NCBI RefSeq assembly: GCF_947500765.1
Contig: NZ_CANMTH010000002.1
Span: forward strand, 124,001 to 188,000
DNA length: 64,000 bases
Origin: an uncultured Formosa sp.
GTDB taxonomy: Bacteria > Bacteroidota > Bacteroidia > Flavobacteriales > Flavobacteriaceae
Direction: 5' to 3'
Part shown: positions 1-64,000 of the stretch, piece by piece
How positions within the stretch are numbered: the stretch's first letter is position 1
Layout: every line of letters starts with the position of its first letter
Translations under genes and position numbers: made by a program
The notes under the pieces: model-generated
Databases searched by the model: none
The model's input: only the letters and a program-made list of their open reading frames with translations
Told to the model about the DNA's origin: nothing

Positions 1-1
1 T

Positions 2-877
2 ATTTTTGTGAATTTTTTAAACGTTCAGAAAAGTGGACGAATGAAGATTCCTTTTGGAATTGCACAGACAGGAAAAGCATTTAGAAACGAGATTGTTGCA
101 AGACAGTTTATTTTTCGTATGCGTGAATTTGAACAAATGGAAATGCAATTTTTTGTAAAACCAGGAACTCAAAAAGAATGGTACGAGCAATGGAAAGAAA
201 CACGTTTAAAATGGCATTTATCATTAGGAATGGGGGAAGAAAATTACCGTTTTCACGATCATGATAAATTAGCACATTATGCAGATGCAGCAGCAGATAT
301 AGAGTTTAAATTTCCTTTCGGATTTAAAGAATTAGAAGGAATACATTCTCGTACAGATTTCGATTTAAGTCAGCACGAAAAATTTTCTGGTAAGAAACTA
401 CAATATTTCGATCACGAAGAAAACAAAAGCTATGTGCCTTACGTTGTAGAAACCTCTATTGGTTTAGATCGTATGTTTTTAGCTGTATTCTCGAATTCTT
501 TAGTTGAGGAAGAATTAGAAAACAATACAACGCGTACAGTTTTAAAATTACCAGCAGTTTTAGCGCCAGTTAAAGCGGCCATTTTACCATTGGTTAAAAA
601 GGACGGTTTACCAGAAGTTGCAAGAAAAATTGTTGAAGATTTAAAATGGGATTTCAATGTGGTTTACGATGAAAAAGATGCTGTTGGAAGACGTTACCGA
701 AGACAAGATGCAAACGGAACACCGTTTTGTATTACTGTAGATCACGATACTTTAGAAGATAATATGGTAACTATTCGCCATAGAGATACTATGGAACAAA
801 CTCGTGTTAAAATTGAAGACCTTCGTAATATTATTAAACAAGAAGTAGATGTACGTACTTGGTTAATGAAAATGTAA
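2..877 (+). CDS. glyQS: Glycyl-tRNA synthetase, C-terminal part (5' truncated by window)
   Basis: Charges tRNA-Gly with glycine in the cytoplasm. The reading frame is open to the window edge, so the ORF-track start (GTG at 8) is only an internal codon. The visible part holds the end of the class II catalytic core (PFGIAQTGKAFRNEI, FIFRMREFEQME, and motif 3 around GLDRMFLAVF) followed by the anticodon-binding domain (LKLPAVLAPVKAAILPLVKK). This is the single-chain type of glycyl-tRNA synthetase, not the alpha/beta type. A strong intrinsic terminator follows 20 bases after the stop, so it ends its transcription unit. Confidence 0.95.
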   Translation: MFVNFLNVQKSGRMKIPFGIAQTGKAFRNEIVARQFIFRMREFEQMEMQFFVKPGTQKEWYEQWKETRLKWHLSLGMGEENYRFHDHDKLAHYADAAADIEFKFPFGFKELEGIHSRTDFDLSQHEKFSGKKLQYFDHEENKSYVPYVVETSIGLDRMFLAVFSNSLVEEELENNTTRTVLKLPAVLAPVKAAILPLVKKDGLPEVARKIVEDLKWDFNVVYDEKDAVGRRYRRQDANGTPFCITVDHDTLEDNMVTIRHRDTMEQTRVKIEDLRNIIKQEVDVRTWLMKM

Positions 878-897
878 CAGGTAGTTTACACATAATT

Positions 898-932
898 AAA
901 AATCCTTAAGTTTTTTACTTAAGGATTTTTTG
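898..932 (+). terminator. Intrinsic terminator after glyQS
   Basis: Fourteen-base-pair perfect stem (AAAAATCCTTAAGT paired with ACTTAAGGATTTTT), five-base loop, then a T-rich tail. It lies just downstream of the glyQS stop. Confidence 0.85.
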
Positions 933-1096
933 TTTTTAGAAGATTAATTTTTCTTCAAAAAGTACGGTTTTCCCGCAACTTGAAATAATAAATTTTACTT
1001 AAATTTACGGTATAAAATGTAGATAACCAGTCTTATTAATAAATGAATTAAATTTGTTGTGGTTAATTTTACAATTTTCAAATCTACTGAACCTAT

Positions 1097-1130
1097 AAGC
1101 CTAAGCATTAAAATGTTTAGGCTTTATTTT
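1097..1130. terminator. Stem-loop near the end of the large OMP gene
   Basis: Eleven-base-pair stem (AAGCCTAAGCA / TGTTTAGGCTT, one G-T pair) with a six-base loop. The T-rich tail is on the + strand side (ATTTTTATTTT). It sits 10 bases past the stop of the minus-strand gene, so it probably also stops that transcript, although the U-tract in that direction is weak. Confidence 0.5.
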
Positions 1131-1134
1131 TATT

Positions 1135-4100
1135 TTAAAAATAGGCTTTTAATTGTACTGTCCCTGTGTGAATGGTATTACTTGTCTCTGTTTTACGACC
1201 ATAATACGAGAGGTTTAAATCTAAAAATTTAGTTATTTTTTTCTGTATTAAAAGCGTCCAAGTAAAGTTTTTACCAGGTTGTAAACCTTCTAACATTTCG
1301 TATGCTACAGGCGTGGTTGAATCTCCAGAATAGGTGTTCGAGAAATAATTAAATTCACCACTTATGGCAGATTGCTGAAGATTAGAAATAGAAAAAGATG
1401 TGCCATATTTTTGTTGTTCTAGAGTTTCAAAACTATCAATAGTATTCTCTTTATTGGTAAATTGATAAAAGATATCAAACCGTGTGTTTTCGTTAAATAA
1501 ATAGGTTAATTTCGGGTTAAACTGCGTTTCATCTATATTATAATTTTTACTCACATAATTCTCGCTAATACTTTCTGTTGTACTTAAACTACTTAAAAGT
1601 GTAACGAGCCAACTTTGTGCAATTTTGTGATTAAAATTTAATTGATGGCTGTCTATGTTATTTTGAGTGTAACCAATAGAAGAAACACTACGTACCTTGT
1701 TTGTTAAGAATGTATAAGAGGTTGTGTAATGTTGTTTTCCGCGATTAAAATAAAGTACATTTCTAACATTTAATTGTAAACCTACCTGGTTTTTTTGATT
1801 GGTTTTAAATGGATTGATTTGAAAATTATTACCATCACGTTCTGTTTTACTATCTATTAAATATGATGTTTGATTGTAGAATTTTGAGAGTAAAGATTTA
1901 AAACCTAGCTCAGAATTTACCCATTGTTGAGGGTTTAAAGTTAATGTTTGGCTAAATCTATTTTGGTGTGTTTTTAGATACACTTGGTTAGGTAAAGATA
2001 CACGTAAATAGATACCTTCATCTTCAAATTGTGCCAATTCAAACTCTTCTAATTCTTGTATGCCATCTGCGTTATAATCAATCCAAGTATAAGAACCTTG
2101 TCCAGCTTCAACTTCAACATAAGTGTATTCTTGTTCTGCTAGAGTACCAGAATTGGTTTCAAAAATAGTATTCCATTGTACCATTTGTTTAAAGAAGCCT
2201 TGGTTGTAAATAAGGCGAGAGTTTAAAGAGTTTTCATTCTCTTGATCTACATTGTCTAACGTTCTGTAATTTACATAAAGCGATAGATTTGTACTTGTGT
2301 TTTGAATTAATCTAGAATCTAAATAATAGGTTTTAGATGTGTTTACATGTTGTAAGTTATTATCTCTTATGCTGTCGTTTACACGGTATTTAAAACCTAC
2401 TTCTGCAAACAAATTTAAACTATCTCCAATTCCTGTAAATACTTCGTAGCTTTTAAATTTCTGACTGTCTTCCAGATAAGAATCTGTGGTTTTGTCTTTT
2501 TGCTGATTATCTTCTAAAGCTATTTTTGTTCCAATCCAACCTTTTGTAAAGCTGTAAGTTATTGTGTTAGAAGAGCGTAAGAATGTTGAGGTATCTGTGT
2601 CCGATTTAGAATCTAAATAACTAGAATTAGAGGAGAAGTAAAACTTGTTTAATTGAAGAAATCCTGTTGCAATGTGCCTATTTCCATTAAAATTATTTTG
2701 AAAACTTAAATGCTCAAATTGATATTTAAATAAGGCTTTTCCTGCTAATCGTAATTCAAGCCCACTAGTTAATAATGTTTGGTCACCTATCGTGTTATCA
2801 ATATTCCAGTCTCGATCAAATTCTGTATTGTAAATATACTCTATAGATTCAAAATTCTGTTGAATGTAATCTAAGTCGGTTGTAACATCTAGAGTCCAAA
2901 GATCTTTCTGTTTAATTATATTTTGACTGATTTTTAATTTTCCTGCAAAGCCGTTATTATCGTCATCATCTAAATCAGAAAATAAGTTTAAATCGTTTAT
3001 ACTTCCTGCTCCTTCAAAATAAATATTCGTTTTAGAAGATGGTTTGTACGTTCCGTTTATTATTGCCATTTGTAATTTAGAAGGAGAAACAAGTTGTGTA
3101 ATTGGGGCATAACTACCTTGAGAAATCCCGTTTATTGGAGCGACATATTCATAAATATCATTAATTGCGTTTATGCTACTTAATACATAATCGCCATAAT
3201 TATCGTCTACAGCGCTAAAGGTAACACTATAAAGATCGTCATCCGGATCGTTAGAAAACACATAAACATCAACACCGTTAATATTTTCTTTTTTGTACAA
3301 AATTTGATTATCGCTAAAGGTTTCTGGTGTTTCTGAAGCTACAATCATTTTGGTAGTATCGTCTCCCGCTTCAGATAAAATGGCTACTTGATCTGTAGAT
3401 AAGTTTTGTTGAATGGGGCTGTTTTTAGAATCGCTTTCAGAATACACAGAAATGCCAATATCAAACTTATCACTTTGGTAGCGACTACCACCATAGCCAA
3501 TAATTCTAGAATAATCAAGTTCGCTATATTGAAAATCTACGGTAACTCGCATTTCTGAAGTTACAGGGTAAGTCGAATTAAATATTACTTCACCAGCATT
3601 ATAATCAATAATATAATCATTGTTTTCACCACGCTCTAAGGCAATGCCATTTACATAAACTGTTTCGCTACCAGATACTATAAGTACATAAAGTTCGTCA
3701 TTCGGACCATCTAGTTTATAAGGCCCCTGATTACCTTCTTCTGCTGTAAATGTACTCTGTGTAAACTGTCCACTAACCACTGCACCTGCAGCATAAACAT
3801 TAGTTTTAGAATGGTCATGATTAATTGTTGCATTTAAAGATAAACCTTGAACACGCTTACTAAAATTAGCAAAATAAGTACTTGTGTTTTCTAAATCTAC
3901 ATCTCCTGCTCTAATATTCCAATTGTCACTAAAAATTTCAATAAATACTTGATCAAATTCATCTAAACGTTGGGAGTAACCGCTTTCTTGTAAAGGTATA
4001 TTTGCGTCTTGAATAGAGGCGCGCAAAGATATTTTATCATTCAGTTTACCTGTAATTTGTAAGTCTAGCTCACTGTTTAATACCGAGTTTTGGTTACTTC

Positions 4101-4539
4101 CAACTGTAACACCTCTAGAAATGCTTCCTGAAGTTGTTAGCCCGTCAAAAGGGATGTAGTTTGTCGTGCGTTTAGATTGTGATAGTTTGTATAATTTTTG
4201 TTGATTATTGGTGTTAGATAGAATAATGTTTTCATCTAACAATTTATACGTTTTTGTTAAAAAATTGGGGTATTTTAAATAAGAAACTAGAATGGAATCA
4301 GTATCAATTGGTTGTTTAAATGTTAATAATGCTTTAGGGAAATTAATCGAGTATAAGCTCGTGTCAATACTTGTGTTTGCGGTTGTTTTTATAGTAAACC
4401 AACTCGGGTTAATACTTACACTGTCTATAATAATAGAGTCTTTAATAGCCAGTTTTTTTGTTTTGTAATTAGAGTTTGGCTCTTGCGAAAAGACACAAAG
4501 GCTAAAACAAAAACAAATAAAGGCGATTATAAATTTCAT
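1135..4539 (-). CDS. Large outer-membrane beta-barrel protein, unknown function
   Basis: Protein of 1134 residues with a clear Sec signal peptide (MKFIIAFICFCFSLCVFSQ) and a C-terminal strand ending in phenylalanine (VQLKAYF), as in outer-membrane barrels. Most of the chain is alternating polar and hydrophobic beta strands. Residues about 135-190 carry a GSISRGVTVGSNQ...LDLQITGKL block that I associate with large Bacteroidota surface barrels and that loosely recalls SprA-type proteins. There is no TonB plug, carboxypeptidase-like domain or T9SS tail. It is monocistronic between glyQS and divergent xth. The cellular location is well supported. The function is unknown. Confidence 0.75.
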   Translation of the reverse strand: MKFIIAFICFCFSLCVFSQEPNSNYKTKKLAIKDSIIIDSVSINPSWFTIKTTANTSIDTSLYSINFPKALLTFKQPIDTDSILVSYLKYPNFLTKTYKLLDENIILSNTNNQQKLYKLSQSKRTTNYIPFDGLTTSGSISRGVTVGSNQNSVLNSELDLQITGKLNDKISLRASIQDANIPLQESGYSQRLDEFDQVFIEIFSDNWNIRAGDVDLENTSTYFANFSKRVQGLSLNATINHDHSKTNVYAAGAVVSGQFTQSTFTAEEGNQGPYKLDGPNDELYVLIVSGSETVYVNGIALERGENNDYIIDYNAGEVIFNSTYPVTSEMRVTVDFQYSELDYSRIIGYGGSRYQSDKFDIGISVYSESDSKNSPIQQNLSTDQVAILSEAGDDTTKMIVASETPETFSDNQILYKKENINGVDVYVFSNDPDDDLYSVTFSAVDDNYGDYVLSSINAINDIYEYVAPINGISQGSYAPITQLVSPSKLQMAIINGTYKPSSKTNIYFEGAGSINDLNLFSDLDDDDNNGFAGKLKISQNIIKQKDLWTLDVTTDLDYIQQNFESIEYIYNTEFDRDWNIDNTIGDQTLLTSGLELRLAGKALFKYQFEHLSFQNNFNGNRHIATGFLQLNKFYFSSNSSYLDSKSDTDTSTFLRSSNTITYSFTKGWIGTKIALEDNQQKDKTTDSYLEDSQKFKSYEVFTGIGDSLNLFAEVGFKYRVNDSIRDNNLQHVNTSKTYYLDSRLIQNTSTNLSLYVNYRTLDNVDQENENSLNSRLIYNQGFFKQMVQWNTIFETNSGTLAEQEYTYVEVEAGQGSYTWIDYNADGIQELEEFELAQFEDEGIYLRVSLPNQVYLKTHQNRFSQTLTLNPQQWVNSELGFKSLLSKFYNQTSYLIDSKTERDGNNFQINPFKTNQKNQVGLQLNVRNVLYFNRGKQHYTTSYTFLTNKVRSVSSIGYTQNNIDSHQLNFNHKIAQSWLVTLLSSLSTTESISENYVSKNYNIDETQFNPKLTYLFNENTRFDIFYQFTNKENTIDSFETLEQQKYGTSFSISNLQQSAISGEFNYFSNTYSGDSTTPVAYEMLEGLQPGKNFTWTLLIQKKITKFLDLNLSYYGRKTETSNTIHTGTVQLKAYF

Positions 4540-4822
4540 GTAGTATTTAAACAGTGTAGCGTTTAAAATATTTTACTCATTAAGAGTGTTTTAAAGGCTT
4601 CGATTTTTACATCGAAATAAGATTATTGTCTAATAAAAAGGTATTAAGAGTTTCCTTTAAGGTTATTCATGTTGCTTTCTGTTAAAAGGTCATTAAATTA
4701 ATAGTGTAAAAGTAACGTATTATTTATTTTAGCTGAAATTCTATAAAAAAATAAGCACATCAAGTTTACTAAACGCATATTGTTTGTAAATATTGAATAG
4801 ATTGTGCAATAAAATAGCAAAA
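4540..4822. other. Divergent intergenic region, OMP / xth
   Basis: About 280 bases between two divergent start codons. It holds a small hairpin (TTCGAT, six-base loop, ATCGAA at 4599-4616) and AT-rich sequence. I found no exact TAnnTTTG promoter on either strand and no coding potential. Confidence 0.5.
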
Positions 4823-5584
4823 ATGAAGATAATTTCTTACAACGTAAATGGTATTCGTGCCGCCTTAAAAAAAGGATTCATAGATTGGTTAAAAAGTGCA
4901 AATCCAGATGTTATTTGTTTGCAGGAAATTAAGGCTAATGAAGATCAATTAGATCTCGATATTTTTGCTGAAGCAGGATATCCTTACAATTATTGGTATA
5001 GTGCTCAGAAAAAAGGATATAGTGGTGTTGCAATTTTAAGTAAAACAAAACCGAATCATATCGAATTTGGCACGGGAATTGAAACAATGGATTTTGAAGG
5101 GCGTAATATTAGAGCAGACTTTGATGGTGTTTCTGTTATGAGTTTGTATTTGCCTTCGGGAACAAATATTGCACGATTAGAACATAAGTTTGAATACATG
5201 GCCATGTTTCAGGATTATATCACAGAACTAAAGAAAGACATTCCTAATTTAGTTATTTGTGGCGACTATAATATTTGTCATGAGGCTATAGATATTCACG
5301 ATCCTGTAAGAAATAAAAATGTATCTGGGTTTTTACCTGTAGAGCGCGAGTGGATTGGTGCATTTATGGATAGCGGATTTATAGATTCGTTTCGGTTTTT
5401 TAATAAAGAACCAGATCATTACAGTTGGTGGAGCTATCGTGCTAATGCTAGAAATAATAATAAAGGTTGGCGTATAGATTATTGTTTGGTCGCGAATCCC
5501 TTAGAAGATCGTTTAAAACGTGCTGTGATTTTACCCGAAGCAAAACATAGCGATCACTGTCCTGTTTTAGTAGAGATTGCTTAA
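4823..5584 (+). CDS. xth: Exodeoxyribonuclease III / AP endonuclease
   Basis: Repairs abasic sites and removes 3' blocks in DNA. The ORF track starts at a TTG 30 bases upstream. The ATG at 4823 gives the family N-terminus MKIISYNVNGIRAA and is preferred. Family residues are visible: Asn7, Glu35 in DVICLQEIKA (metal ligand), the GDYNICHEAID Asp/Asn pair, and the C-terminal SDHCPV histidine. Length of 253 residues is normal for ExoIII. It stands 30 bases ahead of an OmpA-type lipoprotein gene and may be co-transcribed with it. Confidence 0.95.
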   Translation: MKIISYNVNGIRAALKKGFIDWLKSANPDVICLQEIKANEDQLDLDIFAEAGYPYNYWYSAQKKGYSGVAILSKTKPNHIEFGTGIETMDFEGRNIRADFDGVSVMSLYLPSGTNIARLEHKFEYMAMFQDYITELKKDIPNLVICGDYNICHEAIDIHDPVRNKNVSGFLPVEREWIGAFMDSGFIDSFRFFNKEPDHYSWWSYRANARNNNKGWRIDYCLVANPLEDRLKRAVILPEAKHSDHCPVLVEIA

Positions 5585-5614
5585 CATATTTAAATAACTT
5601 TTAATTTGATTAAT

Positions 5615-6574
5615 ATGAATTGTAAATTAGTAATATCGGCATTATCTATTGTTGTTGCAACATCTTGTGTAGCTCCTGGAGTTTACAAAGATTTAGAAGC
5701 TAGACATGAGGTTTTAAAGCAGGAAAATAAATCTTTAATGGATGAAAATTCAGAGTTGTCTGATCAGAAAATGCAATTAGAATCCGAATTAGATGTACTT
5801 AATAAGAATTATAAAGAAACAGTTGCTCAGCGAGATAAGCTTCAGAACGAATACAATGCATTAAAATCTAATTACGATAATTTACAATCATCTTACGATG
5901 CTTTAGAGAAAAATAGTTCAGCGTCTATTGCGAAAAATGTGCAACAAAACAGAGAGTTGTTGGCGCAATTAGAAGCTAAAGAACAAGCATTAGCAGCAGA
6001 GAATACCAGATTAGAAGAGTTGAAGAAAGAATTACAATCGCGCTCACAACGTGTAGCAGAATTAGAACGTGTAATAGCTCAGAAAGATGCCAGTATGCAT
6101 GCTTTAAAAGATGCAATATCTAGAGCCTTAACAGATTTTGAAGGTAAAGGGTTAACTGTAGAGCAACGTAATGGTAAAGTCTATATTTCTATGGAAAATA
6201 AATTACTATTTGGTTCAGGAAGTTGGGCAGTAGGTACAGAAGGTCGTCGTGCAGTGAATCAATTAGGAACTGTGTTGTCTAAAAATCCAGATATTGCTGT
6301 TTTAATAGAAGGACATACAGACGATGTGCCTTATAAAGGTACAGGGCAATTGTCAGGAAACTGGGATTTATCTACAAAACGGGCTACTGCAATCGTAAAT
6401 ATTTTAAGAGAGAATAGTAATATAAATCCAGAAAATTTAACAGCAGCTGGACGCGGAGAATTTGCTCCAATCGCCTCAAATACAACTGCCGAAGGTCGTG
6501 CTAAAAACCGTAGAATAGAAGTGATATTAACTCCTAAGTTAGATGAGATTTCTAAACTTTTAAACGAAATTTAA
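5615..6574 (+). CDS. OmpA/MotB-domain lipoprotein with long coiled coil
   Basis: Likely anchors the outer membrane to peptidoglycan. ATG at 5615 is chosen over the upstream TTG because it places a lipoprotein signal (MNCKLVISALSIVVATSC, Cys about residue 18) correctly. Residues about 25-170 are a heptad-rich coiled coil (ELESELDVLNKNYKETVAQR). Residues about 185-300 are an OmpA C-terminal domain with EGHTDDVPYKG, the LSTKRATAIVNIL helix and GRGEFAPIASN...RRIEVIL. The architecture resembles Bacteroidota OmpA lipoproteins of about 300 residues. A strong terminator follows. Confidence 0.88.
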   Translation: MNCKLVISALSIVVATSCVAPGVYKDLEARHEVLKQENKSLMDENSELSDQKMQLESELDVLNKNYKETVAQRDKLQNEYNALKSNYDNLQSSYDALEKNSSASIAKNVQQNRELLAQLEAKEQALAAENTRLEELKKELQSRSQRVAELERVIAQKDASMHALKDAISRALTDFEGKGLTVEQRNGKVYISMENKLLFGSGSWAVGTEGRRAVNQLGTVLSKNPDIAVLIEGHTDDVPYKGTGQLSGNWDLSTKRATAIVNILRENSNINPENLTAAGRGEFAPIASNTTAEGRAKNRRIEVILTPKLDEISKLLNEI

Positions 6575-6605
6575 TACGGCTTTTTATCATATAATTTAAG
6601 ATACA

Positions 6606-6668
6606 AACCGCTAAATGTATTTAGTAATTTATACTAATTCAAAATACATTTAGCGGTTCTTTTTTTTA
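6606..6668 (+). terminator. Intrinsic terminator after OmpA-type gene
   Basis: Perfect 17-base-pair stem (AACCGCTAAATGTATTT at 6606-6622 with its complement at 6642-6658), 19-base loop, then TTCTTTTTTTT. It is one of the longest stems in the window. Confidence 0.85.
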
Positions 6669-6727
6669 TTAACGTAGAAATTAACTTTAACTTAGTAGCT
6701 TAAGTTAATTCTACATTTTTAAAAGGT

Positions 6728-8908
6728 ATGAAGCATTTGTTTTGGGTGGTTTGTTTAGTTGTACTTACAGGTTGTAATTCTAAAACTAAACAATCAGATT
6801 ATGTTGCGATAGAAGATTTTAAATCAGAACATAAAGATGGTTTTGTTGGAGATTCACAATGTATGGCATGCCATAAAGGTGTATATGATAACTGGACAGG
6901 ATCTGATCATGATTTAGCAATGCAAGTTGCAAATGATTCTACTATTTTAGGAGATTTTAATGATGTGAAAACGGTTATAGATGGTGTGTCTTATCATTTT
7001 ACAAAGGCAGATGATAAATTTATGGTTCACGTTAAAGAAATTGACGATAGCGAAGTAGATTATGAAATAAGTTATGCATTTGGAGTAAGACCACTTCAGC
7101 AATATTTAATAGATTTTGATAAAGGGAAAAAACAAGTACTGCGTGTCACTTGGGATTCCGAAAAAAATGTTTGGTTTCATCAATATCACGGAGATGAAAT
7201 CGATCCGCACGATTGGCTGCATTGGACAGAAACAGCTCAGAACTGGAACACCATGTGTGCAGAGTGTCACTCTACTAACTTAGAAAAAGATTACGATGTA
7301 GAAACCGATTCTTACAATACAACGTATTCCATTATTAACGTAAGTTGCGAAAGCTGTCATGGTCCCGCAGAGCGTCATGTATTTTGGGCAGAACACATTC
7401 AAGATAGTACACATACCGAAAATACTTATATTATCCCGGGTAATTCTCAATTAAGCCAAATGAATATGTGTGCACCTTGTCATGCAAGACGGTCTCGATT
7501 AACCGAAAAAATGATTCCAGGAACGGCTTTTGAAGATCAATATATGCTTCAAAATATTTCTTCAGAATTCTATCATGGAGATGGTCAAATAGAAGATGAA
7601 GATTATGTATATGGTTCTTTTCTTCAAAGCAAAATGTATCACGATGGTGTTAAGTGTTCAGATTGTCACGATCCTCATACTTTAAAAGTAAAGTTTCAGG
7701 ACAATAGGTTGTGTCTGCAATGTCATGCACCAAGTTACGACCAGCCTTCACATCATTTTCATACTCAAGACACTAATGAAGCTAAATGTATAAATTGTCA
7801 CATGACAGGAGCAGTATATATGGGTAACGATTTTAGACGTGATCATAGTTTTAGAGTGCCACGTCCAGACCAAAGTGTAGAATATGGTACACCAAATGCA
7901 TGTACACAATGTCACCAAGATAAATCTGATGAATGGGCCGCAGATCAAGTGGTAGACTGGTATGGTCCAGATAGATTAGATCATTTTTCAGACGATTTAT
8001 TAATTAGTAATAAGTCGAATATAAACGATCAAGAACGTGCCAGATTAGATCAATTTATAAACAACTTAAACTATCCTGCAATTGCACGATCTACAGTTAT
8101 TGGAAATTTAGAGATTACAAATAATGCACAATTTGAAGCGGTTTTAAAAAGTTTAGAAGATCCTTCTGCAATGGTACGTTATAATGCGCTTCAAAAATTT
8201 AGAGGCTTAAGTCCACAAGATCGAGTCGCTTTAGCGTCTAAACTTTTAAGTGATAGTACGCGTTTAGTTAGAATAGGAGCTGTACAATTGTTAACAGGTA
8301 TCGATACAGAAACATTAGCCTCTGTAAATCAATCGGCTTTAAGTAAGGCAAGACATGAATTAGAAACGATGATGTTTACTAATGCCGATTTTTCGACTGG
8401 AAGATTACAATTAGGAGATTATTACCTTCAGAATAATGATTTAGATAATGCTATAAAAAATTACGAATTAGCGTTAAAGAAAGATAGTTTATTATTACCT
8501 GTGTATTCAAATTTAGCAACGTCTTACAGTTTAAAAGGAGATTCTAATTCCGCTTTAAGTACTTTAAATTTATGGATGAAAAAAGCGCCTAACCAAGGTC
8601 GAGCATATTATTTAAGAGCGCTTTTATATTTTGAATTAAAACAGAACAATTTGGCTGTGTCTGATTTGAAAACAGCTATTAAGATTGATCCAACAGATAC
8701 AAGATCAATGTATAATTTGTCAACATTCTATTATCAAAATAAACAATGGTCTAATGCCGAAACTATAATTTTGAAGGCATTAAAACTTCAAGCTAGTAAC
8801 CCAGATTATCAATATCTATTGGCTTTAATTTATCGCGATCAAGGAAAAATAGAAGCGAGTAGTAAAATTATGCAAGCCTTACAAGCTGCTAGCCAAAACA
8901 ATCAATAA
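6728..8908 (+). CDS. Octahaem cytochrome c lipoprotein with HEAT-like and TPR repeats
   Basis: Exported lipoprotein (lipobox LTGC, Cys16) with eight CxxCH haem-c sites at about residues 45, 177, 207, 248, 310, 329, 354 and 392: CMACH, CAECH, CESCH, CAPCH, CSDCH, CLQCH, CINCH and CTQCH. The haem part resembles cytochrome c554-type multihaem proteins. Residues about 440-540 look like HEAT-type helices and about 555-715 contain TPRs (AIKNYELALKKD, AVSDLKTAIKIDPTD). The predicted role is periplasmic or outer-membrane electron transfer with a protein-docking tail. Substrate is unknown. No haem-ligating CxxCK of NrfA is present. It stands 16 bases before an aldo/keto reductase gene, so the two may form an operon. 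Confidence 0.88.
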   Translation: MKHLFWVVCLVVLTGCNSKTKQSDYVAIEDFKSEHKDGFVGDSQCMACHKGVYDNWTGSDHDLAMQVANDSTILGDFNDVKTVIDGVSYHFTKADDKFMVHVKEIDDSEVDYEISYAFGVRPLQQYLIDFDKGKKQVLRVTWDSEKNVWFHQYHGDEIDPHDWLHWTETAQNWNTMCAECHSTNLEKDYDVETDSYNTTYSIINVSCESCHGPAERHVFWAEHIQDSTHTENTYIIPGNSQLSQMNMCAPCHARRSRLTEKMIPGTAFEDQYMLQNISSEFYHGDGQIEDEDYVYGSFLQSKMYHDGVKCSDCHDPHTLKVKFQDNRLCLQCHAPSYDQPSHHFHTQDTNEAKCINCHMTGAVYMGNDFRRDHSFRVPRPDQSVEYGTPNACTQCHQDKSDEWAADQVVDWYGPDRLDHFSDDLLISNKSNINDQERARLDQFINNLNYPAIARSTVIGNLEITNNAQFEAVLKSLEDPSAMVRYNALQKFRGLSPQDRVALASKLLSDSTRLVRIGAVQLLTGIDTETLASVNQSALSKARHELETMMFTNADFSTGRLQLGDYYLQNNDLDNAIKNYELALKKDSLLLPVYSNLATSYSLKGDSNSALSTLNLWMKKAPNQGRAYYLRALLYFELKQNNLAVSDLKTAIKIDPTDTRSMYNLSTFYYQNKQWSNAETIILKALKLQASNPDYQYLLALIYRDQGKIEASSKIMQALQAASQNNQ

Positions 8909-8924
8909 AAGCACATTTTACAAA

Positions 8925-9962
8925 ATGAAATATACTACATTACCACATACAGATATTAAAGTAAGTAAAATCTGTTTGGGAACTATGACTTTTGGAAATC
9001 AAAATACCCAAGAAGAAGGTTTTAAACAAATGGATTATGCCGTAGAACAAGGTGTTAATTTTTTTGATACAGCTGAAATGTATCCGGTGCCAGCACAAAA
9101 AGAAACCTATGCAGAAACGGAACGAATTATTGGAAAATGGCTAAAAAAATCGGGTAAGCGTGGTACAATTGTTTTAGCATCTAAAATAGCAGGTCCAGGC
9201 GATTATACAGCACATATTAGAACTAATGGGTTTTCTCCTGAAGCAATTGAAAATGCTATAGAGCAAAGCTTAAAACGCTTGCAAACCGATTATCTAGATG
9301 TATTTCAGTTGCACTGGCCAGAACGACAATCTAATTTTTTTGGGACACGCGATTATAAGCATAATCCAGATGATGCTTGGATAGATAATTTTAATGAAGT
9401 TTTAAGTAGTTTAGATAAAGCTATTAAAGCAGGAAAGATTCGTAATATTGGTATTTCTAACGAAAAAGCTTGGGGTGCGATGCGTTATATAGAAGAATCT
9501 AAATACAACAATAAACCACGAATGATAACCATTCAAAATGCGTATTCTTTAATAAATAGGGGATTTGAAAGTGACTTAGCAGAAATTGCTATGCGAGAAG
9601 GTTTAGGCTTATTAGCGTACTCGCCAATGGCTTTTGGGGTGTTGTCTGGTAAATATATAGAAGGACTTGCGGGAGACAATTCTAGGTTAAATTTATACCC
9701 GCGTTTTTCACGTTACAGTAGTGTAAATTGTACAAAAGCAACCACACAATATTTAAAAATAGCATCAGATTATGGTTTAAGTTTAGCACAAATGTCTTTA
9801 GCGTTTGTAACTCAACAACCTTTTGTGACTAGTAATATTATTGGAGCTTCTAAAATGGAGCAATTAAAAGAGAATATTGATAGTATTCATGTAAATTTAA
9901 GTGACGATATTATAGCCGAAATTAATAAAGTACATGAAGAAATTCCTAACCCCGCTACATAA
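8925..9962 (+). CDS. Aldo/keto reductase (Tas-like)
   Basis: NAD(P)H-dependent oxidoreductase of the AKR superfamily, 345 residues. The catalytic tetrad is visible: Asp and Tyr in NFFDTAEMYPVP, Lys in VLASKIAGPG and His in VFQLHWPERQ. The N-terminal LPHTDIKVSKICLGTMTFG and C-terminal SNIIGASKMEQLKENI match the Tas/YajO-like subgroup. Physiological substrate cannot be told. It lies 16 bases downstream of the cytochrome gene and 40 bases upstream of a membrane protein gene. Confidence 0.9.
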   Translation: MKYTTLPHTDIKVSKICLGTMTFGNQNTQEEGFKQMDYAVEQGVNFFDTAEMYPVPAQKETYAETERIIGKWLKKSGKRGTIVLASKIAGPGDYTAHIRTNGFSPEAIENAIEQSLKRLQTDYLDVFQLHWPERQSNFFGTRDYKHNPDDAWIDNFNEVLSSLDKAIKAGKIRNIGISNEKAWGAMRYIEESKYNNKPRMITIQNAYSLINRGFESDLAEIAMREGLGLLAYSPMAFGVLSGKYIEGLAGDNSRLNLYPRFSRYSSVNCTKATTQYLKIASDYGLSLAQMSLAFVTQQPFVTSNIIGASKMEQLKENIDSIHVNLSDDIIAEINKVHEEIPNPAT

Positions 9963-10002
9963 GAAGGAGTTCGTTTTAATATGTTTTAAAATTTAATTTG
10001 TA

Positions 10003-10587
10003 ATGAAAATTACACAGAAAAGAGGTTCTAAAAAAAAAGAATTCGAGCTTGTGAATGAGACCGAATTAATTATTAAAGAAACAGGGTTTTTAAGTTCTAA
10101 ACAATGGACTATTGATATTGAATCTATTGGGCATCAAAAATTTATACAAACATATTCCAGAAATGGATTGAAAATTGTAGGAAGCTGCTTTGTTTTAATT
10201 GCAATTATATGTTTGGTAACGTTTTTTGTTGAAATGAATTCTAACCCAGAATTAGATGTGTTAATTTGGGGCAGTTTATTCTTTTTTTTATTAGGGTTTA
10301 CGTGTTTTAAAGCACCTCTCAATAATGTGTTAATTTTAAATGGAGGCTATGCTTCTCTAACGTTTTATTTAGACTCTCCTTCTCGTGAAAAGGTGGGGAA
10401 ATTTGTAGATAAATTAATAAAATTGTCTAAAGAACGGATAAGAGAAAAATATTCAAGAATTGATTTAGACTTACCAGAAGATACATTCATGAATCAATTA
10501 AACTGGTTATTGAACACCAAAATTATTACTCAAGTAGAATACGACCAGAAGAAGACTGATTATAAGATCTCTAAATTAATTAAATAA
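10003..10587 (+). CDS. Small membrane protein with SHOCT-like C-terminus
   Basis: Protein of 194 residues. A basic N-terminal cytoplasmic part of about 60 residues precedes two adjacent hydrophobic helices (about 60-80 and 88-108). A soluble C-terminal domain ends in a short helical pair (FMNQLNWLLNTKIITQVEYDQKK) that resembles a SHOCT motif, which often mediates oligomer formation. I recognise no enzyme family. It ends at a terminator shared with convergent rng. Confidence 0.6.
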   Translation: MKITQKRGSKKKEFELVNETELIIKETGFLSSKQWTIDIESIGHQKFIQTYSRNGLKIVGSCFVLIAIICLVTFFVEMNSNPELDVLIWGSLFFFLLGFTCFKAPLNNVLILNGGYASLTFYLDSPSREKVGKFVDKLIKLSKERIREKYSRIDLDLPEDTFMNQLNWLLNTKIITQVEYDQKKTDYKISKLIK

Positions 10588-10632
10588 TTTAAGATTAAAA
10601 AAGTGTATCTTTTTATTTTAATAATAGAATAT

Positions 10633-10668
10633 AAAAAAAGCCTTACTTTATTCAAGTAAGGCTTTTTT
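10633..10668. terminator. Bidirectional terminator
   Basis: Fifteen-base-pair stem built on AAGCCTTACTT with a TATTC loop and A/T tracts on both sides. It lies between the convergent membrane protein gene and rng and can serve both strands. Confidence 0.85.
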
Positions 10669-10669
10669 A

Positions 10670-12214
10670 TTAGTTGATTTGATTACCATCTTTATCAAAA
10701 AAGTGGTATTCTAGATATGTGTAAGCATCTCTGGGTAATATTTTTACCCATTTTTTGTGTTCAACAAACCATTTTGAACGAATTGATGGAATGCCTTTTG
10801 TTAAGAAGGCCGCTATAAAAGGATGTGTGTTTAAAACCACCTTTTTATAGTCTTTTTTTAATAGTCGCTCAAGCTCTTGCGTTATTTTTTGTACCAATAT
10901 TATTGGTGCTTCAACTTCTTCGCCTTTTACTCCGTTAGGATTATCTTCACGGGTTTTTATGTTCATTTCTGGGCGAACACGCTGTCTTGTAATTTGTATC
11001 AATCCAAATTTACTTGGAGGTAATATTTTGTGTTTCGCTCTATCATCCTTCATTTCATCACGAAGGTAATTGAATAGCGTTTTTCTGTTTTCAGCATTAG
11101 TCATGTCAATAAAATCGACAACTATAATTCCTCCCATATCGCGTAGACGAAGCTGTCTAGCTATCTCTTGGGCAGCAATCATATTAACTTCCAGTGCTGT
11201 GTCTTCTTGAGAATTGGCTTTGTTAGAGCGGTTACCGCTGTTAACATCTACAACGTGAAGGGCTTCGGTATGTTCTACTACCAAGTAGGCGCCTTTTGCC
11301 ATAGAAACCGTTTTTCCAAACGACGTTTTAATTTGTCTTTCTACTCCAAATTTTTCAAAAATAGGAACATTAGACTGATACAATTTAACTATTGATTCTT
11401 TGTTAGGTGCAATAAGTTGCACGTAATCTTTAATTTGGTGATAAAGTTCTTCATCATCTACCTGTATACTTGTAAAAGTATCATTAAATATATCTCGTAA
11501 AATAGACGAGGCTTTATTTAATTCTCCTAAAACTTTACTAGGGTGATGTGCTTTGTTAAGTTTCTTACACATTGCAGTCCAACGACCAAGCAAATTTTGT
11601 AAGTCTTTATCTAATTCGGCAACTTTTTTGCCTTCTGCTACTGTACGTACAATAATACCAAAACCTGGAGGCGTAATGCTTTTTACCAGACGTTTTAGGC
11701 GATCTTTTTCTTCTTTGTCTTCAATTTTTTGAGAAATTGAAATGCGATCAGAAAAAGGAACAAGAACAATATATCTACCTGCTATAGAAAGCTCAGAGCT
11801 TATTCTAGGGCCTTTTGTAGAAATAGGTTCTTTTACAATTTGTACGAGTAGGGATTGATTTGATTTAAGGACGTCTATGACGCTTCCATTCTTATCAATC
11901 TCTTTTTCAAACGGAAAATCTTTTAAAAAGAAATCGTTTAGTTTACCTGTGCTTACACGTTTTGTGAATTTTAAAAGTGAAGGGAGCTTCGGACCTAAAT
12001 CGTGATAATGTAAAAAGGCATCTTTTTCGTAGCCAACATTTACAAAAGCAGCATTTAGTCCAGGAACAGTTTTTCTTATTTTGGCGATAAACACGTCGCC
12101 AACGGAAAAGTTGTTACCTCCTTCGTCTTTATGTAATTCAATAAGTTTTCCATCTTTTAATAAGGCAAAATCAACATGTTGGGGACCAGATCTTACGATC
12201 AATTCTTTATCCAT
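10670..12214 (-). CDS. rng: Ribonuclease G (RNase E/G family)
   Basis: Single-strand endoribonuclease for rRNA 5' maturation and mRNA decay. The 514 residues match RNase G rather than the longer RNase E. An S1 RNA-binding domain (about 35-125: VFIAKIRKTVPGLNAAFVNVG) is followed by the catalytic core with VDVNSGN (first metal Asp) and RLRDMGGIIVVDFIDM (second metal Asp). The zinc-link CPxC motif of RNase E is not apparent. It is located downstream of hup and the 30-residue basic protein on the same strand, separated from them by a terminator and about 210 bases. Confidence 0.93.
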   Translation of the reverse strand: MDKELIVRSGPQHVDFALLKDGKLIELHKDEGGNNFSVGDVFIAKIRKTVPGLNAAFVNVGYEKDAFLHYHDLGPKLPSLLKFTKRVSTGKLNDFFLKDFPFEKEIDKNGSVIDVLKSNQSLLVQIVKEPISTKGPRISSELSIAGRYIVLVPFSDRISISQKIEDKEEKDRLKRLVKSITPPGFGIIVRTVAEGKKVAELDKDLQNLLGRWTAMCKKLNKAHHPSKVLGELNKASSILRDIFNDTFTSIQVDDEELYHQIKDYVQLIAPNKESIVKLYQSNVPIFEKFGVERQIKTSFGKTVSMAKGAYLVVEHTEALHVVDVNSGNRSNKANSQEDTALEVNMIAAQEIARQLRLRDMGGIIVVDFIDMTNAENRKTLFNYLRDEMKDDRAKHKILPPSKFGLIQITRQRVRPEMNIKTREDNPNGVKGEEVEAPIILVQKITQELERLLKKDYKKVVLNTHPFIAAFLTKGIPSIRSKWFVEHKKWVKILPRDAYTYLEYHFFDKDGNQIN

Positions 12215-12425
12215 TTCGTTAATTTATATCCATACTATTAAGTTTATAGCCTTAAGTTAATAGTTAGAAAGTAAAACTTAAAAACTATTAACCTTTAACT
12301 AATAACCAAACTGTACAGATGGATTATACATTATTTTTTCACAGGATTTAATCTGTGGAGTTTCCTTTTTTTGCGAAAGGTATATCGCGGGGGAACTCAT
12401 GTCAAAGAACAATTTGATAAAAACC

Positions 12426-12452
12426 AAAAAAGTAGTTATAAAACTACTTTTT
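12426..12452 (-). terminator. Terminator of the hup-small protein unit
   Basis: Eleven-base-pair stem (AAAAAGTAGTT / AACTACTTTTT) with a four-base loop. On the minus strand it lies four bases after the stop of the 30-residue gene. Confidence 0.75.
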
Positions 12453-12456
12453 GGGA

Positions 12457-12549
12457 TTATTTTTTCTTTTTGTGACGGTTAGCACGAGCACGTTTCTTAC
12501 GCTTGTGCGTCGCTACCTTATGTCTTTTACGTTTCTTACCACTTGGCAT
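12457..12549 (-). CDS. 30-residue Lys/Arg-rich protein, probable small ribosomal protein
   Basis: A complete short ORF absent from the ORF track: ATG at 12549, TAA at 12457. The product begins MPSGKKRKRHKVATHKRKK and ends RANRHKKKK. About 60 percent of residues are Lys or Arg, with His and almost no hydrophobic residues, as in RNA-embedded ribosomal extensions. It follows hup by 37 bases and has its own terminator, so it is a real unit. I recall nearly identical short proteins at this position in other Flavobacteria, and a small large-subunit protein (bL38) has been described in Flavobacterium ribosomes. Assigning this gene to that protein is inference. Confidence 0.75.
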   Translation of the reverse strand: MPSGKKRKRHKVATHKRKKRARANRHKKKK

Positions 12550-12586
12550 AGATCTGTTTTTTTTTAGGTTAATATTTAGTTTTTTG

Positions 12587-12880
12587 TTATTCTTTAACGT
12601 CTACATTGGTTTTTACACCTTCTACAAATACTTTTGCAGGTTTAAATGCAGGAATGTTGTGTGCAGGAATTTTAATAGTAGTGTTTTTAGAAATGTTTCT
12701 ACCAGTTTTTTCCGCTCGAGTTTTGATTATAAAACTACCAAAACCTCTTAAATATACGTTATCACCAGCTTCTAAAGATGTCTTAACTTCTTCCATGAAT
12801 GTCTCCACAGTTGCTTGAACGTCACCTTTTTCAATTCCTAATTTCTCAGAAATTTTCGCCACTAAATCAGCCTTAGTCAT
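12587..12880 (-). CDS. hup: HU/IHF family DNA-binding protein
   Basis: Nucleoid protein that binds and bends DNA as a dimer; 97 residues. The N-terminal dimerisation helices (MTKADLVAKISEKLGIEKGDV) lead to LRGFGSFIIKTRAEKTGRN and the DNA-contacting beta arm with an IPAHNIPAFKPAKVF proline region. Slightly longer than the classical 90 residues. It is transcribed divergently from mutY and appears to be first in a unit with the 30-residue basic gene. A two-part Bacteroidota promoter lies directly upstream. Confidence 0.93.
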   Translation of the reverse strand: MTKADLVAKISEKLGIEKGDVQATVETFMEEVKTSLEAGDNVYLRGFGSFIIKTRAEKTGRNISKNTTIKIPAHNIPAFKPAKVFVEGVKTNVDVKE

Positions 12881-12922
12881 TATTTATTATGTTTAAAGTT
12901 ATCAATTAATTATAAAGGGATG

Positions 12923-12955
12923 CAAATATAGTCATTTAAAATTCAATATTTCAAA
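12923..12955 (-). promoter_or_regulatory. Predicted hup promoter
   Basis: On the minus strand TTTG (12955-12952) is followed after 21 bases by TATATTTG (12930-12923). This matches the Bacteroidota housekeeping pattern TTTG-N17-23-TAnnTTTG. The start codon is 42 bases downstream of the -7 box. Confidence 0.65.
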
Positions 12956-12988
12956 CCTAATTCATTAAAATTTAAGATTATAAACGAT

Positions 12989-12996
12989 TATTTTTG
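12989..12996 (+). promoter_or_regulatory. Predicted mutY -7 box
   Basis: TATTTTTG matches TAnnTTTG and ends 19 bases before the mutY ATG. No clear -33 TTTG is visible. Confidence 0.4.
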
Positions 12997-13015
12997 CCAG
13001 ACCTAATTTTTATAT

Positions 13016-14056
13016 ATGACTTTTAGTAAAACTTTAACAGATTGGTATTCAGTCAATAAGCGTCAACTTCCTTGGAGACAGACAACTAATCCGTATTATA
13101 TATGGTTGTCTGAAATAATTTTACAGCAAACTCAAATTAAGCAAGGTTTACCATATTATGAAGATTTTGTTACTACATTTCCAACAGTTTTCGACTTAGC
13201 GAGTGCAAATGAGGCTGAAGTTTTAAAACTTTGGCAAGGTTTAGGCTATTATTCTAGAGCTAGAAACTTGCATTTTGCAGCAAAATATGTTGTAAATGAG
13301 TTGGGGGGTATCTTCCCTAATACCTATAAAGATTTATTAAAATTAAAGGGTGTGGGCGATTATACGGCGAGTGCTATTGCTTCAATTTGTTATAATGAAA
13401 TCTCTGCTGTTGTAGATGGTAATGTATATCGTTTATTATCGCGGTATTTTGGAATATATACTGCAATAAATTCGTCTAAAGGCGCAAAAGAATTTAAAGC
13501 TTTAGCTCAGGAATTAATCGATAAAAAAGATCCTGCCACTTTTAACCAAGCTGTAATGGAGTTTGGTGCTATACAGTGTAAGCCTAAAAGTCCAGATTGT
13601 TCTGTGTGCCCCTTTAATAAGAGTTGTTATGCTTTTGGTAAGGGAGTTATAAACGAACTACCTGTAAAAATAAAGGCAGCAAAAGTGTCTAAGAAATATT
13701 TTAATTTTTTAGTGTTTTTAACACCTAATCAAACTACTGTTTTAGAACAACGTCAGGGTAAAGGGATTTGGCAAAATCTGTATCAGTTTCCTTTAATTGA
13801 GTCAGAAAAGGCGCTAAATCATAAGCAATTACAGTTGGAGTTAGAGTCTTTCGAGGTGTTACAAGGAAAAACTTTCGAGGTGTCTTTATATAATAAAGAA
13901 GAAATTATTCATAAATTATCACATCAACATTTATATACAAGATTTTGGATTGTAGAGGTAGATGCTAACATTGACGGTGCTATTTCTGTGTTTGATGTAG
14001 AAGATTTTCCTGTACCTATCTTAATTGGAAATTTTATAGCAGATTTCAATTTTTAG
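13016..14056 (+). CDS. mutY: A/G-specific adenine glycosylase MutY
   Basis: Removes adenine mispaired with 8-oxoguanine. A helix-hairpin-helix/GPD core (LKLKGVGDYTASAIASI, VVDGNVYRLLSR with the catalytic Asp) follows the catalytic Glu region WLSEIILQQTQI. The [4Fe-4S] motif C-x6-C-x2-C-x5-C is intact (CKPKSPDCSVCPFNKSC). Residues about 225-346 form the NUDIX-like domain that recognises 8-oxoG. At 346 residues it is full length. It heads the mutY-ssb-gldE-gldD order known from other gliding Flavobacteria. Confidence 0.95.
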   Translation: MTFSKTLTDWYSVNKRQLPWRQTTNPYYIWLSEIILQQTQIKQGLPYYEDFVTTFPTVFDLASANEAEVLKLWQGLGYYSRARNLHFAAKYVVNELGGIFPNTYKDLLKLKGVGDYTASAIASICYNEISAVVDGNVYRLLSRYFGIYTAINSSKGAKEFKALAQELIDKKDPATFNQAVMEFGAIQCKPKSPDCSVCPFNKSCYAFGKGVINELPVKIKAAKVSKKYFNFLVFLTPNQTTVLEQRQGKGIWQNLYQFPLIESEKALNHKQLQLELESFEVLQGKTFEVSLYNKEEIIHKLSHQHLYTRFWIVEVDANIDGAISVFDVEDFPVPILIGNFIADFNF

Positions 14057-14146
14057 TCTCGGATAGTTATATCTTATAATTTTTTTGTTAATTTTAAAAA
14101 AGTTGAACTACAAAGTGTAATTTTGCAGTTCGTTAAAAAACAATTT

Positions 14147-14593
14147 ATGGCTGGAACGTTAAATAAAGTGATGCTTATTGGGCATTTAGGAGATGATGTT
14201 AAAATGCACTATTTTGAAGGAGGTGGTTGTGTTGGTCGTTTTCCTCTAGCAACCAATGAAACTTACATGAGTAAGCAAACTAACGAGCGTATTACAAATA
14301 CCGAATGGCATAATATTGTGGTACGTAATAAAGGTGCCGAAATTTGTGAAAAGTACTTAAGTAAAGGCGACAAAATTTATGTTGAAGGGCGTCTTAAAAC
14401 TAGAAAATGGCAAGACGAATCTGGTCAAGAACGTTACTCCACAGAAATACAATGTACAGATTTTACCTTTTTAACAACAAAAAAAGAAAGTTTAGCTAAT
14501 GCGCAACAATTGCCGCAAGAAGTAAAACCTACAGAAAATAAATCAACAGCAAGTCAAGATACATCTAGTGTAAAAGACGATTTGCCGTTTTAA
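14147..14593 (+). CDS. ssb: Single-stranded DNA-binding protein
   Basis: Coats single-stranded DNA during replication and repair. The track starts at a TTG at 14123, but the ATG at 14147 gives MAGTLNKVMLIGHLGDD, the normal SSB start, and yields 148 residues. The OB fold spans about residues 1-110 (GRFPLATNETYMSK, TEWHNIVVRNKGAEICEKYL, KIYVEGRLKTRKWQD). The flexible tail ends in the DDLPF tip that recruits partner enzymes. It lies 90 bases after mutY and 23 bases before gldE. Confidence 0.95.
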   Translation: MAGTLNKVMLIGHLGDDVKMHYFEGGGCVGRFPLATNETYMSKQTNERITNTEWHNIVVRNKGAEICEKYLSKGDKIYVEGRLKTRKWQDESGQERYSTEIQCTDFTFLTTKKESLANAQQLPQEVKPTENKSTASQDTSSVKDDLPF

Positions 14594-14616
14594 TTGTTTA
14601 ACTAAATTTATTCCAA

Positions 14617-15921
14617 TTGGACCCTGACCCCTCGAGTTTTTTAGCTCTAATTCCCGCGATAAATATTCCATTAATTATTGGTGTCGTGCTTTTGTGTGTT
14701 TTACTTATTTGTTCAGCACTTATTTCTGGAGCAGAAGTTGCTCTATTTTCTCTTACAGTTACAGATATTGATGAAGGCATAGAAAACGATTCTAAGGCCA
14801 TTCAAATTATCTCAAAATTATTAGAACGTCCTAAAAAATTGTTAGCAACTATTCTCGTTGCCAATAACTTTATAAACATAGGTATTGTTATTCTCTTTGC
14901 TTATTTAGGCGATATTATGTTTAATAGTATTACCTCTGAAGTAGTTCGTTTTATTCTTGAAGTTGTTTTAGTAACATTCTTAATTTTATTATTTGGAGAA
15001 ATATTACCAAAGGTTTATGCCAGTAGAAATAAAATGAAATTTGCCACATTTATGGCTATACCATTACAGGTTATGGATGTGTTGTTTTCTCCTTTAAGCA
15101 TACCAATGCGTAGTATAACCTTAGGAATTCACGCCAAATTAGGGAAGCAAAAATCTAATTTCAGTATCGATCAATTATCCCAAGCTTTAGAGCTAACGAG
15201 TGAGGCAGATACTTCTAAAGAAGAACATAAAATTTTACAAGGTATTGTCTCTTTTGGAAATACAGATACCAAGCAGGTTATGCGTCCAAGAATAGATATT
15301 TTTGCCTTAAATAAAGATTTAAAGTATTCCGAAATTATTTCTGAAATTGTATCAAACGGGTATTCAAGAATTCCTGTTTACGAAGATAATATCGATAATA
15401 TAATAGGGATTCTTTACGTTAAAGATTTGTTGCCTTATGTAGATAGAAAACAATTTGATTGGATTTCTTTAATTAGAGAGCCGTTTTTTGTGCCAGAAAA
15501 CAAAAAATTAGACGATTTAATGGGTGAGTTTCAAGAGAAAAAAGTCCATTTAGCAGTTGTTGTAGATGAATATGGAGGAACTTCTGGACTGATTTCTTTA
15601 GAAGATATTATTGAAGAAATTGTTGGAGAAATTAGTGATGAATTTGATGATGAAGATTTAGTGTATTCTAAGTTAGACGATCATAATTACGTGTTTGAAG
15701 GAAAAACTCCATTAAAAGATTTCTATAAAATTATTAAGATTGAAGACGATTCTAATTTTGAACAAAAAAAAGGAGAAGCAGAAACTGTTGCAGGTTTTGT
15801 GTTGGAGCATTCTGGGAATTTCCCGAAATTAGGAGCGAAAATTAGTTTCGAAAACTATTTGTTTACTGTAGAAGCCTTAGATAAAAAGCGTATTAAACGC
15901 GTAAAAGTTACCATTTCATAA
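14617..15921 (+). CDS. gldE: Gliding motility-associated protein GldE (CNNM/CBS transporter-like)
   Basis: Integral membrane protein of the CorC/CNNM family that is linked to gliding and to T9SS function in Flavobacterium. Three to four membrane helices (about 12-40, 75-100, 105-130) form the DUF21 domain (SALISGAEVALFSL). A CBS pair follows (about 205-330: VMRPRIDIFALN, VVVDEYGGTSGLISLEDIIEEIVGEI), then a C-terminal CorC_HlyC domain (about 350-432). The only start that keeps the first helix is TTG at 14617. The next in-frame ATG lies far inside the membrane domain. The gene is two bases upstream of gldD. Confidence 0.92.
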   Translation: MDPDPSSFLALIPAINIPLIIGVVLLCVLLICSALISGAEVALFSLTVTDIDEGIENDSKAIQIISKLLERPKKLLATILVANNFINIGIVILFAYLGDIMFNSITSEVVRFILEVVLVTFLILLFGEILPKVYASRNKMKFATFMAIPLQVMDVLFSPLSIPMRSITLGIHAKLGKQKSNFSIDQLSQALELTSEADTSKEEHKILQGIVSFGNTDTKQVMRPRIDIFALNKDLKYSEIISEIVSNGYSRIPVYEDNIDNIIGILYVKDLLPYVDRKQFDWISLIREPFFVPENKKLDDLMGEFQEKKVHLAVVVDEYGGTSGLISLEDIIEEIVGEISDEFDDEDLVYSKLDDHNYVFEGKTPLKDFYKIIKIEDDSNFEQKKGEAETVAGFVLEHSGNFPKLGAKISFENYLFTVEALDKKRIKRVKVTIS

Positions 15922-15922
15922 T

Positions 15923-16510
15923 ATGTCAAAATACATTCAAAATAGTCTTATACTTATTTTATTAATTTTTGTGATCTCTTGTGATGAAGATCCTACTCCA
16001 AAACCTAATGCGTATTTAAGGTTAAGTTACCCAGAAGCGCATTATATTCAAACCGATTTAGATGTGCCTTTTACATTTAATAAAAATAAATTTTCAACTA
16101 ATGTTGAGGCTAAGAAAATGGTAGGTAAAGAAAATTATGGTGTTAATATTGAATATTCTCATTTAAAAGGAACCATTTACTTAACGTATAAAAACATTAA
16201 TGAAGACTCTAAAAATTTAATGGAGTTTATTAAGGATGCTCAAAATTTCACCCAAAAACACACTATTAAAGCAGACGAAATTGCAGAGCAAGTGTATATA
16301 AACGATGAGCGAAAAGTGTATGGTATGTTTTATGAAGTAGGCGGAAATGCAGCTTCACAATCTCAGTTTTACATTACAGATAGTGTAAAACATTTTTTAA
16401 CAGGGTCTTTGTATTTCTACGCTAAACCTAATTACGACTCTATTTTACCAGCAGCAAAATATCTAGAAAAAGATATAAAACAGATCATGGAGTCTGTGTC
16501 TTGGAAGTAA
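15923..16510 (+). CDS. gldD: Gliding motility lipoprotein GldD
   Basis: Lipoprotein of 195 residues required for gliding and T9SS stability in Flavobacterium. Lipobox VISC (Cys about 20) follows a hydrophobic signal. The mature part begins DEDPTPKPNAYLRLSYPEAHY, the conserved GldD opening. Later strands include GKENYGVNIEYSHLKGTIYLTY and GMFYEVGGNAASQSQFYITD. The start codon is immediately after gldE, which fits translational coupling. Confidence 0.93.
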   Translation: MSKYIQNSLILILLIFVISCDEDPTPKPNAYLRLSYPEAHYIQTDLDVPFTFNKNKFSTNVEAKKMVGKENYGVNIEYSHLKGTIYLTYKNINEDSKNLMEFIKDAQNFTQKHTIKADEIAEQVYINDERKVYGMFYEVGGNAASQSQFYITDSVKHFLTGSLYFYAKPNYDSILPAAKYLEKDIKQIMESVSWK

Positions 16511-16605
16511 AATTAGCTTTTAAGTATTGTATGTTTCATTATATTAATTCCTTAAAGTTTTTATAAGTTTAAAATAGTTTTCAAAAAAAAGACTAATTTA
16601 AGGCT

Positions 16606-17493
16606 ATGAAAAAACTGAAAAAAAAAGATATAAATCAAGAGGTTTTTGATTTGTATGACGATTATGTGCATAGTAAAATTGAAAGGCGTCAATTCTTGAA
16701 AAAATTATCGTTGTATGCTGTGGGAGGGATTACCTTGTCGTCCTTGCTTAGTTTTATTTCTCCAAACTATATAGATTCGGTTTTAGTTAATACAGACGAT
16801 TCTCGACTAGATTCAAGTTATATTACTTATAATTCTCCTAGAGGAGGTGGAGGTATTAAAGCACTACTTTCAAAACCAAAAAACGTTACAAAGAAACTTC
16901 CGGGGATTATTGTTGTTCATGAAAATAGAGGTTTAAATCCGTATATAGAAGATGTAGGAAGACGTGCAGCTTTAGAAGGGTTTATATCTATAGCTCCAGA
17001 TGCGTTAACTCCTTTGGGTGGATATCCAGGAAGTGATGATGCTGGTAGAGAATTGCAAAAGAAACGGGATAAGAATGATATGTTAGAAGATTTTATTGCT
17101 GCTTTTAACTATCTGAAAAATAATGAGGATTGTACTGGAGAAATAGGAGTTGTTGGTTTTTGTTTTGGAGGTTGGATTTCCAATATGATGGCTGTACGAA
17201 TACCTGATTTGGGGGCTGCAGTGCCGTATTATGGCAGTCAGCCTAGTGACGAAGAAGTCGCTGAAATTAGTGCGCCTCTAATGTTGCATTATGCCGAATT
17301 AGATAAACGTGTTAATGCAGGTTGGTCAGACTATGAAGTCGCTCTTAAGTCTAATAATAAGCAATATGAGGCTTTTGTATATCCAGAAGTTAATCACGGC
17401 TTTCATAATAATACAACACCAAGGTATGATGAAGCTGCAGCAAGTTTATCATGGAACAGAACGATTTCTTTCTTTAAAGAGAATTTGAAGTAG
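16606..17493 (+). CDS. Dienelactone hydrolase family protein with Tat-like signal
   Basis: Alpha/beta hydrolase of 295 residues. The DLH triad is visible: Cys in GVVGFCFGGW, Asp in AELDKRVNAG and His in EVNHGFHNNT. An N-terminal extension of about 60 residues carries ERRQFLKKLSLYAVGG before a hydrophobic stretch, a twin-arginine-like export signal that starts unusually far in (about residue 27). Predicted to act outside the cytoplasm, possibly as a carboxymethylenebutenolidase-like esterase. The true substrate is unknown. A terminator with a GAAA tetraloop follows. Confidence 0.88.
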   Translation: MKKLKKKDINQEVFDLYDDYVHSKIERRQFLKKLSLYAVGGITLSSLLSFISPNYIDSVLVNTDDSRLDSSYITYNSPRGGGGIKALLSKPKNVTKKLPGIIVVHENRGLNPYIEDVGRRAALEGFISIAPDALTPLGGYPGSDDAGRELQKKRDKNDMLEDFIAAFNYLKNNEDCTGEIGVVGFCFGGWISNMMAVRIPDLGAAVPYYGSQPSDEEVAEISAPLMLHYAELDKRVNAGWSDYEVALKSNNKQYEAFVYPEVNHGFHNNTTPRYDEAAASLSWNRTISFFKENLK

Positions 17494-17517
17494 TTAAGTT
17501 ATTTAAATATAAAATAA

Positions 17518-17550
17518 TAAAAAAGCATTTCGAAAGAGGTGCTTTTTTAT
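17518..17550 (+). terminator. Terminator after dienelactone hydrolase gene
   Basis: Stem AAAAAGCATTTC / GAGGTGCTTTTT (two G-T pairs) closed by a GAAA tetraloop and followed by a T tract. Confidence 0.75.
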
Positions 17551-17742
17551 TGATTAATAATTTGTGATGTTTTTTGTGTTGTGTATAAATGGGTATGTGT
17601 TTTAAAGGCCGTGTTTTATTATCGTTTATTCAGGGTTATGCTATAATTAAAACAAATTAGATAATACGTCTTTATTAATAATCATCTATATTTAATAGTT
17701 GTCAATTTTGGTAACATAAATTACTTTTAATAAAATTCACTT

Positions 17743-18531
17743 ATGTGGTTACGTGTTAGTTGTGATTTGGCTTTCGATGTAGAAACTCCAACGCCTTTTA
17801 TTTTAATGTTACGGCCTCGTAGTGGTGCGGAACAATGGGTTGAGCGCGATGAATTTAAAATCTCTCCCAATGTGTCAATCATAGAATTTACAGATGGTTA
17901 CGGGAATCTGTGTCAAAGATTTGTTGCTCCAAAAGGAGATTTGACTATTTATACGACTTCAGATGTGAAAACGTCTGAATTTGTTGATGTAGATTTTGAA
18001 GCCCCTTTTGTAGAAATACAGCATTTACCAAACGATGTACTTTGTTATTTACTGCCTAGCAGATACTGTGAGTCCGATCGCTTTAATGATCTGGCTAATA
18101 CAATTACAGCAAATAAAATGCTTGGTTATAAACAAGTGTATGCTATAGAAGAGTGGCTACGCCAAACGATTAGTTATATTCCAGGGAGTAGTGCTTATCC
18201 AACCTCAGCTATAGAGGTAAATCAAAAAGGGTCTGGTGTTTGTCGAGATTTAGCCCATTTGGGAATTGCGTTATGCAGAAGTTTAAGTATTCCTGCGCGT
18301 ATGGTGGTTGGGTATTTGCATAATTTAAAACCCATGGATATGCATGCTTGGTTTGAGGCTTATGTTGGTGGACGTTGGTATGTTTTTGATGCCACACAAT
18401 CAGGAGTAAAAGGCGGATATGTGTCTGTAGGCTACGGACTAGATGCAGCCGACGTGGCTATTTTTAATCAGTTTGGACCTGTTGTTCATACAATAAAACA
18501 ACATGTTACTGTGACTCAAATTAAAAATTAA
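17743..18531 (+). CDS. Transglutaminase-like family protein
   Basis: Papain-fold protein of 262 residues. An N-terminal beta domain (MWLRVSCDLAFDVETPTPFI) is followed by the transglutaminase core. The catalytic triad is present: Cys in GSGVCRDLAHLG, His in DMHAWFEAYVG and Asp in WYVFDATQSG. No signal peptide is seen, so it is probably cytoplasmic. Family members act as cysteine peptidases or amidases on peptides. The precise substrate cannot be told. It is monocistronic between terminators. Confidence 0.9.
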   Translation: MWLRVSCDLAFDVETPTPFILMLRPRSGAEQWVERDEFKISPNVSIIEFTDGYGNLCQRFVAPKGDLTIYTTSDVKTSEFVDVDFEAPFVEIQHLPNDVLCYLLPSRYCESDRFNDLANTITANKMLGYKQVYAIEEWLRQTISYIPGSSAYPTSAIEVNQKGSGVCRDLAHLGIALCRSLSIPARMVVGYLHNLKPMDMHAWFEAYVGGRWYVFDATQSGVKGGYVSVGYGLDAADVAIFNQFGPVVHTIKQHVTVTQIKN

Positions 18532-18621
18532 GACACGAGCTGTTTTGTAGATCTATTTAAATACAACTAAGAGTATGTTCGTGTTAAAATGAATAATTAT
18601 TATTAAGTCATGTGTAAAATA

Positions 18622-18655
18622 TAAAAGCATCTCTTTTTGAGATGCTTTTATATTT
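18622..18655. terminator. Terminator after transglutaminase-like gene
   Basis: Perfect 12-base-pair stem TAAAAGCATCTC / GAGATGCTTTTA with a TTTTT loop and T-rich flank. It lies about 90 bases after the transglutaminase stop and could also end the convergent HMA transcript. Confidence 0.8.
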
Positions 18656-18777
18656 ATTTATGTAACAGCGTTTAAATTCATGCTTTTTAAGTCGTACAAC
18701 ATCTTTCTTTTCTGTCTGCAGAATATGCCATCGTAACACCTTCAAATTTACTTTTAAAGTTTCCGTTACAGAGTTAT

Positions 18778-19197
18778 CTATTTTCTTGTTTCTTTTGTAC
18801 TTGTTGTTTCAAAATTATCTACAGTTTTCATGTCATTTACACTGTACATATCTCCAGATCCAGTTACAGTCTCTTCAAGTGTTGCTGTATTTACTTTAGA
18901 GACATCATATTCTACCATAGCTAATTTTTTGTCAAAACTTACTGTTGCAGATTTTACTCCATCAAGTTTAGATAATTTTTTCTCTATGGTATTAGCGCAA
19001 CCAATTTGGCAAGTCATTCCTTTAATAGTGAATTCTGCTTTGGCATAAGTTGCATTTGGATCTATAGTTTTAGCTACAGTTTCTATAGGAGTAGCCGCTT
19101 CTACTGTTTTTATTTCAGGTTCAGCTGATTTGTTTTTACATGAAAAAGATACTACTGAAAGTAATACTACAGCAAAAATAATTTTAAAATGTTTCAT
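18778..19197 (-). CDS. Heavy-metal-associated (HMA) domain lipoprotein
   Basis: Lipoprotein of 139 residues (lipobox VSFSC, Cys about 20) with one ferredoxin-like HMA domain at about 50-120. The metal site reads GMTCQIGCANTIEKKL, a CxxxC spacing rather than the usual CxxC of copper chaperones. It is likely a periplasmic metal-binding protein, possibly for copper. The C-terminus ends KETRK at a TAG. A Cys-containing peptide in another frame follows directly. A TAAATTTG box lies upstream. Confidence 0.85.
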   Translation of the reverse strand: MKHFKIIFAVVLLSVVSFSCKNKSAEPEIKTVEAATPIETVAKTIDPNATYAKAEFTIKGMTCQIGCANTIEKKLSKLDGVKSATVSFDKKLAMVEYDVSKVNTATLEETVTGSGDMYSVNDMKTVDNFETTSTKETRK

Positions 19198-19220
19198 TTA
19201 GTCAAAAATTTATAGGTGAA

Positions 19221-19228
19221 CAAATTTA
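19221..19228 (-). promoter_or_regulatory. Predicted -7 box of HMA gene
   Basis: TAAATTTG on the minus strand, 23 bases upstream of the start codon, matching TAnnTTTG. No -33 element is clear. Confidence 0.4.
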
Positions 19229-19287
19229 GTGATTTAAGTGATTTTTCATGTTAAAAGTTTCATTTTTGTAGCGTTAGAATAAGTTAT

Positions 19288-20163
19288 ATGAGCGAAAACA
19301 CTTCAAAATGGGCCTATCTTTTTGTATTGTCGTTAATCTGGGGGAGTTCCTTTATTTTAATGAAAAAAGCACTTATTGGAGTGACTCCTTTTCAATTGGG
19401 AGCTTTAAGAAATATTTTTACAGCTTTAATCTTATTTACGGTAGGTTTAAAATATATTAAAACTATAGATAAAACTGCTTGGAAATGGATTGCGTTATCT
19501 GGAGTTTTTGGATCGTTTATACCTGCTTTTCTATTTGCTATTGCTGAAACGGAAATAGATAGTGCTATTGCTTCTATTTTAAATTCTTTAGTGCCGCTTC
19601 AAACCATATTAGTTGGTTTTGCGGTGTTTCAAATAGCATCAACGAAACGTCAGATTTTTGGTGTTGTTTTAGGGTTTATAGGAACTGCTTTGTTAGTTAT
19701 GGAAGGAGCCGATTTAAATCCACATCAGAATTACTTATACGCGGGCTACATTGTATTAGCGACTGTAATGTATGCCTTTAATGTAAATATTATTAAAAGC
19801 CATTTACAGCATTTAAAACCACTAACCATTGCGACTGGTAATTATGTGGTGGTGGTAATTCCTGCGTTTATAATATTGTTGTTTACTGGTTTTTTTGAAA
19901 GTTCTAATTTGCATCAACCAGCACTTAAAATGGCTTTAGTTTATATTTTTATTTTATCCTTTTTTGGAACAGCATTGGCTAAAGTGTTATTTAATAAATT
20001 AATTAGAATATCTACGCCTGTATTTGCCTCTTCTGTAACCTATGTAATGCCTATTGTTGCGTTAACTTGGGGGTTTTTAGATGGAGAAGGTTTTAGTTTA
20101 TTACAAGGTTTTGCTTCTTTAATTATTTTGTTAGGCGTGTATTTGGCTAATAAAAAGGCATAA
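19288..20163 (+). CDS. EamA/DMT family transporter
   Basis: Inner-membrane permease of 291 residues with about ten helices arranged as two EamA repeats. The first opens WAYLFVLSLIWGSSFILMKKALIG and ends GAL-type helices near residue 135; the second begins about residue 150 (AGYIVLATVMYAFNVNII). It is probably a metabolite exporter. The substrate cannot be predicted from sequence. It converges on the M16 peptidase pair and shares a terminator. Confidence 0.9.
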   Translation: MSENTSKWAYLFVLSLIWGSSFILMKKALIGVTPFQLGALRNIFTALILFTVGLKYIKTIDKTAWKWIALSGVFGSFIPAFLFAIAETEIDSAIASILNSLVPLQTILVGFAVFQIASTKRQIFGVVLGFIGTALLVMEGADLNPHQNYLYAGYIVLATVMYAFNVNIIKSHLQHLKPLTIATGNYVVVVIPAFIILLFTGFFESSNLHQPALKMALVYIFILSFFGTALAKVLFNKLIRISTPVFASSVTYVMPIVALTWGFLDGEGFSLLQGFASLIILLGVYLANKKA

Positions 20164-20190
20164 AAAAACCGAAGCGTGAACTTCGGTTTT
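20164..20190. terminator. Bidirectional terminator, EamA / M16 operon
   Basis: AAAACCGAAG / CTTCGGTTTT stem with a six-base loop between two convergent stop codons. Confidence 0.8.
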
Positions 20191-20212
20191 AATCTGAAAT
20201 ATTTTAGTCTGA

Positions 20213-22264
20213 TTATTTGAAATCTTCGTCTGAAATACCTTCGTTAACTTTTATTTCTGTAACTGTAAAATCGAATTTTTGAGGTCCCATAGTTTGAGAT
20301 AATTTATAAGGAAATTTAATACCGTTTAAATCTTTATAATCTGAATAAAATAATGAAGAGCTTCCCATAGGAGTTGTTCTTTCTTCTTTTATTTTTAGTC
20401 CAGAATCTACGCTAAAGAATAAAGATAATTCCTCGTCTACTTTAATTTTATAGGCGTTTTCTCCATCTACGGCTTCAATTTTTTCTAAAGTAACACCGCT
20501 GTCTAAATAGCCAACTTCAGGAAAAGGAGCAGATTCTGCTATAGTTTTCTTAACCTCATCTTCTGTCATGTCTTTTTTCTGACCTTGCATAACGGCGTAT
20601 CCAGTTTTACCATTCATTGCTGTTTTCATTATAGATTGTCCCATGGCAGTAATTTCTTGGGCAAATTGATTTTTAGATGTTTTCTTCATTTCTAAAACCA
20701 TCATAACCCCTGGTTGTACTTCTGCTTCAGCTTGCATTAAAAGCGTGTTTACAGTACCTACTTTTTCTTTTCCACCAATAGCAGTGATATAGTTTTGAAT
20801 TACAGTTTCTGCAGTTACGCCTTCAGGAATAGCAATCTCGTAAACCGGTTTCTCTATAGGTGTTGCATATTTATCGTAATATTTAATTGGAAGTCCTGTT
20901 TTTTCAAGATTAGTTAAAATATCACTTCCTTTACCTACAACAATAACACGTGAATTTCCAGATTCAAAATATTTGTTCGCTGCTTTTTGAATGTCTTCTG
21001 CCGTTACAGCATTTATTTTTTGTAAATACGTTTCGTAGAAATCTTCTGGTAAGTTGTTTAATTTAATGTCTAAAGCATACCCTGCAACAGTTTCAGGTTT
21101 TTCTAAAGCCATAACAAAACTACCAATGTATTTTGCTTTAGCACTTTCTAAATCTTTAGGGTTTACAGGTTCTGTTTTAATTCTATTAATTTCATTTAAA
21201 ATTTGAACAACGGCACTATCTGTAACTGTGTTTCTTACTTGAGAGCTTGCTTCAAAACGGCCAGCGTTATAACGGCTATCGTTAAGTGAGGAATAAGCAC
21301 CATACGTGTAAGCATGTTCTTCACGAAGGTTTTTAAATAAATAACCTTCTCCACCACCACCTAAAATGTAGTTTGCAAGTTTAGCAGCAAAATAATCGGC
21401 ATTATTCATTTTAAAATCAACATTATTTGTTACAACAATGTTAGATTGTACTGCGTTTGGAGCGTCTATAAAGTCTATTTGTGTGCTGTTAACATTTGCT
21501 GTTAGAGCAGGAGTTGCTGTGGTTATTTTAGCAGCTTTTTTCCATTTACCAAAATCTTTAGTAATGGCTTTTTTTACTTTTTTATAGTCTACATCTCCAA
21601 CAACAACGAGGTATGCGTTGTTAGGAATAAAATAAGTGGTGTAAAAATCTTTAACGTCTTGAAGTGTTACATTGTTAACTGTTTCTTCAGTAGTGAATTC
21701 TCCGTAAGGATTGTCTTTTCCGTAAGATAATGCATCACCAACTCTAGAAGCAATAGCATCAACACTTTTTTCTTGAGATTTTAAACCTTCAATAAGTTGT
21801 TTTTTACTTTTTTGAAATTCCTCTTCAGTAAATAATGGATTGATTGCTGCATCTGCCATTAATTCTAAAATACGTTCAGTATATTTTGTTAAAGATGATG
21901 CGTAACCACTTTGAGATCCAAATCCTAAACGAGCTCCTAAGAAGTCTATTTCGTCATTAAATTCGTCTTTAGGAATAGATGTTGTTCCGTTACCTAACAT
22001 GTCAGAAAGTAAGCTTGAAACGCCTGCTTTGTTGCCTTCGGTAATAGGTGTGTTGTTTAATCTTAAAGAGTAAGTTACTTTAGGTAATTTATGGTTTTCT
22101 ACCACAAGTACTTTAATTCCGTTTTTTAGTTGGAATTCTTGTGGTGTTTTTAAAGTAATTTTTGGAGCAGGTCCTGGTTCGGGTTGTTTAGATCTGTCTA
22201 TTTGAGCATGAACGCCAACAGACATTAAAAACAATACTAATAATATTGATATTTTTGTTTTCAT
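20213..22264 (-). CDS. M16 family protein lacking the zinc motif, with C-terminal lipoprotein-like domain
   Basis: Secreted protein of 683 residues (signal MKTKISILLVLFLMSVGVHAQ). Two M16 modules span about 30-470, but the HxxEH signature is replaced: AGVSSLLSDMLGNGT stands where catalytic homologues have HFxEHxxF. It is thus the presumed non-catalytic subunit of a heterodimer with its neighbour. Residues about 480-683 form an extra beta-rich domain resembling outer-membrane lipoprotein carriers of the LolA/LppX type. It is encoded 17 bases after the catalytic gene on the same strand. Confidence 0.88.
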   Translation of the reverse strand: MKTKISILLVLFLMSVGVHAQIDRSKQPEPGPAPKITLKTPQEFQLKNGIKVLVVENHKLPKVTYSLRLNNTPITEGNKAGVSSLLSDMLGNGTTSIPKDEFNDEIDFLGARLGFGSQSGYASSLTKYTERILELMADAAINPLFTEEEFQKSKKQLIEGLKSQEKSVDAIASRVGDALSYGKDNPYGEFTTEETVNNVTLQDVKDFYTTYFIPNNAYLVVVGDVDYKKVKKAITKDFGKWKKAAKITTATPALTANVNSTQIDFIDAPNAVQSNIVVTNNVDFKMNNADYFAAKLANYILGGGGEGYLFKNLREEHAYTYGAYSSLNDSRYNAGRFEASSQVRNTVTDSAVVQILNEINRIKTEPVNPKDLESAKAKYIGSFVMALEKPETVAGYALDIKLNNLPEDFYETYLQKINAVTAEDIQKAANKYFESGNSRVIVVGKGSDILTNLEKTGLPIKYYDKYATPIEKPVYEIAIPEGVTAETVIQNYITAIGGKEKVGTVNTLLMQAEAEVQPGVMMVLEMKKTSKNQFAQEITAMGQSIMKTAMNGKTGYAVMQGQKKDMTEDEVKKTIAESAPFPEVGYLDSGVTLEKIEAVDGENAYKIKVDEELSLFFSVDSGLKIKEERTTPMGSSSLFYSDYKDLNGIKFPYKLSQTMGPQKFDFTVTEIKVNEGISDEDFK

Positions 22265-22281
22265 TTTGTATACGTTTTTGG

Positions 22282-23601
22282 TTATTGCTTTTTCTCTTCC
22301 GGTAAGTATTCTAATAATAACCTTTGGTTAGTGTTTAAATACTTTTTAGCAACAGCTTGAATATCTTCTCTGGTAATAGATCTGTAAATATTAATTTCGT
22401 TATTAATTAAATTAACATCGTCGTAAAGTAGATAATAAGTTGCTAAAGAGCTTGCAATACCTTCGACACTAGAATTTGAGTTTACAAATTGGTTTTCAAA
22501 TTGATTAAGTAGTTTTTGGTAATCTCTTTCTGAAATTAAATCGGTTTGAATTTTTACAATTTCTTCATCGATTTCTTTCGTTAAATCTGTAAGTTTTATA
22601 TCTCCTAACGGAAGTCCGTAAATAATGTAAGCACTATAATCTTCCTGACTAATATTCATCGCTCCAACTTGTAAAGCCATCTTTTTTTCGTCTACAAGTT
22701 TTTTGTATAGTTTAGACGATTTTCCGCCACTTAAATATTGAGAAATCATATTTAAAACATAAGAGTCTTTGGCTTTGTAAGATGGTGTTCTGTAAGCTTC
22801 AATAATAGCAGGCACTTGAATGTTGCTGTCGTAAGCTTTAGCATCAATTTCTGTGGTAATAGGATTTTCTTTTGGTAAGTTTCTTACAATAGGAGTTCCT
22901 TTTGGAATTGGACCAAAGTAATCTTTAATCATTTTCTTAACTTCAGACTTATTTATATCACCAGCAACAACTAAGACAGCATTGTTTGGAATGTAATATT
23001 TTTTATTGAAGTCTTGAAACTCCTGAAGCGTTGCAGCATCTAAGTGTTCCATTTTACCAATAGTTGTCCATCGGTATGGGTGTTTTTTAAAAAGATTAAC
23101 TTTTACTTGTTCTAAAAACTTTCCGTAAGGTTGGTTATCTACACGCATACGTTTTTCTTCTTTTACCACCTCGTTTTGTGTGTCTACACCTATTTGGTTA
23201 ATAATAGGATGCATTAAACGTTCAGACTCTAACCATAAGCCTAGTTCTACTTTATTAGAAGGGAAAACTTCGTAATAATAGGTTCTGTCGTCTGTAGTGT
23301 TAGCATTGAATTTACCACCGTTTGCAGGGATAATTTTCATAAATTCTCCACGTTCAATATTTTCTGTACCTTCAAATAATAGGTGTTCAAAAAAGTGGGC
23401 AAATCCTGTTCTTTCTGGATTTTCATCTTTAGCTCCTACGTGGTACATTACCGAAGTCGTTACAACTGGAGCAGAATTGTCTTGGTGTAGGATAACATGC
23501 AGTCCGTTGTCCAAATCGTACTCTTCAAATTCAACTTTTTGAGCTGTAGCCAAATGACCTACAAGCAACAAAGAAGCTAAAGAAAATAAGCATTTTTTCA
23601 T
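22282..23601 (-). CDS. M16 family zinc metallopeptidase, catalytic subunit
   Basis: Secreted peptidase of 439 residues with a signal peptide (MKKCLFSLASLLLVGHLATAQ). The inverted zinc motif is intact: GFAHFFEHLLFEGTENI (HxxEH) with the downstream Glu in the NEVVKEEKRMR region. The second half is an M16 C-terminal domain with the Arg/Tyr region LNMISQYLSGGKSSKLYK. It is first in the two-gene operon. The pair probably forms a periplasmic peptidasome-like dimer that clears peptides. Confidence 0.92.
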   Translation of the reverse strand: MKKCLFSLASLLLVGHLATAQKVEFEEYDLDNGLHVILHQDNSAPVVTTSVMYHVGAKDENPERTGFAHFFEHLLFEGTENIERGEFMKIIPANGGKFNANTTDDRTYYYEVFPSNKVELGLWLESERLMHPIINQIGVDTQNEVVKEEKRMRVDNQPYGKFLEQVKVNLFKKHPYRWTTIGKMEHLDAATLQEFQDFNKKYYIPNNAVLVVAGDINKSEVKKMIKDYFGPIPKGTPIVRNLPKENPITTEIDAKAYDSNIQVPAIIEAYRTPSYKAKDSYVLNMISQYLSGGKSSKLYKKLVDEKKMALQVGAMNISQEDYSAYIIYGLPLGDIKLTDLTKEIDEEIVKIQTDLISERDYQKLLNQFENQFVNSNSSVEGIASSLATYYLLYDDVNLINNEINIYRSITREDIQAVAKKYLNTNQRLLLEYLPEEKKQ

Positions 23602-23978
23602 TGTGAGTTTGTGTTAAGTTGATTTTTGATTTATTGATATGTCTAATAGCATATGTAATAGTTACATACTTAAGCGAAAATAAGGAATGATTACTTTTTA
23701 GAAGTGTAATCTGTTAAAAAAATATATATTTTTATGAATTGGTAAATATGAAGGATACATTTATTAATTCTGTAAAGAATAACTATTTTAAGTAGCTAAT
23801 TGTTTGTAATAAAAGATAACAAAATATTGATATTAAGAAACTTGTCTTGTTTTTAATGCAAAATTTTTAAAAAGAGCATATTTTTTGTTTCTATTTATAG
23901 AAAACATTTGTTGTTTAATTAATTAGGAGTATATTTGCACTCATTTTTGAATAAAATTAATAAATAAAACGTTACGCT
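23602..23978. other. Gap between M16 operon and rplU
   Basis: About 377 AT-rich bases between divergent genes. It contains the rplU promoter (23907-23937) and, on the peptidase side, a small dyad TATGTAA-TAG-TTACATA near 23652. A near-match TATTTTCG on the minus strand could be the M16 promoter. No coding potential seen. Confidence 0.5.
23907..23937 (+). promoter_or_regulatory. Predicted rplU-rpmA promoter
   Basis: TTTG (23907-23910), 19-base spacer, TATATTTG (23930-23937). A very good match to the Bacteroidota consensus. The rplU ATG follows 41 bases later. Confidence 0.7.
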
Positions 23979-24599
23979 ATGTACGCAATTGTAGAGATAG
24001 CAGGGCAACAATTTAAAGTTGTAAAAGACCAAAAAGTGTTTGTTCACCGTTTAGCTTCTGAAGAAGGAGATGCAGTATCATTTGATAATGTACTTCTTAT
24101 AGGAGACGGTGACAATATTACTTTAGGCGCCCCGGCTATAGATGGAGCACAAGTAAGTGCAAAAATCTTAAAACACCTTCAAGGTGATAAAGTTATTGTT
24201 TTCAAGAAAAAGAGACGTAAAGGTTACCGTGTTAAAAATGGTCACCGTCAAGCTCTTACTGAAATCGTAATTGAAAGCATTGCTGCTTCTGGAGCTAAAA
24301 AAGCTGCACCAGCAACAAAAGCTAAAAAAGCAACTGCTACTAAAGCAGATGATTTAAAGAAAATCGAAGGTGCTGGACCTAAGGCTGCTGAAGCTTTAGT
24401 AAATGCAGGAATCGATACTTTCGCTAAAGTAGCAAATACACCAGCTGAGAAATTAAGCGAAGTATTAACTGCTGCTAGTTCAAGATTATCTCACATCGTT
24501 ACAGAAACTTGGCCTAAACAAGCTCAGTTAGCTGCAGATGGTAAATGGGATGAGTTAAAAGTATTACAAGACAAATTAGACGGTGGAATTGAAAAGTAA
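23979..24599 (+). CDS. rplU: Ribosomal protein L21 with C-terminal helix-hairpin-helix extension
   Basis: Residues 1-100 are L21 (MYAIVEIAGQQFKVVKDQ, KKKRRKGYRVKNGHRQ). After an Ala/Lys-rich linker (about 105-122), residues 123-206 form a HhH-type domain (DDLKKIEGAGPKAAEALVNAGI) of the kind used for nucleic-acid contacts. Typical L21 has about 103 residues, so this is about twice the usual length. The extension is in frame with no sign of sequencing error, and I know of similar fused L21 proteins in Flavobacteria. It is followed by rpmA in the usual ribosomal pair. Confidence 0.95.
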   Translation: MYAIVEIAGQQFKVVKDQKVFVHRLASEEGDAVSFDNVLLIGDGDNITLGAPAIDGAQVSAKILKHLQGDKVIVFKKKRRKGYRVKNGHRQALTEIVIESIAASGAKKAAPATKAKKATATKADDLKKIEGAGPKAAEALVNAGIDTFAKVANTPAEKLSEVLTAASSRLSHIVTETWPKQAQLAADGKWDELKVLQDKLDGGIEK

Positions 24600-24641
24600 T
24601 TTTCAAATTCATTATTATTAACAATATAAAACCTTAAGACA

Positions 24642-24902
24642 ATGGCTCACAAAAAAGGGGTAGGTAGTTCTAAGAACGGTAGAGAATCAGAATCAAAACG
24701 CTTAGGTGTTAAGATTTTTGGAGGTCAAGCCGCAATCGCAGGAAATATCATCATAAGACAAAGAGGAAATACACATCACCCAGGTGAAAATGTGTATGGA
24801 GGTAAAGATCATACATTACATGCTAAAGTAGATGGTGTTGTGAAATTTACAAAGAAGAAAGACAACAAGTCTTACGTTTCTATAGTTCCTTTCGAGGTTT
24901 AA
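24642..24902 (+). CDS. rpmA: 50S ribosomal protein L27
   Basis: Eighty-six residues starting [22 protein letters not shown] with the conserved [28 protein letters not shown] block. L27 contacts the peptidyl transferase centre. The N-terminus starts directly at the mature sequence, without the cleaved leader found in Firmicutes. It is co-transcribed with rplU and ends at a strong terminator. Confidence 0.97.
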
Positions 24903-24925
24903 GAAATAATTTTCTTTACAATATT

Positions 24926-24957
24926 AAAGTCCTTGCAATTATTTGCAAGGACTTTTT
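24926..24957 (+). terminator. Terminator after rpmA
   Basis: Thirteen-base-pair stem AAAGTCCTTGCAA / TTGCAAGGACTTT, four-base loop, then TT. Confidence 0.85.
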
Positions 24958-25014
24958 GTGTTTCGGTTTATTTATATTTTTTTAAATTAAATCAACTTCA
25001 GTATAACCCATAAA

Positions 25015-25047
25015 AAAAATCCCAAACGAAATACGCTTGGGATTTTT
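25015..25047 (-). terminator. Terminator of ahcY
   Basis: Stem AAAAATCCCAA / TTGGGATTTTT with an 11-base loop, placed about 48 bases past the ahcY stop on the minus strand. Confidence 0.7.
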
Positions 25048-25094
25048 AATATTTATAAAATAGTTGCTAATTTAATAGTGCAACTTGCTTCTAT

Positions 25095-26411
25095 TTAGTA
25101 TCTGTAATACTCAGGTTTAAACGGTCCTTCAACAGTTACTCCAATGTATTCTGCTTGGTCTGCTTTTAACTCTGTAAGTTCAACACCAATTTTAGCTAAG
25201 TGTAATTTTGCTACTTTTTCATCTAAATGTTTTGGTAACATATATACTTCGTTTTTGTAAGCGTCTCTGTTAGTCCACAATTCGATTTGTGCTAAGGTCT
25301 GGTTTGTAAATGAGTTACTCATTACAAAACTAGGGTGACCAGTTGCACAACCTAAGTTTACTAAACGACCTTCGGCTAATAAAATAATATCTTTTCCGTC
25401 TATTGTATATTTATCAACTTGAGGTTTGATTGTGTTTTTAGTATCTCCGTAATTATCGTTTAACCAACCTACTTGTATTTCATTATCGAAATGGCCAATA
25501 TTACAAACTATTGTTTTGTCTTTCATAGCTTTAAAATGTTCGCCACGAACAATATCTTTGTTTCCAGTAGTGGTAATTACAATGTCTGCATTAGAGACTA
25601 CAGTTTCTAATTTTTTTACTTCAAAACCATCCATTGAGGCTTGTAAAGCACAAATAGGATCTATTTCTGTAACAGTAACTATACTTCCTGCACCTTTAAA
25701 AGATGCCGCTGTACCTTTACCAACATCTCCATAACCACAAACTACAACGCGTTTTCCTGCTAGCATAACATCTGTAGCACGACGAATAGCATCTACAGCA
25801 CTTTCTCTACATCCGTATTTGTTGTCGAATTTAGATTTTGTAACAGAATCGTTTACGTTAATTGCTGGCATTGGTAATGTCCCATTTTTCATACGTTCGT
25901 ATAAACGGTGAACTCCAGTTGTTGTTTCTTCAGATAAACCATTAATACCATCAACTAATTCTGGGTATTTGTCTAAAACCATGTTGGTTAAATCTCCACC
26001 ATCATCTAGAATCATGTTTAAAGGCTTTCTGTCTTCACCAAAAAATAAGGTTTGTTCTATACACCAGTCAAATTCTTCTTCATTTAATCCTTTCCAAGCA
26101 TAAACAGCTGTGCCGCCTTCAGCAATTGCAGCAGCAGCTTGATCTTGAGTAGAGAAAATATTACAAGAACTCCAAGTTACTTCTGCTCCTAAAGCTTTTA
26201 AAGTTTCTATTAAAACGGCAGTTTGAATGGTCATATGTAAACATCCTGCAATTCTTGCACCTTTTAAAGGTTGGCTTTCTTTGTACTCTTCACGAAGGCT
26301 CATTAAACCTGGCATTTCAGCTTCGGCTAACTCTATTTCTTTTCTTCCCCAAGCCGCAAGCGACATGTCTTTTACTTTATATGGTACGTAAGGAATCGTT
26401 TTTGTATTCAT
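25095..26411 (-). CDS. ahcY: Adenosylhomocysteinase
   Basis: NAD-dependent cytoplasmic enzyme that hydrolyses S-adenosylhomocysteine, relieving methyltransferase inhibition. At 438 residues it is full length. Hallmarks: [38 protein letters not shown], the Rossmann signature [18 protein letters not shown] and the C-terminal [10 protein letters not shown]. Transcribed alone, divergent from the phosphopantetheinyl transferase gene. A TAACTTTG -7 box is visible upstream. Confidence 0.97.
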
Positions 26412-26442
26412 AATTGTATATTTGTCTCTAAATTTAAGAGCG

Positions 26443-26450
26443 CAAAGTTA
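26443..26450 (-). promoter_or_regulatory. Predicted ahcY -7 box
   Basis: TAACTTTG on the minus strand, 31 bases upstream of the ahcY start. A TATATTTG at 26417-26424 on the plus strand could serve the divergent gene. Confidence 0.45.
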
Positions 26451-26473
26451 CATAATAAGTACGAGAAATATAA

Positions 26474-27100
26474 ATGCCAGTATATAAAACACTACATCCT
26501 AATTCACAAACTACTGTTAAGATATGGAAGATCACGGAATCTTATGATGAATTGTTTCAAGGAGTTAAGATGAAACCCGATAGTTTATTGCGTGTATTTG
26601 GTATGAAAAGTGAACTTCATAGGCGTGGGTTTTTAAGTGTAAGACATCTTTTAGCTGCTTTTGGATATACAGATTTCGATTTGTATTACGACGAAAATGG
26701 TAAACCACACTTAAAAGATGGTAAATATATTTCGATAACGCATTCGTTTAATTTTTCTGGAGTTATTATTAGTGATAGTAAAACAGGAATAGATATTGAG
26801 AAAAATCGAGAAAAAGTAAAATTAATAGCCCATAAATTTTCAAATTATGAATTTTGCTACTTAAATGAAGATGAAATTGATTATGTTAAAAAACTTACCG
26901 TTATTTGGGGAGCAAAGGAAGCATTATATAAATTGTATGCGACACCAGGATTAAGTTTTCATAATCATATTTTGGTGATACCTTTTGATTTAAATGAAGG
27001 CAAAACAATTGCTTGGATAGATTATAAAGAAAACAAGAGGCGCTTCGACATCTATTTTTTAGAGATAGAAGATTTTACTTGTGTATACACCGTGACATAA
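26474..27100 (+). CDS. 4'-phosphopantetheinyl transferase superfamily protein
   Basis: Moves phosphopantetheine from CoA to a carrier-protein serine. The 208 residues show the two superfamily motifs: GIDIEKNREKV (Mg-binding Asp) at about 113 and WGAKEALYKLY (WxxKEA) at about 146. An LSHSFNFSGVI-like ISITHSFNFSG precedes the first motif. It is shorter than Sfp and nearer the HetI/AcpT class. No polyketide or peptide synthase is nearby, so its carrier is not evident. The next gene begins three bases after its stop. Confidence 0.85.
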   Translation: MPVYKTLHPNSQTTVKIWKITESYDELFQGVKMKPDSLLRVFGMKSELHRRGFLSVRHLLAAFGYTDFDLYYDENGKPHLKDGKYISITHSFNFSGVIISDSKTGIDIEKNREKVKLIAHKFSNYEFCYLNEDEIDYVKKLTVIWGAKEALYKLYATPGLSFHNHILVIPFDLNEGKTIAWIDYKENKRRFDIYFLEIEDFTCVYTVT

Positions 27101-27103
27101 ATA

Positions 27104-27829
27104 ATGAACGTATTAAATCATATTTTAAATAACATTTTTAATAACAGGAAACAGTTAGCAGTACTAGTTGATCCCGAAAAAATTAGATTGAGTGATGTTG
27201 AGAAATTTGTTAAAAAAATTAATCAATCTGTTGCCAATTATATTTTTGTTGGTGGGAGTACGGTTCCCATAGACCTTACAGAGCCTTTAGTTTTAGAAAT
27301 TAAAAGACATACAAAACTTCCTGTTGTATTATTTCCTGGAGATGTAGCACAAATTACAGATAAAGCCGATTCTTTATTATTCTTATCATTATTGTCTGGT
27401 AGAAATCCAGCGTATTTAATAGGTAAACACGTAGAAGCTATTCCTAGATTAAAAGAAACTAGTTTAGAGATTATTCCAACCGGATATCTTTTAATCGAAA
27501 ATGGAGTCACTACAATGGTTCAAAAAGTGACTGAAACAGAACCTATGTCGTGTAAGCATGTCGAAAATATTGTTAATACTGCTTTAGCTGGAGAATTGTT
27601 GGGCATGCGACTTATGTATTTAGAAGCGGGTAGTGGAGCTAAAAGCCCAGTCTCTCCTGAAATAATAAAAGCCGTAAGTAACGATTTAAGTATTCCTTTA
27701 ATTGTTGGAGGTGGTATTAAAACTAAAGCACAAATGGAGCTCGCTTTTGATGCTGGCGCTAATCTTGTTGTTATTGGTACTGCTTTAGAAAAAAATGAAG
27801 ACCTATTCAACGATCTAAAACGTTGGTAA
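27104..27829 (+). CDS. Geranylgeranylglyceryl/heptaprenylglyceryl phosphate synthase
   Basis: TIM-barrel prenyltransferase (241 residues) that joins a polyprenyl diphosphate to glycerol-1-phosphate. Signatures: AVLVDPEKIRLSDV near the N-terminus, YIFVGGSTVP, LPVVLFPGDVAQIT, MRLMYLEAGSGAKSPV and the phosphate-binding IPLIVGGGIKT...VVIGTALE. Family knowledge: group II GGGPS occurs in Archaea and in Bacteroidota, where the product lipid's role is poorly defined. It forms a unit with the upstream phosphopantetheinyl transferase gene. Confidence 0.92.
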   Translation: MNVLNHILNNIFNNRKQLAVLVDPEKIRLSDVEKFVKKINQSVANYIFVGGSTVPIDLTEPLVLEIKRHTKLPVVLFPGDVAQITDKADSLLFLSLLSGRNPAYLIGKHVEAIPRLKETSLEIIPTGYLLIENGVTTMVQKVTETEPMSCKHVENIVNTALAGELLGMRLMYLEAGSGAKSPVSPEIIKAVSNDLSIPLIVGGGIKTKAQMELAFDAGANLVVIGTALEKNEDLFNDLKRW

Positions 27830-27939
27830 GCATTTAAATAATTATAGGAATTAATTCATATAAACTAAAATCCTTAGTATTTTTGGTTATTGTTAAATGA
27901 CATCTTTGTTCATTATAAATTAATCAAAATTAAAATATC

Positions 27940-28200
27940 ATGAAAATATCAGTAGAATTAACTTTAATGCCTTTAAATGCAGATTATGAGCCACCAATAC
28001 AAGAGTTTATAAAGGATTTAAGAGCATCAGAATTTACGGTTTTAGAAAACCCTTTAAGTACTCAAGTGTATGGAGATTTTGATAAAGTTATGCCTTTTCT
28101 AACAGACGCTTTAAGAACATCTTTTGAAAAACAAGAGGGTGTTATTGCAAATATGAAAATTGTGAAGAGCGATAGAAGCGACTATGTCCCAAATTTTTAA
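27940..28200 (+). CDS. Thiamine-binding protein (YkoF/MTH1187-like)
   Basis: Eighty-six-residue cytoplasmic protein with a ferredoxin-like fold pattern: MKISVELTLMPLNADYEPPI, FIKDLRASEFTVLENPLSTQVYGD and a C-terminal helix and strand. It resembles the thiamine-binding family that includes YkoF half-domains and MTH1187-like proteins. Assignment to thiamine is strengthened because the next gene, which overlaps it by 17 bases, is a PnuT-type transporter and a TPP riboswitch lies downstream. It may buffer or deliver thiamine. Confidence 0.7.
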   Translation: MKISVELTLMPLNADYEPPIQEFIKDLRASEFTVLENPLSTQVYGDFDKVMPFLTDALRTSFEKQEGVIANMKIVKSDRSDYVPNF

Positions 28201-28816
28201 TTTCCTCTTTGGCCAATATGAAGGCTATCAAACCATAAATATAGTATTAGAAATTGTTGCCGTTATTTTTGGTTTTTTATCGGTGTGGTATTCTAAAAAG
28301 AATAACATATTGGTGTTTCCAACAGGTATGGTTAGTACGCTTATTTTTGTGTACCTGTTATTGCATTGGGGACTCTTAGGAGACATGATGATAAATGCTT
28401 ACTATTTTATAATGAGTGTTTATGGTTGGTACGTTTGGACACGGCAAACAGGAGAAAACCAATTAACTCCTATTTCTACAATGACAGCTAAAGAACAAAA
28501 AATAGGAGTAGCAATATTTTTTGCTACAATAGTATTTGTGTATGTGGTTTATACTGTTTTTGATAAGTTAAATAGTTGGACGGCTTGGGTAGATATGCTC
28601 ACTACAGCTTTATTTTTTGTAGGAATGTGGCTTATGGCAAAACGAAAATTAGAGAATTGGATTTTTTGGATTATAGCCGATGTTATTTCTATTCCGCTCT
28701 ATTTTTATAAAGGATTTACATTTACAAGCCTACAATATTTAGGATTTACATTTATAGCAATTTCAGGATATTACGCATGGAAGAATACCTTAGGCAAAGA
28801 CCTTCAAACAGTTTAA
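28184..28816 (+). CDS. pnuT: PnuC-family transporter, probably thiamine (PnuT)
   Basis: Inner-membrane vitamin facilitator of 210 residues with about seven helices. Family marks: IVAVIFGFLSVWYSKKNNI, NAYYFIMSVYGWYVWTR and WIFWIIADVISIPLYFYKG. PnuC relatives carry nicotinamide riboside or, in the PnuT branch, thiamine. The overlap with a thiamine-binding protein gene and the TPP-controlled receptor nearby favour thiamine. Such proteins depend on intracellular phosphorylation to trap substrate, and a kinase gene overlaps its 3' end by 40 bases. Confidence 0.85.
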   Translation: MSQIFNFLFGQYEGYQTINIVLEIVAVIFGFLSVWYSKKNNILVFPTGMVSTLIFVYLLLHWGLLGDMMINAYYFIMSVYGWYVWTRQTGENQLTPISTMTAKEQKIGVAIFFATIVFVYVVYTVFDKLNSWTAWVDMLTTALFFVGMWLMAKRKLENWIFWIIADVISIPLYFYKGFTFTSLQYLGFTFIAISGYYAWKNTLGKDLQTV

Positions 28817-29343
28817 AAATAGTTTTGTTTGGACCAGAATCGACAGGGAAAACCGTGTTGGCAAAACAATTAGCAACGCATTATAATACTGTTTTTGTAC
28901 CAGAATATTCAAGAACATATGCTCTCGAAAAATTAAAAAATAACGAAATGCTAACCGCCGCAGATGTTATGCCTATTGCAAAAGGGCAAATTTTTTTAGA
29001 GAATGAGTTAACCCAAGTTGTTGAAAAGCTATTAATTTGCGATACCAATTTATTAGAGACAAAGGTTTATGCAGAACTCTATTACAAAGGGTTTTATAAT
29101 GAAGTTTTAACAGCTTCGGCAATTAAAAATCATTATAATTTATACTTTTTAACGTATATTGACATGCCTTGGGTAGCAGATGATGTGAGAGATAAACCTA
29201 ACGAAAGAGAAACTATGTTTAATGCTTTTGAAAAAGCGTTAATCGATTACAATAAACCCTATGTTTTATTGAAAGGAACGTATAAAGAGCGTTTCGATTT
29301 AGCCGTAAAACATATAGACAATTTAATATTAAAGCAAACATGA
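28777..29343 (+). CDS. NadR-like P-loop kinase, candidate thiamine kinase
   Basis: ATP-dependent kinase of 188 residues like the ribosylnicotinamide kinase domain of NadR. Walker A is IVLFGPESTGKTVLAKQL (about 15-32); VPEYSRTYA and ICDTNLLETKVYAELYYKG follow, and WVADDVRDKPNERE is the lid region. No nucleotidyltransferase domain is fused. Established role of the family is NR phosphorylation. Here the position between pnuT and a TPP-controlled receptor suggests that it phosphorylates thiamine (inference). Its start overlaps pnuT by 40 bases and its stop overlaps the next start (ATGA). Confidence 0.8.
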   Translation: MEEYLRQRPSNSLKIVLFGPESTGKTVLAKQLATHYNTVFVPEYSRTYALEKLKNNEMLTAADVMPIAKGQIFLENELTQVVEKLLICDTNLLETKVYAELYYKGFYNEVLTASAIKNHYNLYFLTYIDMPWVADDVRDKPNERETMFNAFEKALIDYNKPYVLLKGTYKERFDLAVKHIDNLILKQT

Positions 29344-30893
29344 ACTTTTCAGAACAAGATTTAAAACAAATAGATAATAAGGGCTTAACCTTGCAGAAAA
29401 TAGATTCGCAAATAGAGCAATTTCAAAATGGTATTCCTTTTATAGATTTAGAATCACCAGCGATATTAAATCATGGTATTTTAAAATTTGATGAAGTAGC
29501 ACGTAAAAACTATGTCGATGCTTACGATGGAAAACGCGATAACATATCTGTTTTAAAATTTGTTCCTGCTTCTGGAGCTGCAACTAGAATGTTTAAAAAT
29601 TTATTCAATTTTGTTGCTAATTTCAATCCAGAAAGTGAGGAGTCTTTCAGTGCTTATGCTGAAAAAAACAACGATAAAAATCTAATTTCATTTTTCGATG
29701 GATTAGAAAAATTACCTTTTTACGATTTAGTAATCGAGGTTATACTTAAAAGTTATCCTGAATATAAATCTTTCAATGCTGATAAACAAAAATGGATTTT
29801 TGTAAACGTGATGCTAGGTGAAAAATATTTAGATTACGGGGCTTTTCCAAAAGGATTGTTGCCGTTTCATAAATACGATGATCATATTTCTACGGCTTTT
29901 GAAGAGCATTTGTTCGAAGCGGCTTCTTATGCATCAACAAATAATAATGCACATTTACATTTTACAATCTCAGAAACTCATAATGATAAGTTTGAAGCAG
30001 AGTTTAAGAAGATTAAGTCTCGAGTAGAAAAGGCAACTGGATTAGATTATAATATCTCATTTTCATTTCAAAAACAATCAACAGATACAATTGCATTAAC
30101 TCCAGAAAAAGAGCCATTTCGTGAAGATGATGGGAGTTTACTATTTAGACCTTCTGGACATGGCGCTTTAATCGAGAATTTAAACGATTTAGATGCCGAT
30201 GTTATTTTTATAAAAAATATTGACAACGTAGTGGTTTCTAAATTCAAGGAAAATATTGTTGAATATAAAAAGGTTCTTGCAGGGGTGCTTTTAGAGCTTC
30301 AAGAACAAGTATTTACTTATTTACAACAGTTAGATAATAACGTGTTAAATGAGAATGAATTGGTTGAAATTGCCGAATTTTTACGACGTAAATTAAATGT
30401 TGATATTTCTATTGAATTTGAGAAATATGCTTTACAATATCAGGTTGAATATTTAAAAGAAAAATTAAACAGACCGATTAGAATTTGCGGGATGGTTAAA
30501 AATGAGGGAGAGCCAGGAGGTGGTCCATTTTGGGTAGAAGATCACAGAGGTAATCTATCGCTTCAAATTGTAGAATCTGCACAAATTGATTTAAATAACA
30601 GCATTCAAAAAGATATCTTAAATGGGGCTACCCATTTTAATCCAGTAGATTTGGTTTGCGGTACTAAAGATTATAAAGGTAATACTTTTAATTTGTTGAA
30701 ATTTGTAGATCCTAAAACAGGTTTTATTACTCAGAAAACAAAAGGCGGACAAGATCTTTTAGCTCTTGAATTACCTGGATTATGGAATGGAGCTATGGCA
30801 AATTGGAATACGGTTTTTGTAGAAGTCCCTTTAGAGACTTTTAATCCTGTAAAAACAGTTGCAGATTTATTAAAACCTGCTCATCAAATGTAA
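29340..30893 (+). CDS. DUF4301 family protein
   Basis: Cytoplasmic protein of 517 residues. The N-terminal third contains VLKFVPASGAATRMFKNLF, the family signature, which resembles the phosphate-binding loop of nucleotidyltransferases. Other conserved blocks are RPSGHGALIENLNDLDADVIFIKNID and ICGMVKNEGEPGGGPFWVED. Function is not established. Because it overlaps the kinase gene (ATGA) in the thiamine locus, a role in activating or storing the vitamin is possible but unproven. Confidence 0.8.
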   Translation: MNFSEQDLKQIDNKGLTLQKIDSQIEQFQNGIPFIDLESPAILNHGILKFDEVARKNYVDAYDGKRDNISVLKFVPASGAATRMFKNLFNFVANFNPESEESFSAYAEKNNDKNLISFFDGLEKLPFYDLVIEVILKSYPEYKSFNADKQKWIFVNVMLGEKYLDYGAFPKGLLPFHKYDDHISTAFEEHLFEAASYASTNNNAHLHFTISETHNDKFEAEFKKIKSRVEKATGLDYNISFSFQKQSTDTIALTPEKEPFREDDGSLLFRPSGHGALIENLNDLDADVIFIKNIDNVVVSKFKENIVEYKKVLAGVLLELQEQVFTYLQQLDNNVLNENELVEIAEFLRRKLNVDISIEFEKYALQYQVEYLKEKLNRPIRICGMVKNEGEPGGGPFWVEDHRGNLSLQIVESAQIDLNNSIQKDILNGATHFNPVDLVCGTKDYKGNTFNLLKFVDPKTGFITQKTKGGQDLLALELPGLWNGAMANWNTVFVEVPLETFNPVKTVADLLKPAHQM

Positions 30894-30895
30894 TT

Positions 30896-31303
30896 ATGAT
30901 TGATAATGCTCAGCTTATTTCAGAATTATCTTTTAAAGCCGTACGTAGCTCTGGTGCCGGTGGGCAACATTTAAATAAGGTCGCTTCAAAAGTAGAATTA
31001 AGTTTTAGTATCTTAGAATCATCAGTATTAAATGACAATCAAAAAGAACGACTCATAACTAAACTTCAGTCTCGATTAACTAAAAATCAGGTGTTATTAT
31101 TACAGTGTGGCGAAAGCCGTAGTCAGCATAAAAACAAGGAATTGGTTATCAGTCGTTTTTTATATATTTTAAAGGAAGGGTTGAAAGTTTCTAAACAGAG
31201 ACGAACTACAAAAATTCCAAAATCTGCAATTAAAAAGCGTCTTAAAAGTAAGCGCCTGGTCTCGGAGCGAAAAACATCTAGACGTAAGCCAAACTTAGAT
31301 TAG
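30896..31303 (+). CDS. arfB: ArfB-like peptidyl-tRNA hydrolase (class I RF domain)
   Basis: Rescues stalled ribosomes by hydrolysing peptidyl-tRNA. The 135-residue protein has the GGQ loop (VRSSGAGGQHLNKVASKVEL) and a basic C-terminal tail (KSAIKKRLKSKRLVSERKTSRRKP) that in ArfB enters the mRNA channel. No codon-recognition domain is present. The start lies two bases after the DUF4301 stop, so it is the last gene of the unit. Its link to thiamine is probably only positional. Confidence 0.9.
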   Translation: MIDNAQLISELSFKAVRSSGAGGQHLNKVASKVELSFSILESSVLNDNQKERLITKLQSRLTKNQVLLLQCGESRSQHKNKELVISRFLYILKEGLKVSKQRRTTKIPKSAIKKRLKSKRLVSERKTSRRKPNLD

Positions 31304-31341
31304 AATTCATAAAAAAAATTTAATTTATCCAGAATTGTTAC

Positions 31342-31349
31342 TACATTTG
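31342..31349 (+). promoter_or_regulatory. Predicted promoter of the thiamine receptor leader
   Basis: TACATTTG matches TAnnTTTG. The first aptamer base pairs begin about four bases downstream, so transcription would start almost exactly at the riboswitch. Confidence 0.5.
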
Positions 31350-31352
31350 TAG

Positions 31353-31431
31353 CGTTCTCATAAAGGGGTGCCTATTATCGGCTGAGATCATACCCATTGA
31401 ACCTAGAACAGGTAATGCTGTTTAGGAATCG
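31353..31431 (+). promoter_or_regulatory. TPP riboswitch (thi box) aptamer
   Basis: The conserved elements occur in order: GGGGTGCC (31365), GGCTGAGA (31380), ACCC (31392), TTGAACCT (31398) and AGGTAATGC (31410). A P1 helix can form between CGTTCT and GGAATCG with one bulged base. It binds thiamine pyrophosphate and normally represses the gene downstream, here a TonB-dependent receptor 218 bases away. Confidence 0.93.
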
Positions 31432-31627
31432 AGCATTAAAAAATGTCTAACAAACATTTTAGCTAGTGCGATAAAGTTATCAATGTTATTTTGTACTTCT
31501 AAATCTAAACGTGTTATGCATTACTCATGTCATGATTTAAAATCAAAAATAACAGTTTCAATATCGTATAAGTTTAAGTGCTCAAAATTAAAATCAATCT
31601 AAAAATATAGAATAAGGACCTCTTTTT

Positions 31628-31650
31628 ATTCGATTAACACATTATCGAAT
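31628..31650 (+). promoter_or_regulatory. Start-codon hairpin of the thiamine receptor gene
   Basis: Perfect 7-base-pair stem ATTCGAT / ATCGAAT with a nine-base loop. The 3' arm covers the first two bases of the ATG at 31649, so it could block initiation. It is a candidate expression platform for the TPP aptamer. Confidence 0.5.
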
Positions 31651-33838
31651 GAAACATTTTTTTGTTTTAGCATGCTGTTTAATATCAGGTATTTCAGCAT
31701 TTTCTCAAGAAGAGAAAACACAAGATTCAACAACTGTTAATACCGAAACTTTAGACGAAGTTTTGGTTACTGCAGTTCGAGTGCAGGCAACTTCTCCAAT
31801 TACACACTCTAACGTAGATAAAGCAACTTTGGCCAAGCGTAATCTTGGTCAAGATCTTCCAATGTTATTAAACTATTTGCCTTCGGTAGTTACTACCAGT
31901 GATGCTGGTGCAGGAATTGGATACACAGGAATTCGTGTTCGTGGTGTAAGTGCACAATCTACAAATGTTACCATTAACGGAATTCCGTATAACGATGCAG
32001 AATCTTTAGGTACATTTTGGGTTAATTTAGGAGATATTGCTTCGTCTGTAGAGAGTCTTCAATTACAGCGTGGTGTAGGTACTTCTACTAACGGGTCAGG
32101 AGCCTTTGGAGCAAGTATAAACGTATTAACAGATGCCGTATCTAAAGTCGCAAGTGCAGAAATTTCTAACAGTTTTGGTAGTTTTAATACGAGAAAACAC
32201 AATACAAAATTCAGCACGGGTTTATTAAACAATCATATTGAAATTGCAGGACGCTTATCTGTTATTAAATCTGATGGTTATGTAGATCGTGCCTCGACAG
32301 ATTTAAAATCTTATTTCTTACAAGCGTCTTATATAGACGATAATACCTTAATCAAAGCCGTAGTTTTTGGGGGGCATGAAAACACATATCAATCTTGGAA
32401 TGGTATTGAGAAAGAGACGCTTAAAGACGATAGAACGTATAATTCTGCAGGAATTTACACTGATGATGAGGGGAACGTAAAATTTTACGATAATGAAGTA
32501 GACGATTACCAACAAGATCACTATCAATTACATTGGAACGAGCGTTACAATAACAATTGGTCTACTAATTTAGGTTTAAATTATACCAAAGGGAGTGGGT
32601 ATTTTGAGCAATATAAAGAAGATGCAGAGTTTGCAGATTATGGATTAAATAATGTAACCATTGGAGGAGAAACCATTGAAGCTACAGATATTATTCGTCG
32701 TCGTTGGTTAGATAATGACTTTTATGTAATTAATGCTAATGCGAATTTTAAAAATGAATATATAAATGCTTTTTTTGGAGGATCGTTTAGTACCTATGAT
32801 GGCGACCATTTTGGAGAAATAATTTGGTCTAAATATGCTAGTAATAGTGAAATAAGAGATCATTATTACGATGGTAATGGGAAGAAAAAAGATTTAAGTG
32901 TATTTGCAAAAGCAACATTTAGATTAAATACGCAATGGAGTTTATTTGGAGATTTACAAATGCGTTTTGTAGATTATAAAACGAGCGGAATAGATTCTGA
33001 TCTCTTACCTTTAAATATAGACGAACAATATAATTTCTTTAATCCTAAAGCAGGTGTAACTTATGAGTTAGATGGAAATAATAATATGTATTTTTCTTAT
33101 GCACGTGCAAATAGAGAGCCAAATAGAGACGATTTTCAGAATAATTCAGATATTAAACCAGAACAATTAAACGATTTTGAATTAGGGTGGAGACATGAAA
33201 AACAACGTTTTAAATTCAATGCAAATGTGTATTATATGCAGTATAATGAGCAATTGGTGTTGTCTGGCAGAATAGACGATGTTGGGAATCCAATTAGAAC
33301 AAACAGTGGTGAAAGTTACCGTTTAGGATTAGAAATAGAATCTGCCATAGGGATTACTAAAGCATTTTCTATTCAGCCAAATATTACTTTTAGTACCAAT
33401 AAAAATAAATCAGTTTATGTTCCGTTTGATGGTGTGCTGAAAGATTTTGGATCTACAAATATCTCGTTTTCTCCAGATATTGTATTAGGAAATGCTATTG
33501 TTTTTCAACCTAATACCTTATTTCAAGTTTCATTGCTAAGTAAGTTTGTGGGCGAACAATATATGGGAAACACAGATTCTGAAACTTCTAAATTAGATAG
33601 TTACTTTGTAAATGATTTAAATATTACTTACGAATTTAAAATGAAATCTATTTTTAAGTCAATTATTTTAAGTGGTGTTGTCAATAATATTTTTAACGAA
33701 AAATATGTGTCTAATGGCTATTATTACACTTATGATGATGATTGGAGTAGTTCAACTTCAATAACAACAATAGAAGGTGCAGGATATTATCCGCAAGCAA
33801 CTACTAACTTTTTAGTAGGAGCAACTTTAAAATTTTAA
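31649..33838 (+). CDS. TonB-dependent receptor, predicted thiamine uptake
   Basis: Outer-membrane receptor of 729 residues with signal peptide (ISGISAFSQ), TonB-box-like LDEVLVTAVRV, plug domain (about 50-160: LLNYLPSVVTTSDAGAGIG, VTINGIPYNDAES) and a 22-strand-type barrel ending FLVGATLKF. The barrel includes the typical FSYARANREPNRDDF block. No N-terminal carboxypeptidase-like domain and no SusD partner are present, which fits a small-molecule receptor. Control by a TPP riboswitch gives the substrate prediction (thiamine or its phosphates). Confidence 0.93.
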   Translation: MKHFFVLACCLISGISAFSQEEKTQDSTTVNTETLDEVLVTAVRVQATSPITHSNVDKATLAKRNLGQDLPMLLNYLPSVVTTSDAGAGIGYTGIRVRGVSAQSTNVTINGIPYNDAESLGTFWVNLGDIASSVESLQLQRGVGTSTNGSGAFGASINVLTDAVSKVASAEISNSFGSFNTRKHNTKFSTGLLNNHIEIAGRLSVIKSDGYVDRASTDLKSYFLQASYIDDNTLIKAVVFGGHENTYQSWNGIEKETLKDDRTYNSAGIYTDDEGNVKFYDNEVDDYQQDHYQLHWNERYNNNWSTNLGLNYTKGSGYFEQYKEDAEFADYGLNNVTIGGETIEATDIIRRRWLDNDFYVINANANFKNEYINAFFGGSFSTYDGDHFGEIIWSKYASNSEIRDHYYDGNGKKKDLSVFAKATFRLNTQWSLFGDLQMRFVDYKTSGIDSDLLPLNIDEQYNFFNPKAGVTYELDGNNNMYFSYARANREPNRDDFQNNSDIKPEQLNDFELGWRHEKQRFKFNANVYYMQYNEQLVLSGRIDDVGNPIRTNSGESYRLGLEIESAIGITKAFSIQPNITFSTNKNKSVYVPFDGVLKDFGSTNISFSPDIVLGNAIVFQPNTLFQVSLLSKFVGEQYMGNTDSETSKLDSYFVNDLNITYEFKMKSIFKSIILSGVVNNIFNEKYVSNGYYYTYDDDWSSSTSITTIEGAGYYPQATTNFLVGATLKF

Positions 33839-33840
33839 AT

Positions 33841-33877
33841 AAAAAAGGGCAATTCTATTATTGAATTGCCCTTTTTT
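33841..33877. terminator. Bidirectional terminator
   Basis: Fifteen-base-pair stem AAAAAAGGGCAATTC / GAATTGCCCTTTTTT with a seven-base loop between convergent genes. Confidence 0.85.
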
Positions 33878-33878
33878 A

Positions 33879-34322
33879 TTAATTATTATAAACTCTAATT
33901 GTAGTACCGCTTACTGTAACAAAATACGGTTTTAACGTGTATTCTCCTGTAGTGTCAGATTCAGGATATCCGTTAACAATATTATAAGAATTGTCGTCGT
34001 CGCAATCACATGTGGCAATAATTCCATTCACTTCTAGAGTCGAGCAGGAGGTAATAGCGTGGTTTGGATCTGTAAGTTCGAAGGCAGTGTACATACCTGC
34101 TCCAATATAATATAAAACAACACCATTTACACCATAAGGACTATCTAAAAGAATGTAATTTCCTGGGAAATTTAAAGCATTATATTTGGGCAAATTGGTA
34201 TTAATTAAAGTACCCGTATCAAAACTGTAATCTGGAATATACGGGTTGTCTTCATAACTGTCATTTGTGCTGCAATTCACCATCAATAAGGTGGTTATTG
34301 TCGCTAAAAAAAGTTTTTTCAT
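33879..34322 (-). CDS. Rieske-like-fold lipoprotein without intact cluster ligands
   Basis: Lipoprotein of 147 residues. The ATG at 34322 (MKKLFLATITTLLMVNC) is preferred to the upstream start because it gives a clean lipobox. The body NPYIPDYSFDTG...LPKYNALNFPGNYILL matches a Flavobacteria family of small Rieske-type lipoproteins. Cluster ligands look degenerate: DPNHAITSCS and CDCDDD stand where relatives have CPNH and CPCE-like sequences. An iron-sulfur role is therefore doubtful. Function unknown. Confidence 0.6.
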   Translation of the reverse strand: MKKLFLATITTLLMVNCSTNDSYEDNPYIPDYSFDTGTLINTNLPKYNALNFPGNYILLDSPYGVNGVVLYYIGAGMYTAFELTDPNHAITSCSTLEVNGIIATCDCDDDNSYNIVNGYPESDTTGEYTLKPYFVTVSGTTIRVYNN

Positions 34323-34378
34323 AGTAAAAAATTCGATTTGCAATTTACAACAAAAAGTAGTTTGCTGTAAAAATTTTG

Positions 34379-34386
34379 TATATTTG
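34379..34386 (+). promoter_or_regulatory. Predicted greA -7 box
   Basis: TATATTTG with a TTTG 14 bases upstream (34361), a shorter spacer than usual. The first leader hairpin starts six bases downstream. Confidence 0.5.
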
Positions 34387-34391
34387 TGATT

Positions 34392-34414
34392 AATCTCGTG
34401 CTGCGAGATTTTTT
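34392..34414 (+). terminator. Leader hairpin 1 upstream of greA, terminator-like
   Basis: Seven-base-pair stem AATCTCG / CGAGATT, TGCTG loop, followed by TTTT. It lies between the predicted promoter and greA on the greA strand. Confidence 0.6.
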
Positions 34415-34453
34415 ATGTTTTATGAACTGTGGTTTATGAAACATATTTTTTTT
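34414..34453 (+). terminator. Leader hairpin 2 upstream of greA, strong terminator-like
   Basis: Stem of 14 pairs (34414-34427 with 34432-34445, two G-T pairs) closed by a TGTG loop and followed by eight T residues. It is 19 bases before the greA start codon. Confidence 0.7.
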
Positions 34454-34471
34454 AATTAAAACGATGAAGTT

Positions 34472-34945
34472 ATGAGTAAAGTATCTTATTATACTGAAGA
34501 AGGGCTAAAAAAGTTAAGAAACGAATTAAAACAATTAAAAGATATAGAAAGACCACGCGCATCTCAAGCAATTGCTGAAGCACGAGACAAGGGTGATTTA
34601 AGTGAAAATGCAGAATATGATGCTGCTAAAGAAGCCCAAGGCATGTTAGAAATGAAAATTTCTAAACTAGAAGAAGTTTTATCTGGAGCACGTTTAATTG
34701 ATGAATCTAAATTAGACGCGTCTAAAGTTTTAGTTTTGTCTAAAGTGAAAATTAAAAACCAAACCAATGGTATGGAAATGAATTACATTTTGGTAGCCGA
34801 TGGTGAAGCCGATTTAAAATCGGGTAGAATATCTGTTAATTCTCCTATTGGTAAAGGGTTATTAGGTAAATCTGTTGGTGATGTAGCTGAAATTCAAGTG
34901 CCAAGTGGTGTTATGAAATTTGATATTGTAGAAATTTCAAGATAA
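34472..34945 (+). CDS. greA: Transcription elongation factor GreA
   Basis: Binds the RNA polymerase secondary channel and stimulates transcript cleavage in stalled complexes. The 157 residues comprise the N-terminal coiled coil (LKKLRNELKQLKDIERPRASQAIAEARDKGDLSENAEYDAAKEAQ) with the acidic tip DLSENAEYD, and the FKBP-like C-terminal domain ending SPIGKGLLGKSVGDVAEIQVP. Normal length. The two terminator-like hairpins in its leader suggest attenuation or autoregulation. Confidence 0.96.
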   Translation: MSKVSYYTEEGLKKLRNELKQLKDIERPRASQAIAEARDKGDLSENAEYDAAKEAQGMLEMKISKLEEVLSGARLIDESKLDASKVLVLSKVKIKNQTNGMEMNYILVADGEADLKSGRISVNSPIGKGLLGKSVGDVAEIQVPSGVMKFDIVEISR

Positions 34946-34968
34946 GTATTCTTCAATCATTAAAAACT

Positions 34969-35030
34969 AAAGATTCCTAAAGTTTTAAACTGAAATGATA
35001 TCGGTTTACATAAAAACTCTAGGAATCTTT
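34969..35030 (+). terminator. Long hairpin after greA
   Basis: Outer stem AAAGATTCCTA / TAGGAATCTTT continues after one mismatch with AGTTTT / AAAACT, and the loop contains a further short stem. The tail is TATATATTT. It is a probable greA terminator. Confidence 0.7.
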
Positions 35031-35058
35031 ATATATTTACGTAATTAAATTAAATATT

Positions 35059-35448
35059 ATGGCTTCTATTTTTAGTAAAATCATTTCAGGAGAAATTCCT
35101 TCTTATAAAGTTGCAGAAACAGATGATTTCTTAGCTTTTCTAGATATTAATCCAAATGCTAAAGGGCATACTTTGTGTATTCCAAAGCAAGAAGTAGATA
35201 AAATTTTTGATTTAGATGATGAGCTTTACATGGGGTTAATGCGTTTTTCTAAGCAAGTCGCTAAAGCTCTAGAACAAGCAGTGCCTTGTAAACGAGTTGG
35301 AATGACTGTAATTGGGTTAGAAGTACCACATGCACATGTTCATTTAATACCATTAAATGCTATGGAAGATGCACTGTTTTCTAAAAAAACAACGCTTACC
35401 CAAGACGAATTTAAAAATGTAGCAGAAGCTATTAGTGCAGCAATGTAA
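35059..35448 (+). CDS. HIT family nucleotide hydrolase (Hint type)
   Basis: Cytoplasmic purine nucleoside phosphoramidase-like protein, 129 residues. The histidine triad is PHAHVHLIPLN near residue 100, and the N-terminal SIFSKIISGEIPSYKVAE and FLDINPNAKGHTLCIPK blocks are standard for Hint. Its stop codon directly abuts the stop of the convergent histidine kinase gene. Confidence 0.94.
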   Translation: MASIFSKIISGEIPSYKVAETDDFLAFLDINPNAKGHTLCIPKQEVDKIFDLDDELYMGLMRFSKQVAKALEQAVPCKRVGMTVIGLEVPHAHVHLIPLNAMEDALFSKKTTLTQDEFKNVAEAISAAM

Positions 35449-36621
35449 CTAAGTACTTTGTGTTAATTGTTTGTCTATTTTTAAAGTAATTTGCATGGTT
35501 GTACCTTTTCCTATTTCGGAATGAGATACTTTTATTTTTCCATCATGAAAATCTTCAATAATACGTCGTGCTAAAGAGAGACCTAAGCCCCAACCTCGTT
35601 TTTTAGTTGTAAAACCAGGTTCGAAAATAGTATTAAATTGATTTTTGGAAAGTCCTTTTCCTGTATCGGAAATAGAAATCTTAACATAGTGTTCGCTAGG
35701 TTCTATGTTTACAGACAATTTACCTCTGCCTTTCATAGCATCAATAGCATTCTTAACTAAATTTTCTATAGTCCAGCTGTATAATTGGGTGTTTAATAAT
35801 ACAGGAACTTCGGTGTTTGGAATGTTAATACTAAAGTCGATTAATTTAGACGAACGCGATTTTAAATAATCGTAAGCATCAATAGTTTCCTTAACCACAT
35901 TTGCTTGTTCTAGTGTTGGTACAGAACCTATTTTACTAAAACGCTCGGTAATGGTTTCAAGTCTACTAATATCCTTTTCAATTTCTTTAATGTAATCGGG
36001 GTTAACATCTTCAATTTTTAAAATTTCTGTCCAACCAATTAAAGACGATAACGGTGTTCCTATTTGGTGCGCAGTTTCTTTAGCCATTCCAGACCATAAT
36101 TTATTTTGTGTAGCAATTTTTGTGCTCCTATAAAATACATACACTAAGCTTGCAAAAAGCACAAGTATAAGTACAAATGCTATAGGGTAATATTTTAGTT
36201 TATTTAAAAGAGGGGAGTTTCCATAGTATAAAGTATTTAAAACGCGACCGTCGTAAATAATTTCTATTGGGCTGTTTTCTTTTTCGAAATCTAAAATAAG
36301 ATCTTTTATATAAGCAGAGTCTTTAGTTTTTGTTTCATCTAAATTATTATGTTCAATATTGCCTCCTAAATCAACCATAATCATAGGAGTTGTGGTGTTA
36401 CTTTGTAGAATTTGAAGTGGTAATTCCCCGATGTCTCCATCTAAGTTTGTACTTTTAATTAAGTCGCGTTGGGCTGCAGACCAGTTTTCCATCTTTATGC
36501 GTTCTTCAGCTTTAAAACTCTGAAAGAACATATAAGTATTCCATAAAATAAGAGAGATAATAACAAACGAAAATCCGATAAATATCCAACGGATGAGGTT
36601 TTTATGTTTGGTAAAAAGCAT
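35449..36621 (-). CDS. Membrane sensor histidine kinase
   Basis: Two-component kinase of 390 residues. Two membrane helices (about 12-32 and 148-168) flank a periplasmic sensor of about 115 residues with no recognised domain. HisKA follows with the phospho-acceptor His in AKETAHQIGTPLSSLIG, then HATPase_c with N box NLVKNAIDAM, G1 DTGKGLS, F box IFEPGFTTK and G2 RGWGLGLSLARRI. No response regulator is adjacent, so it is an orphan within the window. The signal is unknown. Confidence 0.92.
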   Translation of the reverse strand: MLFTKHKNLIRWIFIGFSFVIISLILWNTYMFFQSFKAEERIKMENWSAAQRDLIKSTNLDGDIGELPLQILQSNTTTPMIMVDLGGNIEHNNLDETKTKDSAYIKDLILDFEKENSPIEIIYDGRVLNTLYYGNSPLLNKLKYYPIAFVLILVLFASLVYVFYRSTKIATQNKLWSGMAKETAHQIGTPLSSLIGWTEILKIEDVNPDYIKEIEKDISRLETITERFSKIGSVPTLEQANVVKETIDAYDYLKSRSSKLIDFSINIPNTEVPVLLNTQLYSWTIENLVKNAIDAMKGRGKLSVNIEPSEHYVKISISDTGKGLSKNQFNTIFEPGFTTKKRGWGLGLSLARRIIEDFHDGKIKVSHSEIGKGTTMQITLKIDKQLTQST

Positions 36622-37156
36622 GAAAACTATTTTTAGTGGTAATATAATGTAAATCTGTTAATAATATTGTGCTATCAAGTGACCAAATCATTTTTTGTTC
36701 ATTGATAGAATACTTACCTTTGCCTTATCTTAAAGAAGTAAAATAATTTTATTCAGACCTAAGTCATTAACATCAAACTTATTATAAAGTAATGTGTTAA
36801 GGGGATTCGTTCTAAGGTATATAGCTTTTACGAATACAGTAGAGGCAGATGTTAAATGAATTTATTACTATTTATTTTTTTAATGTATGAAGCGAAATCC
36901 ACTATTTTTGGTATTTTCGCGAGCAAGACACATTCAAAATAATTCAGTCAAACATACGCTAATATTAGAAAATATTTAAAAGGGGTGTAATTAACATTGA
37001 AAATTACGACTTAGTACATTAGATGCCTTTAAATTTGTACTGAATGTGAGAAAGGTGTTAATATTTGATAATTAATACAGACATTTTTAAATTATAGAAA
37101 TGTAGTTGTCTTAAAAGATAAAATATAAAGAGAGTTTTTAATAGAAATTAAATGTA
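36622..37156. other. 535-bp gap with internal promoter-like sequence
   Basis: The gap separates the divergent kinase and DUF3127 genes. A complete promoter match (TTTG-N17-TACCTTTG, 36694-36722) faces right. Further single -7-like boxes occur at 36903-36910 (TATTTTTG) and 37030-37037 (TAAATTTG). An imperfect hairpin (TTAACA...TGTTAA) lies near 36770-36805. I see no ORF. It may be a long 5' leader or hold a small RNA. Confidence 0.45.
36694..36722 (+). promoter_or_regulatory. Promoter-like sequence in the kinase-DUF3127 gap
   Basis: TTTG (36694-36697), 17-base spacer, TACCTTTG (36715-36722). Both elements match the Bacteroidota consensus, yet the next start codon is 435 bases away. Confidence 0.55.
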
Positions 37157-37534
37157 ATGGAAGTACAAGGAAAAGTAAAAATGATAGGAGAAACCCAAAC
37201 CTTCGGGAGTAATGGGTTCAGAAAAAGAGAGTTGGTAGTTACAACAGAAGAACAATATCCTCAGCATATATTAGTAGAATTTGTTCAAGATAAAACAGAT
37301 TTACTAAACAGTTACACAGTAGGACAAAACGTAAAAGTGAGTATTAATTTAAGAGGTAGAGATTGGGTTAATCCTCAAGGAGAAACTAAATATTTTAACT
37401 CTATACAAGGTTGGAGAATTGAAGCCGTACAAGATGCAGCCTCAGGAGGAGCAGTTCCTCCAGTGCCACCAGCAGATGCTTTTGAACCAGCATCTAGTTT
37501 AAATGAAGACGATCACGACGACTTACCTTTCTAG
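37157..37534 (+). CDS. DUF3127 protein with SSB-like OB fold and DDLPF tail
   Basis: Cytoplasmic protein of 125 residues. The N-terminal 90 residues form a predicted OB-type beta barrel (MEVQGKVKMIGETQTFGSNGFRKRELVVTT, VEFVQDKTDLLNSYTVGQNVKV). A Pro/Ala-rich linker leads to an acidic tip DDHDDLPF. The last five residues equal those of the SSB in this window. Family function is not established. The tail suggests that it binds SSB-interacting enzymes or competes with SSB (inference). Confidence 0.85.
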   Translation: MEVQGKVKMIGETQTFGSNGFRKRELVVTTEEQYPQHILVEFVQDKTDLLNSYTVGQNVKVSINLRGRDWVNPQGETKYFNSIQGWRIEAVQDAASGGAVPPVPPADAFEPASSLNEDDHDDLPF

Positions 37535-37568
37535 TAAAGGTATACTATGACTAATTCAAAGTGTGATT

Positions 37569-37600
37569 AACCTCAATATCTAACGATATTGGGGTTTTTA
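37569..37600 (+). terminator. Terminator after DUF3127 gene
   Basis: Stem AACCTCAATATC / GATATTGGGGTT (one G-T pair), TAAC loop, T tail. Confidence 0.8.
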
Positions 37601-37633
37601 CTTTTTGTAAGATTCTTTTTTTAAATTAGGGGT

Positions 37634-38257
37634 ATGAGATTTTTAAACAATAAAATAGAGTTTCCAAGTGTTGAAGAGGCAACAGACGAAGGTATTATAG
37701 CTGTTGGTGGAGATTTATCTACAGATCGGTTGTTGTTAGCATACAAGCGTGGTATTTTTCCTTGGTTTGAAGATGATAAAGCTATTTTATGGTGGTCTCC
37801 AGATCCTCGTTTTGTATTATATCCGGAAGAACTAAGGGTTTCTAAAAGTATGCGACAGGTGCTTCGAAATTGTAGTTTTACCGTAACAGTAAATAGGGCG
37901 TTTCCTCAAGTTATAGAGGCTTGTGCCGAAATTAAACGCAATGGACAAAGCGGTACTTGGATTACTAATAATATGACTGAAGCCTATATCGAGCTTTATA
38001 AAATGGGTTTTGCTAAATCTGTTGAGGTTTGGGAAAACAATGAACTTGTAGGTGGTTTTTACGGACTAGATTTAGGTAACAATGTCTTTTGTGGTGAGAG
38101 CATGTTCTCTAAGGTAAGCAATGCTAGTAAGGCTGCATTTATCACTTTTGTACAAAATACAAATTATAAAATTATAGATTGCCAGGTTTATACGCAACAT
38201 TTAGAGAGTCTTGGCGGACGCTCAATTTCTAGAGAAACTTATCTTAGTTATCTTTAA
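37634..38257 (+). CDS. aat: Leucyl/phenylalanyl-tRNA--protein transferase
   Basis: Adds Leu or Phe to basic N-termini, marking proteins for ClpS/ClpAP degradation. The 207 residues are near the short end of the family. Signatures: EGIIAVGGDLSTDRLLLAYKRGIFPWF, WWSPDPRFVLYPEELRVSKSM, GTWITNNMTEAYIELYKMGFAKSVEVW and GGFYGLDLGNNVFCGESMFS. It converges with tag with only six bases between stops. Confidence 0.95.
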   Translation: MRFLNNKIEFPSVEEATDEGIIAVGGDLSTDRLLLAYKRGIFPWFEDDKAILWWSPDPRFVLYPEELRVSKSMRQVLRNCSFTVTVNRAFPQVIEACAEIKRNGQSGTWITNNMTEAYIELYKMGFAKSVEVWENNELVGGFYGLDLGNNVFCGESMFSKVSNASKAAFITFVQNTNYKIIDCQVYTQHLESLGGRSISRETYLSYL

Positions 38258-38263
38258 TTTTAA

Positions 38264-38827
38264 TTAAACTTCATTATATCTAAAGCAATTTACTTCATGA
38301 TCGTTTACCATGCCAGTTGCTTGCATGTGTGCATAGATAACTGTAGATCCTACAAATTTAAATCCACGTGTTTTTAAATCTTTACTTATGGCATCACTTA
38401 AAGGCGTATTTGCAGGTGTATCTTTATAGTTTTTAATATTGTTTTTTATGGGGTTCCCATCAACAAAATTCCAGATGTAAGTACTAAAACTTCCAAATTC
38501 TTCTTGAATTTTTATAAAAGCCTGAGCATTACTAATCGTTGCTTTTATTTTTAGTTTGTTTCTAATAATTCCTGCATCTTCAGCTAAACTATCTTGTTTC
38601 GCTTGTGTGTAATTTGCTATTTTTTTATAATCGAAATTGTCGAACGCTTTTCTGAAATTTTCTCGTTTTCTTAATATTGTAATCCAACTTAAACCCGCCT
38701 GAAAGGTTTCAAGAATTAAAAACTCGAATAGTGTAGCATCATCTTTTACAGGAACACCCCATTCAAGATCGTGATATGCTTCGTATAAATCGTCATTTTT
38801 GCACCAACCACATCTGTGTTTCTTCAT
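38264..38827 (-). CDS. tag: DNA-3-methyladenine glycosylase I
   Basis: Removes 3-methyladenine from alkylated DNA. The 187 residues carry the Tag zinc site (Cys near the start in KKHRCGWCKND, His in AYHDLEWGVP, and the C-terminal NDHEVNCFRY His/Cys pair) and the conserved FEFLILETFQAGLSWITILRKRENFRKAFDNFD helix region. A standalone gene. Confidence 0.95.
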   Translation of the reverse strand: MKKHRCGWCKNDDLYEAYHDLEWGVPVKDDATLFEFLILETFQAGLSWITILRKRENFRKAFDNFDYKKIANYTQAKQDSLAEDAGIIRNKLKIKATISNAQAFIKIQEEFGSFSTYIWNFVDGNPIKNNIKNYKDTPANTPLSDAISKDLKTRGFKFVGSTVIYAHMQATGMVNDHEVNCFRYNEV

Positions 38828-38894
38828 CTTGTAAGGAATTTATATTAATGCTACTAATGTAACAACTGTTACCTTAAAAATTACATTTATGGAT

Positions 38895-38902
38895 TAAATT
38901 TG
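38895..38902 (+). promoter_or_regulatory. Predicted -7 box of the thioredoxin-like gene
   Basis: TAAATTTG, 21 bases before the ATG at 38924. No -33 element is evident. Confidence 0.4.
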
Positions 38903-38923
38903 TAAGGTAAAATAAAGAAACAT

Positions 38924-39544
38924 ATGCAAGCAACACATACTATTGTTAAGAATGAAGTGATTCAAAAGAGTTTAGATAATGCCATGTCTTATCAGGAATT
39001 TAGAGATTTGGTTAAAGAATTATCAAAAACTGGTGGCGCAACAGGTCATGAACAAACTGCAGCTCTCGTTGGATACACTAAGGTGAACGAGAGTAGAATG
39101 AAACGTTGGGATAAAACCTTAAAAGTTTCTGAGGCTGATACGGAAGCTATTAAAAGTTTTAATGGTGATATTACTTGGTTAGTGATTGCTGAAAGTTGGT
39201 GCGGAGATGCTGCGCATGTAATGCCTGTAATTAATAAAGTGGCAGAACTTAATGAAAATATAAATTTTAAAGTTGTCCTTCGTGATGATAATGACGAGTT
39301 AATGAATATGTATTTAACAAACGGAGGAAAATCAATTCCGAAGTTAATCATGATAGACAATGCTTCAGGGGAAGTTGTAAATACATTTGGACCAAGACCG
39401 CTTACAGCAACAAAGTTAGTTGCAGATTACAAAGCTGAACATGGTGTTTTAACTGCTGAGTTTAAGGAATCGTTACAAACATGGTATAATTTAAATAAAG
39501 GGCAGAGTACAATTTCAGATTTAATAGGTTTGTTAAAGGCTTAA
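38924..39544 (+). CDS. Thioredoxin-like protein with a single active-site Cys
   Basis: Cytoplasmic protein of 206 residues. The thioredoxin fold covers about 75-180 (DITWLVIAESWCGDAAHVMPVINKVAEL, cis-Pro region GGKSIPKLIMID). The usual CxxC is WCGDA, so the resolving Cys is absent. It may work by a monothiol mechanism or as a chaperone. The N-terminal 75 residues are helical and unlike thioredoxin. The stop overlaps the convergent TonB-like gene by four bases. Confidence 0.85.
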   Translation: MQATHTIVKNEVIQKSLDNAMSYQEFRDLVKELSKTGGATGHEQTAALVGYTKVNESRMKRWDKTLKVSEADTEAIKSFNGDITWLVIAESWCGDAAHVMPVINKVAELNENINFKVVLRDDNDELMNMYLTNGGKSIPKLIMIDNASGEVVNTFGPRPLTATKLVADYKAEHGVLTAEFKESLQTWYNLNKGQSTISDLIGLLKA

Positions 39545-40326
39545 TTTTTGCCTTCAAAATAAAATGTAATCGAACCTATTTGAGAAGGTTTAGATACATC
39601 AGAATTAAAACGTGCTTTTTTAGCGTACTCCATTGCACTGCTAATTAAGCACTCGTTTTTAGATGTAGATGCATTATTTACATAAGAATCTGTAACATCG
39701 CCAGCAGAATTAACGGTGATATTAATAATTATTTTTCCGCTAGCTTCACATAAATATATTGGTGTTGGCATAAACATGTGTGTTCTATTTACTAACGAAT
39801 AATGCATGCTACTATTCTTATTGCTAGAAGCATTCATTGCTATTTTGTCTCCCGAATTATTTCCGTTAGAAGCATTAGAGTTACTCTTTTTTTGAGTTCT
39901 CGCTTTTAAAATACTATTTACACTATTAAAAGACGATAACTCTTCACTATCTAAATTACGGTCTTCTGCATCCGAATTGGTGTCTTCAAGCTCATCCACG
40001 GCTTCAGTAATATCTTCTGTTTGTGTTAATCTTGAGTTTTCGTAATCTTTTGGAGGCTCAATAGGATTATATGCTTTTGCAAAACGCTTGGTATTCTGTG
40101 TTTCGTTAAAGGCTTTATTGGTCTCTGCTTTGGCTTGATCAGATTGTTCGCTAAGTTCTTTTTCTTCTAATTCCTTTTCTGTTTTTTGCTCAGGTTGCAT
40201 ATCGTAAAATGTTTCAGAAAGGAAAGATTCACGTTTTGTAAGATGCATATTAAACACAATAAGTACAACTGTTCCTGCTATAAGTGCAGTTATTAAAGCG
40301 GCTTTATGTGTGTCTGTTAATTTCAA
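39541..40326 (-). CDS. TonB-like energy transducer domain protein
   Basis: Protein of 261 residues with an N-terminal membrane helix (AALITALIAGTVVLIVFNM), a long acidic, low-complexity periplasmic linker (KTEKELEEKELSEQSDQAKAE) and a TonB C-terminal-like domain from about 190 (IYLCEASGKIIINITVNSAGDV ... SITFYFEG). It probably spans the periplasm and contacts outer-membrane receptors. The linker is acidic and Ser/Asn rich, not the Pro/Lys type of classical TonB. The only usable start is TTG at 40326. Last gene of the ftsX-truB operon. Confidence 0.75.
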   Translation of the reverse strand: MKLTDTHKAALITALIAGTVVLIVFNMHLTKRESFLSETFYDMQPEQKTEKELEEKELSEQSDQAKAETNKAFNETQNTKRFAKAYNPIEPPKDYENSRLTQTEDITEAVDELEDTNSDAEDRNLDSEELSSFNSVNSILKARTQKKSNSNASNGNNSGDKIAMNASSNKNSSMHYSLVNRTHMFMPTPIYLCEASGKIIINITVNSAGDVTDSYVNNASTSKNECLISSAMEYAKKARFNSDVSKPSQIGSITFYFEGKN

Positions 40327-40380
40327 AAAGAAGGAGGTGTTGAGATGAAATAAAAACTAATATACGTTTTTTCTGAAGTT

Positions 40381-41076
40381 TTAGTCTTTTAATTGGGCTA
40401 TAAATTGTTCCGGGCTTAAGGCATCAACAACATTAAAATCTCCTATTTTAGTTCGTCTTAAAACCGATAAATGTGCTCCTGTTTGTAATGCTTTTCCAAA
40501 GTCGTTTGCTAAAGATCGAATGTAAGTCCCTTTGCTACAAACTACTCTAAATTCTAGATTATTTCCAGAAATAGTAGTTATTTCAAATTCAGCAATATGA
40601 ATAGTTCTTGGTTTAATATCTACAGCTACACCAGCGCGAGCAAATTCGTACAACCGTTTTCCGTCTTTTTTAATAGCCGAAAATACTGGTGGATATTGCT
40701 CGATATCTCCTATAAATTGTTTGGTAGCATTGTGTATTAATTCAGGGGTAATATGATCTGTAGGAAATGTTTCATTTATTTCGGTTTCTAAGTCAAAAGA
40801 TGGCGTTGTGCCTCCTAAAACAATGGTTCCTGTGTATTCTTTAATTTGACCCTGAAAAGTATCTATTTGCTTAGTCATTTTGCCAGTGCAAATCACTAAT
40901 AATCCTGTTGCTAAAGGATCAAGAGTTCCTGCATGACCAACTTTTATTTTTTTAATATTAAAAGCTTGACGTATTTCCCAACGGAGTTTGTTTACAGCCT
41001 GAAAAGAGGTCCAATTTAAAGGTTTGTCTATCAGTAAGACTTCTCCGCTTAAGTAATCGTCTAGTGTTTTCTTCAT
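40381..41076 (-). CDS. truB: tRNA pseudouridine(55) synthase TruB
   Basis: Makes pseudouridine 55 in the T loop of tRNAs. The 231 residues include GEVLLIDKPLNWTSFQAVNKL, the catalytic Asp motif GHAGTLDPLATGLLVICTG, YPPVFSAIKKDGKRLYEFARAG and GTYIRSLANDFG. The C-terminal PUA domain of longer homologues is lacking or reduced. It begins one base after the uppP stop. Confidence 0.95.
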   Translation of the reverse strand: MKKTLDDYLSGEVLLIDKPLNWTSFQAVNKLRWEIRQAFNIKKIKVGHAGTLDPLATGLLVICTGKMTKQIDTFQGQIKEYTGTIVLGGTTPSFDLETEINETFPTDHITPELIHNATKQFIGDIEQYPPVFSAIKKDGKRLYEFARAGVAVDIKPRTIHIAEFEITTISGNNLEFRVVCSKGTYIRSLANDFGKALQTGAHLSVLRRTKIGDFNVVDALSPEQFIAQLKD

Positions 41077-41077
41077 A

Positions 41078-41872
41078 TTATTTTAAAAAAGTATAACCAA
41101 TGGCTATAAAGCCAACAATTGCACAATAAATCGCGAAATACGATAGTTTACTTTTCTTGACCAAAGAAATCATCCATGTACAAGCAAAAAGGCCGCACAC
41201 AAAAGCAGCTATAAATCCAGCAGAAAGCGCAGTAATATCTGTGTTTTCTAAATTTAATTCACCTCCTAAAATATCTTTAGCAATTTTTCCAAAAATTAAT
41301 GGTACAACCATTAAAAATGAAAAACGCGCCGCTTTTGTTTTATCGTTTCCAAGTAAAACTGATGTAGATATTGTTGCTCCTGATCTTGAAATTCCTGGAA
41401 GCATGGCAATGGCTTGCGAAATTCCAATAATAAAAGCATTTTTAAATGTTACAGGTTTTTCTGTGTCTTTAGCTTTGTCTGCAAGAAAAAGTAATACAGC
41501 GGTTACAATTAACATGGCGCCTACTAATAGTAAATTTCCGCCGAAAAGAGATTCTAATTGTTTTTCAAAAAATAAGCCTATTAACACAGCAGGAATCATA
41601 GAAAGTGCAATTTTAGAAATAAATTGTAAATCCTCGTTCCATTCAAATTTTAATGCTCCTTTAATGAGCTCAAAAATGTCTTTTCTAAAAATAACCATAG
41701 TACTTAATGCTGTTGCAAAGTGAAGTACTACTGTAAATAATAAGCTTTCTTCTGGTACAGAATGGTCGCCTAAAAGCGCTTTACCTATTTCTAAATGGCC
41801 ACTAGAAGAAACTGGTAAAAATTCGGTAAGTCCTTGAATAATTCCAAGGATAATAGCATCTATAGTTTCCAT
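41078..41872 (-). CDS. uppP: Undecaprenyl-diphosphatase UppP/BacA
   Basis: Membrane phosphatase that recycles the undecaprenyl carrier for cell-wall synthesis and gives bacitracin tolerance. The 264 residues have about eight helices with GLTEFLPVSSSGHLEIGKALLG and AIAMLPGISRSGATIST, the two active-site motifs. Its ATG overlaps the stop of the DUF3098 gene (TAATG), so translation is likely coupled. Confidence 0.96.
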   Translation of the reverse strand: METIDAIILGIIQGLTEFLPVSSSGHLEIGKALLGDHSVPEESLLFTVVLHFATALSTMVIFRKDIFELIKGALKFEWNEDLQFISKIALSMIPAVLIGLFFEKQLESLFGGNLLLVGAMLIVTAVLLFLADKAKDTEKPVTFKNAFIIGISQAIAMLPGISRSGATISTSVLLGNDKTKAARFSFLMVVPLIFGKIAKDILGGELNLENTDITALSAGFIAAFVCGLFACTWMISLVKKSKLSYFAIYCAIVGFIAIGYTFLK

Positions 41873-42126
41873 TATTTTTTATTCGGATTTAAAAGAATGG
41901 CATAAATCTGAACTCCGAATCCGATTAAAATTAATGTTGGAGCTAATCGTATTCTTCTGAAACTAAAAATATCTGGACTAAAAACATTAGGGTCGTCGCT
42001 ACCACCTCCAGACATTAAGATAAAACCTAATGCAATAATACCAAGCCCGATAAGCATAAATTTATAGTTTTTCTTCCCAAAGATGAATTCATCTTTAGAT
42101 AGTTTTTTTTGTTTTTGTTCTCCCAT
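41872..42126 (-). CDS. DUF3098 membrane protein
   Basis: Eighty-four residues. ATG at 42126 (MGEQKQKKLSKDEFIFGKKNY) is preferred over the longer ORF-track start. Two helices (about 25-44 and 60-78) flank a short Gly/Asp loop. The family is found between ftsX and uppP in many Bacteroidota. Function unknown. Context points to the cell envelope or division. Confidence 0.85.
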   Translation of the reverse strand: MGEQKQKKLSKDEFIFGKKNYKFMLIGLGIIALGFILMSGGGSDDPNVFSPDIFSFRRIRLAPTLILIGFGVQIYAILLNPNKK

Positions 42127-42211
42127 GTATATTGTAATAATGCATTCTCTTTGAAAGCTATGCAAATTAAAGGTTTTTATTTAAAACGCATTCTTAAAGC
42201 AGACTTAAAAA

Positions 42212-42856
42212 TTAGTCTAATTTAATAGAATTTAAAATTTCGTGTAATGCTGCTTTTTCAGTTTCGTTGGTGTACGATAATATAAATGATAAGCTAAAAC
42301 CATAACGGACTACGCAATAAAATTCTTGCTGTACGTTATATGCACCGTAAGTTGCTTTAGCTCTCATAATATCGAATGTTTCTCCATCGATAGCTTTAGT
42401 GTCTATATTATCTTCAAATTGATACTGTGCTGGGGTTTGTTTTAATAATTCTTTAGAGTTGAATAGGTAGTCACGACCACGTTTAATATTTGGAGTTCCA
42501 GATACATTTTCGGCAATCACACTTAATGATGCGTTATATGTTTTAGTCTCTTTTATAGGATATCTAAACAAAGAAAATAAATAGGCTGTATTTATTTGTG
42601 AAGCCTTTAAAATGGATCCCATTTTAGTATTTTCTCGTGCTAAATACTTTTCGCCTTTATCTGTAACTGCTTTAATATTGTGTTTAGATTGTTGTGTCCA
42701 ATCTGCAGGATATTCAAATGTTAATCCAAAATACGGGTTGCTATACGTGTTGTCTTTTACTTCTCCGAAATCGAAATCTTCAGGTAGGTTTTTAACTTCT
42801 TTTTTACAGCTAATTACGCACAAAAAAAGCAACGAAAAGCATAAGGATTTTATCAT
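42212..42856 (-). CDS. Hypothetical lipoprotein (PsbP-like fold suspected)
   Basis: Lipoprotein of 214 residues (lipobox VISC, Cys about 17). The mature part has NPYFGLTFEYPADWTQQSKHN, a pattern common in PsbP-like periplasmic proteins, then strands to SIKLD. No catalytic motif. It lies two bases downstream of ftsX in the division and envelope operon. I do not recognise a named family. Confidence 0.7.
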   Translation of the reverse strand: MIKSLCFSLLFLCVISCKKEVKNLPEDFDFGEVKDNTYSNPYFGLTFEYPADWTQQSKHNIKAVTDKGEKYLARENTKMGSILKASQINTAYLFSLFRYPIKETKTYNASLSVIAENVSGTPNIKRGRDYLFNSKELLKQTPAQYQFEDNIDTKAIDGETFDIMRAKATYGAYNVQQEFYCVVRYGFSLSFILSYTNETEKAALHEILNSIKLD

Positions 42857-42858
42857 TT

Positions 42859-43737
42859 TTAATAGTATAATTGATCGGTTTTTAAATTTAAGAATCGCTG
42901 TGTGGCAATAAATGTACTAATCCATGTAATAATAATTCCTAACATAAATATGGTTATAAATAAGCCACCAATTAGAATTGGGTTGTTCATTAACTCTAGA
43001 TCGGGGAAGGTTTTATTTAAGTAAAAGAAAACAATGGCCATTCCTATTAAAGCTAAAACAGCTCCAATTATACCTAGTTTAACGCTTTTCCAAACAAAAG
43101 GTTTTCTAATAAAATGTTTAGTTGCGCCTACCATTTGCATGGTTTTTATGGTGAAACGTTTAGAGTATACAGATAATCGTATCGAACTGTTTATAAGTAA
43201 TACCGCAATTAGTGTAAAAATACCACTAACTACTAAAATCCAGAAGCTAATACGTTTTACGTTTTCGTTCATTAAGGTTACTAAATCATTGTCGTAACGC
43301 ACTTCGTCTACAAAAGTTTTTGTTAAAGCTTCGTCAGATATAATTTTTAACTGTTCAGACGTTACAAAGTCAGCTTTTAAATGCACGTCTATAGAATTTT
43401 GTAATGGATTAAATCCTAAGAAATTCATGAAATCTTCACCATTTTCAGCCTTCATAAACTCTGCAGCTTGTTCTTTCGATACGTATTCTGTTGTTTTTAC
43501 GTAATCGGCCATTGTTAAGCTTTTTTCAAGTTGTTTAATTTCAACTTCTTTAGCCGTTTCTTTTAAGTAAATAGTAACCACAACTTGCTCCTTAAAATGG
43601 TCTGCAAGTTTTTTGGTGTTTAGTACAAGCATGCCTAGTAAACCAAGTAAAAATAGAACTAAAGCAATACTCAATACTACAGAAAAATAAGACGATATTA
43701 ATCGGCGTTTTTGATAATTTTCAAAAGATGAGCTCAT
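42859..43737 (-). CDS. ftsX: Cell division protein FtsX
   Basis: Integral membrane partner of FtsE that controls cell-wall hydrolases at the septum. The 292 residues have four helices: one after the N-terminal tail (SYFSVVLSIALVLFLLGLLG), a periplasmic loop (about 45-165), then three C-terminal helices (ISFWILVVSGIFTLIAVLLI and so on) with the FtsX permease domain (IKTMQMVGATKHFIRKPFVWKS). First gene of its operon, divergent from leuS. ftsE is not in the window. Confidence 0.95.
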   Translation of the reverse strand: MSSSFENYQKRRLISSYFSVVLSIALVLFLLGLLGMLVLNTKKLADHFKEQVVVTIYLKETAKEVEIKQLEKSLTMADYVKTTEYVSKEQAAEFMKAENGEDFMNFLGFNPLQNSIDVHLKADFVTSEQLKIISDEALTKTFVDEVRYDNDLVTLMNENVKRISFWILVVSGIFTLIAVLLINSSIRLSVYSKRFTIKTMQMVGATKHFIRKPFVWKSVKLGIIGAVLALIGMAIVFFYLNKTFPDLELMNNPILIGGLFITIFMLGIIITWISTFIATQRFLNLKTDQLYY

Positions 43738-43783
43738 ATAAGGCGTGAATTTGTTTGTAAAAATATAAAAGAAATCTATTTCC

Positions 43784-43836
43784 TTAAGGATAACAACGTT
43801 TAAACTTTCAACATTGTTATAATAACCTTAAATTTG
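43784..43836. promoter_or_regulatory. Dyad and leuS -7 box in the ftsX-leuS gap
   Basis: TTAAGGATAACAA (43784-43796) can pair with TTGTTAT and CCTTAA (43814-43831) with a five-base bulge. TAAATTTG at 43829-43836 is the likely leuS -7 box and overlaps the dyad's right arm. Confidence 0.4.
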
Positions 43837-43863
43837 CGCCTTTATTAAGCGGAATACACAAAT

Positions 43864-46800
43864 ATGAAATATAATTTCAACGACATAGAAGCCAAGTGGC
43901 AACAATATTGGGCAGAACACCAAACATTTCAAGCCAAAAATCAATCTGAAAAACCTAAATATTATATCCTCGATATGTTTCCTTATCCGTCTGGTGCAGG
44001 ATTGCATGTTGGGCATCCGTTAGGGTATATTGCTTCAGATATTTATGCACGTTACAAGCGCCATAAAGGATTTAATGTGTTGCACCCACAAGGTTACGAT
44101 AGTTTTGGTTTACCTGCAGAACAGTATGCGATTCAAACGGGGCAACACCCAGCAGTAACTACCGAAACTAATATTGCAACCTATCGTCGTCAATTAGATC
44201 AAATCGGATTTTCTTTCGACTGGTCTCGTGAAGTGCGTACGTCGAATCCGGAATATTACAAATGGACACAATGGATTTTTGTGCAATTGTTCAATTCTTG
44301 GTTTAATAACGATACCGCTAAAGCTGAAGATATTTCAACTTTAGAAGCGGTGTTTTCTGCAGAAGGAAATGCTACTGTAAATGCGGTTTGCGACGATAAT
44401 ATTGAACCGTTTACTGCTGAGCAATGGAACGGATTTTCTTCAGAACAAAAACAAGATATTTTATTACAATACCGTTTAACCTATTTGGCAGAAACAGAAG
44501 TAAACTGGTGTCCAGAATTAGGAACTGTTTTAGCAAACGACGAGATTGTTAACGGCGTATCCGAACGTGGTGGATATCCTGTAATTAGAAAAAAAATGAC
44601 ACAATGGAGTATGCGAATTTCTGCCTATGCAGAACGTTTACTTCAAGGTTTAAATACTATAGATTGGACAGATTCTTTAAAGGAGAGTCAGCGTAACTGG
44701 ATTGGAAAATCTGTTGGAGCTAGTGTGACGTTTAACGTCAAAGATCATGATGCTAAAATAGATGTGTTTACAACACGTCCTGATACTATTTTTGGAGTGA
44801 GTTTCATGACGTTAGCACCAGAACACGAATTAGTATCGAAAATTACTACTGATGCTCAAAAAGCAGACGTTGAAGCGTATATTGAGAAAACGGCAAAACG
44901 TAGTGAACGCGAACGTATGGCTGACGTAAAAACCATTTCTGGTGTCTTTACAGGAGCTTATGCGGAGCATCCTTTTACTAAGGAACCTGTTGCGATTTGG
45001 ATTGGAGATTACGTTTTGGCAAGCTACGGAACAGGAGCTGTTATGGCGGTGCCTTGTGGTGATCAACGTGATTACGATTTCGCAAAACACTTCGATATCG
45101 AGATTCCAAATATTTTTGAAGGCGTAGATATTTCTGAAGCAGCATTCGCTGAAAAAGGAAATACTAAGCTTACAAATAGCGATTTCTTAAACGGCTTGTC
45201 TTATAAAGAAGCGACTCCAAAAGCTATTGAAGCCTTGGAAGCTCTTGGACAAGGTGAAGGAAAAACAAATTACCGTTTACGCGATGCTGTATTTAGCCGT
45301 CAGCGGTATTGGGGAGAGCCATTTCCGGTGTATTACGTAAATGGAAAACCACAAATGATTGCAACCGAACATTTACCAATTCGTTTGCCAGAAGTAGAAA
45401 AATATTTACCAACCGAAACCGGAGAGCCACCTTTAGGTCGTGCCGATGTTTGGGCTTGGGATACTAATAAAAATGAAGTCGTTTCAAACAGTCTTTGTCA
45501 TTCAGAGCAAAGCGACGAATCTCATAACGGTATTTACCCTCTAGAATTAAACACCATGCCAGGTTGGGCGGGAAGCTCTTGGTATTTCTTCCGTTATATG
45601 GAAGAAGCTTCAAAACGAGGCGATGTATTTGCTAGCGAAGAGGCACTTAACTATTGGGAAAGTGTCGATTTATATATTGGTGGTAGCGAACATGCAACAG
45701 GCCATTTATTATACTCCCGTTTTTGGGTGAAATTCCTAAAAGACCGCGGATTTGTAAACATTGAAGAGCCTTTTAAAAAGCTGATTAACCAAGGAATGAT
45801 TTTGGGGACTAGTGCTTTTGTGTATAGAGTTGATTTTTCACATCACACATCTACAACTTCAAAAGAGTCTAAAGAACCTAGCTTAAGTAAATCTCTTTAT
45901 GTTTCTTATGATAGCGTCAAGAAATTTGAAGATTTGTATAATTTTATTCTAAGCTCTAAAATTTCCGCAGAGGATAAGAATACTTTCGTAAATGGTAATA
46001 GCTTCACCAAAGGTTTAGCTAGTGTTGTTGAAGACACTGTGTTTTTTGATATATTAAACGACGAGCAAAAAGAAACTGTAATTGCTTTTCAAGAATTATA
46101 TAAAACTGTTGAAAAAGATATATATAATCAGAATTTTGGGGTAGTTGTAGAAGGACTTAAATTTTCACCAATCCACGTAAAAGTTCAGTATGTAAATGCT
46201 TCAGATGAATTAGATATTGAAGGATTAAAAACTGATGGCGAGTTTGGAGAAGATTTTAAAGATGCCGAATTTATTTTAGAAGATGGCGTGTATAAAGTAG
46301 GTAGAGAAGTCGAAAAAATGTCGAAATCTAAATACAACGTCGTTAATCCAGATCAGATTTGTGCAGAATACGGTGCAGACAGTTTACGTTTATACGAAAT
46401 GTTCTTAGGGCCATTAGAGCAAGCGAAACCTTGGAATACTGCAGGAATTACAGGAGTACATGGTTTCCTTAAAAAATTATGGAAATTATATGTTGGTGAA
46501 GACACTGTAAATGTTACAGATGCAGAACCAACAAAAGACAATCTTAAAACGCTTCATAAAACCATTAAAAAGGTACAAGAAGATATCGAGAACTTCTCGT
46601 TCAATACATCGGTGTCCACGTTTATGATTGCTGTAAACGAATTCAACGCACAAAAATGTGTGAGTAAAGCGGTGTTAGAACCGTTCTTAATTTTATTATC
46701 GCCTTATGCACCACATATTGCAGAAGAATTATGGAGCCAGTTAGGGAATTCAGAATCAATTTCTGAAGTACCGTTCCCAGAGTTTGACGGGAGTCATTTG

Positions 46801-46995
46801 GTAGAGAGCAGTAAAGTGTATCCCATTTCTTTCAACGGAAAAACACGTTTTACTTTAGAGTTATCTCTAGACTTAAAAAAGGATGAAATTGAGGAGATTG
46901 TAATGGCTCACGAAAGAACGCAAGAGCAATTACAAGGACGTACACCTAAAAAAGTTATTGTGGTACCAGGAAAGATTATCAATATTGTAGGTTAG
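43864..46995 (+). CDS. leuS: Leucyl-tRNA synthetase, enlarged
   Basis: Charges tRNA-Leu. Class I signatures are intact: HVGH (about residue 49) and KMSKS (about 819). The editing domain (TTRPDTIFGVSFMTLAPEH) and zinc-region LNTMPGWAGSSWYFFRYM are present. The 1043 residues exceed what I expect for Bacteroidota (about 920-960). Two extra pieces are visible: a short insert CHSEQSDESH at 545-554 that matches a dispersed DNA repeat, and about 75 extra residues between 657 and 769. The ORF is otherwise continuous and the last strand domain is normal, so the enzyme is probably active. Divergent from ftsX. Confidence 0.95.
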   Translation: MKYNFNDIEAKWQQYWAEHQTFQAKNQSEKPKYYILDMFPYPSGAGLHVGHPLGYIASDIYARYKRHKGFNVLHPQGYDSFGLPAEQYAIQTGQHPAVTTETNIATYRRQLDQIGFSFDWSREVRTSNPEYYKWTQWIFVQLFNSWFNNDTAKAEDISTLEAVFSAEGNATVNAVCDDNIEPFTAEQWNGFSSEQKQDILLQYRLTYLAETEVNWCPELGTVLANDEIVNGVSERGGYPVIRKKMTQWSMRISAYAERLLQGLNTIDWTDSLKESQRNWIGKSVGASVTFNVKDHDAKIDVFTTRPDTIFGVSFMTLAPEHELVSKITTDAQKADVEAYIEKTAKRSERERMADVKTISGVFTGAYAEHPFTKEPVAIWIGDYVLASYGTGAVMAVPCGDQRDYDFAKHFDIEIPNIFEGVDISEAAFAEKGNTKLTNSDFLNGLSYKEATPKAIEALEALGQGEGKTNYRLRDAVFSRQRYWGEPFPVYYVNGKPQMIATEHLPIRLPEVEKYLPTETGEPPLGRADVWAWDTNKNEVVSNSLCHSEQSDESHNGIYPLELNTMPGWAGSSWYFFRYMEEASKRGDVFASEEALNYWESVDLYIGGSEHATGHLLYSRFWVKFLKDRGFVNIEEPFKKLINQGMILGTSAFVYRVDFSHHTSTTSKESKEPSLSKSLYVSYDSVKKFEDLYNFILSSKISAEDKNTFVNGNSFTKGLASVVEDTVFFDILNDEQKETVIAFQELYKTVEKDIYNQNFGVVVEGLKFSPIHVKVQYVNASDELDIEGLKTDGEFGEDFKDAEFILEDGVYKVGREVEKMSKSKYNVVNPDQICAEYGADSLRLYEMFLGPLEQAKPWNTAGITGVHGFLKKLWKLYVGEDTVNVTDAEPTKDNLKTLHKTIKKVQEDIENFSFNTSVSTFMIAVNEFNAQKCVSKAVLEPFLILLSPYAPHIAEELWSQLGNSESISEVPFPEFDGSHLVESSKVYPISFNGKTRFTLELSLDLKKDEIEEIVMAHERTQEQLQGRTPKKVIVVPGKIINIVG
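45496..45525 (+). repeat. Short dispersed repeat domesticated inside leuS
   Basis: GTCATTCAGAGCAAAGCGA and the following GAATCTCAT resemble the widespread GTCATTCTGAGCGAAGCGAAGAATCTC-type dispersed repeat of bacterial genomes. Here it is read in frame. It occurs once in this window. Confidence 0.6.
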
Positions 46996-47165
46996 GTGTC
47001 ATTTATATAATAATAAAAGTGTTGCGTAAAACATGATTTTGTTTTCGTGACCTATGTTTATAAAGGGGTTTATGTAATAAATATGAAAATATTTTTACTA
47101 GACCCCTATTTTTTTAGGGGGTGTCGATAAAAAATACGAATTTTGGGTGATAAAATTAATTTATC

Positions 47166-48266
47166 ATGAAAATTGGTGTTCCAAAGGAAATCAAAAACAA
47201 CGAAAACCGTGTGGGGATGACGCCTGCAGGTGTTTTCGAATTAGTTAATCAAGGTCATACCGTTTATGTGCAATCTACTGCAGGAGAAGGGAGTGGGTTT
47301 CTCGATGCAGTGTATCAGGAAGTTGGTGCTGTTATTTTAGAGACCATTCAAGATGTGTACCAGTCTAGCGAAATGATTGTAAAAGTGAAAGAGCCTATTC
47401 AGGAAGAATATGCTTTAATTCAGCCTAATCAGATTGTGTTTACGTATTTTCATTTTGCGTCTAGCGAAGCGCTAACCTTAGCGATGTTAAAAAGTAATGC
47501 TATTTGTATTGCTTATGAAACGGTTGAAGATGAAGAGGGAACTTTGCCGTTGTTAACACCAATGTCGGAAGTTGCGGGTAGAATGGCTATTCAGCAGGGG
47601 GCTAAATATCTAGAAAAACCTATAAAAGGACGTGGTATTTTATTAGGAGGTGTTCCTGGGGTGACTCCTGGAAAAGTGCTTATTTTAGGTGCAGGCGTTG
47701 TTGGGGTTCAGGCAGCAAAAATGGCAGCAGGTTTGGGAGCTCATGTTACTATTATGGATGTTAATATGAAACGTTTAAGGTATGTAAACGATATTATGCC
47801 AAGTCATGTGGTTACAGAATATTCTAGTGTTTACAATATTAAAAAACACATTCAGACTCATGATTTAATTATTGGAGGTGTATTGCTGAAAGGTGGAAAA
47901 GCACCAAAATTAATTACCAGAGACATGTTAAAAGACATGAGACCAGGAACTGTATTAGTAGATGTTGCTGTAGATCAAGGCGGATGTATGGAAACCACAA
48001 AAGCAACTACGCACGAAGATCCAACTTTTATTATTGATGATATTGTGCATTATTGTGTAGCAAATATGCCGGGAGCAGTGCCTTATACATCTACTTTGGC
48101 ATTAACAAATGTGACTTTGCCTTATGTACTAAAACTTGCTAACAAAGGTTGGGAGCAAGCGTGTGCCGAAGATAAATCCTTAGCTCTTGGTTTAAATATA
48201 GTATCTGGTAAAATTGTGTACGGCGAAATTACAGAAGCTTTTGATTGGGGTATGCAATATGCATAA
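47166..48266 (+). CDS. ald: Alanine dehydrogenase
   Basis: NAD-dependent reductive amination of pyruvate and the reverse. The 366 residues include MKIGVPKEIKNNENRVGMTPAG, the pyruvate-site Lys in VKVKEPI, the catalytic His in YFHFAS and the Rossmann motif VLILGAGVVGVQAAKMAAGLGA, then IVHYCVANMPGAVPYTST. Standalone. A short hairpin (CCCCTA / TAGGGG) stands about 45 bases upstream of the start, with no clear promoter box. Confidence 0.95.
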   Translation: MKIGVPKEIKNNENRVGMTPAGVFELVNQGHTVYVQSTAGEGSGFLDAVYQEVGAVILETIQDVYQSSEMIVKVKEPIQEEYALIQPNQIVFTYFHFASSEALTLAMLKSNAICIAYETVEDEEGTLPLLTPMSEVAGRMAIQQGAKYLEKPIKGRGILLGGVPGVTPGKVLILGAGVVGVQAAKMAAGLGAHVTIMDVNMKRLRYVNDIMPSHVVTEYSSVYNIKKHIQTHDLIIGGVLLKGGKAPKLITRDMLKDMRPGTVLVDVAVDQGGCMETTKATTHEDPTFIIDDIVHYCVANMPGAVPYTSTLALTNVTLPYVLKLANKGWEQACAEDKSLALGLNIVSGKIVYGEITEAFDWGMQYA

Positions 48267-48348
48267 ACACTGACAAAATTTCTTAATCTTAATTTGGCGC
48301 ATTATTTGATATAATATAGTAAATTTAACCTGATTAAAACTTAGAAAA

Positions 48349-49044
48349 ATGTTTACATATTATATACTTATTGGTGCTATTGCTTTAGTAAGCTGGTTAG
48401 TTAGCAACAAATTAAAATCTAAATTTAAGACCTATTCTAAAGTTCATTTAAGAAATGGAATGAGTGGGAAGGAGATTGCTGAAAAAATGTTAGCAGACAA
48501 TGGAATTCGCGATGTAAAAGTTGTATCGACCCCAGGAAAATTAACAGATCACTACGATCCTAGAAATAAAACAGTTAATTTAAGTGAGCCTGTATATTCT
48601 CAAGCCAATGCAGCAGCGGCAGCGGTAGCGGCTCACGAATGTGGCCATGCAGTGCAACATGCTCAGGCGTACAGTTGGTTAACTATGCGTTCGCAATTAG
48701 TCCCTATTGTGAGTGTGTCGTCTAAAATGTCGCAATGGTTGGTAATTGGTGGTTTAATTTTAGGAGCTGCTTCTGGAGCTGGATTAGGTTTCTATGTGTC
48801 TGTAGTAGGGTTGTTAATGATGGGGATGGCTACAATTTTTAGTTTTGTAACATTACCGGTAGAATACGATGCTAGTAATCGTGCTTTAGCATGGTTAAAA
48901 AATAAAAATATGTTAGCGCCTAATGAATACGATGGTGCCGAAGATGCTTTAAAATGGGCAGCACGTACATATTTAGTTGCTGCAATTGGAGCATTGGCCT
49001 CTTTATTATACTGGGCTATGCAAATTTTAGGAAATAGAAGTTAA
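48349..49044 (+). CDS. Membrane zinc metallopeptidase (YugP-type)
   Basis: Membrane peptidase of 231 residues. One N-terminal helix precedes the catalytic domain with AAVAAHECGHAVQHAQAYSW (HExxH) near residue 98. Two or three C-terminal helices follow (LVIGGLILGAASGAGLGF, VAAIGALASLLYWAM). Matches the putative neutral zinc metallopeptidase family typified by Bacillus YugP. Substrate unknown. It ends at a strong terminator. Confidence 0.9.
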   Translation: MFTYYILIGAIALVSWLVSNKLKSKFKTYSKVHLRNGMSGKEIAEKMLADNGIRDVKVVSTPGKLTDHYDPRNKTVNLSEPVYSQANAAAAAVAAHECGHAVQHAQAYSWLTMRSQLVPIVSVSSKMSQWLVIGGLILGAASGAGLGFYVSVVGLLMMGMATIFSFVTLPVEYDASNRALAWLKNKNMLAPNEYDGAEDALKWAARTYLVAAIGALASLLYWAMQILGNRS

Positions 49045-49061
49045 AACTAATTTATAATATT

Positions 49062-49102
49062 AAAAAAAAGGTCGGATTTTTAAAAATCCGACCTTTTTTT
49101 TT
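49062..49102. terminator. Bidirectional terminator
   Basis: Palindrome AAAGGTCGGATTTTT followed by its complement, flanked by A and T tracts, between the metallopeptidase and sodC genes. Confidence 0.85.
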
Positions 49103-49128
49103 GTCCTATATAATAGGTGTGTTTTAAA

Positions 49129-49737
49129 TTATTTTATAGCACCACAAGCAATACGTATTCCGGCATCACCAGTTGGCTGTGTTGTGAAATCGTCTGTTCC
49201 TTGGTGAATAATAATACCACGACCTCCAATGGTTCTTGTGGTGTCCTGACAAGTTATACACCATTCATCGGTTTCAAAAGTAACTGTTGCTTTTCCGTTT
49301 TCATCGGTTGTAAAATTACCGATATCACCACGGTGGTATCCTTGGGTGTCTCCCCATTTTCCATGTTTCGAATTTGTAGGATTCCAATGACCTCCAGAAG
49401 ATTTGGCGTCATGAGACGAGCAATCTGCTTTTTCGTGTAAATGTATGGCGTGTACTGTTCTTGGTTTTAAGCCTTCAAGTTCTGCTAACATTTTTACAGT
49501 ATCGTTAATTTCTGTAAAAACAACAGTTCCTGAAGTTTTACTATCGCTTTTGGCTTCCAGAGAGACTTTAATCATATTAGTCTGGTCTATTTGCTCTTTC
49601 ATGGCATTATTAGTAATGCTTTCTGTATTTGGAGTGTGTGTTGGATCTGACATCGGATCGCTTTTCTTTTTCTTATTATCGCAAGATATAAGACCGATTA
49701 TAGAAAAGGCTATTAATGCTGTTTTATAAAATTTCAT
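49129..49737 (-). CDS. sodC: Cu/Zn superoxide dismutase, lipoprotein
   Basis: Detoxifies superoxide outside the cytoplasm. Lipobox LISC (Cys about 19), a charged Lys/Ser-rich linker, then the SOD domain (about 60-202). Metal ligands are visible: VHAIHLHEKADC, GGHWNP and HRGDIGN, then GRGIIIHQGTDD. The electrostatic-loop Arg appears in GIRIACG. Two disulfide-type Cys are present, with an additional CITC pair. Monocistronic. Confidence 0.94.
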   Translation of the reverse strand: MKFYKTALIAFSIIGLISCDNKKKKSDPMSDPTHTPNTESITNNAMKEQIDQTNMIKVSLEAKSDSKTSGTVVFTEINDTVKMLAELEGLKPRTVHAIHLHEKADCSSHDAKSSGGHWNPTNSKHGKWGDTQGYHRGDIGNFTTDENGKATVTFETDEWCITCQDTTRTIGGRGIIIHQGTDDFTTQPTGDAGIRIACGAIK

Positions 49738-49835
49738 GATGTTGATTTTTAATTATTTATGGTGAAATTAAAAAACAAATATCATAGAGATTGATGGAAA
49801 TACGTTAAAAACTAACTCAAATCGTATGGTTAAGA

Positions 49836-50306
49836 TTATATCGGAATTTGTCGGTCTATTTGTTGTTGTAGAGAAATAAAGGTTTCTGTTCTAGATACGC
49901 CATCAATAGATTGAATATCCTTGTTTAGTAAATGCATTAAATGCTCGTTATCTCGACATAAAATTTTAATAAAAATACTCCAATTTCCTGTAGTATAATG
50001 GCATTCTATAACTTCTGGAATTTTGTTTAATTGTTTTACGGCTTCAGGGTTGCTCATTGCTTTGTCTAAGTAAATACCAATAAAAGCCATGGTGTTATAG
50101 CCAAGTACTTTAGGGTTTATAGTGAATTTTGAGCCTGAAATTAATCCTGATTTTTCTAATTTTCGTAATCGTTGATGAATTGCAGCGCCAGAAATTCCGA
50201 CACCTCTAGCGATTTCTAAAATAGGTGTTCTGGCATCTCCCATTAATGCACGAAGAATTTCTTTGTCGATACCGTCAATTTCAATATTTTGATTTGAAAC
50301 TTTCAT
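49836..50306 (-). CDS. Lrp/AsnC family transcriptional regulator
   Basis: DNA-binding regulator of 156 residues, with a winged-helix HTH (IDGIDKEILRALMGDARTPILEIARGVGISGAAIHQRLRKLEKSG) and a RAM ligand domain (MAFIGIYLDKAMSNPEAV, VIECHYTTGNWSIFIKILCRD). Lrp-type proteins sense amino acids. Alanine dehydrogenase lies 2 kb away, but a link is speculative. Confidence 0.92.
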   Translation of the reverse strand: MKVSNQNIEIDGIDKEILRALMGDARTPILEIARGVGISGAAIHQRLRKLEKSGLISGSKFTINPKVLGYNTMAFIGIYLDKAMSNPEAVKQLNKIPEVIECHYTTGNWSIFIKILCRDNEHLMHLLNKDIQSIDGVSRTETFISLQQQIDRQIPI

Positions 50307-50508
50307 GAAAACATTTATTAAAAATTAAAACATAAAAGTAGTTAAAGTCTTTAAATATGAAAGATTTTTTTGTTCATAATTGATTGAATTGTAATCGGTG
50401 ATAGTATTTCTTTAATTTTCTTATTCATCTTTTTAAAGTTGCTTTTTGTTCATGTTGAAAGATGCGGTGCTAAGCCTTATTAATTTGAGGTGTTTTTTAT
50501 TTTATATC

Positions 50509-50526
50509 TGAACAAACGTTTGTTCA
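50509..50526. promoter_or_regulatory. Perfect 18-bp palindrome, TetR-operator-like
   Basis: TGAACAAACGTTTGTTCA reads identically on both strands. Its symmetry and length fit operators of TetR-type repressors, and palindromes of this sort are common upstream of tetR-linked genes. No TetR gene is in the window. Confidence 0.45.
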
Positions 50527-50803
50527 AATAAGTGTTTTTTTTAATAGTTTTAAAAACCGCCATATCACCTCTTTTAAGACGTTTAAAGCTTTTTCTACAT
50601 ATGTATGGTTCTATGTATTGCTTTTGCTTTTAAACTCAGTAAATCGACTAAAAATAGCTTAATTATTTTATGCTTTCTCTTTTAGATTATGTACGAGTTT
50701 TAGTTGTTAAGAATGTTGTAATAGAGATTTGTATTTTTATTCTATAAATACATGAATTCCCTTAGTTAACAGTGTTTTATACACTGATTTTTTGTTATTA
50801 ATA

Positions 50804-50989
50804 CTAAGTCGATTTTGCTAAATGTTTATTAAATATCAAAGAATCTTTGTCAACTTGTAAAAGAAATCTTTCAGGAGGTATAGAAATGATAATATCTTCA
50901 TTTTTAATGCTTTTTTTGATTGAAAAGTCGTTAAAAATGCCGAACTTTATAGTAGTTACATAAGCAAGGCTTTTGGTTGTTTTTTTCAT
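50804..50989 (-). CDS. Hypothetical small protein (61 aa), uncertain
   Basis: ORF with ATG and TAG inside an otherwise empty gap. The product is basic with an amphipathic middle (SIKKSIKNEDIIISIPPERF) and no signal peptide. A near-consensus TAAACTTTG lies just upstream of the start. Codon use resembles neighbouring genes. No family is recognised, and it could be chance. Confidence 0.35.
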   Translation of the reverse strand: MKKTTKSLAYVTTIKFGIFNDFSIKKSIKNEDIIISIPPERFLLQVDKDSLIFNKHLAKST

Positions 50990-51178
50990 GATTTAATCAA
51001 AGTTTAGTAATGGTAATGTATAGGTGTTTGGCTTTAAATTTGTTTAAGAAACACCAGCTTTAAAATAGGATGTCGATTTTTATAAACCTATAATTAGAAT
51101 GTTTTGCACAAGGGTAATTTTAACTGGTTTAAAAGCCATTTAGATTGTAAGTGTAAAATCTTCGAAAATTAAATTTAT

Positions 51179-51574
51179 ATGGAAAGAAAAATAATGATTA
51201 CAGGAGGGATTTTAGGTCTTTTAAGTGTAATTATTGGTGCTTTTGCAGCACATGGATTGAAGCCTTTAATTTCGGTTGAATCCATTCAGACATTCGAAAC
51301 AGGAGTACGTTATCAAATGTATCATGCTTTACTATTGTTATTTGTAGGTGGAGCATCTTTTTTGCCGAAAGCAAAAAAAACACTGATTTTTTATCTGGTA
51401 TTAGTTGGAGTTATTTTGTTTTCTGGTTCTATTTATGGTTTAGCAACGAATGCGCTTACAACATTCGATTTTAAAACCATAGGGTTTGTAACCCCAATAG
51501 GTGGGTTGCTAATGATAATAGGTTGGTTAATTATGATATTATCACTTTTTAAATTAAAAAGCGATAATGGTTAA
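51179..51574 (+). CDS. DUF423 membrane protein
   Basis: Integral membrane protein of 131 residues with four helices. Family features: GGILGLLSVIIGAFAAHGLKP at the start and FETGVRYQMYHALLLL, then GSIYGLA and TPIGGLLMIIGWLIMI. Function of DUF423 is not known. Located directly upstream of the first pckA. Confidence 0.9.
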   Translation: MERKIMITGGILGLLSVIIGAFAAHGLKPLISVESIQTFETGVRYQMYHALLLLFVGGASFLPKAKKTLIFYLVLVGVILFSGSIYGLATNALTTFDFKTIGFVTPIGGLLMIIGWLIMILSLFKLKSDNG

Positions 51575-51679
51575 AAATATAATACATAACTCAATTTAAT
51601 TAAATGCGATCATGGAAATTTTATCGATTCTTGTTAAGAAATAAAATTTTGATGTTTGCAAAGTAAAACATGTAATATT

Positions 51680-53311
51680 ATGGTAGATAACAGTCAAATT
51701 ATGAAAACGGTCTCGTTGGAAAAATACGGGATTAAAAATGCCAAAGTCAAGTATCAATTATCTTCAGACGAACTACAAAAAATAACAGTTGATGCTGGTC
51801 TGGGTAAAGAAACGGCAAACGGAACTCTAGTCGTTAATACAGGTAAGTTTACAGGGCGTTCTCCTCAGGATCGTTTTATTGTAAAGGATGATTATACTTC
51901 TGAAAGAGTTTGGTGGGGAAAAACAAATAAAGCTATCTCTCCAGAGAATTTTGATAAACTTGAAAAAGAAGTAACAAAATATCTTTCTGGAAAAGAAATA
52001 TACGCAAGAGATGGTTATGTGTGTGCAGAACCTGAATATAGAACAAATATTAGAACAGTAACTGAATACGCATGGTCTAACATGTTTGTTTTTAATATGT
52101 TTTTACGTCCTACAGCTAGCGAATTAGAAAACTTTAACGAAGATTGGTTAGTGCTTTGTGCGCCTAGTTATGAGTGTCCAGAACCCAAAGAATATGGTAT
52201 CCGTCAAGGAAACTTTTCAATTATAAACTTTACTAAAAAAGTAGTTTTAATTGGTGGATCTGCTTATACAGGAGAAATTAAAAAAGGTGTCTTCTCTGCT
52301 TTAAACATGATTTTGCCAGTAGAAAAAAATGTATTACCAATGCACTGCTCTTCTAATGTAGGTAAAAAAGGTGATACTGCTATTTTCTTCGGATTATCAG
52401 GAACTGGTAAAACAACACTTTCAGCAGATCCAGAAAGAAAATTAATTGGAGATGATGAACATGGTTGGACTGCAGATAACACTATTTTTAACTTTGAAGG
52501 TGGATGTTATGCAAAAGTTATTGATTTATCTGAAGAAAAAGAACCAGATATCTTTAGAGCTGTTAAACCAGGTGCTTTACTTGAAAATATCTTAATTAAA
52601 GAAGATGGGCAACCAGATTATTTAGATAGTAGTATCACTCAAAATACACGTGTTAGTTACCCTATTTATCATATTGATAATATTCAAGAAACACTTTACG
52701 CAAAGAACCCAAAAAATATTTTCTTTTTAACTTGTGATGCTTTTGGTGTATTGCCTCCAGTATCTAAATTAACTCCTGGCCAAGCTGCTTACCACTTTAT
52801 TTCTGGTTATACTGCTAAGGTTGCAGGAACCGAAGCTGGAATTACAGAACCGGTACCGTCTTTCTCTGCTTGTTTTGGAGAGCCATTTATGCCATTACAC
52901 CCAACAGTTTATGGTGAAATGTTAAGTAAAAAAATGACTGAAGCAGGTGTAAATGTTTGGTTAATTAATACTGGATGGAGTGCAGGACCTTACGGTGTTG
53001 GATCTCGTATAAAATTAAAATATACAAGAGCAATGATTACAGCAATTTTAAACGGTGAATTAGAAAATGTTGATTACGATCAAAACTTTATTTTCGGTTT
53101 ACATATGCCTAAATATTGTCCAGGTGTACCAACAGAAATCCTAGATCCAATGAATACTTGGTTGAAAAAAGGAGATTATATTGGAAAAGCCATTCAATTA
53201 GCTCACTCATTTCACTTAAATTTTGAAAAATTCTCTGGACAAGCTTCAGAACAAATAATGGAAGGTGGACCACTAATTGATGAACATCACCACTTACACG
53301 AAAACCTATAG
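51680..53311 (+). CDS. pckA: Phosphoenolpyruvate carboxykinase (ATP), copy 1
   Basis: Converts oxaloacetate and ATP to PEP for gluconeogenesis. ATG at 51680 is chosen by alignment with copy 2; the track start is a TTG 24 bases upstream. Active-site elements are intact: TGRSPQDRF, YTGEIKKGVF, the kinase-1a P-loop FFGLSGTGKTTLSAD, GDDEHGW, FEGGCYAKVIDL and QNTRVSYP. The C-terminus (QIMEGGPLIDEHHHLHENL) differs from the usual Bacteroidota end and from copy 2. It is followed by its own terminator. The paralogue lies 366 bases downstream. Confidence 0.94.
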   Translation: MVDNSQIMKTVSLEKYGIKNAKVKYQLSSDELQKITVDAGLGKETANGTLVVNTGKFTGRSPQDRFIVKDDYTSERVWWGKTNKAISPENFDKLEKEVTKYLSGKEIYARDGYVCAEPEYRTNIRTVTEYAWSNMFVFNMFLRPTASELENFNEDWLVLCAPSYECPEPKEYGIRQGNFSIINFTKKVVLIGGSAYTGEIKKGVFSALNMILPVEKNVLPMHCSSNVGKKGDTAIFFGLSGTGKTTLSADPERKLIGDDEHGWTADNTIFNFEGGCYAKVIDLSEEKEPDIFRAVKPGALLENILIKEDGQPDYLDSSITQNTRVSYPIYHIDNIQETLYAKNPKNIFFLTCDAFGVLPPVSKLTPGQAAYHFISGYTAKVAGTEAGITEPVPSFSACFGEPFMPLHPTVYGEMLSKKMTEAGVNVWLINTGWSAGPYGVGSRIKLKYTRAMITAILNGELENVDYDQNFIFGLHMPKYCPGVPTEILDPMNTWLKKGDYIGKAIQLAHSFHLNFEKFSGQASEQIMEGGPLIDEHHHLHENL

Positions 53312-53337
53312 TAATTAAGTGTATATTTAATATCAAG

Positions 53338-53370
53338 AAAAAGGCTGTCTAAAAAGGTAGCCTTTTTTTA
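53338..53370 (+). terminator. Terminator after pckA copy 1
   Basis: AAAAAGGCTGTC pairs with GGTAGCCTTTTT (two G-T pairs), A-rich loop, long T tract. Confidence 0.75.
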
Positions 53371-53677
53371 TATTTTATTTTTTTTAAGTATTGATTTTTG
53401 TATCATTAAAGTATGAAAAGAAACATCGTTTGGAAGACCAATAAATAGTCAGATTCAATAGAGAGTCTTCTTCTATCTAGTTATAATGGTTTGATTTTTA
53501 TGTATTTAACAATATAACTTAAACGGTGCATTTTTAAGTGTAGTTATTGGTACTTATAGTAACGGGTTGGAGGATTATGATAGTATCCTTTTTTAATATA
53601 AACAAATAATTAATTGAAGTCTATAACCGCAAATGTTAAATTTTTGATGTTTGTACAGTAAAAACCACATTAAAATT
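53371..53677. other. Spacer between pckA copies, possible DUF423 remnant
   Basis: Two collinear stretches resemble the DUF423 gene that precedes pckA copy 1: an ATGAAAAGAAACAT at 53413 like its start, and TTTTTAAGTGTAGTTATTGG at 53531 with about 23 of 27 bases matching 51218-51244. Stops interrupt the frame. The last 35 bases resemble the leader of copy 1 (TTTTGATGTTTG, AGTAAAA). Confidence 0.35.
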
Positions 53678-55291
53678 ATGAGTAATAATCAAATCAAGAA
53701 AACGGTCTCGTTGGAAAAGTATGGGATTAAAAAAGCCAAAGTTAAGTATCAATTATCTTCAGACGAACTACAAGATCTAACTATTGAAAAGGGGCAAGGT
53801 GTAGAGGTGTCTTCAGGTGCGCTAGCAGTGAATACAGGAGAATTTACAGGAAGATCTCCTAAAGATCGATTTATTGTTGAAGATGATATCACAAAAGACA
53901 AAGTATGGTGGGGAGATATAAATATTCCTATTGCACCTAATACATTTGATGCCTTATATGATAAGGTTGTAGATTATTTATCTGAAAAAGAAGTTTTTGT
54001 TAGAGACAGTTATGCGTGTGCAGATGTAAATTACAAAATGAACATTCGTGTTATTAACGAGCATCCTTGGACAAATATGTTTGCTTACAATATGTTTTTA
54101 AGACCTACAGAAGAGGAATTGAAGACTTTTGATCCTGAATGGACTATTGTAAATGCTCCAGGTTTCATGGCAGATCCAAAAGTAGATGGAACACGTCAAC
54201 ATAACTTTGCAATATTAAATTTTACAAAAAAAATCGTATTAATTGGAGGTACTGGTTACACAGGCGAAATTAAAAAGGGAATTTTCTCTGCTTTAAATTT
54301 TATTCTTCCAGTATTTAAAAATACACTTCCAATGCACTGTAGTGCTAACGTAGGAGAGGATGGAGATACAGCAATTTTCTTTGGATTATCAGGAACAGGA
54401 AAAACAACACTTTCTGCAGATCCTAAACGTCGTTTAATTGGAGACGATGAACATGGTTGGACAAAAGAAAACACTGTTTTTAATTTTGAAGGTGGTTGTT
54501 ATGCAAAAGTGATTAACTTATGTAAAGAAAATGAACCAGATATTTATAATGCTATTAAGCGTGGTTCTATCTTAGAAAACGTAATTGTAGATAAAGATGG
54601 TCATGTTGATTTTGCAGATACAAGCATTACACAAAATACACGTGTTAGTTATCCTATAAATTTTATTGATAACATACAGGAGCCATCTATTGGAAAAAAT
54701 CCTAAAAATATATTTTTCTTAACAGCAGATGCTTTTGGAGTAATTCCACCAATATCTAAATTAACGCCAGCACAAGCTGCATACCATTTTATATCTGGAT
54801 ACACAGCAAAAGTGGCAGGGACAGAAGCAGGAATTAAAGAGCCGCAACCATCATTCTCTGCTTGTTTCGGAGCACCATTCATGCCATTACACCCTGCAAA
54901 ATATGCAGAAATGCTAAGTAAAAAGATGAAAGATGCTGGTGTAAACGTTTGGCTTATAAACACAGGTTGGACCGGTGGTGCATACGGTGTTGGTACAAGA
55001 ATGAAATTAAAATATACACGTGCTATGATTAATGCCGTTTTAAATGGAGATTTAGGACTGTATAATCACCACGATTATCATATCCATTCTGTGTTTGGAG
55101 TAGCACAACCTAGAACATGTCCAGGTGTACCTGATTCCGTTTTAAGCCCTAGAGCAACATGGAATGATGATGAGGCGTATTATACTACAGCATTTAAATT
55201 GTCTAATGCATTTAGAATGAATTTTAAACAATTTGAAAGCATAGCAAGCGAGGAAATTAGACGTGGAGGACCACAACGTTACAATCCATAA
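53678..55291 (+). CDS. pckA: Phosphoenolpyruvate carboxykinase (ATP), copy 2
   Basis: Second complete PEPCK gene, 537 residues from ATG 53678. All catalytic motifs are kept: TGRSPKDRF, YTGEIKKGIF, FFGLSGTGKTTLSAD, GDDEHGW and NTRVSYP. The C-terminus EEIRRGGPQRYNP is the form I regard as standard for Bacteroidota, so copy 2 is probably the ancestral-type enzyme. By eye the two proteins are roughly two-thirds identical. The first 25 codons are nearly identical at DNA level, which suggests local conversion. Confidence 0.95.
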   Translation: MSNNQIKKTVSLEKYGIKKAKVKYQLSSDELQDLTIEKGQGVEVSSGALAVNTGEFTGRSPKDRFIVEDDITKDKVWWGDINIPIAPNTFDALYDKVVDYLSEKEVFVRDSYACADVNYKMNIRVINEHPWTNMFAYNMFLRPTEEELKTFDPEWTIVNAPGFMADPKVDGTRQHNFAILNFTKKIVLIGGTGYTGEIKKGIFSALNFILPVFKNTLPMHCSANVGEDGDTAIFFGLSGTGKTTLSADPKRRLIGDDEHGWTKENTVFNFEGGCYAKVINLCKENEPDIYNAIKRGSILENVIVDKDGHVDFADTSITQNTRVSYPINFIDNIQEPSIGKNPKNIFFLTADAFGVIPPISKLTPAQAAYHFISGYTAKVAGTEAGIKEPQPSFSACFGAPFMPLHPAKYAEMLSKKMKDAGVNVWLINTGWTGGAYGVGTRMKLKYTRAMINAVLNGDLGLYNHHDYHIHSVFGVAQPRTCPGVPDSVLSPRATWNDDEAYYTTAFKLSNAFRMNFKQFESIASEEIRRGGPQRYNP

Positions 55292-55322
55292 AAATCTAAA
55301 GTACCAATTAATTTAAACCAAA

Positions 55323-55355
55323 AAAAAGGCGATTCAGAAATGAATCGCCTTTTTA
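55323..55355. terminator. Terminator after pckA copy 2
   Basis: Perfect 13-base-pair stem AAAAAGGCGATTC / GAATCGCCTTTTT with a six-base loop; may also serve the convergent hemD gene. Confidence 0.85.
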
Positions 55356-55384
55356 TATGCAGTAAAGTGAAATAAACAAGTGCG

Positions 55385-56134
55385 TTATCTTCCTTTATTC
55401 GCTTTTTCAATATATTTTTCTAATGCCATAGTCATAGAAGGTGTTTCTGGTGTTGGAGCAGAAATATCTACTCGTAATCCTTTTTCTTCTACAGCCTTAA
55501 TTGTCGTATTTCCAAATACAGCTATACGTGTATTGTTTTGTTTAAAATCTGGAAAATTGTGGAATAAAGATTCAATACCGGAAGGGCTAAAGAATACTAA
55601 AACATCGTAAAGTACATCTGCTAAATCAGATAAATCACTAATTACAGTTTTGTAAAATACAGCTTCTTTCCAATCTATTCCTAAACCATCTAAAATTTGT
55701 GGTACTTCAGGTTTTAATTTGTCTGTCGTAGGTAATAAAAATTTTTCGTCCTTATATTTTTTAATTAAAGGAGTTAGTTCACTAAATGTGCGTTTTCCTA
55801 CGTAAATTTTTCTTTTTCTGTAAACCACATATTTTTGAAGGTAATACGCTACGGCTTCAGATTGGCAGAAATATTTCATTGAATCTGGTACTTTAAAACG
55901 CATTTCTTCAGCAACTCTAAAAAAGTGATCTACCGCATTTCTGCTAGTTAGAATAATAGCAGTGTAGTTATGGAGGTCTACTTTTTGCTGTCTAATTTCT
56001 TTTGCAGGAACTCCTTCTACGTGAATAAAAGGGCGGAAATCAATTTTTACTTTTTGCTTTTCTTGAAGATCAAAATATGGAGAATTTTCTATTTTAGGTT
56101 CTGGCTGAGAGACTAAAATTGTTTTCACTTTCAT
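55385..56134 (-). CDS. hemD: Uroporphyrinogen-III synthase
   Basis: Cyclises hydroxymethylbilane in haem synthesis. The 249 residues fit HemD, a family with low identity: N-terminal VKTILVSQPEP, ILTSRNAVDHFFRV at the first domain end, DVLVFFSPSGIESLFHNFPDF and IAVFGNTTIKAVEEKGLRVDISAPTPETPSM. The PTPE segment and FSPSG are the most telling. It lies downstream of a DUF4271 gene on the same strand. Confidence 0.88.
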   Translation of the reverse strand: MKVKTILVSQPEPKIENSPYFDLQEKQKVKIDFRPFIHVEGVPAKEIRQQKVDLHNYTAIILTSRNAVDHFFRVAEEMRFKVPDSMKYFCQSEAVAYYLQKYVVYRKRKIYVGKRTFSELTPLIKKYKDEKFLLPTTDKLKPEVPQILDGLGIDWKEAVFYKTVISDLSDLADVLYDVLVFFSPSGIESLFHNFPDFKQNNTRIAVFGNTTIKAVEEKGLRVDISAPTPETPSMTMALEKYIEKANKGR

Positions 56135-56157
56135 GAGCGTTTTTTATTAAGATGACC

Positions 56158-56805
56158 TTAGTAAAATGTAATAAATTTATACAAAATTATATAAGGTGCG
56201 ATTTCGAGAGTGCAAAGATACAAAATAAAATAAAATAGGTTCGATTTAATTAATTTTTGATAACGTTTTAAGGAAGTGCTTAAACGTATAATTAATATAG
56301 TGACCAAGATTGACGCTATAATATACAAAATTGTTTTTGATGGAGTTACACTATAAATTAAAACAGCATTTACAGGAACAAGCAACATACCGAAGTAATT
56401 TTTATAACTCTTTTTTTGAAAAATGTAGTTGTCAATAATATCATCTATGTTAAATAGATTGGCTATAAGTTTTTCAAAAAGTATTTTTACAATTAAAAAG
56501 GCAGCTATACCAAATGTAATTGTAAGCATAAGTCTAGTGTCTATATGTGCATCACCAAATAATACTTTGTAGCATATACTTAAAAAAATAGCAGTAGAAA
56601 TAATAAAATTCGTTAACAGTAGTGTGTCAAATTGGTCTATAACCTTAAGGTCTCGAGAATAAATATTAAAATATTTAGAATTGGTTAAAAGAGCCGCTAA
56701 ATCGTTAAATCTATTTGTGAATCTTGTCTTGGCAATAGCCAGGCAAATAAGCCCAACCATTATTAAAATGGTAAATATTTCATTATATGTGACCTCTCGA
56801 AGCAT
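56158..56805 (-). CDS. DUF4271 membrane protein
   Basis: Integral membrane protein of 215 residues with about six helices (TILIMVGLICLAIAK, NFIISTAIFLSICYK, LMLTITFGIAAFLIVKILFEKL and others). DUF4271 proteins sit next to hemD in many Flavobacteria. Function unknown. Starts at the divergent gap with the mannosyltransferase gene; a TAATTTTG box is located only five bases before its ATG. Confidence 0.82.
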   Translation of the reverse strand: MLREVTYNEIFTILIMVGLICLAIAKTRFTNRFNDLAALLTNSKYFNIYSRDLKVIDQFDTLLLTNFIISTAIFLSICYKVLFGDAHIDTRLMLTITFGIAAFLIVKILFEKLIANLFNIDDIIDNYIFQKKSYKNYFGMLLVPVNAVLIYSVTPSKTILYIIASILVTILIIRLSTSLKRYQKLIKSNLFYFILYLCTLEIAPYIILYKFITFY

Positions 56806-56884
56806 GGGTCAAAATTATTTAAAATAATAATAGCGACATTGAATTATTAAGAAATATTTTAAAAAAAGAAGTAGTTAAAAGATG

Positions 56885-56892
56885 TACATTTG
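56885..56892 (+). promoter_or_regulatory. Predicted -7 box upstream of the glycosyltransferase gene
   Basis: TACATTTG, 21 bases before the GTG start at 56914. No -33 element is seen. Confidence 0.4.
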
Positions 56893-56913
56893 TAATATTA
56901 ATAGCAATTTTAA

Positions 56914-57639
56914 GTGAGAGACTCTATAGTCATAATCCCTACATATAACGAGATTGAAAATATAGAAGCCATAATTAGGGCCGTATTTTCGCAAGAAAAG
57001 GACTTTAATATTCTGGTTGTCGACGATAATTCGCCGGATTTAACCGCGTTAAAAGTAAAAGCATTACAGAAAGAATTTCCTGAACGTTTATTTTTAGAAG
57101 TCAGGCAAGGTAAATCAGGTTTAGGGACCGCATATATTCATGGGTTTAAATGGTGTTTAAATCACGACTATCAATATATTTTTGAAATGGATGCAGATTT
57201 TTCTCATAACCCTGCCGATTTAGTATGTTTGTACAATGCTTGTGCTAATAATGGTGCCGATTTATCTATTGGCTCGCGGTATGTTAAGGGGGTAAATGTA
57301 GTAAACTGGCCAATGAACCGTGTGTTAATGTCTTATATGGCATCTAAATACGTGCGCGTAATTACAGGAATGAAAATTCATGATACTACAGCTGGTTTTG
57401 TGTGTTATAAACGTGAAGTTTTAGAGACTATTAATTTAGATAAAATAAAGTTTGTTGGTTATGCGTTTCAAATAGAAATGAAATTTAAAGCTTACATTAA
57501 AAAGTTTAAAATAGAAGAAGTACCGGTTATTTTTACCGATAGAACTAAAGGAGAATCAAAATTAAGTTCAGGAATTATTTCTGAAGCAATTTTTGGTGTG
57601 ATTTCAATGAAATTGAAAAGTATATTTAAAAGACAGTAA
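56914..57639 (+). CDS. Polyprenol monophosphomannose synthase-like glycosyltransferase
   Basis: GT2 enzyme of 241 residues that likely moves mannose from GDP-mannose to a polyprenyl phosphate. GT-A features: SIVIIPTYNEIENIEAIIRAV, VVDDNSPDLTA, the DxD-type EMDADFSHNP, IGSRYVKG and TAGFVCYKREVLE. No C-terminal membrane helices, as in Dpm1-type proteins. GTG start: no ATG upstream keeps the conserved N-terminus. It is five bases before pyrC. Confidence 0.9.
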   Translation: MRDSIVIIPTYNEIENIEAIIRAVFSQEKDFNILVVDDNSPDLTALKVKALQKEFPERLFLEVRQGKSGLGTAYIHGFKWCLNHDYQYIFEMDADFSHNPADLVCLYNACANNGADLSIGSRYVKGVNVVNWPMNRVLMSYMASKYVRVITGMKIHDTTAGFVCYKREVLETINLDKIKFVGYAFQIEMKFKAYIKKFKIEEVPVIFTDRTKGESKLSSGIISEAIFGVISMKLKSIFKRQ

Positions 57640-57643
57640 TATT

Positions 57644-58990
57644 ATGCAGCTAAAACAAGTACTAATAAAAAACGCTAAGATTGTAAATGAAGGCGAAATT
57701 TTTGAAGGCGACATTTTAATTGAAGGTGAATTTATCAAAGAAGTAGGAGAGTCTATTAGTGCCAAGTCTTCAGAAGTTCAAGTTTTTGATGCAGAAGGTA
57801 AATATGTGTTACCCGGAGTTATCGATGATCAGGTGCATTTTAGAGAACCAGGATTAACTCAGAAAGCAAATATAGCTACAGAATCTAAAGCAGCAATTGC
57901 AGGTGGTATTACGTCGTTTATAGAAATGCCAAACACGATTCCGCAAACAACTACAATCGAAAAATTAGACGAAAAATTTGCTATTGCAGCAGAAACATCT
58001 CATGCTAATTATTCGTTTATGTTTGGAGGAACTAACGATAATTTAGAAGAAATTTTAAAAGTAGACACTAAAAATGTAGCTGCTTTAAAACTATTTTTAG
58101 GCTCGTCTACAGGGAATATGCTTGTGGATAATCCAAAAGTTTTAGAAGAGATTTTTTCAAAAGTAAAAATGTTAATCGCTGTACATTGTGAAGACGAAGA
58201 CACGATAAAAACTAATTTTGAAGCATTTAAAGAAAAGTACGGCGAGGATATTCCAATTAAATATCATCCAGAGATTCGTAGTGAGGAAGCTTGTTACTTA
58301 TCATCTTCTAAAGCCGTAGAGCTTGCCAAGAAAACAGGAGCAAGACTACATGTTTTTCATTTATCTACAGGTAAGGAAACGAAGCTGTTTTCAAATAAAA
58401 TTCCGTTAAAAGATAAAAAGATAACAGCCGAAGTGTGTATTCATCATTTATGGTTTACCGATGCCGATTACGAGAAAAAAGGAACATTTATTAAATGGAA
58501 TCCGGCAGTGAAAACTGAAAAAGATCAAGATCAACTTTGGGAAGCACTTTTAGACGGACGTATAGATGTTGTGGCAACAGACCATGCACCACATACACTT
58601 GAAGAAAAACAAAATGTTTATACCAAAGCGCCTTCTGGAGGGCCGTTAGTACAACACGCTTTACCTGCAATGTTAGAAATGCACCATCGTGGTAAAATTT
58701 CTCTTGAAAAAGTGGTTGAAAAAATGTGTCATAATCCTGCTACATTATTTCAGGTCGAAAAAAGAGGTTTTATTAAAGTAGGATATTTTGCAGATTTAGT
58801 TGTAGTTGATTTAAATAATCCTTGGACAGTTACAAAAGAAAATATTTTATATAAATGCCAATGGTCTCCTTTTGAAGGAACAACATTTAAATCGCGTATT
58901 ACAGATACGTTTTTAAATGGCGAATTGGTATATCATAATTTTAAATTTAACAACGTTAAAGCAGCAAAACGTTTAACTTTTAACAGATAG
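57644..58990 (+). CDS. pyrC: Dihydroorotase
   Basis: Third step of pyrimidine synthesis, a cytoplasmic amidohydrolase of 448 residues. Metal site HFREPGL (written DQVHFREPGLT), the carboxylated Lys region AALKLFLGSSTG, His ligands in AVHCEDED and LHVFHLSTG, and the catalytic Asp in VATDHAPHTLEEK. It is of the longer class I type. Cotranscribed with the mannosyltransferase and the DUF4296 lipoprotein, the latter starting immediately after its stop. Confidence 0.93.
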   Translation: MQLKQVLIKNAKIVNEGEIFEGDILIEGEFIKEVGESISAKSSEVQVFDAEGKYVLPGVIDDQVHFREPGLTQKANIATESKAAIAGGITSFIEMPNTIPQTTTIEKLDEKFAIAAETSHANYSFMFGGTNDNLEEILKVDTKNVAALKLFLGSSTGNMLVDNPKVLEEIFSKVKMLIAVHCEDEDTIKTNFEAFKEKYGEDIPIKYHPEIRSEEACYLSSSKAVELAKKTGARLHVFHLSTGKETKLFSNKIPLKDKKITAEVCIHHLWFTDADYEKKGTFIKWNPAVKTEKDQDQLWEALLDGRIDVVATDHAPHTLEEKQNVYTKAPSGGPLVQHALPAMLEMHHRGKISLEKVVEKMCHNPATLFQVEKRGFIKVGYFADLVVVDLNNPWTVTKENILYKCQWSPFEGTTFKSRITDTFLNGELVYHNFKFNNVKAAKRLTFNR

Positions 58991-59467
58991 ATGAAACGTT
59001 TAATCTTAGTTATTTTAACCGTATTCAGTATAATATCTTGTCAGGATATTAGGAAGCCCGAAAAACCAAAAAATCTGATTCCTAAAAATAAGATGGTAGA
59101 TATCATTATTGATATGAGTATGTTATCTGCAACTAGAGGTTTCGATAAAAAAAAGTTGGATAGCAATAGCATTTCTGTGAAGTCTTATATATATGGTAAG
59201 TATAATATAGATAGTTTGCAGTTTGCAAAAAGTAATGAGTTTTACTCTTATAATATTGAAGAATACGAAGCTTTATACGAAAAAGTAGATGATAGTTTAA
59301 AGGCGCTTAAACAAAAATTTCAAGATATTCAAGATGCCGAATTAGAAACGAGACGTAAAAAAGATTCGTTAGATAAATTGAGTGTTCCTGAATTGAAACC
59401 GGTAAAGAATAAAGCTGAAAAAAACTTAAAACTAGACAGTTTAAAATTGTTTAAAAAGCGAGATTAA
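58991..59467 (+). CDS. DUF4296 lipoprotein
   Basis: Lipoprotein of 158 residues (lipobox IISC, Cys about 17). DUF4296 region: LIPKNKMVDIIIDMSMLSATRG ... YIYGKYNIDSLQFAKSNEFYSYNIEEY. The C-terminal third is a charged helix (LKQKFQDIQDAELETRRKKDS). Function unknown. The ATG directly follows the pyrC stop, and the gene overlaps the convergent SDR gene by four bases. Confidence 0.88.
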   Translation: MKRLILVILTVFSIISCQDIRKPEKPKNLIPKNKMVDIIIDMSMLSATRGFDKKKLDSNSISVKSYIYGKYNIDSLQFAKSNEFYSYNIEEYEALYEKVDDSLKALKQKFQDIQDAELETRRKKDSLDKLSVPELKPVKNKAEKNLKLDSLKLFKKRD

Positions 59468-60471
59468 AGGTCGTCCTTAAATTGTTTTGAAATAACTTGA
59501 ATGCTATCTTCTATTGGTGTCCACTTATAATGTAAAAGCGATGTTATTTTGTCTGAGCTATATGTTGATTTCGAATTAATAGTCTGTGCTATTTGTCTGC
59601 TTAAGACTCTTTTTTTGCCAGTAAGTTTATGGCGTAACCAGTCTAAGCGCCAACCCATTTCTGCTTGCCAAGGTTGTACGCTTTTTTTAGGAATATTAAC
59701 GCCTAAATGAGTCGCAATAGTTTGTAATAATTGTTTAAAACTCCAGTGTTCTGAAACTAAAATGTAACTTTCATTTTTAACGTCTGTTTTCATTAAAGCT
59801 ATCATAATAGTAACCACATCATTTACAGCAACAATACCTGTAATTCCATTCGTGTAATACTTTAAGTTGTTGTAAACACGTTTAAATAAATTCCCGCTAC
59901 CTTGGTTCCAGTTGCCTCCTCCTAATATAACTCCAGGATTTATAATTACAGCATGTAAACCTTCTTGTGTGCCACGCCAAACTTCCATTTCGGCACCATA
60001 TTTAGTAATGGCATACACGTTATTATCTTCTTCTGGGTTCCAATAGGTTTCTTCTGTAATAGGGTCTTTGGTTAACGACTTTCCTAAAGTGGCAACAGAA
60101 CTCACATAGCAGAGTTTTTTAATGTTATGTGCTAAACATAAATTAACAATATTTGTTGTGCCTTGGGTGTTTGTGCGTTTTAAAATTAGATAATCGTTGG
60201 GGTCAAAAGAAACTAGAGCAGCACAATGATAAACGTGACTTACATCCTTAAAAGTTTTGTTTAAATCTGGGATGTTTAAAAGATCGGCTTTTATCCATTC
60301 AATACTATTAAAAAGCGGGTCTACCGTAGCTGTATAATACGAAAAGACCTTTTTTACAACCTCAAGTTTTTGTTCAGATCTGTAAATTGCTCTTATTTTT
60401 TCCTTGTTGCTTGCTAGTTTATAAAGTAAATGCGCACCAACAAGACCTGTGCCTCCTGTAACTAAAATCAT
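59464..60471 (-). CDS. NAD-dependent epimerase/dehydratase (extended SDR)
   Basis: Rossmann-fold oxidoreductase of 335 residues. The dinucleotide motif is MILVTGGTGLVGAHLLYKL. Catalytic Ser/Tyr/Lys lie in CYVSSVATLG and YAITKYGAEMEVW. It is similar to dihydroflavonol reductase-like and 3-beta-HSD-like bacterial SDRs. The substrate is not predictable, although a sugar nucleotide is less likely than a small ketone or lipid given the NPGVILG block. Confidence 0.88.
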   Translation of the reverse strand: MILVTGGTGLVGAHLLYKLASNKEKIRAIYRSEQKLEVVKKVFSYYTATVDPLFNSIEWIKADLLNIPDLNKTFKDVSHVYHCAALVSFDPNDYLILKRTNTQGTTNIVNLCLAHNIKKLCYVSSVATLGKSLTKDPITEETYWNPEEDNNVYAITKYGAEMEVWRGTQEGLHAVIINPGVILGGGNWNQGSGNLFKRVYNNLKYYTNGITGIVAVNDVVTIMIALMKTDVKNESYILVSEHWSFKQLLQTIATHLGVNIPKKSVQPWQAEMGWRLDWLRHKLTGKKRVLSRQIAQTINSKSTYSSDKITSLLHYKWTPIEDSIQVISKQFKDDL

Positions 60472-60522
60472 AAATCGAAGGTAAAGAATTATTTAATATA
60501 GGGGTAATTATACTATGATTTT

Positions 60523-60530
60523 TATCTTTG
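60523..60530 (+). promoter_or_regulatory. Predicted tyrS -7 box
   Basis: TATCTTTG, 28 bases upstream of the tyrS ATG. No clear -33. Confidence 0.4.
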
Positions 60531-60558
60531 CAGGAGATTATTAAAAATTTTAGAAATA

Positions 60559-61863
60559 ATGACTGAAAATTTTGTTGAAGAATTAACATGGAGAGGTTTG
60601 GTGCATGATATTATGCCTGGAACTGAAGATCAATTGAATAAAGAGATGACAACAGCCTATATAGGCTTTGATCCAACTTCAGATTCTTTGCATATTGGAA
60701 GTTTAGTGCCTATTATTATATTGGTTCATTTAGAAAGAGCAGGACATAAGCCTGTAGCTTTGGTAGGAGGTGCAACAGGTATGATTGGAGATCCTTCTGG
60801 GAAGAGTGACGAACGTAATTTGTTGGATGAAGTTACATTAGCAAAAAATGTTGCAGGAATTAAAAGTGTATTGTCACGTTTTTTAAATTTCGACTCTACA
60901 GCAGAAAATGCACCAATATTAGTGAATAATTACGATTGGATGAAAGATTTCTCATTCATAGATTTTGCTAGAGATGTTGGTAAACGTATTACTGTAAACT
61001 ACATGATGGCTAAAGATTCTGTGAAAAAACGTTTTTCTGGAGATGAAGGAAATGTAGGGATGTCTTTTACGGAATTTACATACCAATTAATACAAGGGTA
61101 TGATTTTTACCACTTACATAAAAACTACAACTGTTTATTACAAATGGGAGGTAGCGACCAGTGGGGAAATATTACTACAGGAACAGAACTTGTAAGACGT
61201 ATGAATCCGGGTGTAGAAGCTAAAGCATACGCCATGACGTGCCCGTTAATTACTAAAGCCGATGGTTCTAAATTTGGTAAAAGTGAAGGCGGAAATGTCT
61301 GGTTAGATGCCGATAAAACATCTGTATATAAATTCTACCAATTCTGGTTAAATACCACCGATGAGGATGCAGAAAAGTATATTAAAATCTTTACGTTTTT
61401 AGATAAATCTACTATTGATGCTTTAATTGCTGAACATAAAGAAACACCACATTTAAGATTGTTACAAAAGAAATTAGCTGAAGAGTTAACAACATTTGTA
61501 CATTCTAAAGAAGAATTTGAAAATGCTGAAAAAGCATCCAATATCTTGTTTTCTAAATCGTTTAAATCGGATATTAAAACTTTAGACGAGAAAACATTTT
61601 TAGATGTATTTGAAGGTGTGCCAATGGCAGAAATTTCTAAATCAGAATTAGAAGATATTGATATGATTGCAATACTTTCTGCTAGAACAAACTTCTTAGC
61701 ATCTAATAGTGAAGCCAGACGTGCATTAAAAGAAAATGCAGTTTCTGTAAATAAAGAAAAAGTAAAAGAAGATTATAAATTAAGTGCAAGCGATTTAATA
61801 AACGATAGTTATATCATTATTAATAAAGGAAAGCGTAACACATATATTGTAAAAGCAATTTAA
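60559..61863 (+). CDS. tyrS: Tyrosyl-tRNA synthetase
   Basis: Charges tRNA-Tyr. Class I motifs: HIGS in [11 protein letters not shown], the tyrosine pocket ([45 protein letters not shown]) and KFGKSEGG in place of KMSKS. A C-terminal S4 domain begins about residue 365 ([21 protein letters not shown]). At 434 residues it is full length. Confidence 0.96.
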
Positions 61864-61869
61864 AAACAA

Positions 61870-61899
61870 TGAAGCCGGATTATATATAATCCGGCTTCA
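61870..61899. terminator. Perfect 30-bp palindrome after tyrS
   Basis: TGAAGCCGGATTATA followed by its exact complement. The hairpin is strong but the 3' side is AATAAAAACC, without a U tract, so termination is less certain than RNA stabilisation. Confidence 0.6.
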
Positions 61900-62044
61900 A
61901 TAAAAACCAACTAACCATTAAAAACCAACCTTTCTCTACTGAACCTAAAGCAAGGAGGTTTTATTATAGTCGGTATTTAATCTGTTTACTTTCAGTATAT
62001 TTTGCAAATTATATGTTAAATTTATGTAGCTCTAAATTATAGCT

Positions 62045-63025
62045 TTATAGTGCCATTAAATTGCAACCACGAATATCCGAATTATCAAAGCGACCAATGA
62101 CTTCAAAGGCGTTTTCTCCTGTAATTTTTCCTAAATCTTGTGTTGCTATAAAAGCACAAGAATTTACATTGGCTAAATCAATAACATTTATGCCTCCAGT
62201 TTTTCCTTCAGTCTGAATTGTTAGTGCATCTTCAGGGTCTCGCGTTAAAATTTTCATCCAGGGTGGACAGTTAAAAATACCATGACCTTTAGAATAGCCC
62301 TGACTTAAAAGTTCGGTCATGCCATATTCGCTGTGTATTTCGTTTACACCAAATCCTGCTTTTAAAATATTGTGTAGCTCGGTTCTAATAAGTTCTTTTC
62401 GGCGCCCTTTCATGCCTCCGGTTTCCATAATAATGGTGTGTTTTAATTTAAATTGATGCGCTTCAACTAAATCTAATAAAGCAAAAGAAACACCTATTAG
62501 AAGCACCTTTTGTCCTCTAGAATCTAAATCGATTAATTTTGATTTTAATTCTGATAAGTTATCTAAATAAAATCCGCTTTCAGGATGATTCGATTGGTTA
62601 ATCATATCGTTAACCATATATATTAAAGACGATCCGTTACGCTCTAAATAAGAAGGTAACAATGCTAAAACTACGTAATCTTCAATGTTCCCATATGCAT
62701 TAGTAAATCCTTTTCTAAAACTATCTTCGTAAATAGATGTGTCGGTTACCAAGTGTTTACTTGTTATACTCCCTGTGGTTCCACTACTAGAAAATGTGCA
62801 TTGTACGGGTTTGGAACTGCTTAAAATGTCGCGAGTTTTAAAAAATTCTATCGGTAAAAAAGGAATGTCTTTATAATGCTTTATATCGCTTGGATGAATG
62901 TATAGTAAGTCGCAAAACGATCTGTAAGTACGATTGTTTTTAAACTGAAATTGAAATACGTTCAATGCATGTTCATTAAATTGGTCTTCCGTTTTAATAT
63001 TAAAAATAGCTTGAGTATCAATCAT
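62045..63025 (-). CDS. Acyl-protein synthetase (LuxE)-like adenylate-forming protein
   Basis: Protein of 326 residues; ATG at 63025 (MIDTQAIFNIKTEDQF) is preferred to the longer track start, and a TATTTTTG box lies just upstream. Features resemble LuxE and phenylacetate-CoA ligases: FLPIEFFKTRDIL, the AMP-site loop TFSSSGTTGSITSKH, METGGMKGRRKELIR and IHSEYGMTELLSQGY. It likely activates a carboxylic acid as acyl-adenylate and transfers it to a protein. No luciferase or reductase partner is nearby. Function in this context unknown. Confidence 0.85.
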   Translation of the reverse strand: MIDTQAIFNIKTEDQFNEHALNVFQFQFKNNRTYRSFCDLLYIHPSDIKHYKDIPFLPIEFFKTRDILSSSKPVQCTFSSSGTTGSITSKHLVTDTSIYEDSFRKGFTNAYGNIEDYVVLALLPSYLERNGSSLIYMVNDMINQSNHPESGFYLDNLSELKSKLIDLDSRGQKVLLIGVSFALLDLVEAHQFKLKHTIIMETGGMKGRRKELIRTELHNILKAGFGVNEIHSEYGMTELLSQGYSKGHGIFNCPPWMKILTRDPEDALTIQTEGKTGGINVIDLANVNSCAFIATQDLGKITGENAFEVIGRFDNSDIRGCNLMAL

Positions 63026-63048
63026 AGTTTTGAGATAAAAAACATAGG

Positions 63049-63056
63049 CAAAAATA
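63049..63056 (-). promoter_or_regulatory. Predicted -7 box of the LuxE-like gene
   Basis: TATTTTTG on the minus strand, 23 bases before the chosen ATG. This supports the shorter start, because the longer ORF would begin upstream of the promoter and of a terminator. Confidence 0.45.
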
Positions 63057-63060
63057 GTTA

Positions 63061-63093
63061 AAATAAAAAAGCATTGCCAAGAGCAATGCTTTA
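63061..63093 (-). terminator. Terminator of the T9SS mini-protein gene
   Basis: AAAGCATTGC / GCAATGCTTT stem with a five-base loop and, on the minus strand, a TTTTTTATTTT tail. Confidence 0.8.
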
Positions 63094-63133
63094 AAAAAAA
63101 TGTTTTCAATATAATATTTAAAGACAACTAACG

Positions 63134-63466
63134 TTATCGAACTACAAGTTTTCTGGTTGTAGAGATATTGTTTTCTTTAATTTTAATAATGTAAATTCCA
63201 GAATGTAATTTAGAGATGTTCATTTCTTTGCCAAAAAGAGTGGTTTGTAAGATAGATTTTCCTAAAACATTAAAAATTTCAATATCCTTAGTCAAGTTGT
63301 TTTTAGTAACAATATATAATTTACCATTACTAACAGGGTTAGGGTAAATTGTAAGTTCTTCAATGCTTTGTGTAATATCAGTATCTACGGCTTGTGCTTG
63401 CGCGGTAACCGATATTACAAGAAATAAAAAGAAAGATAAAATAGTAAGTAAGTATTTTTTTTTCAT
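63134..63466 (-). CDS. Minimal T9SS type A sorting domain protein
   Basis: Protein of 110 residues from ATG 63466 (MKKKYLLTILSFFLFLVISVTAQAQ). After the signal peptide and about 15 residues, the entire remainder is a T9SS C-terminal domain: LTIYPNPVSNGKLYIV, IEIFNVLGKSILQTTL and SGIYIIKIKENNISTTRKLVVR. There is no cargo domain. It may be a small secreted protein or the 3' remnant of a larger surface protein. Own terminator downstream. Confidence 0.85.
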   Translation of the reverse strand: MKKKYLLTILSFFLFLVISVTAQAQAVDTDITQSIEELTIYPNPVSNGKLYIVTKNNLTKDIEIFNVLGKSILQTTLFGKEMNISKLHSGIYIIKIKENNISTTRKLVVR

Positions 63467-63626
63467 GTAATCATGATTAATATATAAAGGTAATAAAATC
63501 ACAACAAATTTCAAGCCATAAGTGTATAAACTGCATTTTTATTGTTCTTAAATTATTATAGTGTAAGTTCGAAGTTACGTTATTGTTATTAAAAAATTGT
63601 TTTCTATAAATGATTGTTATATATTT

Positions 63627-63634
63627 TATCTTTG
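63627..63634 (+). promoter_or_regulatory. Predicted -7 box of the response regulator gene
   Basis: TATCTTTG, 30 bases upstream of the ATG at 63665. Confidence 0.4.
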
Positions 63635-63664
63635 AAGATTAAATAACATTTTAATAAACTAAAA

Positions 63665-64000
63665 ATGGACATAAAAATTTTGTTGGTTGATGATGAGCCG
63701 GATATTTTAGAAATAGTTGGTTATAATTTATCTTCTGAAGGCTACGAAGTCATTACAGCAGAAAATGGAATTGAAGCCGTAAAAAAAGCTAAAAAAGAAA
63801 AGCCACAACTTATCATTATGGATGTAATGATGCCAGAAATGGATGGTATTGAAGCTTGCGAACAAATTAGAAACATTCCAGAATTAAAAGATACTATCAT
63901 TACATTTTTAACAGCTAGAGGAGAAGATTATTCTCAAGTTGCTGGATTTGATGCAGGTGCAGACGATTATATAACAAAACCAGTAAAACCAAAGGTTTTA
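63665..64000 (+). CDS. Response regulator, receiver domain (3' end beyond window)
   Basis: Not in the ORF track because it runs off the edge. The 112 visible codons encode a CheY-like receiver: KILLVDDEPDILEIV with the acidic pair Asp9/Asp10, phospho-acceptor Asp53 in IIMDVMMPEMDG, the Thr in FLTARGED and Lys in DDYITKPVKP. The sequence resembles the OmpR/PhoB branch, so a winged-helix output domain probably follows. No kinase is upstream in the window. Confidence 0.92.
   Translation, partial: MDIKILLVDDEPDILEIVGYNLSSEGYEVITAENGIEAVKKAKKEKPQLIIMDVMMPEMDGIEACEQIRNIPELKDTIITFLTARGEDYSQVAGFDAGADDYITKPVKPKVL

Follow-up and report, generated by a model that had tools for sequence, protein, structure and literature searches.

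A probable OFF-type TPP riboswitch acting on the bare start codon of a thiamin TonB receptor gene in Formosa sp.

The leader of the gene for a predicted thiamin TonB-dependent receptor in an uncultured Formosa sp. probably holds a TPP riboswitch of the OFF type. It would act on the initiation of translation, with the AUG itself hidden in one of two mutually exclusive folds. This reading is drawn from sequence comparison, which has shown a TPP aptamer, a hairpin over the start codon, an alternative hairpin (b:b') sharing a strand with it, complementarity between the 5' strand of the aptamer and the loop of the alternative hairpin (a:a'), and the near absence of the aptamer helix P1. The features are listed below; the window is the whole stretch of 64,000 nucleotides that was analyzed.

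31342..31349, + strand: predicted Bacteroidota-type -7 promoter box TACATTTG, fitting the consensus TAnnTTTG
31354..31445, + strand: TPP aptamer (RF00059; 45.7 bits, E 1.2e-7), P1 essentially absent
31356..31360, + strand: UCUCA, complementary to the invariant aptamer UGAGA (31383-31387); possible ligand-free helix
31362..31368, + strand: strand a, AAAGGGG, the 5' strand of aptamer helix P2 plus 3 nt; proposed switching strand (swap tests, covariation)
31427..31433, + strand: AATCGAG, the switching strand of the initial annotation; not conserved, lost in congeners and without cognate signal
31610..31615, + strand: strand b, GAAUAA, the 5' arm of the alternative (anti-sequestor) hairpin (b:b' covariation)
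31619..31625, + strand: strand a', CCUCUUU, the loop of the alternative hairpin, complementary to a (comparison of leaders, module)
31624..31634, + strand: 5' arm of the start-codon hairpin, UUUUAUUCGAU (85% of cells paired versus 75.2% shuffled)
31626..31631, + strand: strand b', UUAUUC, common to the alternative and start-codon hairpins (columns 22-27 of alignment A2)
31644..31654, + strand: 3' arm of the start-codon hairpin, AUCGAAUGAAA, including the AUG at 31649-31651 (sequence, covariation, fold)
31649..33838, + strand: TonB-dependent receptor of 729 residues (PF00593, 2e-28; PF07715)

The nearest named relatives of the source genome found by protein search are Formosa algae and Formosa sp. 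L2A11, the receptor of the latter being 92% identical to that of the window. By gene context, the receptor is predicted to be an outer-membrane receptor for thiamin: an RF00059 match precedes the gene, thiamin-binding and PnuC-like proteins are encoded upstream, and orthologous receptors sit behind TPP aptamers across the class Bacteroidia. The ATG (31649-31651) lies 204 bases downstream of the aptamer end. The block directly upstream on the same strand (27940-31303) encodes a thiamine-binding protein (PF01910), a PnuC-like transporter, a NadR-like AAA_28 protein, a DUF4301 protein and an RF-1-domain protein; no separate TPP aptamer for the genes of this block was found in the window. The TAnnTTTG consensus occupies positions -12 to -5 (PMC9723704), which predicts a transcription start near 31354, so that the mRNA would begin with GUUCUCAUAAAGGGGUGCC. 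In most relatives TTTG ends 9-16 nt ahead of the G-run of the aptamer.

The RF00059 match spans the full model length (1-105) with the conserved P2-P5 architecture, and the core motifs GGGGUGC, CUGAGA, ACCC and GAACCU are intact. Its score of 45.7 bits is below the gathering score of 54.3, and the same holds for the receptor-type aptamers of all 13 scanned Flavobacteriaceae relatives (L012-L024; 31-47 bits). The low score looks like a threshold effect of a Bacteroidota subtype, and membership in RF00059 is supported by the E-value, the core and the gene context. Three of the five P1 pairs in the Rfam alignment are non-standard, and the two P1 strands gave a weak cognate signal (z -1.7, 126 leaders). 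Because the ligand-binding core is intact, we treat the absence of P1 as the mark of a subtype and not as grounds for exclusion from the family. The second TPP aptamer of the genome (L001, G000:C3:515904-515997; 65.7 bits) precedes a small ThiS-like ORF. A match to the purine riboswitch at 31140-31228, located within the upstream ORF, was rejected as a chance hit (E 0.76).

The start-codon hairpin had been described in the initial annotation as ATTCGAT/ATCGAAT (31628-31634 and 31644-31650). These arms are present and are part of a larger structure, UUUUAUUCGAU/AUCGAAUGAAA, in which 11 pairs cover the whole AUG. The region from -35 to +25 folds with -9.1 kcal/mol compared to -4.3 for shuffles (z -2.5, P 0.016), and the receptor AUG ranks second most buried among 56 ORF starts, a control that drew on the ORFs of the window only. 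In alignment A2, which comprises 93 leaders and was used for the covariation tests of both helices, 85.0% of the hairpin cells are paired versus 75.2% after shuffling, with 101 versus 55 double-change cells; the covariation score is 0.252 versus 0.127 (0/500 shuffles), and slid versions of the helix reach at most 0.108. The proposed coupling of the aptamer to a hairpin at the start codon is supported, this hairpin being conserved and covarying over the 93 leaders. Two further claims made for this leader also agree with our results: no intrinsic terminator or terminator-like site, such as a transcription-attenuating riboswitch would have, was found in 31250-31800, and no purine block resembling a Shine-Dalgarno sequence is visible just before 31649. 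The stem holds the AUG itself and is not a case of Shine-Dalgarno sequestration of the E. coli thiC type. In Flavobacterium johnsoniae, initiation is tuned partly by structure near the start codon, which lowers initiation (PMC6847099). One lineage of Bacteroidia (L281, L283, L291 and L293) has a GGAG-type Shine-Dalgarno site before the receptor, together with an anti-Shine-Dalgarno strand, CUCCUCCG or a variant of it, which hides this site and could be captured by an aptamer strand; this lineage is a possible natural contrast to start control in leaders lacking such a site.

The alternative hairpin is formed by b (GAAUAA) and b' (UUAUUC). It is paired in 96.8% of the cells of the 93 leaders, with double changes at five of its six pairs (15 double-change cells versus 1.2 expected); its covariation score is 0.136 versus 0.068 after shuffling (0/500), slid versions scoring at most 0.061. 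As both hairpins use UUAUUC, they are mutually exclusive, and covariation at columns 22-27 of A2 is seen for either helix, as expected for a strand shared by a sequestor and an anti-sequestor. Nearly all Flavobacteriaceae leaders contain a module consisting of GAATAA, about 3 nt, CCYCTTT, TTATTCG and a spacer, followed by a complementary stretch that extends into the ATG. Of 40 relatives, 19 have a single exact copy of the module in their genome, in each case at the receptor start as judged by coordinates; the reversed control pattern was never found among these 40 relatives. In distant families the b:b' stem is fully rewritten with the C-rich loop being kept, the rewritten stems including CGAG/CUCG, ACAGGA/UCCUGU, UUCAAA/UUUGAA and CAGAUAA/UUAUCUG. 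Strand b is missing in the Flavobacteriales leaders L227, L229, L237, L240 and L245-L253 (Chryseobacterium-type, L227-L253). In these leaders a direct pairing of CCTTTTATTC with GAATGAAAGG is possible across the start codon, with codons 2-3 apparently mimicking the aptamer strand.

The evidence for a:a' comes from the comparison of leaders. A class-wide RF00059 search returned mostly aptamers of the thiS/thiC type, because the receptor type scores low; the receptor protein was then used as a query. Leaders of orthologous receptors were fetched by protein search and by region, and 219 of them had a recognisable upstream aptamer. In swap tests, strands were exchanged among species and cognate pairing was compared with swapped pairing. 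An aptamer 5' strand finds its best partner in the leader it belongs to (z -7.5, 0/20000 permutations), also when the canonical AAGGGG flanks are left out (z -5.6); further swap tests of strand a yielded z -5.1 (0/5000) for 70 long leaders, that is, those with at least 85 nt between aptamer and ATG, and z -6.5. When six segments at the 5' side were compared, the one ending at the G-run gave the strongest signal, and segments shifted by -16, -4 and +4 gave weaker ones. A control stretch after GGGGTGCC showed no signal in the test of cognate pairing. In the 70 long leaders, the partner of strand a is the start region and not the linker.

Covariation links the three bases that precede GGGG to the three that follow CCYC (0.81/0.76/0.75 paired versus 0.69/0.57/0.58; 0/5000 permutations at each of the three positions, the site being anchored on the C-run only), and no covariation was seen at the fourth position before GGGG. 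Hence a:a' is a helix of seven pairs, NNNGGGG/CCYCNNN. Clear cases are UAAACAGGGG/CCCCUGUUUA (L197), CGAUUUUGGGGG/CCCCCAAAAUCG (L120), AGAGGGG/CCCCUCU (L198), ACAGGGG/CCCCUGU (L206) and ACGGGG/CUCCGU (L208). The same capture by the 5' strand was found for 28 aptamers of the class, mostly of the thiS/thiC type (z -6.3, 0/5000). In the Formosa sequence alone the a:a' pairing is not significant (P 0.25) and would not stand out as a match of seven pairs, so the case rests on comparison. In the thiS/thiC leaders L128, L131 and L145, the 5' strand ACUUUAGGG pairs with a CCUAAAGU strand, which is flanked by AUUCCU, a possible partner of AGGAAUG at the likely start codon.

These helices suggest the following mechanism. 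Without TPP, strand a (AAAGGGG), located near the 5' end of the mRNA, would pair with a' (CCUCUUU) in the loop of b:b'. We infer that both helices form simultaneously; the strand order a-b-a'-b', in which roughly three bases separate b from a', is that of an H-type pseudoknot. Strand b' would be tied up without access to the start region, leaving the AUG open so that ribosomes could start. With TPP, binding of the ligand would fix GGGG in the aptamer helix P2 and thereby free a'; the weak b:b' stem would yield, and b' with its neighbors would form the 11-bp helix UUUUAUUCGAU/AUCGAAUGAAA over the AUG. The direction of the effect would consequently be OFF, presumably at the level of translation. 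The decision between the folds would probably be co-transcriptional (kinetic), falling at a time when the 3' arm of the start hairpin has yet to be transcribed. The motif UCUCA, which 63 of 127 leaders have ahead of the G-run (2.3 expected from shuffles), could play a part here: its helix with UGAGA is present in the ON-state fold, and at the predicted 5' end of the mRNA the motif might keep the aptamer open in the absence of ligand, so that AAAGGGG is presented.

The calculated energies fit this model without deciding on it. The minimum-energy nested fold of the free leader (-67.2) holds a:a' plus a closed start hairpin, and the aptamer-formed state has -66.3. The b:b' stem alone amounts to -0.6 kcal/mol and the start hairpin to -8.5, while the rough estimate for the pseudoknot (about -66) rests on an assumed penalty. 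Nearest-neighbor energies do not favor the open state: as the free fold keeps the start hairpin closed, the ON state needs the extra stability of the pseudoknot or a kinetic decision. The absence of b:b' in some lineages (Chryseobacterium-type, L227-L253) speaks against the model; there, the start region itself seems to be the direct partner of a'.

The initial annotation had assigned the switch to a different aptamer strand, AATCGAG at 31427-31433, which was said to include the 3' side of P1, to capture the hairpin arm without TPP and to release it when P1 forms with TPP. Its general idea, capture of a platform strand by the aptamer in a competing pairing, agrees with our results, but the capturing strand was misnamed. 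The complementarity between AATCGAG and TTCGATT does exist in the window, and L006 and L008 have it as well; however, it does not exceed chance, a run of at least seven pairs being found in 41% of shuffles, and each of the two strands contains the palindrome TCGA. In other leaders of the same genus (G001-G006) the equivalent strand is AATCGCG (L007), AATGGAG (L009), AAAAAGA (L010) or AAAATAC (L011), with both aptamer and hairpin intact; loss of the alternative pairing in relatives that keep the aptamer had been named in advance as an observation that would refute this model. The assignment to P1 was not confirmed either, as this helix barely exists (three of five pairs non-standard; z -1.7). 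The aptamer 3' flank showed no cognate preference for the start region in the 70 long leaders (z -1.07, 690/5000 permutations). The aptamer 5' strand did show such a preference in these leaders (z -5.1, 0/5000). The bases just 3' of the aptamer pair cognate-specifically with the nearby linker (z -8.7, 70 leaders), probably as a spacer hairpin. Taken together, a switch by way of AATCGAG has a very small probability.

Of the other explanations, the one closest to our model does without the pseudoknot: a:a' alone would compete with the base of the start hairpin, and GAAUAA/UUAUUC would be a separate or transient fold. Leaders lacking b retain a:a', and a' is itself part of their start hairpin (CCTTTTATTC/GAATGAAAGG); in Formosa, two bases are common to a' (31619-31625) and the hairpin arm (31624-31634). 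Both observations are in line with such a competition. Nine pairs of the Formosa start hairpin survive the formation of a:a', however, so that a:a' alone would not open the AUG, and there is strong covariation of b:b', the hairpin that has a' as its loop; we regard this explanation as unlikely. A switch at the mRNA level, where a hidden start would leave the mRNA open to decay or Rho-dependent termination, with translation only as the trigger, is decidedly improbable. It has precedents in E. coli thiC and tbpA, which couple the hiding of the start site to the mRNA level, Rho termination having been shown for thiC (PMC5234074, PMC11487190). On the other hand, there is no intrinsic terminator at the Formosa leader (31250-31800), and no significant mRNA response to thiamin is reported for the thiamin-transport operons of B. 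thetaiotaomicron, which fits translational control (PMC5613172). The chance that the aptamer is degenerate, having lost TPP binding so that the start hairpin merely sets a low translation rate, appears almost negligible: the score below the Rfam gathering threshold could be taken in this way, but the core motifs are intact, all 13 family relatives scanned are likewise below the threshold at the receptor gene, and the a:a' pairing, which is coupled to the aptamer, is under selection.

The preferred model, a pseudoknot-type switch on the AUG, appears to apply throughout a class of bacteria from the environment and the gut. Whether the Bacteroidia TPP riboswitches share one platform, in which P1 has been abandoned, transcription starts at the switching strand and an H-type pseudoknot is formed by this strand with the C-rich loop of an anti-start-strand hairpin, is in our view evenly balanced. 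If they do, control is handed over to an AUG without a Shine-Dalgarno site, in a phylum where such sites are hardly used. The preferred model bears on how riboswitches control translation in bacteria not relying on such sequences, and it is concrete enough for two-sided mutations to probe each of its helices. Because their scores fall short of the Rfam threshold, receptor-type aptamers may go unannotated.

We found no description of the receptor-type expression platform in the open-access literature searched. Bacteroides TPP riboswitches are reportedly the subject of a 2019 preprint by Costliow, Degnan and Vanderpool, and THI elements are said to have been treated by Rodionov and colleagues in 2002. 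The TPP riboswitches of Bacteroides thiamin genes have the same ligand class, gene family (OMthi, pnuT) and phylum as the Formosa switch; their mode of action is called uncertain, and no expression platform is described in the part of the source available (PMC5613172). In AdoCbl riboswitches, too, expression is switched by pairing between a C-rich loop and a remote segment; that pseudoknot forms with the ligand, whereas the loop pairing in Formosa is predicted to form without it, and the aptamers are unrelated (PMC2258182). The E. coli thiC and tbpA riboswitches combine OFF logic with an anti-P1 stem (PMC5234074, PMC11487190). As predicted for Formosa, their ligand-free platform strand pairs with the 5' region of the aptamer; this anti-P1 pairing breaks the aptamer and prevents the sequestering stem, the region reported for thiC being C7-G16 (PMC5234074, PMC11487190). 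At the E. coli thiM locus, the sequence of which was read here, the aptamer 5' strand likewise finds a long downstream partner. The E. coli thiC and tbpA switches sequester a ribosome binding site with a Shine-Dalgarno sequence and have a P1, whereas in Formosa a bare AUG would be hidden and P1 is nearly absent; also unlike thiC and tbpA, Formosa has its a' in a hairpin loop whose stem covaries, which gives the strand order of a pseudoknot. In summary, the Formosa switch resembles the anti-P1 kind of E. coli, its seemingly new features being the hiding of a bare AUG, the near absence of P1 and a platform of the pseudoknot type.
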